The position numbers and the translations under genes were made by a program. Below the pieces are notes generated by a model, which saw only the letters and a program-made list of their open reading frames with translations, had not been told where the DNA came from and ran no database searches. DNA of 27,499 nt, from the IMG/VR virus record IMGVR_UViG_3300009419_000075, positions 1 to 27,499 of that record; one strand, given 5' to 3'. This stretch comes from a virus. Numbering within the stretch: the first letter of the stretch is position 1; each line of letters opens with the position of its first letter. Of the stretch, positions 1 to 27,499 are shown in pieces.

Positions 1-213
1 GACTCGCGCCAAGGAATTCCAGCGTTCTCTCACCCACTGGTGTATGACGGAGCGTCGTGGTTGTACCAATTCCACTGGATGCTTGAGCTGCAAGCTGCGC
101 GTGTGTTCTGCACAGGCACTCGCGTTAATGCAATGCTCGACGCACTCGATCAACAGGAAGGTGCGACGTGGCTGGCTGATGTTCATATCACCTTGCTGAG
201 ACAAAACAAATGA
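1..213 (+). CDS. 3' end of an unrecognised protein (partial)
   Basis: Frame 1 is open from the first base to a TGA at 211-213, giving the last 70 residues of a protein that begins upstream of the window. The visible part includes FSHPLVYDGASWLYQFHW and GTRVNAMLDALDQQEG and ends LLRQNK. It has no recognisable domain, membrane segment or repeat. Its stop overlaps the start codon of the next gene (ATGA at 210-213), the usual sign of translational coupling, which supports it being a real gene in the same operon as the exonuclease. Its function cannot be said from the fragment. Confidence 0.7.
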   Translation, partial: DSRQGIPAFSHPLVYDGASWLYQFHWMLELQAARVFCTGTRVNAMLDALDQQEGATWLADVHITLLRQNK

Positions 214-1148
214 ATCATATACACGCCATCGACCTGAGCAACTGGATACATCGCGCGTACTACGTGGCCCCTGCCGAGCTTTCTGCGAACGGGGAACCCA
301 CGGGTGCCGCCAAAGTATTCATCAACATGGTCGAAGCGCTGGTCTCCAAGGTAAAGGAAACGGCAGGCAAGAACGACAAGCACTTCTTCGTTTTCGCCGT
401 TGACTGCCCTCGCGAGAAATCGAATCGCTACTTGAAGGTTGCGCGCTGGGTCAAGAAGAAAGGGCTCGACGAAAACCATCTGTATAAAGCCGGACGTGAT
501 GACGATCCGGAAAAGCGTGCCTCGATTCGCTCGCAAATAAAACTCGTGTTGAAGATGCTCGAAGTTTCCGGCTTCCCTCTGTTTGCCGCCGATGGCGCAG
601 AAGCGGATGACGTGCTGGCAACCATTTCATTCATCTTCAAAGACGACCCGAACATCCGTGTGTGGCTTTACACCCGCGACAAGGATTGTGCGCAACTGTT
701 GAAGTACAAGAACACCAGTATCATCATGCCGGATACTGGCAACGCGAAACAGATTGTGCTGTCCACGTCGAAGGACTGCATTGCCAAATACGGAGTGCCG
801 CCGAAGCGCATCGTTGATTACCTGACGATGTTGGGTGACAAGGCGGATAATATTCCCGGTATCCCTGGGCTGGGGGAATCGAAAGCTGCGGCTGCGCTCA
901 AGCAATACGGGTCGCTGTCTTCGGCATTAGAGGATCCTGATTTCGTTAAGCGCTTCAAGTCTCTGCGTGAAGGTTCGCTGGTTATGCCAGTGAAGATGAT
1001 GCGCAACTTGATCCGACTCGACACCGAGGTACAAGGAATCCCAACTGACTTGGAGGACTACGCACGCAAGCCGCTAACTGATAAGCGCGTAGAGCGTATG
1101 CGTAAACTCCGTAAGAAGTACCGTTTCTCTTCACTGTTTGGAGCATAG
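210..1148 (+). CDS. 5'-3' exonuclease / flap endonuclease (FEN family, T5 D15 / T4 RNase H / Pol I N-terminal type)
   Basis: This 312-residue protein is a stand-alone 5' nuclease. The family removes RNA primers and 5' flaps during DNA replication, using metal ions bound by a cluster of acidic residues. The motifs occur in family order: IDLSNWIHRAYY with Asp8; AVDCP near residue 63; YKAGR near 100; GAEADD at 129-134; TRDKD at 155-159; and the helix-hairpin-helix region GDKADNIPGIPGLGESKAA starting at residue 209. The length matches phage FEN proteins (about 290-340 residues), and no polymerase domain is fused. The ATG at 210 overlaps the previous stop, so it is probably translated by coupling. 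It is a replication gene sitting immediately upstream of structural genes, which is common in large phages. The family assignment is secure; the exact substrate preference is inferred. Confidence 0.95.
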   Translation: MNHIHAIDLSNWIHRAYYVAPAELSANGEPTGAAKVFINMVEALVSKVKETAGKNDKHFFVFAVDCPREKSNRYLKVARWVKKKGLDENHLYKAGRDDDPEKRASIRSQIKLVLKMLEVSGFPLFAADGAEADDVLATISFIFKDDPNIRVWLYTRDKDCAQLLKYKNTSIIMPDTGNAKQIVLSTSKDCIAKYGVPPKRIVDYLTMLGDKADNIPGIPGLGESKAAAALKQYGSLSSALEDPDFVKRFKSLREGSLVMPVKMMRNLIRLDTEVQGIPTDLEDYARKPLTDKRVERMRKLRKKYRFSSLFGA

Positions 1149-1151
1149 GAT

Positions 1152-2060
1152 ATGGCTAACGTAACTAAACTCGAAGAACTCATGTCTATCGGCGTGGGTG
1201 GAAAATCCAATCGTCAACCTTCCAAGCAGCGCCCGCGCCCGACTGAGGGACTGCAAGGTGCTGGCCGCGAACTCGTTCGCCGTGCAGTTGGTGAGTCAAT
1301 GACTCCGGTCGCCGAGAATCTTTTCATCGCAGTCGAAGGGCGTCAAACTGCTGCGCTGCGTGCTGGTCTCTTCGACGTGTTCGTCGTTGAGAGTTTCGCT
1401 GGTGCGCCATTCCCCAGTAGCCCGACCGAACGTTTCCTGAAAGCAGACTTCCCGAATACCTGTTCGCAGTACGGCTCGATCATGCAGTACGCGCGCAGTG
1501 AAGTTTCGAGCAACGTGCTGATGGATGGGACTTCAACCGCCGAGTACCTGCTCGCTTCTTCCATCCTGTTGCCGATGGGTAATCACGGCGTAACGCTGGC
1601 TTACTCGTTCTTCGAGTACGGTGCAGAAATCCGCCGCTCGATCAACGACCGCAACATGAAAGATGCTGCGGCCAAAGGTCAGAAGCAACCGCGTCCGCTG
1701 AATCGCGTTACCGTTGAGAACATCTTCAAGGTGTTCGCTTCCATCGCGCGCCAAGCGTCGAGCCTGACGCCGCGCAACGGCCAACGTCTGGCCATCGGCA
1801 TGAATCGCATTTACGGCGGCACCAGTGGCATGTTGATGCACGACCTGCTGCGCATTCTCGCCGAAGTTGCTGCGCTGTATCCGCACATCGACTGGTTCAT
1901 CATTTCTCCGAAGAACCCCGATGACGCCGTGCTGCATCCGTTCGATTACGCCCGCTGGCTGGAGCGCAAAGCCGAACGCGAAGCCCGCGCCGCTCGCCCG
2001 CAACGCCGCATGAAGCCGCGCCGTCCGCAGCAACAGCAACGTCAGGCGCGGAGAGCGTAA
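1152..2060 (+). CDS. Unrecognised protein with Arg/Gln-rich basic C-terminus
   Basis: This is a 302-residue soluble protein with no membrane segment and no family I recognise. The first 50 residues are polar and basic (GKSNRQPSKQRPRPTEG), and residues of roughly 55-265 look like a globular mixed alpha/beta domain. The last 35 residues are strongly basic (ERKAEREARAARPQRRMKPR, then a Gln-rich stretch ending QARRA). Such a tail could bind nucleic acid or an acidic partner, but that is inference. It starts 3 bases after the exonuclease stop, with GGAG at 1140-1143 as ribosome-binding site, and its own stop is one base before the next gene. The placement suggests co-expression with the exonuclease and the baseplate genes downstream. 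Confidence 0.8.
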   Translation: MANVTKLEELMSIGVGGKSNRQPSKQRPRPTEGLQGAGRELVRRAVGESMTPVAENLFIAVEGRQTAALRAGLFDVFVVESFAGAPFPSSPTERFLKADFPNTCSQYGSIMQYARSEVSSNVLMDGTSTAEYLLASSILLPMGNHGVTLAYSFFEYGAEIRRSINDRNMKDAAAKGQKQPRPLNRVTVENIFKVFASIARQASSLTPRNGQRLAIGMNRIYGGTSGMLMHDLLRILAEVAALYPHIDWFIISPKNPDDAVLHPFDYARWLERKAEREARAARPQRRMKPRRPQQQQRQARRA

Positions 2061-2061
2061 C

Positions 2062-2664
2062 ATGGTACTTGTGACTGCTAACCCTCTGGTATCCAAAGGC
2101 TGTACCATCGAGAAAATTCTTGATGCGTTGCGGGCACCGCTTAACCGAGACCTCAAGCGCCTCATACTCCCACGGACGCAATGTGCTCAACGTACGTTCT
2201 ATCGTAACGTGAAGTTCATTTCCGAAGTGCTGCGTGATATGGAGCGCCGTGGTTTTCAACTCCCTGATGGATGCAAGTCAGAACAACGACAACTCAAGGG
2301 AGTAAAGGGCAGTCATACGTTTCGCGCTTTCAATCTGGTCAAGATGCCATCCGGAGTGACGTATTCGCTTGTTGCGTCAAGCTCCGGTGTTATCGCGGTT
2401 GCGGAGTGCGGAGGCCATCGCTCCGTCCTATACATCTACTCATCTGCTGGTTGCACGGTTCCGATTTATTCCGACGTGCCTGCGCCAACGCTGCTTGCCG
2501 AGTTCGACACTCTGGTGATTCCGTGGTTCAATCACTTCTGTGAGGGTCTGCGGTTCCAAGTGTCGAACCCTGCGCCTCGCGTTGTCCAACTACTGGCGGG
2601 TGATGAGTTTGGAGGTCTCTATCATGAGAATGTTCCGGAAACTGACAAGCCTAAAGCTGTTTGA
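2062..2664 (+). CDS. Unrecognised 200-residue protein
   Basis: I do not recognise the family. The N-terminal half is basic and helical (residues about 15-60, including LNRDLKRLILPRTQ and YRNVKFISEVLRDMERRGF). The C-terminal half looks like beta strands (GVTYSLVASSSGVIAVAECG, SVLYIYSSAGCTVPIYSD). There is no signal peptide or membrane span. The ATG lies one base after the preceding stop with GGAGAG at 2050-2055 as Shine-Dalgarno, and the 3' end overlaps the next gene by 41 bases. The order and tight packing imply a four-gene operon of small unknowns (1152 to 3626). A role in tail or baseplate assembly is possible from position only. Confidence 0.75.
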   Translation: MVLVTANPLVSKGCTIEKILDALRAPLNRDLKRLILPRTQCAQRTFYRNVKFISEVLRDMERRGFQLPDGCKSEQRQLKGVKGSHTFRAFNLVKMPSGVTYSLVASSSGVIAVAECGGHRSVLYIYSSAGCTVPIYSDVPAPTLLAEFDTLVIPWFNHFCEGLRFQVSNPAPRVVQLLAGDEFGGLYHENVPETDKPKAV

Positions 2665-2941
2665 CATATCGGTGGTTTCATCGCGTGTCGAGATAGTGGG
2701 CAGCAACGCGATCATCTACGGGGTAAAGCGCGAAGACTTCATCAAGGCCGCGCGTGTCGAGCCCCCGTGTGTAATGGAAGTAAGCGGACACTCGTATCCG
2801 GTGATCGTCAATGGTGCGAATCGCGTACCAGAGGCACTGACTCCCGAGACTAGCAATATCTATCTCGAAGTCGAATCACCAACGGGTGACGCGCTTTATA
2901 TGTCTGAGGAAGGCGCTGATGTTAACAGGGTCGAAAGTTGA
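2624..2941 (+). CDS. Unrecognised small protein (105 residues)
   Basis: The frame is open from 2540, but the start at 2624 is preferred because GGAGGT at 2611-2616 lies 7 bases upstream. The resulting protein begins MRMFRKLTSLKLFDISVV. It overlaps the end of the preceding gene by 41 bases and the start of the next by 23 bases, each in a different frame. The predicted protein is mostly beta (SSRVEIVGSNAIIYGVKRED, SGHSYPVIVNG, SNIYLEVESPTGDALYM) with an acidic end. No family is recognised. The overlaps suggest coupled translation with both neighbours. Confidence rests on the strong ribosome-binding site and on the uninterrupted chain of overlapping frames. Confidence 0.65.
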   Translation: MRMFRKLTSLKLFDISVVSSRVEIVGSNAIIYGVKREDFIKAARVEPPCVMEVSGHSYPVIVNGANRVPEALTPETSNIYLEVESPTGDALYMSEEGADVNRVES

Positions 2942-3626
2942 ACGTTACTTCAATCGGGTGAACCAACGCTCGCTTGAGGTCGTCACTGCAAAGTTGACGC
3001 GCATGGAAGACAGTTTGATTGAGTTCATGGATAAGCGCACGTTCTCGCAACTCACTGCGGTTGCAGAAGCGCGTACCTGTGAAGCAATCAAATGTTCCTT
3101 GCTTGATTTGGAAATGGAGTTCCTGCCGCGTGCGCTCGCTGTTCGTGTACGCTTCGGGCAAGCCGGATACTCGGCTGCTGAAATCGCAATCCTGCTCGAC
3201 CTCCCGCTGGCGTTCGTGCTGGCGATCATCGAGAAGTACGGCGACGAGTGGCCCGAGCGTATGATGGTGAAGACGCTCCACCGATTCAGGCAAGAGCACA
3301 CCTTGTTCAAGGCGCGTGACGGCGCATGGCACACACCAAAGACATTCGCATTCGTCTACGGTGTCGAGCAGTATAAAGTTGTCAACGCCGTGCGACTGGA
3401 TGAATGGCGAAATGTGGTGATTGTGCGTGACCTGATTTCAACTGGCCGCGCACTTGCACGCAAAGACCCAGACGCCAAGGTCGATCCTTTCGGCCCGCCC
3501 TGCGCCTCGTATCGCGTACCGCTGTTCAAGTATCCGACCTTTGCGACAAAGGAAGACTACTTGCGCTCGGGCGTGAAGCGCGTTGCACCTGATGACCTTA
3601 GTGAGATCGTCGCGGAACTCACGTAA
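2919..3626 (+). CDS. Unrecognised helical protein with a possible helix-turn-helix segment
   Basis: The open frame begins with a GTG at 2886, but ATG 2919 has GAGGAAGG at 2906-2913 in front of it, so the protein is taken as 235 residues from MLTGSKVERYF. It is largely alpha-helical. Residues of roughly 85-110 (QAGYSAAEIAILLDLPLAFV) have the spacing of a sigma-like helix-turn-helix, with AAEIAILLDLP as first helix and turn. The following EKYGDEWPERM region is basic and acidic mixed. No full DNA-binding family can be named, so regulatory function is only a possibility; it may equally be a structural or chaperone protein. It ends 36 bases before a rho-independent terminator and is the last gene of its transcription unit. 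Confidence 0.7.
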   Translation: MLTGSKVERYFNRVNQRSLEVVTAKLTRMEDSLIEFMDKRTFSQLTAVAEARTCEAIKCSLLDLEMEFLPRALAVRVRFGQAGYSAAEIAILLDLPLAFVLAIIEKYGDEWPERMMVKTLHRFRQEHTLFKARDGAWHTPKTFAFVYGVEQYKVVNAVRLDEWRNVVIVRDLISTGRALARKDPDAKVDPFGPPCASYRVPLFKYPTFATKEDYLRSGVKRVAPDDLSEIVAELT

Positions 3627-3661
3627 CAAACGTGCCACGCGCTAATTTGTAGCAGGCACAC

Positions 3662-3690
3662 GGGGCCACTACGGCCCCTTTTTCTTTTTC
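3662..3690 (+). terminator. Rho-independent terminator closing the upstream operon
   Basis: A GGGGCC stem (3662-3667), 5-base loop ACTAC and GGCCCC stem (3673-3678) are followed directly by TTTTTCTTTTTC. It lies 36 bases after the stop of the preceding gene and just before the Shine-Dalgarno sequence of the PAAR gene. It therefore separates the replication/unknown block from the baseplate block. Confidence 0.9.
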
Positions 3691-3700
3691 GGAGACAATC

Positions 3701-3994
3701 ATGGGAAAAGCCATCATTCGAAAAGGGCGTGATGCTTCCGCTGGGCACGGATGTTTTCCTCCGACAAAACCAACGCAAGGCAGCAACAACGTCAAAGTGA
3801 ATCGCATCGGCGCAGTTCGCATGGGTGACATGTACCAACCACACAAGTGCGGTAAGGTAGTTCACGCCGGACGGCAAGCGCAATCTCCGTCAACCGTTAA
3901 AGTGAATGGCCGTAAGGTTCACCGCAAAGGCGATGGTATCAGTTGCGGCGACAAGGGAAGCAACGGTTCCCCTAACGTGTTTGCCGGAGGTTGA
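3701..3994 (+). CDS. PAAR-domain protein, tip of the tail spike
   Basis: This is a 97-residue PAAR-family protein. PAAR proteins form a small sharp cone, usually holding a metal ion, that caps the trimeric spike of contractile tails (T4 gp5.4) and type VI secretion systems, and so contacts the cell envelope first. The sequence shows the repeated pattern of the fold: VKVNRIGAVRMGDMYQPHKC in the first half and VKVNGRKVHRKGDGISCG in the second, with His and Cys candidates for metal binding (GHGCF, HKCG, HRKGDGISCGD) and the usual GSPNVF ending. It follows the terminator, with a GGAG Shine-Dalgarno at about 3691, and is directly followed by the gp25-like wedge gene, a neighbourhood typical of contractile baseplates. 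Confidence 0.92.
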   Translation: MGKAIIRKGRDASAGHGCFPPTKPTQGSNNVKVNRIGAVRMGDMYQPHKCGKVVHAGRQAQSPSTVKVNGRKVHRKGDGISCGDKGSNGSPNVFAGG

Positions 3995-3995
3995 A

Positions 3996-4427
3996 ATGGC
4001 ATCATTAAGCGACGTGAGGATCAACTACGGTGACAGTAGCGATGACACTGTGACCGACGTTGATTCCGCGATTCAGAAATTGTATATCGTGTTGAGTGTG
4101 CCGCTCGGTGCGCGCAAGTATTATCCTGCATTCGGTGCGCGTCTTATCTCCCGACTGTTCGAGCCGTTCGATGCGATCACCGCTGACTGGCTCGGGGTGG
4201 ATGTTACTGACGCCATCGAGAATCCGGCAAACGAAATCAACACCATATTCACCAACGTGAAGACTGTGGTCACTCTCGGAAGGCAGACGTACAACGTGTC
4301 AATCACATTCGACATTGTGTTGCCGTCCGGTGAGGTCACACGGAATTCAAGCTATCAGTTCAGTGCGGCACCTGACCCTAGCGCGTTCCAGTTGCCTACC
4401 AGAACAACTGGACTTCGGAGGTATTAA
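3996..4427 (+). CDS. Baseplate wedge protein, GPW/gp25 family
   Basis: This 143-residue protein is a T4 gp25 / P2 gpW-type wedge component. These proteins help initiate sheath polymerisation and bind the wedge to the sheath. The hallmark region is present at about residues 20-60: SAIQKLYIVLSVPLGARKYY, then PAFGARLISRLFEPFD, matching the conserved pattern of a first helix, a Gly-Arg/Lys stretch and the acidic loop before the second helix. The C-terminal strands (RQTYNVSITFDIVLPSG) also fit. The start at 3996 is chosen because GGAGG at 3986-3990 sits 5 bases upstream; the open frame continues back to 3906 only inside the PAAR gene. The gene is followed one base later by the next wedge gene, so the two are likely co-translated. 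Confidence 0.92.
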   Translation: MASLSDVRINYGDSSDDTVTDVDSAIQKLYIVLSVPLGARKYYPAFGARLISRLFEPFDAITADWLGVDVTDAIENPANEINTIFTNVKTVVTLGRQTYNVSITFDIVLPSGEVTRNSSYQFSAAPDPSAFQLPTRTTGLRRY

Positions 4428-4428
4428 A

Positions 4429-5886
4429 ATGACGACCCAGCTCTCACGGGCAATGTACCATAAGGACTTCGTTACCGCCCTGCTTGAGAAGGCATCGGAG
4501 TCCACCAACTGGTCTGATAAACAAGCGGCATCGCTGCTGGTGCTTCTGGCCGACGTGCTCGGTGATATTGGCGAGAATAACAACGCCGCGATCCGTATCG
4601 CTGCACGCGAAGCATTTATCCAACTCTCCCGCCGCGCTTCCAGTACCTTGGCAGGCGCTCGCTTCCTCGGGATCCCGATCCGCCGCAAGTCTGCCGCTAC
4701 CACGCGCGTGAAGTTCACCAACGGCAGCACGGATCCCGTTACCTACGACCAGCACACTGCGGTGTCTGTCAGTGGCAAGGCCGGATACCTGCGCACCACT
4801 CTCGCACTCAATCCGGGTGAGACCAAAGACTTCGACGTGGTGATTGGTGAAGTTGTCGAAGAGACTTTCGAGATCACCGAACAGCGTGACCTTCAAACCT
4901 TCTCGCTGACTGCCGGAGATTTCACAATCGACTCGTACGATGTGTGGACAACTGACCCCGCTGGAAACACGTTCCCGTACACGGTGATCGATCAGGCATT
5001 CACTCGCGCCGCTGCTGGTGATTACGTGGTGACTGATTTCACTGACGAACAAGGCGCGGTATCCCTGCTGTTCGGCGGTCGATTCTTCGGTCGCGCACTT
5101 GATCGCGGCCATGTGCTGCACGCGCGTTACATTACCTGCGGCGGCTCTGCGGACAACAACGATGCGGCGGGCCTTGTGTGCTCGCTGCTCGACAACCGCC
5201 AGATTGCAGGCCGCACCGTTGAGCCGATCACCGGAGGCAGCGACGAACTCCCCATCGAATACTATCGCCAGTTCGGCCCCGTGCTGCACCTGTCGCGTCG
5301 TCAACTGTCGCGTCCCGACGAATGGCGCGCGTTCATGCTGGCTCAACCGGGAATCGCGGATTGCTCCATCTTGAGCCAGCGTGACATTGCACCGAACGAC
5401 CCATCGTTCCAGAAGGTGATTCGCATCTGCGCGCTTCCCTATCATGGCGAGACGTTGGGTGGCGTGAACCCTAATCCGCGCAGTGCGCAGTGGGATCGCT
5501 TGATTGACAAGATTGCGCTGTACCGTCCGCTGCATATCATCCAGACGTGGAACCCGACACGGCTGATGGTGCAGGCGGTGGTCGAAGTCATTGTCCACTC
5601 TTGGTACAACGGCGACTTGCGTGAAGTCGAAGACCGCTGCCGCAATGAAATCACCAAACTGTTCCGTCCGCGCCCAGGGATTCTTGGCCGCACACTTGCG
5701 ATTGATGACATTAGCGATGCGTGCAAGTACGCAAAGGGCGTGCGCATTAATCACATCGACTACGTGCGCGTGCTGGGGCCAGAGACCGACCTTACCCCAA
5801 GTTCAAAGTTGGAGTACATTGCGCTGCGCAGTCTGCGTGTGACCGCGACGTACTCGAAACGTGGAGGTACGAATGCTTTCATCTAG
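4429..5886 (+). CDS. Baseplate wedge protein, gp6 / J-like
   Basis: This is a 485-residue protein of the T4 gp6 / P2 gpJ (Baseplate_J) type, which forms the inner ring joining the six wedges of a contractile baseplate. The N-terminal helices (TNWSDKQAASLLVLLADVLG, residues about 23-45) are typical of the family, in which a short entry region is followed by a helical segment that recognises the neighbouring wedge subunit. Beta-rich inserts follow (about 85-240). The C-terminal part contains WNPTRLMVQAVVEVIVHSWY and the FRPRPGILGRTLAIDDISDA region, which resembles the conserved J-protein end. It is shorter than T4 gp6 (about 660 residues). GGAGGT at 4417-4422 sets the start. The 3' end overlaps the next gene by 14 bases. 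Confidence 0.82.
   Translation: MTTQLSRAMYHKDFVTALLEKASESTNWSDKQAASLLVLLADVLGDIGENNNAAIRIAAREAFIQLSRRASSTLAGARFLGIPIRRKSAATTRVKFTNGSTDPVTYDQHTAVSVSGKAGYLRTTLALNPGETKDFDVVIGEVVEETFEITEQRDLQTFSLTAGDFTIDSYDVWTTDPAGNTFPYTVIDQAFTRAAAGDYVVTDFTDEQGAVSLLFGGRFFGRALDRGHVLHARYITCGGSADNNDAAGLVCSLLDNRQIAGRTVEPITGGSDELPIEYYRQFGPVLHLSRRQLSRPDEWRAFMLAQPGIADCSILSQRDIAPNDPSFQKVIRICALPYHGETLGGVNPNPRSAQWDRLIDKIALYRPLHIIQTWNPTRLMVQAVVEVIVHSWYNGDLREVEDRCRNEITKLFRPRPGILGRTLAIDDISDACKYAKGVRINHIDYVRVLGPETDLTPSSKLEYIALRSLRVTATYSKRGGTNAFI
5863..5868 (+). promoter_or_regulatory. Ribosome-binding site deciding the start of the 1581-residue gene
   Basis: GGAGGT lies 4 bases before ATG 5873 and within the end of the preceding gene. 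An in-frame GTG at 5861 would include this Shine-Dalgarno sequence inside the coding region and has none of its own, so 5873 is the better start. Confidence 0.8.
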
Positions 5887-8800
5887 CGTACCAATTCTTG
5901 AAGTAGTCGAGCGTCAGGCGGCCTTCGATGAATTGATTACAATGCTCACTGCGGTAAACGACGAAATGGTGTTGCCGCACGTCGAGAAGTTATTGGAGAT
6001 TCGCCGCCTTCGTGACCAGACGGATATTGTCACGATTGAGGCGAGCCTTCGCAGTATCGGGATCAACTTGGCTACAGGGTTGATGCGCAAACAAGCGCGT
6101 CGCCTTGCCAAGGGTTTTGATTTCCTCAACACCTACCACGAAGTTGTGGATACCGGATTCTGGGCGGACTACGCCCAATTTCTGATCAACAACATTTTCC
6201 GTGTGAAATCCCTGTGGTCTGCGGACTACGAATCGTTCTATCGTGACCCGCAAGGCGAGACGATCATTAACGGCGGTCGCTGGTATCCGACAACGCACGT
6301 CGAACTCGAAGTCGGTATCGGTGCGCAGTACGCCGGATTCGATTTGAAGATCGATCACGACATGGTTCCGGAAATCGCTGACCTGCTGGTGAAGAATTTC
6401 AAGTGGGCGAAGGATATGGCGACCGAATGGGCCGAGCGTCACGTCGGGCTGCAACTGAACAACACGGAAGACCCCGTTGCGTTCGTGCGCATGTACGTGT
6501 TCTCGCGTCGCGTTGCCGAGTTCTTCTATCAGTGGGCACCCATTGATGACGTGCTCGAATCCATCGTCTTCGTTAACGAGGCGGGCACTGACCCCAATCC
6601 CGACGGCGGCGGCGGCGGCACCAACGATCCTAAAGACCCCGTGGATCCGGACAAGCCGCCAACAAATCCCGACGACCCCGACAATCCCGGTGGCGGCGAT
6701 CCCAACGATCCGAATAATCCCGGTGGCGGTAATCCGACTGACCCCAACGACCCAGACATTCCGGACGGCACTGACGATCCTGATAAACGCCCGAGCGGTT
6801 CGAAGCCGTTGCGCATTGGGATGATATTTGCGAACGAGGAAATCTTCTGGTCGCATGTTGGTGGCCGCACGCTTGACCAAGTGCGTTCCGGTTTCGTTCT
6901 GTCGGGATCCGTTCTGGCTGCTGGTGAACTGCTGCGATTCAGTTACCGCTCCGCATTCGTTGGCGGCGGTGAAGTGACTTACACCGCAGTGTGTCGCAGT
7001 CCGCGCATTGAAGCAGGCGGCATTAACTGGTGTACGTTCGTCCCGCCAAGCTCTGGCCGCGAAACACTGGTGGTTGATCTGTGGTGTCCGGAAACAGGCG
7101 CAAAGGGCAAAGTGAACCTCACACTGTTGAGTCCGTCGAACGTTGTTGACCCTGACGAGATTGCAATCCTGCCGAATAACAATCCGGTTACTGGCGGCTC
7201 TCGCGTTCCGTTCCGGTGCGTCGGCAAATTCCAAGGCCATACCTATCCGGTGGACATTACCGATTCCGGTCTCCTGACTTGGGAAACTGAACTCGGCGTG
7301 TTCGATGGTTCGACGCTGGTGATTCCGAACATCGTGGAAGACACGCAGTTCATGGTGCGTTGCATCTACACAGGCAGCCACTACCAACGCGAAGCGCAGT
7401 TCAAGATGACTGCCCGCAAGTCTATCCTGAAACGTGTGCCGACCGCGCTGCGAATCGAATGCCCGCAGGAACTCGCGCAAGGCACCAACGTGCAGATCAA
7501 AGCGTTCGCCAAATACAACGACGGCACCGAAGTTGAAGTTCTGCCCGTGTGGAACATCAGTAGTCGTCGCGTATCCATCGAAGGCACCACGCTTTCAAGC
7601 GCCACGTACATCAAGGACTATCGCGTATCACTGTATGCGACGTTTGCAGATGCCAGCGACCCAGTGCATTCCGAACTCACAATCTCGTTGCTTGCCAAGC
7701 GTTGGCGTGTAAACGACACTCGCGTGCGGCTGCCCGTGCGTGCGGTTGAGGGCTCGGACATTTCACCGCAGGCGCAGGCGTTCTTGGTTGCCGAGGGTGC
7801 GACGCAAGAGCAGATCGATTCCGGCGACAGTCGTTACGTTCTCGGCTGGCGTGCAGTGCATGAATCGTTCTGGTACGGCGTTCACGTAGACGGTGCGATT
7901 GCCGCGCGTCCTAATCCGGTCACTGGTGAGTTTCAAGTTCCCGCAGTGACCAAGGACACCGAAGTCTATATCGGGTTCAATGGCAAATACGACGGACAAA
8001 GCATTACAGGCACGGGTCGCATGACTGCCTTTGACCGTGTGATGACCGTAACCCATATCGACGTCGTGTGCGTGCAAATACTGACTGCGAAATCTACCAC
8101 GCGCATCAACACGTTCGGCAACTGGAACAACGGTGGCCGTACTGAAATCGGTGCAGAGTTGCAGGTGGAGTTCGAGCCCTCGCAATCCAGTTACCGTCGC
8201 GTGTACGAAGAGACCAAGGCCGAGATCGAGAGATTGGAAGCCGCAGGTGAACCGTTCGATCACTTGAGCCTGACAGAGTTGGATTACACCAAGTATATCA
8301 CGCTTGAGTTCCGCGATAGCCTTGAGACGTTCGTTGACGTGGCGACTGATTTGACGCACGTTCGCCAACTGCTGTACTTCAACGGCAGCCTGCACGGACA
8401 AGCGTTGCTCACTGCGACCTACACCCACAATGGAACTACGACTGTTGACCGTCGCCGCATTTCGCTGTCACCGACCCGCGCCCGTGTAACCGGAATGCGG
8501 ATGGAGATTCCAGAAGTGATAGGTGAGCGCACTCGTACGTTTGTTCGCTCTCTCGTTGACTACGCTGACGGGACTTCGGAATACGTGGACAGTGTTTGGA
8601 GCGCAGAGCTGGAAGACGACGGCGGATTCACGCCGCTGGTTATTTTCAGTTCGCGTGAGTGGGAAGCGCCCGACCTCATCTATACGCTGGAAGGTAAGAT
8701 GCCGGATACCTTCGAAGAGTTCATGCGGATGCCAACATCGCGTCTGCCTATCTTCGCTGGTATGACTACGCTCGATGAAATCAAGAAGTCGTCGTTCGTC

Positions 8801-10618
8801 GGTGCCGTGATGCAGGTTGACCAGACAGAAGAAGTTGTTCGCGCAACGATCAGCTCGCGTTTCTTCAACGAGAATCGCACGTCTGTTCTGACAATCCTGC
8901 CTGCAACACCGCTGCCCATCAACGACATTGTTGAAGCGCGAATCGAAGGCCCGATTGAAGTGAAGGCCAATAACCTTTACGCATCGTACGCACTGGTCTG
9001 CACCTATCGCCTGACGGGTAGCAGTGTGCTGGCTGACGGCACCGAAGTAGAGCAAGCGCCGTATGATTACGACCTTGAAGTTTCCAACGACTGGTTCCTC
9101 AGTGACCCAGAAGAGTTGGTCAACGGTCAGTATGTTCCGGCCACCAGTGCGCTTGCGGCAATCGACGGCGACGGTTACATGCGCCCGCTGCGAAACGTAG
9201 ATGGTCGCGTAACGCTGCGCGCCGTGTTCGATGACAACTACAACAAGTTCAGTCGGACGATTGTGGTCTACATCCAGCGCGTGAACACCTACTTGATGCA
9301 GTTGGACATTCTCGGTCAGACAAACGTATCGGACGACCCAGCGTTGAACCCGACAATCGAATACAGCGATGGCATTTGGTATGTGCCCTATCGCCTGCGT
9401 TTGTTCACTGCCGACAACTCGGAAGGGTTTGAAGTTCCCTCCGACGATGCACTGTGGGCGTTTCAGGCACCGACGGGTTTGACTGGCGTTTCCGTCGGCG
9501 ACCAGACCGGACGTTTGTATGTGAGTCAGCAAAACAGTGACGCGCAACTCACGTTGACCGCAACACTGCGCTACCCCGATCAGCGCGGCGTGATGGAAAC
9601 AATCACGGGCGCAATCACGCTCAACATCCAGTCGTCCCGCGCAATCACCGAAGCAACCATCAAGTTGCCGCCGGATAACATTGTGCCGGATGAAAACATT
9701 CAGCTCGTTATGGAATGGAAGCGCCGCAACGGTGTGACAGGTGATAGCCTGCATCCCATCCAGACCGTGAGTTATGAGTGGTTACTGCTGGAAGGTGCAT
9801 CGCGCGGTGTTACGTTGAGTGCTGCTGGTGTTATCCGGTTCAAGCCGAGCGCCGAAGAGCAAACGGCAACCGTACAGTGTACGCTGAAAGAAGACCGGAC
9901 TGTGATTGTCGAATCCGTTATCGTTCTGTGCCCAGGTGTCGGCTACCCAATCGGGTTGACCGTTACCGGACATGAGCGCGTGCGTGACGACAGCATTATC
10001 AAGTTCCGTGCCGACGTCAGCCGCGCACAACGACCGACCACAGAAGAGACGTCGAACTGCTTCTGGTCTCTGCGTAACGCGAACGGCGACTCGATTCTCT
10101 ATCCGGGAATTGAAATCGATCCGCGCACGGGTGTGATGACCATCGCACTGCTGCCCAATGACCAGACTGTTTATGTTCACTGTCTGTTCGTCGAAGGCGG
10201 CCACCGTTTCGATAAGACGCACGTTCTGCAAGTTGTGTCGTCGATTCCGTATTACGGTGAAGGCCCGTTCGGCATCAACCAACTCGATGAGCTGTTGAAG
10301 TTCATCAAAGGGCGGTTGAACTCCGGTGAGGGTGGCATGTTCTACCTCGACGCGCGTGATGATCAGTTTGGGTACTTCGCGTGCCGTGCTGATTTTGGCG
10401 TTGCCGACATTCGCGTTGTTGCTCTCCCGAATGGCGCAGTGAACACCATGTACGAAGGATGGGACGGCGCAAGCTGGACGCTCACTGACTTCTCCGGCAC
10501 AGGCCCAATCTTTGTCAATAAGGAGTACGACAACCTTGTGGACAAGATTGCGATCTACCGCACAAATAAACGTGCTGGATTGCTCGGAAGATTCTCGGTG
10601 CGCTATCTGAAATCCTAA
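5873..10618 (+). CDS. Giant baseplate/fibre protein: wedge-like N-terminus, Pro-Asp-Gly linker, Ig-like domain array
   Basis: The product is 1581 residues. Residues 1-238 are helical and lie immediately after the gp25 and gp6-like genes, the place of T4 gp7 or P2 gpI. Segments such as SIGINLATGLMRKQARRLAK and GGRWYPTTHVELEVG recall P2-I-type tail proteins, but this is weak. Residues about 240-308 are an Asp/Pro/Gly/Asn-rich linker with direct repeats (NPGGGDPNDPNNPGGGNPTD). From about 310 onward the chain is beta-rich, with modules resembling bacterial Ig-like (BIG_2) domains near residues 522-611, 870, 1020, 1138, 1259 and 1359; the Y-x-DGT and W signatures recur (FAKYNDGTEVEVLPVWN, LVDYADGTSEYVDSVWS). 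The last 120 residues form a separate compact domain (GGMFYLDARDDQFGYFACRA). It probably anchors in the baseplate and projects a flexible fibre. Confidence 0.75.
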   Translation: MLSSSVPILEVVERQAAFDELITMLTAVNDEMVLPHVEKLLEIRRLRDQTDIVTIEASLRSIGINLATGLMRKQARRLAKGFDFLNTYHEVVDTGFWADYAQFLINNIFRVKSLWSADYESFYRDPQGETIINGGRWYPTTHVELEVGIGAQYAGFDLKIDHDMVPEIADLLVKNFKWAKDMATEWAERHVGLQLNNTEDPVAFVRMYVFSRRVAEFFYQWAPIDDVLESIVFVNEAGTDPNPDGGGGGTNDPKDPVDPDKPPTNPDDPDNPGGGDPNDPNNPGGGNPTDPNDPDIPDGTDDPDKRPSGSKPLRIGMIFANEEIFWSHVGGRTLDQVRSGFVLSGSVLAAGELLRFSYRSAFVGGGEVTYTAVCRSPRIEAGGINWCTFVPPSSGRETLVVDLWCPETGAKGKVNLTLLSPSNVVDPDEIAILPNNNPVTGGSRVPFRCVGKFQGHTYPVDITDSGLLTWETELGVFDGSTLVIPNIVEDTQFMVRCIYTGSHYQREAQFKMTARKSILKRVPTALRIECPQELAQGTNVQIKAFAKYNDGTEVEVLPVWNISSRRVSIEGTTLSSATYIKDYRVSLYATFADASDPVHSELTISLLAKRWRVNDTRVRLPVRAVEGSDISPQAQAFLVAEGATQEQIDSGDSRYVLGWRAVHESFWYGVHVDGAIAARPNPVTGEFQVPAVTKDTEVYIGFNGKYDGQSITGTGRMTAFDRVMTVTHIDVVCVQILTAKSTTRINTFGNWNNGGRTEIGAELQVEFEPSQSSYRRVYEETKAEIERLEAAGEPFDHLSLTELDYTKYITLEFRDSLETFVDVATDLTHVRQLLYFNGSLHGQALLTATYTHNGTTTVDRRRISLSPTRARVTGMRMEIPEVIGERTRTFVRSLVDYADGTSEYVDSVWSAELEDDGGFTPLVIFSSREWEAPDLIYTLEGKMPDTFEEFMRMPTSRLPIFAGMTTLDEIKKSSFVGAVMQVDQTEEVVRATISSRFFNENRTSVLTILPATPLPINDIVEARIEGPIEVKANNLYASYALVCTYRLTGSSVLADGTEVEQAPYDYDLEVSNDWFLSDPEELVNGQYVPATSALAAIDGDGYMRPLRNVDGRVTLRAVFDDNYNKFSRTIVVYIQRVNTYLMQLDILGQTNVSDDPALNPTIEYSDGIWYVPYRLRLFTADNSEGFEVPSDDALWAFQAPTGLTGVSVGDQTGRLYVSQQNSDAQLTLTATLRYPDQRGVMETITGAITLNIQSSRAITEATIKLPPDNIVPDENIQLVMEWKRRNGVTGDSLHPIQTVSYEWLLLEGASRGVTLSAAGVIRFKPSAEEQTATVQCTLKEDRTVIVESVIVLCPGVGYPIGLTVTGHERVRDDSIIKFRADVSRAQRPTTEETSNCFWSLRNANGDSILYPGIEIDPRTGVMTIALLPNDQTVYVHCLFVEGGHRFDKTHVLQVVSSIPYYGEGPFGINQLDELLKFIKGRLNSGEGGMFYLDARDDQFGYFACRADFGVADIRVVALPNGAVNTMYEGWDGASWTLTDFSGTGPIFVNKEYDNLVDKIAIYRTNKRAGLLGRFSVRYLKS
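6591..6800 (+). repeat. Low-complexity repeat coding for the Asp/Pro/Gly/Asn linker
   Basis: Imperfect direct repeats with a unit of about 33 bases (copies begin near 6683 and 6716) encode NPGGG followed by D/N-P dipeptides. The stretch lies between the helical N-terminal domain and the Ig-like array and probably acts as a flexible, extended hinge. Confidence 0.8.
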
Positions 10619-10649
10619 TTTAGCGCAGTACCTACGGAGATAAACAACG

Positions 10650-13007
10650 ATGTATACAGACACTCTAAGGCTTACCCCAGAGGGTCACTCGTCGTTGCTC
10701 TCAGCACGGGATGGCGGGTTTTATCTCAAGCCCGCCACTGTTGAGTTTGGCAACTACGAAGGGATTGTGCCCGATGATGAAGTTCCTAACGCGCTGTTGG
10801 GAACAAAGGTCGGAGAGTCTAGTGCTCTCCGCTATATCGAAGTTTTGGGCGGCACTGTCGCCCGATTCGCTTACAGCTTCCCGCTGGAATTCCCCACCGA
10901 TAGCTCGTTCGCCATACTGACCGAAGCACTGGTGCGGTTGGATGATGGCACGCCGTTCGCGTACGTGAAGTTCAAATACCCGATTCAGAAATTCCGTGGC
11001 CTGATGCACCGCGTTTCGTTCTTGCTCTACGTGGTTGGCGTCGATGATCTTGATCGCGTGTTCAACGTCACGATGGGCGAGCACGTCACGCTGCCGCAAA
11101 CCACAAGCGTTAACTGGCTGCCTGCCGCCGTCACTTCCGAGTTCACTTCGATTATCGTCGCTGACTTGATGAAGGCTTCCGACGGCGAACGTGTTCCGGG
11201 ATTCGCGGTGCGCGCTGGATTGAGCGGCAAAGGTTGGGCGTTCACTGGGCATGACCGGATCTTCTCTGGCCCTGTTGGTGACATGTGGGTTTCTCCGACG
11301 CAAATCAAACCGAACGAAGACCTCGCGAAGTTGATTGAGTCAGGGCAAAGCATGATCGTGTCCGTTGAGAGTGGCGGCGGTGCAGGCTACTGCCGGATCG
11401 CTGACTACGACGGCAACTTGATTCAACTCGATGAGAGTGTGCCAGAGATCAACGGGTTCGATGCGTCTTCCGTTATCGTGCTGTGGATTCCGATGCAAGG
11501 TTCACAGACCTACGTCGGGCCTGTTCTTCCGTGGCCGGATAACAGCGATGCAGAAGTGCCGAGCGACTGGGTACTGGGTCGCGGTGAAGACAACGCGCCG
11601 ATCTGGGTTCCGCCTTCTACCAACGCGACAAACGCGAGCGGCGTTACTCTCTACACTCCACCGGGACGGTTGGTCTCGCGTTCACTGGTAACGACTGCCA
11701 CTCCGCAAGAGCTTGAATACCAGCTCGCTGCCGAAGTGCAGGATTCCAGTTGTGTGATGCTCACAGTTGGCGGTGTCTATCAGCCGAAGACAGCGTTCGA
11801 CATTCGCGATGCTGAATTCCTGATGTTGAGTGAGACGGTGCCGGAAGCAATGTCGCTGAATGCGCGTGCGTTCTCCCTGATCGCAACGCAAGGCGACCGC
11901 TTGGCGATTGACGTTATCGAAATCGTTGGTGATGGCAGCTCTCCGGAGATCGACGTGGGTGCGGACATTACCGACGTCGAGCAAGTCATTGCAGTCGTGC
12001 AGACGATCATCAACCCTGTCACCACGTACACCATTCAAGAAGGCAAGCTGCGATTCGTTGAAGCGATTCCTTCTGGTCTGGTTGTTGACCTGTATATCCT
12101 GCGCTACCAAACTCGCATCGGTTCGAGCACTCGAATTGTTCCGCACCAGTGGATGGTCGATGTACCGACCAACGAGTTCGCGTTGTCGTTCGCGCCAGAG
12201 TCCAAGAAGTATGTGTTCATTACCGTTGCAGGCACCGCAATTCACCAGCGTGATTTCCAGTTGGTGAAGAATCGCGTAATCCTCAACTCCAAGGTGAACC
12301 CGTACGCTGGCGGCACGTTCGTTGAAATCCTCGTGTTCCAGAACGTCGAAAGCGGAGGCACTCCGGATCGTAGTTTAAATGGAGTGATTACCCACGCATA
12401 TTCGAGCCCGACGGGTATGGTGCTGTTGCGCCATCAAGCCGAGCCGTTGCGTGTTCCGTTCGTGCGTCCGGTGTTCGAATCCGGTAACGGTATCCAAGTC
12501 GATCAGACCAAGTACCCACTGGTGAAAGTGTCATACGATCCGGCAGCCGATGAGGCGTACCGCTCACGCGCCTACACGATCACCTACACCGAAACGCTGA
12601 ACGACACCGAAGAGATCGTGATTACGCGCCGAATCGAAATCGACTCTGACTGTAGCTTGCAGTTGTCCGTTGACTTCGAAGCAATGCTCGGCCCAGGTTT
12701 CACGACCGACCGGTATCGCGAGAAGATCGACTGCGTTGTTGCAATCGTGCAGGTTGGTTCCGAGGCACCGGACTTCGGTTCGAATGCGCGCGGTACTGGT
12801 TCCGCAGGTTTCAGCATGACTGACCCGACTGATGATCAGGCGACCGCAGTTGCATCGCGCACCCTGACAACCAGTGCGGTAATGTCAATCAAGAACCATC
12901 CGGCGCAAGCTGTGGACGTCGTTGCGAAGATGCGTGTGCAACAAGCGCAGGTGAGTTCGTACGGTTCACGGTTGACCGCACAACTGTCAATTCTGGTAGT
13001 GAGGTAA
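10650..13007 (+). CDS. Tail fibre-like protein with three beta-hairpin repeats
   Basis: This is a 785-residue beta-rich protein. The N-terminus (LTPEGHSSLLSARDGGFYLK, then VEFGNYEG) resembles the tail-collar/fibre N-terminal domain of contractile phages, which attaches a fibre to the baseplate. Three related segments follow, at residues about 341-409, 445-487 and 498-567. Each has a hydrophobic strand and gly/val turn, a short aromatic strand, then a closing strand (VMLTVGGVYQPKTAFDIRDA; TTYTIQEGKLRFVEAIPSGL; VFITVAGTAIHQRDFQLVKN). This pattern is common in phage fibre shafts. The C-terminal 180 residues form another beta domain ending RLTAQLSILVVR. A Shine-Dalgarno CGGAGA precedes ATG 10650, and the stop is 4 bases before the collagen-like genes. 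Fibre function is inferred from the motif style and position; no receptor is suggested. Confidence 0.7.
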   Translation: MYTDTLRLTPEGHSSLLSARDGGFYLKPATVEFGNYEGIVPDDEVPNALLGTKVGESSALRYIEVLGGTVARFAYSFPLEFPTDSSFAILTEALVRLDDGTPFAYVKFKYPIQKFRGLMHRVSFLLYVVGVDDLDRVFNVTMGEHVTLPQTTSVNWLPAAVTSEFTSIIVADLMKASDGERVPGFAVRAGLSGKGWAFTGHDRIFSGPVGDMWVSPTQIKPNEDLAKLIESGQSMIVSVESGGGAGYCRIADYDGNLIQLDESVPEINGFDASSVIVLWIPMQGSQTYVGPVLPWPDNSDAEVPSDWVLGRGEDNAPIWVPPSTNATNASGVTLYTPPGRLVSRSLVTTATPQELEYQLAAEVQDSSCVMLTVGGVYQPKTAFDIRDAEFLMLSETVPEAMSLNARAFSLIATQGDRLAIDVIEIVGDGSSPEIDVGADITDVEQVIAVVQTIINPVTTYTIQEGKLRFVEAIPSGLVVDLYILRYQTRIGSSTRIVPHQWMVDVPTNEFALSFAPESKKYVFITVAGTAIHQRDFQLVKNRVILNSKVNPYAGGTFVEILVFQNVESGGTPDRSLNGVITHAYSSPTGMVLLRHQAEPLRVPFVRPVFESGNGIQVDQTKYPLVKVSYDPAADEAYRSRAYTITYTETLNDTEEIVITRRIEIDSDCSLQLSVDFEAMLGPGFTTDRYREKIDCVVAIVQVGSEAPDFGSNARGTGSAGFSMTDPTDDQATAVASRTLTTSAVMSIKNHPAQAVDVVAKMRVQQAQVSSYGSRLTAQLSILVVR

Positions 13008-13011
13008 CACA

Positions 13012-13962
13012 ATGGATGGCCGTTTTCTTGATGCTACGCGCGAGCTTGAAGGCGGTAAACTTGTTGTTGGTGAAGACGGAGCACCCCAAGCGGTTGCTCC
13101 GGCAGTTGGAGAAACAGCCCAGATTGTCCGTGTTCTTTATGCAGAGGAACGCGGACAATTGACGTTTGTATGCTCCGACTCTAGCACAGTTACCGTCAGT
13201 GGTTTCCCTACACTCGCACAACTCGGTGCAGGGCCGCGCGGAAAGAAAGGTAAAGGTGGAAAGCCTGGGCGTGACGGATTCGCAGGACGCGATGGCCCAA
13301 CAGGACAACCTGGGTGCGAAGGGCAGAAAGGTGGAACGGGGCCGACAGGTGAGCGCGGCAATGATGGTGAAGATGGCCCCACGGGTCAAACAGGAATGAT
13401 GGGCCGTCGCGGTATCACGGGGCCGACAGGTATCGAAGGGCCGACAGGTAAAACTGGTCACGATGGCGTAGTCGGAAATCCCGGGCCGAATTGTATCTCT
13501 GGCCCCATAGGCCCGACAGGCCCAACGCCTGCACCGTATGCAGTGTTCGATACGAAGTTGCCTGCAAACACTGGCGTGTTCGTGTGGGCAATTCCTGCAA
13601 CTCCCGGGAAACCGCGTCCCGAAGTTCCGCGCTGGACTCCCGTTCTTATCACCATTCCTTACCGCGCAGTCAGTGCCCGACGTCAGTTCTCTACGAAGTA
13701 TTTCGCAGCGAACACCGACATTGTGGCGAAGGTCAGCGGCGGGAGTGGCGTGTACGAATATGAGTGGGTTCTTCCGAAAGTCGATGGTGTCACGTTCACA
13801 CAGAACGGCACTCGTTTAAGTATTGCCTACGTGTACCGAGTACCGGACAGCAAATACAAAGGCGAGCGTTTCAAGATTAAGTTGAACGTGCGTGACAGCG
13901 GACGCCCAGGGAGACCGGTGTTCCAAGGCACAGCAGAAGTATTCATAGAGGTGGTTCAATAA
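13012..13962 (+). CDS. Collagen-like fibre protein with C-terminal Ig/PKD-like head
   Basis: This is a 316-residue protein. Residues 1-75 form a short beta domain ending VTVSGFPTLAQLGAGPRGKK, a module shared with three other genes in this window. Residues about 76-171 are Gly-X-Y triplets (GRDGFAGRDGPTGQPGCEG, repeated GPTG), long enough for a collagen-type triple helix. Residues about 195-316 are a beta domain of Ig/PKD flavour (AKVSGGSGVYEYEWVLP). Phage collagen-like segments form rigid trimeric rods without hydroxyproline. GAGGT at 13001-13005 precedes the ATG. The stop overlaps the next ATG by one base (TAATG). It is the longest-headed of the three tandem collagen genes, and receptor binding by the head is an inference. 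Confidence 0.88.
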   Translation: MDGRFLDATRELEGGKLVVGEDGAPQAVAPAVGETAQIVRVLYAEERGQLTFVCSDSSTVTVSGFPTLAQLGAGPRGKKGKGGKPGRDGFAGRDGPTGQPGCEGQKGGTGPTGERGNDGEDGPTGQTGMMGRRGITGPTGIEGPTGKTGHDGVVGNPGPNCISGPIGPTGPTPAPYAVFDTKLPANTGVFVWAIPATPGKPRPEVPRWTPVLITIPYRAVSARRQFSTKYFAANTDIVAKVSGGSGVYEYEWVLPKVDGVTFTQNGTRLSIAYVYRVPDSKYKGERFKIKLNVRDSGRPGRPVFQGTAEVFIEVVQ

Positions 13963-14582
13963 TGCTACAGCGTGTTGGATTAAAAATGGTTACGTCTCGC
14001 GGCGCTGAGGGCAGTCAGGTTGGTGTTAAGAGCGGTAAGCTCGAACCTCTGAGTCGTCAGAACGAGGCTACAGTTTCTAACATCCGTTCAGGTGCATTCG
14101 ATCTCACCACGGGCATTTTGACGTTGGAGTTTCACGACGGCACCGCTGTTAACGTGATGGGCTTTGCGACGGAATCAAATCTTCCGCGCGGCCCTCGCGG
14201 TGAAGATGGCGAACCGGGACGTGATGGTCGTCCCGGGCCGGACGGACGCGACGGAATTCCCGGAGACCGTGGTTGTACTGGCCCCGAAGGTGACACGGGC
14301 GCAACTGGTGGTCGCGGTGAAGATGGGCGTGATGGGCGTGAAGGCCCAGTTGGCCCGCCGGGGCCTGATGGAAACATTGGCCCGCAAGGCCCGACAGGCC
14401 CGACAGGCCCGACCGGTGCAACTGGCCCGACAGGCCCGACAGGTGCAACAGGCCCCACTGGCCCCACTGGCCCCGCAGGTTCTCCAGGGAACGTGAACAT
14501 CATCGTTACAAGTGCTGACCCAGGGAACGTTCCCGCTGGCACAATTTGGGTTAACCCGACAATCGGTCAACCCGGAAGTTGA
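13962..14582 (+). CDS. Collagen-like fibre protein with a short C-terminal cap
   Basis: This is a 206-residue protein. The N-terminal module (residues 1-75) ends with FDLTTGILTLEFHDGTAVNV followed by MGFATESNL, matching the paralogues' pattern of a TG-x-LT-L strand pair then GF. Residues about 77-170 are Gly-X-Y triplets and finish in a run of GPTGPTGPTGATG. The final 36 residues (VTSADPGNVPAGTIWVNP) form a small cap also found in the next gene. It is translated from an ATG overlapping the previous stop, with AGAGGTGG at about 13947-13954 as ribosome-binding site. The repeats give the reverse strand a long Pro/Gly reading frame that is not real. It probably makes a trimeric rod displayed on the virion. 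Confidence 0.88.
   Translation: MLQRVGLKMVTSRGAEGSQVGVKSGKLEPLSRQNEATVSNIRSGAFDLTTGILTLEFHDGTAVNVMGFATESNLPRGPRGEDGEPGRDGRPGPDGRDGIPGDRGCTGPEGDTGATGGRGEDGRDGREGPVGPPGPDGNIGPQGPTGPTGPTGATGPTGPTGATGPTGPTGPAGSPGNVNIIVTSADPGNVPAGTIWVNPTIGQPGS
14388..14477 (+). repeat. 9-base-period repeat coding for Gly-Pro-Thr triplets
   Basis: Units close to GGCCCGACA, with variants ending ACT or ACC and interspersed Gly-Ala-Thr units, repeat about ten times in frame. Such short tandem repeats can expand or contract, changing rod length without shifting the frame because each unit is a whole triplet of codons. Confidence 0.85.
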
Positions 14583-14592
14583 GAGGTGAGTC

Positions 14593-15108
14593 ATGCTTGA
14601 AAAAGTAAATATTACGCAGGTGCATTCGACTGGTGAAGATGGCCTGCTCGAATCGGTGGATGGTCAACTTGTTACGCGACCGCCTACCGATGATATGCCC
14701 GAAGAGTTGAGCGGTGTTTACGATCAGGTGACTGGTACGCTGACGCTGCGCATTCCAACAATCGGCACACTCAACATCGGCGGCCTGCCTCGCACTGCCG
14801 ACATGGGTCAGGGTGAACAAGGTCGCGATGGCCCGATGGGTACTCCCGGGGTTGCAGGTTTAACTGCGCGTGATGGTCGTCGCGGCCCCGATGGTTGTCT
14901 CGGCCCCGAAGGTCGTGAAGGCGAACCGGGACGGCAAGGCCCGCGCGGTCGTGAAGGCCCGCAAGGTTACATCGGTATCGAAGGCCCCATTGGCCCGACA
15001 GGTGCCGATGCGCGACCGAACGTTTATTACCAGAACGAAGACCCGGGCGCAGTTGGTGCAGGTGCATTCTGGATTCGACCCAAGCCGAAAGCCGATATGG
15101 GCCAATAA
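14593..15108 (+). CDS. Collagen-like fibre protein with a short C-terminal cap
   Basis: This is a 171-residue protein. Residues 1-72 repeat the common N-terminal module (YDQVTGTLTLRIPTIGTLNI, GGLPRTADMGQGEQG). Residues about 73-138 are Gly-X-Y triplets richer in charged residues than its neighbour (GREGEPGRQGPRGREGPQG). The last 30 residues carry the same type of cap as the preceding protein (NVYYQNEDPGAVGAGAFWIR). GAGGTGAG at 14583-14590 is the ribosome-binding site. It is the shortest rod of the set. The shared start and end modules point to duplication within the phage followed by divergence, and to a common docking site. Confidence 0.87.
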   Translation: MLEKVNITQVHSTGEDGLLESVDGQLVTRPPTDDMPEELSGVYDQVTGTLTLRIPTIGTLNIGGLPRTADMGQGEQGRDGPMGTPGVAGLTARDGRRGPDGCLGPEGREGEPGRQGPRGREGPQGYIGIEGPIGPTGADARPNVYYQNEDPGAVGAGAFWIRPKPKADMGQ

Positions 15109-15117
15109 GGAGTTCGC

Positions 15118-17202
15118 GTGAAGGACGACAAAGGAAGTGGGTCGTTCGTAAGGTCGCGCCTGAGAATACGCAACAACTTGAACAACCGCTGGCTCAACTT
15201 GGCGGATTGTGATGCGTACGTGCGCGACCCCGACAACCTTGGTTGGCTTCCACTGTTTGCAGGAGAGTTTAGTATTCGTGATCAGACCAACGCGCGTTGG
15301 ATTGACATTGATAACTTGCTCGAACCTGACATTGACGATCCGTGCTCGCGCATGACGATGCCCGGGTCATGCAACGGTGGAGAAGAAGACACGTTCCTCG
15401 GCTCCGGTAACGGTAAAGGCTCGTTCGGTAAAGAGTTCGACACCATTACAGGATACCCCCACGGTTACGACTTGCCTGATGCAGGCGTTTCCGGCTTCGG
15501 ACTTGAGCAATCGCAAGAGAACCCGACAGGTTGGGTAATTCGCCGTCCAGGCGCTGACATGATCGAATCGTATCAGCGCGGCGGTGTTGCAGCGGACAAC
15601 GGTGATGCGACATTCGCAAACCCTGCGCCGTATAACACCAGCGTGTTCGGTACTGGTGCAGCAATCACAGAATTCTTCTACGTGCTCGGCAAATATCCCG
15701 GTTACATCGACGTGACTTGGATTTCGTACGGTGAAGATGGCGCGTCCGTTGACGTCTATTATCTCGGTGAGCGCCGCGCAACTTCGTGCGGTAAGCATAC
15801 GGGCCGTGGCCGCATTCGCTTCTACTACGATCCGGAAGAAGGCGACGGCGAAGAGCGTATCATGATCCGTGTCCGCACAAGCGAGAACTCGATCTGGACG
15901 CTGCAAGTTCGTCAACCGACTGACGCCGTGGTCAGTGAAGTGTTCGACCTCAAACCCGATTACTACAAGACGTATCCGGTTATCCAAATGCCTGACGTGT
16001 TGTCGCCGCCGTATCTTGGAACCCCAGTGTTCCCCGCGCCGTGTCACGCAAGTGTTTACGTGCGCCCTGATCTGCTGAGTAGTCGCGGCCACTTCGAATA
16101 CTATCACCACGTCGGCACGCTCGAAGGCTGGATGTATCTCGACTATAAATCGTGGAACAACGAGGACATTGTTGAGGTGTATCACTACGGTCGCCGTATT
16201 GCGACGACACTGGATCCGCAGACCAAGCGCGGCTTCCTGCACTTCTGGTTCGACCCGCGCGATAACGACTGCCAAGACATTATGGTGCGTATCATCTGCG
16301 CCGACCCGCGCGGTATCGGTGAACGCAATTCCGTTTACTACGCGCTGTGGTGTCCCGATACCAGAGGCGCGCGTGAATTCCGCCACCCATGTGAAGCGTA
16401 TGAAGTGGCGAGTGCCGGACACCCGACAACCGAAGACAACTTCGATCTCGGTGTGCAGAACGACTTGCGCGCAATCTTGGTGCAGGTAGATTCCGGCAAC
16501 CATGAATGCCTGTTCGAACTCGTTGACGAGAATGACGTTGTTATCGACGCCACTCGAATTGGCCCACGGAAGAAAGCAACGCTCGAAGCGTGGAAAGCAC
16601 CGACAACCGAACATCAACCGCGCTGCAAAATCTGCGTGCGTGTTACCAGTGCAATCGGTAGCGACTGGAGTTATCTGGTTTACTGTCCGATTCAGCCGCC
16701 GAAGATTCGCGCGCTCGACCACTGGGTTCCGTATCGTTGCATCCAATACACCGACGCATTGAGTGGGCCGGACACGGGCGACGGTGGCGGTGATACCACG
16801 GTGATGAAACGCACCCTTCGTTTCTGGGGTGAAGTTGACCACCGTTTGGATATTCACTTCCGTGTCGTTAACCAAGTGTCGAAGAAGTACACGGGCAGCG
16901 GTTACGGTCGCGATTTGACTCCGGCAGTCGCAGCCATTGGCGGCTACTTCTTGAAGACGGACGAACAGAACCACGGCGACTTGTGGTCAAACATCAAGTA
17001 CGACTCGTGGCTTGCGAAGATCGGCGAGTTCCCGATTAAGAGCGTCGATGTGAAGTTCACATGGACTGGCTCGGTTCAGAAGGCAAACATCATCCAGATG
17101 CCGAACGCATCGAACGGATGGATTTGCATCATTCGCGTTTACACTCCCGCGCCTGACCACCAGTATCTCGACCTCTCGTTGGAAACATACGCGAACTATT
17201 AA
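15118..17202 (+). CDS. Tail/fibre-associated protein with three repeated beta modules
   Basis: This is a 694-residue protein starting at GTG with AAGGAG 5 bases upstream. The N-terminus contains two short related motifs, NNRWLNLADCDAYVRD (about 23-38) and FSIRDQTNARWIDIDN (about 51-66). Residues of roughly 185-267, 326-413 and 443-525 look like three copies of a beta-sandwich: each has a G-R-R-A-T or I-D-A-T-R turn, an aromatic strand before an acidic turn (RFYYDPEEGDGE; HFWFDPRDNDCQ), and a final V-R-strand ending in W/Y and C-P (ALWCPD, LVYCPI). The last 130 residues form a different domain. I do not recognise the family. Position among fibre genes suggests a structural or adhesin role, and secreted-style Cys pairs may stabilise the modules. 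Confidence 0.75.
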   Translation: MKDDKGSGSFVRSRLRIRNNLNNRWLNLADCDAYVRDPDNLGWLPLFAGEFSIRDQTNARWIDIDNLLEPDIDDPCSRMTMPGSCNGGEEDTFLGSGNGKGSFGKEFDTITGYPHGYDLPDAGVSGFGLEQSQENPTGWVIRRPGADMIESYQRGGVAADNGDATFANPAPYNTSVFGTGAAITEFFYVLGKYPGYIDVTWISYGEDGASVDVYYLGERRATSCGKHTGRGRIRFYYDPEEGDGEERIMIRVRTSENSIWTLQVRQPTDAVVSEVFDLKPDYYKTYPVIQMPDVLSPPYLGTPVFPAPCHASVYVRPDLLSSRGHFEYYHHVGTLEGWMYLDYKSWNNEDIVEVYHYGRRIATTLDPQTKRGFLHFWFDPRDNDCQDIMVRIICADPRGIGERNSVYYALWCPDTRGAREFRHPCEAYEVASAGHPTTEDNFDLGVQNDLRAILVQVDSGNHECLFELVDENDVVIDATRIGPRKKATLEAWKAPTTEHQPRCKICVRVTSAIGSDWSYLVYCPIQPPKIRALDHWVPYRCIQYTDALSGPDTGDGGGDTTVMKRTLRFWGEVDHRLDIHFRVVNQVSKKYTGSGYGRDLTPAVAAIGGYFLKTDEQNHGDLWSNIKYDSWLAKIGEFPIKSVDVKFTWTGSVQKANIIQMPNASNGWICIIRVYTPAPDHQYLDLSLETYANY

Positions 17203-17211
17203 GGAGCAGCA

Positions 17212-20200
17212 ATGAAGAAGACGGTGAATCTCTACCTACGAGGAATCACCAGCGCAGTAGTGGGGCGGCCATCGCCCCCTAGTGAAAACGATAGTGACTG
17301 GGTGAATAACAACGTGCAGCTCAACAAGTACGATCTCACCAGCTTCACAATCGGCGGACACGCTCGCGCATGGATTTGTGGCTTCGGTGCCATCTACTCT
17401 AACGGCGCTTGGGATGACGTTGGCTCACTGACGTCGGTCTCTGGTTACGGTTGGATGGGTGACTGGTCGAACAAACAGTTCCTCAAGTTGGTCGGTGCGG
17501 TACGTCAGCTCAACGTCATGCTCTCTTGGTTGCTCGAACGTAAGCACGGCAATGAATGGTGCATCGTCAGTGACGGCCACCACTCTATGACAGACCGCAG
17601 CAACCTCGGACACTGGGGCCAGCTCGTTCACTACATCGAGAAGCGCAATCCCGGAACGCAGAAGTACACCATGCAACAGCTCATGGCTGGTGCCAATGGC
17701 TTCTCGTACGACCCGAAATTCTTCCGGCAGTACGGCGGCGTTATTCTGTTGCTGTCTTCGCCTTCGCGCTCCATGCCGCAGGATTTCGCTAACGTGATCG
17801 CCGCAGCGTTGAAGGAAGGGCAATCGCTGATCGTGTTGCAGTGGGATGCGGGTGCCGGACACCTGAACTTCGAGAACATCTTCTATCCGAACTTCGGTAT
17901 CAACATCAACGGCGCAAGTCGCATCGTGGCAACCGCGCAGGCGTGTGCTGCGTACCGCGCGTTCTACGGCAACCACGTTATCTGGAGTGCTGCGGGTCTG
18001 CTCAATGACCCACAACAAGATGCGCTGTTGAAACGTATCGGTGAATTGCACTTTGAAAAAGCAACGCGCACCAGTGAGAACTACTGGTTCCAGCGCGTGC
18101 CGAATCAAGCAGACCAGCCGATTCTCAACGGACAGCCGGGAGAGTGGTGGCCGTTCTGGCGGGGCGAAGTTGACCTGCCCGCCGACCAATACAACCACGA
18201 CGACGTTATCGAAGTGAAGTTCAATTGCTGTATGGCGATGGGTGATGTTTACAAGCGCGATGGCATGAACTTCTACTCACAACCCTACAAGCCTGATGAT
18301 GCGGCACCGCACGACTGGCAGACGGGCTTGGATCTGGGCACTCACGTCATTACGTGGAACGAAGATCATCCGGTGGACTGGTCGAAGGTGAAACTGTTCT
18401 CGCGAGTTGTTGGTTTGGGTGCCTACTCGGCTAACGGAAATAATCCGATGCTCGCGGGTTTCAGTTACGTGAACGGCGCGTACTACCGCGACACGCGCGG
18501 TCTAAACGTCTACGTGATCTCGAAAGCTACCATGCAACTTGTGGATCGTCGCATCTTCGACATTCACGGGTCTAGCGGTCAGGGTTCCGTTGACGGCCAG
18601 CAAGCCGCAGGTGAGTGCGCGGCCTACCTCAACCAATGGGGTGGCGACGTCTGGATCATGGTGACGATGTTCGATGAGTGCAGCTACAACCGTTTGGTTG
18701 GAGGTCTACCTGCCGCACTGTATCGCCTCGGCGCAAGTCGCTCGGTGTTCGAATCGCCAAAGTTCGCGTACCGTGCAGCGTACCACTTGCTCGGGTCTCC
18801 CGGTCTGGCCGAAGGTCAGGCGATTAGCGAAATGTATCGCGGTGAGAAATCATCGAGTGCCGATGCGTTCTTCGACGTCTGCTTCGAATATGATTACGAT
18901 GGATGGCCGCAGCAAATTGGTATCCCGTTCCTTGAGCAGCGCAGCACGATTTATTCGCGCGTTGTCGGATTCCAAGTGCGAGGTGCGAGCGGATTCCCTG
19001 GGCACTATCCTCCGGGGCGCAGTGTGAACCGTGGTTACTCTGTTGTGAGCGGCGTACGTTACTTCGATTCGCGCGGCTTCAACGTCTACGTTATCGACAA
19101 GGATACGCACAAGGTAAAAGACCGTCGTGTGTTTGACCTGCACGGTAACGGCGTCGAGGGTGGTAACGGCGTGCAGGCAGCAGTTGACTGCGCGGCATTC
19201 CTTAACAGCTTGCCCGATGATTCGTGCTACGTAATGGTTACGATGTGGGACGAGTGCAGTATCAACCGCCTGCAAGGTGGGCTGCCTCAAGCCATGTACC
19301 GAATCGGTGCGAGTTCCGAAGCGTACGAGTCGAAATACTTCCGTTACCGTTCAGCGTACCACGTCCTTGGCATCCCAGGGATTAAGGAAGGCAACGCGAT
19401 TTCCGAACTCTATCGCGGCTACAAGTCTGGCGACCCCGATGCGTATTTCGAAGTCGGATTCAACTTCAACGAGTTCAACGAGATTTACTGCACAGGAACC
19501 GAGAAGGAGTTTGTGTTTGCGATGACTGGCGGCTTGAACCACATGCAGGCCGGGACATTCGCTTACATGCGCACGCTGCAAGACATTGACGGCGGCATGA
19601 CTGTCGGACGTGACTACAACGTGAAGCTGCGTGATGTGCGCTTCCAAAAGCTGCCGATGTGGGACGAACAGGAATCGATCATCAAGTTCGAAAACCCTTG
19701 CGTCAACATCATGAACTATCCGGCAATCTCCATCAACGACGTGTCGCTGACAGAAGGCAACAGCGGTCAGCAATGGGTGACGTTCACTGTTACCGCGAGC
19801 GAGCCGATCATGGGACGTCCGTTGACTGTGCGTGCCCGCACCAAAGATGGCTCTGCGCGTGCGCTCTCCACCGAGACCAGCGTGAAGAACATCGGTAGCG
19901 ATGAGCGCGGTATTCCGGTGCTGCAATATCTTGACTACGACAACACTCGCGTCGTTCTCGATGGTGGCTTCCCGAAATACTACAACAACGCTTTCGACGT
20001 TGACCGCGATAACAACATCAAGAAGTTCGTGAAGAACAGTTTGGACTGGTTGAACCGTGGACGTAACGCGAAGGTGTTGATCACTGGTGACGTTTATCCG
20101 GGTGCGCCTTCCCCGACGACCAACTATTCCATCAAGGGAAGTGCGCCTTCTGACTTCGGTGTCGCGCTCCCCAACTACATCCGGTCGCTCGGGTATCAAG

Positions 20201-21468
20201 TTGATATTCTCGGCTGGACTGAAATGGACGGTGGTGCTCCATCTGCGTTGGTGTTCGACAAGTATTCCGTGGTGTTGTTATTCAGTTCTGCGTACGCGCG
20301 TCTGGATAGTCCGCCGCTCGGCGTGTCGTTCTGCCGTTCACTGGAAAACTCGGTGCGTCGCGGTACTGGCTTGATGCTGATCACTGACCACTTGGATGAA
20401 GCGAACAACATGGGCTTTGCGTCGAGCGCTAACCAATTGGCGCACCGCTTCTATGCGCACTTCTCCGGAAACTTCGACCGTCAGTACATCGACATTGATC
20501 AGGTTCGTGCAACTCAAGGCGAACATCCTTTGATTCGTGGCATGACTGGCAAGATGAATGCGTTCGGTAGTGAGTCGCGCGTTGACAGTAACGGCACTGT
20601 CGGCGACCCGCAGGACTACGTGCCCGTGGACACGGAGCTGACAATCGACGTCGGTCAAACGCAAACAACCGTGAGCGTGTTAGTGAACGGCGATACGTTG
20701 GTGGAAGGTGAAGAGTATTTCACTATGCTGCTGTATGACTTGTCGCGCGGTGAGTTCACCAAAGACCGTGGCCGTTGCGTTATCTATGATGACGATGGTA
20801 CGCCGTTTGGTTCGCAGGCGAGTTCGGGCGGTCAAGGTGTTGAGTGGCGGCGTCAGCTTTACCGCAACACCACGGGCGTGTTCATCGTCAACTCCGAGCA
20901 CTACACGGTGCCTGACAGATTTGACGTGTTCCATGATACGTGGTGGGTCGGTGGGCAACCGCGCCCGCAACCTGGAGTGAAACCTCCTTACGATTATCCG
21001 GGTGGGCCGATTCACGGTTTCCTTCCGGCGCAAGGTGGTCAGTGGCACTTGTATTTGCCGCACTACGCAGAACTCGATTACACGACGTTCTACGATATGC
21101 GAATGCAAGGTACTGGTTCCGGTACAGCGTGGGACTACAACACTTCGGAAGACACAGTGAAGCCGGTGTGGGGTTCGTACGGCATGAGCGCGCAGCAAGT
21201 TCGCATTCACGACACGCGAACAAGCGGACGCAGCGGCCCGTTCCGAATCAAGTTCACTTATAACGGTGGCGGCCTGTTCATCCTGTCGCGTGTAGGTCAA
21301 GAGTATTTGCGTGCCAGTGGTTCCGGTGTTTACTACATGGATCACGATCCGACGCGAGACTTCATGTATATCGAAGTCAAGGTCGATGATGGCGCGTACT
21401 ACAGCGGACAGCACAGCGGAGGCGGCCAGAACGGCGGCATGGGCACGTATTCTTTGGAGGTAATCTAA
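17212..21468 (+). CDS. Giant mosaic fibre protein: amidotransferase-like domains, tandem GG/ILEI domains, Calx-beta
   Basis: The product is 1418 residues. A first alpha/beta domain (about 49-283; YGGVILLLSSPSRSMPQDFA, then GQSLIVLQWDAG) resembles the class I amidotransferase/ThuA fold without an obvious catalytic triad. Two GG/ILEI (FAM3-like) domains follow, in units of 185 residues starting at Ser397 and Ser582; each has GxNVYVI, DRRxFDxHG, MVTMxDEC, GGLP, RLGAS/RIGAS and a HxLGxPG segment. The GG domain is known from T4 long tail fibre protein gp35 and from animal FAM3 and POMGNT1. A Calx-beta strand set starts at about 836 (ISINDVSLTEGNSG) and finishes at about 1131-1195 (GDTLVEGEEYF, YDDDG), with a second amidotransferase-like domain between. 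A 220-residue beta-rich end completes it. AAGGAG precedes the ATG. This is probably a distal fibre or hinge protein. Confidence 0.8.
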   Translation: MKKTVNLYLRGITSAVVGRPSPPSENDSDWVNNNVQLNKYDLTSFTIGGHARAWICGFGAIYSNGAWDDVGSLTSVSGYGWMGDWSNKQFLKLVGAVRQLNVMLSWLLERKHGNEWCIVSDGHHSMTDRSNLGHWGQLVHYIEKRNPGTQKYTMQQLMAGANGFSYDPKFFRQYGGVILLLSSPSRSMPQDFANVIAAALKEGQSLIVLQWDAGAGHLNFENIFYPNFGININGASRIVATAQACAAYRAFYGNHVIWSAAGLLNDPQQDALLKRIGELHFEKATRTSENYWFQRVPNQADQPILNGQPGEWWPFWRGEVDLPADQYNHDDVIEVKFNCCMAMGDVYKRDGMNFYSQPYKPDDAAPHDWQTGLDLGTHVITWNEDHPVDWSKVKLFSRVVGLGAYSANGNNPMLAGFSYVNGAYYRDTRGLNVYVISKATMQLVDRRIFDIHGSSGQGSVDGQQAAGECAAYLNQWGGDVWIMVTMFDECSYNRLVGGLPAALYRLGASRSVFESPKFAYRAAYHLLGSPGLAEGQAISEMYRGEKSSSADAFFDVCFEYDYDGWPQQIGIPFLEQRSTIYSRVVGFQVRGASGFPGHYPPGRSVNRGYSVVSGVRYFDSRGFNVYVIDKDTHKVKDRRVFDLHGNGVEGGNGVQAAVDCAAFLNSLPDDSCYVMVTMWDECSINRLQGGLPQAMYRIGASSEAYESKYFRYRSAYHVLGIPGIKEGNAISELYRGYKSGDPDAYFEVGFNFNEFNEIYCTGTEKEFVFAMTGGLNHMQAGTFAYMRTLQDIDGGMTVGRDYNVKLRDVRFQKLPMWDEQESIIKFENPCVNIMNYPAISINDVSLTEGNSGQQWVTFTVTASEPIMGRPLTVRARTKDGSARALSTETSVKNIGSDERGIPVLQYLDYDNTRVVLDGGFPKYYNNAFDVDRDNNIKKFVKNSLDWLNRGRNAKVLITGDVYPGAPSPTTNYSIKGSAPSDFGVALPNYIRSLGYQVDILGWTEMDGGAPSALVFDKYSVVLLFSSAYARLDSPPLGVSFCRSLENSVRRGTGLMLITDHLDEANNMGFASSANQLAHRFYAHFSGNFDRQYIDIDQVRATQGEHPLIRGMTGKMNAFGSESRVDSNGTVGDPQDYVPVDTELTIDVGQTQTTVSVLVNGDTLVEGEEYFTMLLYDLSRGEFTKDRGRCVIYDDDGTPFGSQASSGGQGVEWRRQLYRNTTGVFIVNSEHYTVPDRFDVFHDTWWVGGQPRPQPGVKPPYDYPGGPIHGFLPAQGGQWHLYLPHYAELDYTTFYDMRMQGTGSGTAWDYNTSEDTVKPVWGSYGMSAQQVRIHDTRTSGRSGPFRIKFTYNGGGLFILSRVGQEYLRASGSGVYYMDHDPTRDFMYIEVKVDDGAYYSGQHSGGGQNGGMGTYSLEVI
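18400..19482 (+). repeat. Tandem duplication coding for two GG/ILEI domains
   Basis: Two in-frame units of about 185 codons begin at 18400 and 18955, each opening with SRVVG and containing the full GG/ILEI domain. By eye roughly half the residues are identical, whereas the DNA has diverged widely, so the duplication is old and held by selection on protein sequence rather than being a recent copy. Confidence 0.85.
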
Positions 21469-21689
21469 TGCCAAAACACGCAGTTCTTGTGTTCAAAGAT
21501 CCGGCTACAGGCAACTGGCACGATAATTTGAACAATGGCGGCGTGCGTGTGCGTTACAAAGAAGCGGGAGGGACGTATCGTTGGATCACGATGACGGTAG
21601 CGAATACCAGAATCATGAATCCCGATCACGATCCCTCTAAGCACGCACCGGACGACCCCAACTTCCCACGGTGGACTATCCCAATTTGA
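21468..21689 (+). CDS. Small unrecognised protein (73 residues)
   Basis: The ATG overlaps the stop of the giant fibre gene by one base (TAATG) and is preceded by TTGGAGGTAATCTA, so coupled translation is likely. The protein is beta-rich (HAVLVFKDPATGNWHDNLNN, GGVRVRYKEAGGTYRWITMT) and ends with a polar His/Asp/Pro-rich tail (NPDHDPSKHAPDDPNFPR). It has no signal peptide or membrane span. Position suggests a small accessory of the fibre complex, perhaps a cap, connector or chaperone of the preceding protein; nothing in the sequence proves it. Confidence 0.7.
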   Translation: MPKHAVLVFKDPATGNWHDNLNNGGVRVRYKEAGGTYRWITMTVANTRIMNPDHDPSKHAPDDPNFPRWTIPI

Positions 21690-21702
21690 TGAGGTGTGCA
21701 AC

Positions 21703-22524
21703 ATGTTGCAACAGGTAAAACCTGCCATGATTGATGCGCGTGGAGTGGACGATGGTTCCGCTCTACAAGCTGACGGTGAGCAGGCGAAGTTTAAAAAGCC
21801 TGCACCTAACGATGACTCCCCGCCCCGCGAGCAGCTATCGTTTGATGCGACAACGGGCGTGCTAACTATCCGTTACACTGACGGGCAGACAGCCACGGTC
21901 TCGGGATTTCCGACAACTGCGCAAATCTCGAAAGGGAGAAAAGGCGACCCAGGTCGGCGTGGAGAAGATGGGCGACCTGGAAACGACGGACGTAACGGAC
22001 GCGATGGACTTCCCGGCTGTCCGGGACGGAAAGGCGACCGTGGACGTGTTGGCCCCACTGGCCCGACGGGTGCTGTTGGCCCGACTGGTATCACTGGCCC
22101 CACTGGCCCCGTAGGCCCCACTGGCCCAAAGGGCGCGACGGGTGCTGATGCCCCGACGTCCGTCTACAACGTCGTCAACTTCAAGGATCCCGATACAGAG
22201 ATCGCATATCCTGATGCCTTCATTGGCTCGGAGTTCGATCCTGCCACGCGACGCATTCGTAACTTCGGTCGAGTGAAGGCGCGGCAACTTCGGGATACTA
22301 TCAACGTGGTGTTTGAACGTCAGTTCGTGAACCGCTGCGTTTCGCTCCAACTCACATTCGTTGATGCCGACTGCAATCAATCGAAGAAGTATGCGCTCTA
22401 CACGGAAGACGGACAGGCGTTGACGTCTGGCCCTGAAAACTTGATGCTGGGCGGCTTCGTGATCAAAGTCAGTACACCGAATGACCGAGCTTGGGATTTC
22501 TTCTTTGAAGCTATAGGTGACTAA
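21703..22524 (+). CDS. Collagen-like fibre protein with a 120-residue C-terminal head
   Basis: The frame opens at a GTG at 21694, but ATG 21703 is chosen because GAGGTG at 21691-21696 lies 6 bases before it and the product then starts MLQQVKP, like MLQRVGL and MLEKVNI in the paralogues. The 273-residue protein has the common N-terminal module (FDATTGVLTIRYTDGQTATV then SGFPTTAQI), then Gly-X-Y triplets at about 82-150, rich in GRDG and GPTG. A C-terminal head of about 120 residues follows (RDTINVVFERQFVNRCVSLQ to the end), unrelated by eye to the other heads. It lies 7.5 kb from its three paralogues, with two large fibre genes and a small gene between. Confidence 0.87.
   Translation: MLQQVKPAMIDARGVDDGSALQADGEQAKFKKPAPNDDSPPREQLSFDATTGVLTIRYTDGQTATVSGFPTTAQISKGRKGDPGRRGEDGRPGNDGRNGRDGLPGCPGRKGDRGRVGPTGPTGAVGPTGITGPTGPVGPTGPKGATGADAPTSVYNVVNFKDPDTEIAYPDAFIGSEFDPATRRIRNFGRVKARQLRDTINVVFERQFVNRCVSLQLTFVDADCNQSKKYALYTEDGQALTSGPENLMLGGFVIKVSTPNDRAWDFFFEAIGD
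22051..22140 (+). repeat. Gly-Pro-Thr coding repeat in the fourth collagen-like gene
   Basis: In-frame 9-base units close to GGCCCCACT recur with point variants, coding for Gly-Pro-Thr, Gly-Pro-Val and Gly-Ile-Thr triplets. It uses a partly different codon set (CCC-ACT) from the run at 14388, so recent conversion between the two is not obvious. Confidence 0.8.
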
Positions 22525-22526
22525 CA

Positions 22527-23309
22527 ATGAGCGCTCAAGGGTACGCGAACGCTCTCTACAATCTTGCGTTGGAACAGGGGTTGGCTTCCGGCCACCCCTG
22601 CGTCTACCAAGTGCGAGAGGGAACCGACAAATACATTGTGGTATCCAACGAAGAGCCGACTTCTCTTGTGTTGCCATTAAATGTGCTCTGGGTTCATTCT
22701 GACGGCGGCAATATCCTAATTTGGCGTCGGACGTCTAAAACTCCGAGCGCACCTTGGCAGCATAGCTGGGTGCCGGAGACTGACTACAATTCAATTTTCA
22801 ACACCGAGCCTGTGTGGGCTCCCGAAGATGCACCTATCCCTGTGATCATTTCACAGAAGGGCGGCCAGTTGAATGGCCCGCTCTATCCGGTAGTGAATAG
22901 CACGTATGAGGATACGGAATCCGCGCCTCTTGGCTTTATCCGCAACATCATCAACGGAGTTCGTAACTCGCTGATGACGATGTATCAGAACATGAACAAG
23001 CGTGTTCTGTACGATGACGAACGTATTCGTGCGCTGTACTCATCGTTGGATTCCTTGCAAGTGCGCGTGAATGAGATCGACTATTCGAAGTCGCAATCTT
23101 ATCCATATGTTCAAGAGGACGTGTCGGACGTGTGGGTTATTGAACACGGATTCGACAAGAGTACACACTTGTTGCAGGTGTTTGTCACGGACGAAAGCGG
23201 GGAGATCGTATGTCCTGCCAAAACGATGCACAACACCGACGGCACTACGGTGCTGCGCTTCTCGGAGCTTTGCTCTGGGCAAGCAGCAGTTTTTGCACTC
23301 AAGCTGTAA
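22527..23309 (+). CDS. Fibre-like structural protein with C-terminal hairpin domain
   Basis: This is a 260-residue protein with ATG two bases after the collagen-like gene and AGGTGA as ribosome-binding site. The first 120 residues are beta-rich (TDKYIVVSNEEPTSLVLPLN, NILIWRRTSKTPSAPWQHSW). About 120-195 is helical with coiled-coil character (NGVRNSLMTMYQNMNKRVLY, ERIRALYSSLDSLQVRVNEI). The last 60 residues (DVWVIEHGFDKSTHLLQVFV then GTTVLRFSE) follow the HN/HG-x-L strand-hairpin pattern also seen at the end of the 565-residue protein downstream, a fold frequent in phage fibre and baseplate proteins. Its last 100 bases also encode, in another frame, the signal peptide of the next gene. Confidence 0.75.
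   Translation: MSAQGYANALYNLALEQGLASGHPCVYQVREGTDKYIVVSNEEPTSLVLPLNVLWVHSDGGNILIWRRTSKTPSAPWQHSWVPETDYNSIFNTEPVWAPEDAPIPVIISQKGGQLNGPLYPVVNSTYEDTESAPLGFIRNIINGVRNSLMTMYQNMNKRVLYDDERIRALYSSLDSLQVRVNEIDYSKSQSYPYVQEDVSDVWVIEHGFDKSTHLLQVFVTDESGEIVCPAKTMHNTDGTTVLRFSELCSGQAAVFALKL
23199..23204 (+). promoter_or_regulatory. Ribosome-binding site inside the preceding gene that decides an overlapping start
   Basis: GGGGAG ends 5 bases before ATG 23210. The only other nearby in-frame ATG (23324) has no Shine-Dalgarno in front of it. This makes the out-of-frame overlapping start, and therefore the signal peptide, the better-supported reading. Confidence 0.75.
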
Positions 23310-24109
23310 CTGCAAAAACTGCAATGGTAGTCAAAGCGGAAGTTATCTCTCCGTTCGTGGCAAGCGGGTATGTAAGGCAGTTGACCGACATGGGATTCAC
23401 TCACGTCGTAACCATCTACCTTCCCGGTGCCACGAACGATTCGCGTTGGCTATCCGAACAGTACGAAACGATGATACTTGCGGCTTACGAACGTTGGCAG
23501 CCTGACGTCGTTCTTTCGACTGAGATCAATTTCGATTACTTCCCAACGGCACGCGATAAACTTCGAGACAAACTCCGTAGCATCAAGCCTATTGGTTTGC
23601 TCGATCTCGCGACCAGCTCGTTTACGCACCTCTACAAATTCATGCAAGAGACCGGAGTATCAGACAAGAAGTTCTATCTCCTGTACCGTGCGGAGTTCGG
23701 GCAGCTCTACGATGACAGAGCGCGCGAGGCTGGATTCAAAGACCTTGTGCCAATCACGGTTGATACTCTCGCGGATTTGCGCACGACGCTTTCCACTATC
23801 CCGCAAAGCGATGACGTTGCGATCATCAACGCTGTTACTTACGTCCGCGACGTTGAGTTCAATCGTCCGGTACTGGCGCAGCAAGTCGCTTCCATTATTG
23901 CGCGCGCTGGTGTGCTTGACGTAAGCGTCATTGATTACGCACCCGGTGCGATTACGGTGTTGCATACCGACCCGAGCATTCGTTTGGAATCCGGTGAAGC
24001 GACGCTGGGCAAACCGCTGATTCATGTCAAAACAAAGCGCCTCGACAAGCTCGGACTCAAACAAGTATATCTTGTGGGGTTCGACAAGCTAGACGGCATC
24101 ACTCAATAA
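23210..24109 (+). CDS. Exported protein of periplasmic-binding-protein flavour, signal peptide overprinted on the upstream gene
   Basis: The 299-residue product starts with a Sec-type signal peptide: a basic region with Arg10-Arg11, a hydrophobic core at about 14-25 (GAALLGALLWASSS), and a likely cleavage after Ala35 (VTA then KTA). A Cys at 29 is not in a good lipobox. The mature part alternates strands and helices (YVRQLTDMGFTHVVTIYLPG; IGLLDLATSSFTHLYKFMQE; FYLLYRAEFGQLYDDRAREA; ADLRTTLSTIPQSDDVAIIN), which resembles the ABC substrate-binding (ABC_sub_bind) or type I periplasmic-binding fold. That match is by pattern only and weak. Its first 100 bases lie in another frame of the preceding gene. 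Two membrane proteins follow at once. It likely acts in the host periplasm or envelope. Confidence 0.75.
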   Translation: MSCQNDAQHRRHYGAALLGALLWASSSFCTQAVTAKTAMVVKAEVISPFVASGYVRQLTDMGFTHVVTIYLPGATNDSRWLSEQYETMILAAYERWQPDVVLSTEINFDYFPTARDKLRDKLRSIKPIGLLDLATSSFTHLYKFMQETGVSDKKFYLLYRAEFGQLYDDRAREAGFKDLVPITVDTLADLRTTLSTIPQSDDVAIINAVTYVRDVEFNRPVLAQQVASIIARAGVLDVSVIDYAPGAITVLHTDPSIRLESGEATLGKPLIHVKTKRLDKLGLKQVYLVGFDKLDGITQ

Positions 24110-24122
24110 TTTAGGACATACG

Positions 24123-24416
24123 ATGGACGAGAAACGCCTCATGTATTTGCGGAGGGCGGTGATCGGCTGCGCTGTCGGAATCTTGATTGCCGTTCTAGTG
24201 ACTGCCGCACCTTCCCCGCAGGTGCAGACAAAGCTGAGTGTCGAAGAGCAAGTCTTCTGCGTGTCGGCAATCTGTATCGACGACCCTCAACGGGGCAAGC
24301 AGTGCATCGACTTTACTCCGCGCATTAGCAAGCTCATTAGCATTCCTGATGTTGAAAGTAAGTCTGTGCGCATTGCTCTTGAGGCTACTGGCAGAGTATG
24401 TAAGGAGCCTCGCTGA
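24123..24416 (+). CDS. Small membrane-anchored or secreted Cys-rich protein
   Basis: This is a 97-residue protein. A basic N-terminus (KRLMYLRR) precedes one hydrophobic segment at about 12-29 (AVIGCAVGILIAVLVTAA), so it is either an N-in/C-out anchored protein or a cleaved signal peptide near Ala29. The remaining 68 residues would be periplasmic and carry four cysteines (46, 51, 61, 93), consistent with two disulfides. No family is recognised. AGGA about 6 bases upstream is the ribosome-binding site. The stop overlaps the next start (TGATG). The context with an exported protein and another membrane protein suggests an envelope complex. Topology is that of a small lysis-accessory protein too, but no lipobox or spanin feature is seen. 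Confidence 0.75.
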   Translation: MDEKRLMYLRRAVIGCAVGILIAVLVTAAPSPQVQTKLSVEEQVFCVSAICIDDPQRGKQCIDFTPRISKLISIPDVESKSVRIALEATGRVCKEPR

Positions 24417-24895
24417 TGGGTGAGTTGATCTCGAAGCTGTTATCTACCAACTTCGCAACTGTGATTTCGGTTATCGTTGCGGCGTTGGCTCTTGCGTTCA
24501 TCTACTGGATTGCGATTCCCGCCATCCGTAGAACAATCGAGCTTGAGCGTGAACTTGAATTGGCACGCGCTCAACTCGCACAAAAAGAAACTGAGCCGGA
24601 AATAAATCGGGTTGCTGAAATCCTTAGCGGCATTTCGCTGCTGGGGGATACAATGGCAATGGTTAAAGACACCTTGATGCAAGTCGAGGGGCGTCTTGCC
24701 GCAAGCGAACAGGCTCGAACGCGCGGCGAAGAGAAGAACCAAGAATTCTATGACCACCTCAATGAGGTGCGTCAGATCATGGGGACACTTAGCCAGCGCA
24801 TGATGAGCTTGTCAACCGCCGTCAACCAGATCGCAAACTCGCGGGCTCGCGGTACTAGCGAAGCTGGTGATAAGGTGCGAGGGCTCAGATCGTGA
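24416..24895 (+). CDS. Membrane-anchored coiled-coil protein
   Basis: This is a 159-residue protein. One transmembrane helix lies at about 15-36 (VISVIVAALALAFIYWIAIP), followed at once by Arg38-Arg39, so the positive-inside rule puts the C-terminal part in the cytoplasm. Residues about 40-65 (IELERELELARAQLAQKETE) and about 70-150 form long amphipathic, coiled-coil-like helices with few aromatics. The overlap TGATG with the previous gene and GTGA with the next gene indicates tight coupling. Comparison with spanins fails on topology; a cytoplasmic coiled coil could instead oligomerise on the inner face of the membrane. Function is unknown. Confidence 0.75.
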   Translation: MGELISKLLSTNFATVISVIVAALALAFIYWIAIPAIRRTIELERELELARAQLAQKETEPEINRVAEILSGISLLGDTMAMVKDTLMQVEGRLAASEQARTRGEEKNQEFYDHLNEVRQIMGTLSQRMMSLSTAVNQIANSRARGTSEAGDKVRGLRS

Positions 24896-25635
24896 ACATC
24901 AAATACCTACGGAACAACATCGGGTTTCGTCGTAATAGTGCGATGCAATATGCAGAGTTCTACAGCGCGAAAACCTTCATGTTAGGGGAGATACTCGACG
25001 GCGAACATTCGGACTTGTTCTCCCCGTCAGCACGGGAGATACTGTTGCAGTATCTCTCTGCCGCTGATGTTCTTCTCCGCAATATCGAGAACACGTTTAT
25101 CGCGTGTTCCTCCGGATGCGTTACGCCCGAAGCAGCAAGTCGCTGTGAGCGCTACGCTAAACAATTCGTTATGCACGTACACAAGGTTATTGACGAGAAC
25201 CCTGACGACTTCGATCCGGTAATCGCAAAGCCTTGGCTTATGGCCTCCCGTGAATGTGCTCCGATTGTTTTAGACGTGGCGCGCCAATACATCGACGGCG
25301 ACATTTCGACGGCGTTCGCTTCTGTGATGCGATTTGCAACACGCTACTTGAATCACATCATGTTCGCTCTTCATGAGCTTATGTGTTTGGTTCACAAGGA
25401 GCGACCAATTCTCTACTTGAGCGTGATTGATATTCACGTACAGGTGAAGAAATCGTTCAGCCTGCCAAGCGTGCGACTCGAAGCATATAGACGTGCTGGG
25501 TTGCTCGACGACCATGCTGAATTAAAGGTTCTGCGCGAAGTCGAGGATGATTACCTCAAAGCCGACGAACGCAGATGGGTGGCCTACCGAACAATCCTTG
25601 AATCGGTATCCATCTTCAACATCAAACTCTCTTAG
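24892..25635 (+). CDS. Unrecognised helical protein (247 residues)
   Basis: It starts at GTG 24892, overlapping the previous stop (GTGA), so translation probably continues from upstream. The sequence is almost entirely alpha-helical (AREILLQYLSAADVLLRNIE, ASVMRFATRYLNHIMFALHE, EVEDDYLKADERRWVAYRTI) without a membrane span. It has five cysteines, including GCVTPEAASRC near residue 80. No family is recognised. It completes a four-gene chain starting at the exported protein at 23210. The gene ends 11 bases before the highly codon-optimised fibre gene, and the RBS of that gene begins within its stop codon. Confidence 0.7.
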   Translation: MNIKYLRNNIGFRRNSAMQYAEFYSAKTFMLGEILDGEHSDLFSPSAREILLQYLSAADVLLRNIENTFIACSSGCVTPEAASRCERYAKQFVMHVHKVIDENPDDFDPVIAKPWLMASRECAPIVLDVARQYIDGDISTAFASVMRFATRYLNHIMFALHELMCLVHKERPILYLSVIDIHVQVKKSFSLPSVRLEAYRRAGLLDDHAELKVLREVEDDYLKADERRWVAYRTILESVSIFNIKLS

Positions 25636-25646
25636 GAGTAGACTTC

Positions 25647-27344
25647 ATGAAAGTTCATGGTAACGTAGACCTGCGCGGTCAAAGCCAGATCCTCAACTTC
25701 CGTCCGGAAATTCTGGCGGCTGACCCCGCAGTTGAAGCGCTGTTTGAAGGCCGTGGCTGGTGGAACTCCACTGCCAAGGCGCTGAAATTCTACAACGGCA
25801 CCGAAGTCGTAACTCTGGCCATCGGCGGCGATCTGTCCGATTACATCCGCGCTGATGGCACCATCGCCATGACCGCTGATCTGCTGCTGTCCAGCGCTGA
25901 CCAATCTGGCTCCGACGCCAAGGCCGCGATCTCCAAAGGCTACGCACAACAACTGCTGACTGCCAAGCAAGACACCGTTACTGGTGCTGCTTCCACCATC
26001 GTTGCCGCTGACCTGACCGCCAACAAAGCTGTCGTGTCTGACGCGCAAGGTAAAGTGATCGAAGGCGGCGCTACCGCTGCTGAAATCGCCCACCTGTCCG
26101 GTGTCACTGCTCCGCTGCAAGGCCAGATCGACGGCAAGCAAGCTGCGCTGGGTTACACCCCGCTGAACAAAGCTGGTGACAACCTCGAAGGTGACGTCAA
26201 CGCTGGCGGTCATAAGATCACTGGTCTGGGTGCTCCGGTTGCTCCGACCGATGCCGCTCGTCAAATCGACATTGACAACGCGCTGTCCGGTCTGAACTGG
26301 CAAGAAGACGTGAAGGGTGTTCAGGTTGACGACACTATGGGCCCGGGCGTTGCGGTTAAAGGTGATCGCTACATCCTGACCAACGTCGCTGCTCTGCACA
26401 CCGACTTCGGCACCATCGCTGGCGTTGACAACGGTGACATTGTTGAACACGACGGCACCGAGTTCGTTGTTGTGTTCGACGTGAGCGCCGAGGGTGCGAA
26501 AGCCAACGGTGCGCTGGCATGGGACAACGGCTCCAAATCCTACAAGCGTCTGCTTGAAGGTGCGTGGGGTTCCTTCGGCGGCCTGAGCGACATTAACGCT
26601 GGTGCTGGTCTGGAACAAGTCGGCAATACCATCAACGTCCGCATGGGTGCTGGTATCGTTGAGCTGCCGGAAGATGGCGTGGGTATCGATCTGCGTGCTG
26701 AATCTGGTCTGGCTCTGCTGGATGTTGACGGCGTTGAGTCCACCGCTGCTGATGCCAAGCTGTCCGTCAAACTCGACGGCGTGACTCTGGCGAAAACTGC
26801 CGCTGGTCTGAAAGTTGCTGCCAAAGGTATCGGTGCCGCTGAACTGGCTGCCGCTGCTCTGGGTAACGGTCTGGTCGGTGGTGACGGTTCTGTTGTCACT
26901 GTCAAAGCCAAGAACGCTGGCGGTATCGTTGTCGATGCAGACGGTGTGTCTGTTGACAACGCCAAGCTGGGTGAGACCTTCCTCGCCAAAACTGGCGACA
27001 CCGCTGCCGATCTGAAAGTCACCGCAGCTCCGGTTGCCGAGACCGACGTCGCACGTCTGAAAGAAGTCACCGATGCCAAAGCCGCAATGCAAACTGTGGT
27101 CGATGGCGTCAAGGCTACCTTCGACGCTTCCGAAGTCGTGTACGATGGCCTCGCCACCGTGCAGACCACTCACACCATCGCGCACAACCTCAACAACCGC
27201 TACCCGCAGGTTGAAGTCGTTGATGCCAACGGAGACACCGTTCTGGCCGACGTGACCCGCGTCGATGCGAACAACGTCTCCGTTACCGTGGCTCCGGCCA
27301 CTGGTGTGGTTGTCATCGTTCGCGGTAACAAGAAGCCCGTCTAA
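25647..27344 (+). CDS. Abundant fibre-like virion protein
   Basis: This is a 565-residue protein with classic phage fibre-shaft motifs: YIRADGTIAMTADLLL near 68-83, LGYTPLNKAGDNLEGDVNAG near 170, HKITGLGAPVAPTDAARQID near 190, and a domain with LNWQEDVKGVQVDD and GDRYIL near 212-250. The end (HTIAHNLNNRYPQVEVVDAN to VVVIVRG) is the HNL strand-hairpin domain of many phage structural proteins. Codon choice is extreme compared with the neighbouring genes: Leu almost always CTG, Ala and Gly mostly GCT/GGT, Lys AAA/AAG, few rare codons, which indicates very high expression. AGGAG at 25634-25638 precedes the ATG and a strong terminator follows. It could be a tail fibre, a head fibre or another surface protein. 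Confidence 0.82.
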   Translation: MKVHGNVDLRGQSQILNFRPEILAADPAVEALFEGRGWWNSTAKALKFYNGTEVVTLAIGGDLSDYIRADGTIAMTADLLLSSADQSGSDAKAAISKGYAQQLLTAKQDTVTGAASTIVAADLTANKAVVSDAQGKVIEGGATAAEIAHLSGVTAPLQGQIDGKQAALGYTPLNKAGDNLEGDVNAGGHKITGLGAPVAPTDAARQIDIDNALSGLNWQEDVKGVQVDDTMGPGVAVKGDRYILTNVAALHTDFGTIAGVDNGDIVEHDGTEFVVVFDVSAEGAKANGALAWDNGSKSYKRLLEGAWGSFGGLSDINAGAGLEQVGNTINVRMGAGIVELPEDGVGIDLRAESGLALLDVDGVESTAADAKLSVKLDGVTLAKTAAGLKVAAKGIGAAELAAAALGNGLVGGDGSVVTVKAKNAGGIVVDADGVSVDNAKLGETFLAKTGDTAADLKVTAAPVAETDVARLKEVTDAKAAMQTVVDGVKATFDASEVVYDGLATVQTTHTIAHNLNNRYPQVEVVDANGDTVLADVTRVDANNVSVTVAPATGVVVIVRGNKKPV

Positions 27345-27357
27345 TAAACGGCTTCTC

Positions 27358-27386
27358 AAGGGGAGCCTAGTGCTCCCCTTTTTCTT
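27358..27386 (+). terminator. Strong rho-independent terminator after the codon-optimised gene
   Basis: GGGGAGC (27360-27366), loop CTAGT and GCTCCCC (27372-27378) form a 7-pair stem that extends to 9 by flanking AA/TT, followed by TTTTTCTTT. It comes 14 bases after the stop codon and is a strong hairpin of the kind seen behind highly expressed phage structural genes. Confidence 0.93.
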
Positions 27387-27410
27387 TCCCGATCCATCTG
27401 GAGAAACAAC

Positions 27411-27499
27411 ATGAAATGTCTCGCTCCGAGCCTTGATATGCTGAACAACCTGCTGCACAACATGCGTCTGGCAGATTTGAATGCGTATCCTGAAAATCC
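27411..27499 (+). CDS. 5' end of an unrecognised gene (partial)
   Basis: An ATG follows GGAG at 27400-27403 with 7 bases between, and the frame is open to the end of the window. The visible 29 residues (MKCLAPSLDMLNNLLHNMRL, then ADLNAYPEN) look helical and include no signal peptide. It lies just after the terminator, so it starts a new unit; any promoter would have to overlap or follow the terminator at 27360-27410, but no clear promoter was seen there. Function unknown. Confidence 0.7.
   Translation, partial: MKCLAPSLDMLNNLLHNMRLADLNAYPEN

Follow-up and report, generated by a model that had tools for sequence, protein, structure and literature searches.

A conserved four-gene cassette of jumbo phages that may act as an envelope-spanning regulator of lysis timing

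Introduction

Among described systems, the present locus recalls T4 lysis inhibition, which involves the holin T, the periplasmic antiholin RI and the cytoplasmic antiholin RIII (PMC6832632; PMC12642591). As in T4, proteins of the phage would act on lysis from either side of the inner membrane, with a small periplasmic sensor and a cytoplasmic partner. However, the main domain of T is periplasmic, whereas that of the membrane protein encoded by our gene C is predicted to be cytoplasmic, and T4 uses no protein resembling a periplasmic-binding protein (PBP) in this role. The Rz/Rz1 spanins offer a superficial likeness, since the N-terminal transmembrane (TM) helix and coiled coil of C recall an i-spanin, but C has the opposite topology, with its coil in the cytoplasm, and the cassette lacks a lipoprotein partner, a spanin-like lipoprotein being encoded elsewhere in most of these genomes.

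Two other groups of proteins invite comparison. With type I PBPs (e.g. 3d02 and 3lkv) the product of gene A shares the predicted fold and export, but it differs from them in having no sequence match, no cognate transporter genes and no clearly conserved cleft, and its first lobe is shortened in the Lu11 branch. The layout of C, with a short N-terminus, one TM helix and a cytoplasmic coiled coil, is like that of the YhcB/ZapG and DUF948 proteins, from which C differs in its sub-cutoff sequence scores, its linkage to gene D and a conserved -LR near the C-terminus. Here we analyse these genes in a window of 27,499 nucleotides, positions 1 to 27,499 of the IMG/VR virus record IMGVR_UViG_3300009419_000075.

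Results

Genes A to D form one tightly packed unit (Table 1), at the positions where an earlier note on this DNA had placed four coupled open reading frames. Each gene is preceded by a Shine-Dalgarno sequence of the GGAG/AGGA type (GGGGAG ahead of the ATG of gene A), and the first 100 nt of A are shared, in a different frame, with the upstream fibre-type gene. B and C overlap by 1 nt (TGATG) and C and D by 4 nt (GTGA), so the B/C and C/D pairs look translationally coupled, which agrees with the earlier reading. Homologues were found for every one of the four genes and dN/dS was 0.03-0.17 in all pairs with finite dS except one, gene B in the diverged pair L037/L044 (0.42); A to D are therefore real genes rather than chance frames and, judged from these sequence comparisons, are all under purifying selection. 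In most pairs the dN of A was the highest of the four, as expected if A faces the variable side, and that of D was among the lowest. The note had also set the cassette between fibre genes, which is right in substance: the upstream genes are collagen-like and fibre-type, while the downstream neighbour is a virion structural gene. Both neighbours keep their places in the Erwinia, Dickeya, Yersinia and PaBG relatives.

Table 1. Genes of the cassette and its two neighbours, with positions in the window
Feature	Position	Strand	Length (aa)	Predicted product	Evidence
Upstream neighbour	22527..23309	+		Fibre-type protein, phrog_24148 (labelled 'HNH endonuclease'); outside the device	PHROG match
Gene A	23210..24109	+	299	Exported, type I periplasmic-binding-protein-like	Shine-Dalgarno, signal peptide, AlphaFold2, Foldseek
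Gene B	24123..24416	+	97	N-in membrane anchor with periplasmic domain of ~65 residues	Alignment, topology, dN/dS
Gene C	24416..24895	+	159	N-out/C-in single TM with cytoplasmic coiled coil	PHROG_31730 E 1e-10, alignment, topology
Gene D	24892..25635	+	247	Five-helix bundle with small alpha/beta C-terminal part	PHROG_19088 E 8e-42, AlphaFold2
Downstream neighbour	25647..27344	+		Virion structural protein, phrog_16122; outside the device	E 6e-133

The earlier note had described the four products as an exported protein with a possible periplasmic-binding fold, an anchored protein with four periplasmic cysteines, a protein with one membrane helix and a cytoplasmic coiled coil, and a helical cytoplasmic protein, and each of these descriptions was upheld. 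The export of A was judged by eye from the N-termini across all branches; the signal peptide covers approximately residues 1-35 and is present in every relative inspected. The AlphaFold2 model of A (pLDDT 82.7) has the two-lobe alternating alpha/beta fold of type I PBPs, and Foldseek matched it to PBPs with probability 1.00 and E 4e-6, giving 121 PDB matches at E ≤ 0.001 with a TM-score of 0.52 as the best among the matches listed; a profile search with A found nothing credible among PDB sequences. A is thus predicted, from signal peptide and model, to be a periplasmic protein with the type I PBP fold. The predicted cleft-side loops were only slightly more conserved than the opposite loops (2.09 against 1.88 bits, permutation p 0.088), and part of the first lobe is missing in the Lu11 branch. 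With a p of about 0.09 and this partial loss of the first lobe, a conserved small-molecule pocket in the modelled cleft is not clearly supported. No cognate transporter or receptor kinase lies near A, whose neighbours are B to D and fibre genes.

B has a single TM helix at its N-terminus, with basic residues on the N-terminal flank. Its alignment and topology agree with the anchored, cysteine-bearing protein of the earlier description: four cysteines (46, 51, 61 and 93) are invariant and predicted to be periplasmic, and a fifth lies within the TM. In close pairs its dN/dS was 0.03-0.16, and the best hit of a profile search reached only E 0.37. C, which matches a phage family named 'membrane protein' (PHROG_31730), has one TM near the N-terminus, with an invariant proline at the TM exit, and in most members ends or nearly ends in -LR. 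Basic residues are found after the TM exit but hardly at all ahead of the TM, which points to an N-out/C-in orientation; these flanking charges are clearest in the third lineage described below. We reject membership of C in the ZapG or DUF948 families, since its scores fall under the family cutoffs (ZapG-like Pfam, E 2e-4 and 21.7 bits, curated cutoff 33.5; NCBIfam ZapG, E 0.04 and 14 bits, cutoff 150). Other members of C mostly match unrelated coiled-coil families in Pfam, and the long lists of weak coil matches that such scans returned were discarded.

The AlphaFold2 model of D (pLDDT 93) is a soluble five-helix bundle, as fits a helical cytoplasmic protein; apart from one borderline window in a single member (L014), no TM was found in D, and an NNIxFR motif is near-invariant at its N-terminus. 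A fold search of the model against the PDB gave no match, a profile search against PDB sequences no credible match, and the D of the window no Pfam match. All homologues of D found were from phages, and a pattern scan of GTDB genomes for bacterial relatives returned none. D matches PHROG_19088, a family labelled 'ABC transporter', but its model does not bear out the name: it shows neither a nucleotide-binding domain nor a polytopic membrane domain, and we reject the label for a five-helix bundle without a PDB match.

The order A-B-C-D is kept down to about 20% identity in PaBG, Lu11, NCTB and the jumbo phages of Erwinia, Dickeya and Yersinia; the named genomes with this order are PaBG, Lu11, HRDY3, NCTB, Alexandra, Y3, Yoloswag, AD1, JA11 and fHe-Yen9-02. 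Among the 35 IMG/VR loci found with D, 26 carry A-B-C-D, and A never occurs at a locus that lacks any of the other three genes. We did not count the records PV359490 (Sen-NF) and PV550095 (Afa-NA1) as independent evidence. In the other nine loci and in Vibrio phages D adjoins a C-like protein, and both A and B are missing; the complete genomes of the Vibrio phages TDDLMA and phiKT1024 lack A and B and have D beside C or a protein of the same size. In a third lineage the gene directly after D encodes a protein with a TM, a coiled coil and -LR at its end, and this C-D pair mostly adjoins an exonuclease and a ligase-like gene, not structural genes; the C proteins of the main group and of this lineage match only weakly (82.7%), a score that coiled coils can reach by chance. 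The four-gene unit of the earlier note therefore stands for the PaBG/Lu11/Alexandra group, where A to D are kept together, and not for the two other lineages, in which the absence of A and B beside a retained D and C-like protein defines a core pair to which the main group adds a periplasmic extension.

Searches of PHROG, Pfam and the PDB gave no sequence or family match of A to D to holins or antiholins (T4 T, RI, RIII). A holin-like gene is present elsewhere in 12 of the 12 genomes checked and a spanin-like lipoprotein in 11 of them, which makes it plausible that the cassette is a regulator and not a second holin. On this ground and on topology we reject the cassette as a standard holin/spanin set: a spanin would combine an N-in TM, a periplasmic coil and a lipoprotein partner, whereas C is N-out/C-in and the cassette has no lipoprotein. 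None of the four genes matched a known holin, spanin or component of the virion, and the genes stay together in the main group; the opposite of either finding was what the earlier note had named as fatal to its proposal. Its statement that no known system was recognised also holds, A to D being absent from known-system libraries; a known anti-phage defence system was rejected, as PADLOC gave weak hits only (E at least 0.017). In publications about jumbo phages, among them PaBG and Dickeya phages, the passages searched contain no discussion of A to D, nor was the four-gene set found described in the parts of the literature searched.

The distance from D to the lysis genes varies among relatives and is 1.4-3.7 kb in Lu11/HRDY3, NCTB, the Vibrio phages and the third lineage. 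An M23 endolysin is encoded 1.4-3.5 kb from D in the third lineage, and where the contig extends a spanin-like pair comes just past this endolysin. In Lu11 and HRDY3 a holin-like protein, a lipoprotein and an M15-type endolysin are encoded 1.5-2.3 kb downstream of D. In NCTB the distance is 3.6 kb, and in the Vibrio phages a GH19 endolysin is encoded 3.5 kb downstream of D. The remaining relatives have their lysis genes 9-24 kb downstream of D on the same strand. Late genes cluster, so the proximity is weaker than it appears.

Discussion

We propose, with a probability of roughly 0.4, that the cassette encodes a regulator which spans the envelope and whose most likely target is the timing of lysis. 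Its architecture is well supported, while its function is inferred. The four products probably form a physical A-B-C-D complex in the envelope, in which C would hold D at the inner membrane. The C-D pair may be the core effector, since it is retained alone in other phage lineages, and A and B may form a periplasmic sensing arm. A and B could sense events in the envelope, for example superinfection or a change in envelope or peptidoglycan status, and B and C would relay the signal to D. The output would most likely be to delay or gate lysis by the separately encoded holin, endolysin and spanin set, in the style of T4 lysis inhibition, although lysis timing as the output can be put forward only tentatively. 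If this reading holds, a membrane-tethered regulator is common to several large-phage groups, one of which has added a PBP-like periplasmic sensor, and PaBG, Lu11 and Alexandra possess a device for controlling lysis or responding to superinfection whose sequences are unrelated to those of T4. A bolder and rather doubtful proposal is that it represents a previously undescribed class of phage trans-envelope signalling, in which a PBP-fold sensor and a cysteine-rich anchor pass periplasmic events through a single-span coiled-coil protein to a novel-fold cytoplasmic effector that decides the moment of host lysis, the effector pair being common to three distinct large-phage lineages. Genes that had been hypothetical or misannotated, with D called an 'ABC transporter', neighbours called 'HNH endonuclease', A truncated and B left unannotated, are thereby defined as one unit of four.

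Other roles have to be weighed against lysis control. Cyanophages encode PstS, and the PBP fold of A, together with the PHROGs label on D, could suggest an unconventional uptake or sensing of a nutrient or ligand, with A binding a small molecule in the manner of true PBPs and C-D relaying or transporting it; this is highly improbable, as the cassette encodes neither an ATPase nor a permease, the helical bundle of D has no PDB match, C has a single TM and the cleft of A is not clearly conserved. Prohead assembly of T4 begins at the membrane, and the late position of the cassette within a virion gene block would suit an assembly factor, in which C-D tether part of the assembly of heads, tails or fibres to the inner membrane with A and B as periplasmic accessories. 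We consider this very unlikely, since virion assembly is cytoplasmic whereas A and B act outside the cytoplasm, and the surroundings of C-D in most loci of the third lineage are not structural. Furthermore, PaBG gp230-233 are absent from the 14 PaBG proteins of Table 1 in PMC7412058, a short list whose numbering may differ; the main text of that paper mentions further virion-associated proteins without listing them.

A takeover of the host envelope, in which C would mimic a YhcB/ZapG- or DUF948-like protein and with D redirect the division of the cell or the synthesis of its wall, while A and B relay or localise it, draws on the ZapG-like layout of C and on its weak Pfam and NCBIfam scores. 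These scores are below cutoff and typical of coiled-coil noise, and the unrelated coil families matched by other members of C also make this explanation quite unlikely. Superinfection exclusion or receptor masking is the likeliest of these alternatives, although it too seems unlikely. Here periplasmic A would bind a surface receptor or an incoming tail component from inside, anchored by B to D, so that other phages are blocked and progeny are not lost to debris. Receptor-blocking genes often adjoin receptor-binding genes, as with T5 llp, and the main-group cassette sits between fibre genes and has in A the protein with the highest dN in most pairs. Receptor masking, however, needs no cytoplasmic effector, and in the two other lineages the C-D core has no exported partner and does not adjoin fibre genes. 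The synteny of the cassette with lysis genes favours lysis control rather than a sensor or exclusion device.

Gene organization and conservation

The four-gene unit formed by A, B, C and D is real and conserved. All four ORFs described in the earlier note are present at the place it gave in the window, with overlaps of 1 nt between B and C and of 4 nt between C and D, a gap of 13 nt between the end of A and B, and a plausible Shine-Dalgarno sequence before every start. The dN/dS values of these genes were 0.03–0.17 in every pair with finite dS except one, gene B of the diverged loci L037 and L044 (0.42). The window, a 27.5-kb virus fragment, belongs to the group named Lupandier, which comprises Lu11, PaBG, NCTB, Dickeya AD1/JA and Erwinia Y3, Yoloswag and Alexandra (PMC7412058), and its closest relatives are the IMG/VR contigs L014 (230 kb) and L015 (130 kb), with 57% identity in D.

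The neighbourhood comparison proposed in that note found contiguous A-B-C-D in 26 of the 35 IMG/VR loci with D. Among the loci examined, A never occurred without B, C and D, and both A and B were missing from nine of the 35. In these nine and in further loci of the same (third) lineage, a TM/coiled-coil protein ending in -LR directly follows D; next come a 2OG-oxygenase-like gene and, where the contig reaches, a convergent M23 endolysin gene accompanied by genes for an Rz-like protein and for a lipoprotein, 1.4–4.8 kb from D. The D families of this lineage and of the main group of A-B-C-D jumbo phages match at 99.1%, and the C families match weakly (82.7%). Of two Vibrio phages, TDDLMA carries C-D and phiKT1024 has D preceded by a protein of C's size; A and B are absent from both genomes, where D is followed at about 3.5 kb by an endolysin or chitinase gene.

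Features and their coordinates
Feature	Position	Remarks
A	window 23210-24109 (+)	
B	window 24123-24416 (+)	97 aa
C	window 24416-24895 (+)	ATG start
D	window 24892-25635 (+)	GTG start
1418-aa protein	window 17212-21468	ILEI-like and Calx-beta domains
Collagen-repeat fibre protein	window 21694-22524	Pfam Collagen E 4e-14
Fibre-type protein	window 22527-23309	
B homologue ORF, unannotated in Lu11, HRDY3, Y3	L010 6205-6489, L011 6228-6515, L003 6199-6483	
Lysis-like set, Lupandier-group jumbo phages	L052 43163-44345; L011 9052-10562	conserved, mostly unannotated
Protein after the D/C-like pair, third lineage	L064 6479-7114 and equivalents	conserved, about 211 aa; weak 2OG-Fe(II) oxygenase match

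Predicted structure and location of the products

A carries a signal peptide (RRHYGAALLGALLWASSSF...AVTA in the window, RYARSVFLACAIWLCVG...AVAG in L014), most of it encoded where the upstream fibre-type gene overlaps the initial 100 nt of A, a layout shared with Alexandra, Y3, Yoloswag, JA11 and the Yersinia relatives. It is not an artefact of this overlap, since the signal peptides of PaBG, Lu11, HRDY3 and NCTB overlap little or not at all. In the Alexandra-type, Y3, Yoloswag and JA11 genes the annotated start lies too far downstream and the signal peptide is lost. The periplasmic-binding fold suspected earlier is borne out by an AlphaFold2 model (18 sequences, pLDDT 82.7), an alternating alpha/beta protein. 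Its Foldseek matches in the PDB were periplasmic binding proteins and cores of the LacI type (probability 1.00, best E 4e-6), at TM values of about 0.5 or less, possibly because the lobes are oriented differently. Because conservation of the cleft-side loops is only marginally higher (p 0.088) and lobe 1 is partly missing in the Lu11 branch, A is no less likely to have a protein–protein role than to bind a small molecule.

B has a TM segment at about 12–30 with a basic N-flank, and its four periplasmic cysteines (46, 51, 61 and 93) are invariant in an alignment of ten diverse members, in agreement with the anchored protein noted before. In C, the TM segment (about 16–34) has an N-flank almost without basic residues and is followed by an invariant proline at its exit, basic residues and the coiled coil; in most members across lineages -LR stands at the C-terminus or close to it. 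The flanking charges place the coiled coil in the cytoplasm, as had been supposed, and the strongly basic C-flank of the third-lineage C-like proteins fixes this C-in topology. D, rightly described as helical, was modelled as five long helices with a small alpha/beta portion at the C-terminus (pLDDT 93); there was no PDB match below E 0.4, only four BFVD matches at E<=0.001 and no relatives in a GTDB pattern scan. Its NNIxFR motif (residues 8–13) looks like a docking motif, being near-invariant although residues 1–10 are modelled with low confidence.

Possible role of the A-D products

Sequence and prediction establish the compartments of the four products, their coupling and conservation, and their separateness from holin and spanin. 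We infer that A, B, C and D form a physical complex (probability about 0.65), in which C-D would be the core effector and A-B a periplasmic arm. That these genes are themselves a standard holin or spanin was rejected, since phages of the main group encode a separate lysis-like set. Each of the 12 genomes checked has a multi-TM protein, called holin-like from its hydrophobic segments and position rather than a family match, and a lipoprotein is present in 11; the set also includes an N-TM coil and, in some, an M15 endolysin. This set follows D in the same orientation, at 1.5 kb in Lu11 and HRDY3, 3.6 kb in NCTB, 9–11 kb in L014/L015, 11 kb in JA11, 12 kb in the Yersinia phages, 14 kb in locus L031, 16–18 kb in Yoloswag, Y3 and Alexandra and 24 kb in PaBG.

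The complex might tentatively be assigned an output in lysis timing. A-D or its core genes accompany lysis genes in three lineages, although late genes cluster, which weakens a conclusion drawn from proximity. The nearest working analogue is T4 lysis inhibition, where periplasmic RI and cytoplasmic RIII both act on the holin T (PMC12642591, PMC6832632); searches of PHROG, Pfam and the PDB linked no A-D product to RI, RIII or T. The function is moderately supported; the portions of the literature searched contained no description of A-D, and the unit is a good experimental target.

Observations on records and labels

Alcaligenes phage Afa-NA1 (PV550095.1, 5824-6711) lacks a 1.3-kb stretch found in Salmonella phage Sen-NF (PV359490.1), with flanking DNA 99.4–99.6% identical, so that the A signal peptide continues in frame into a D that has lost its N-terminus. 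In Sen-NF the genes of this stretch all abut with zero gap, and both 'complete genomes' may therefore be artefacts; if real, Afa-NA1 would represent a natural loss of A-C. The labels 'HNH endonuclease' (PHROG_24148, on the fibre-type protein preceding A) and 'ABC transporter' (PHROG_19088, on D) look wrong and recur across the annotation of relatives. Large proteins at the position of the 1418-aa protein are annotated in relatives as 'ILEI domain containing'.
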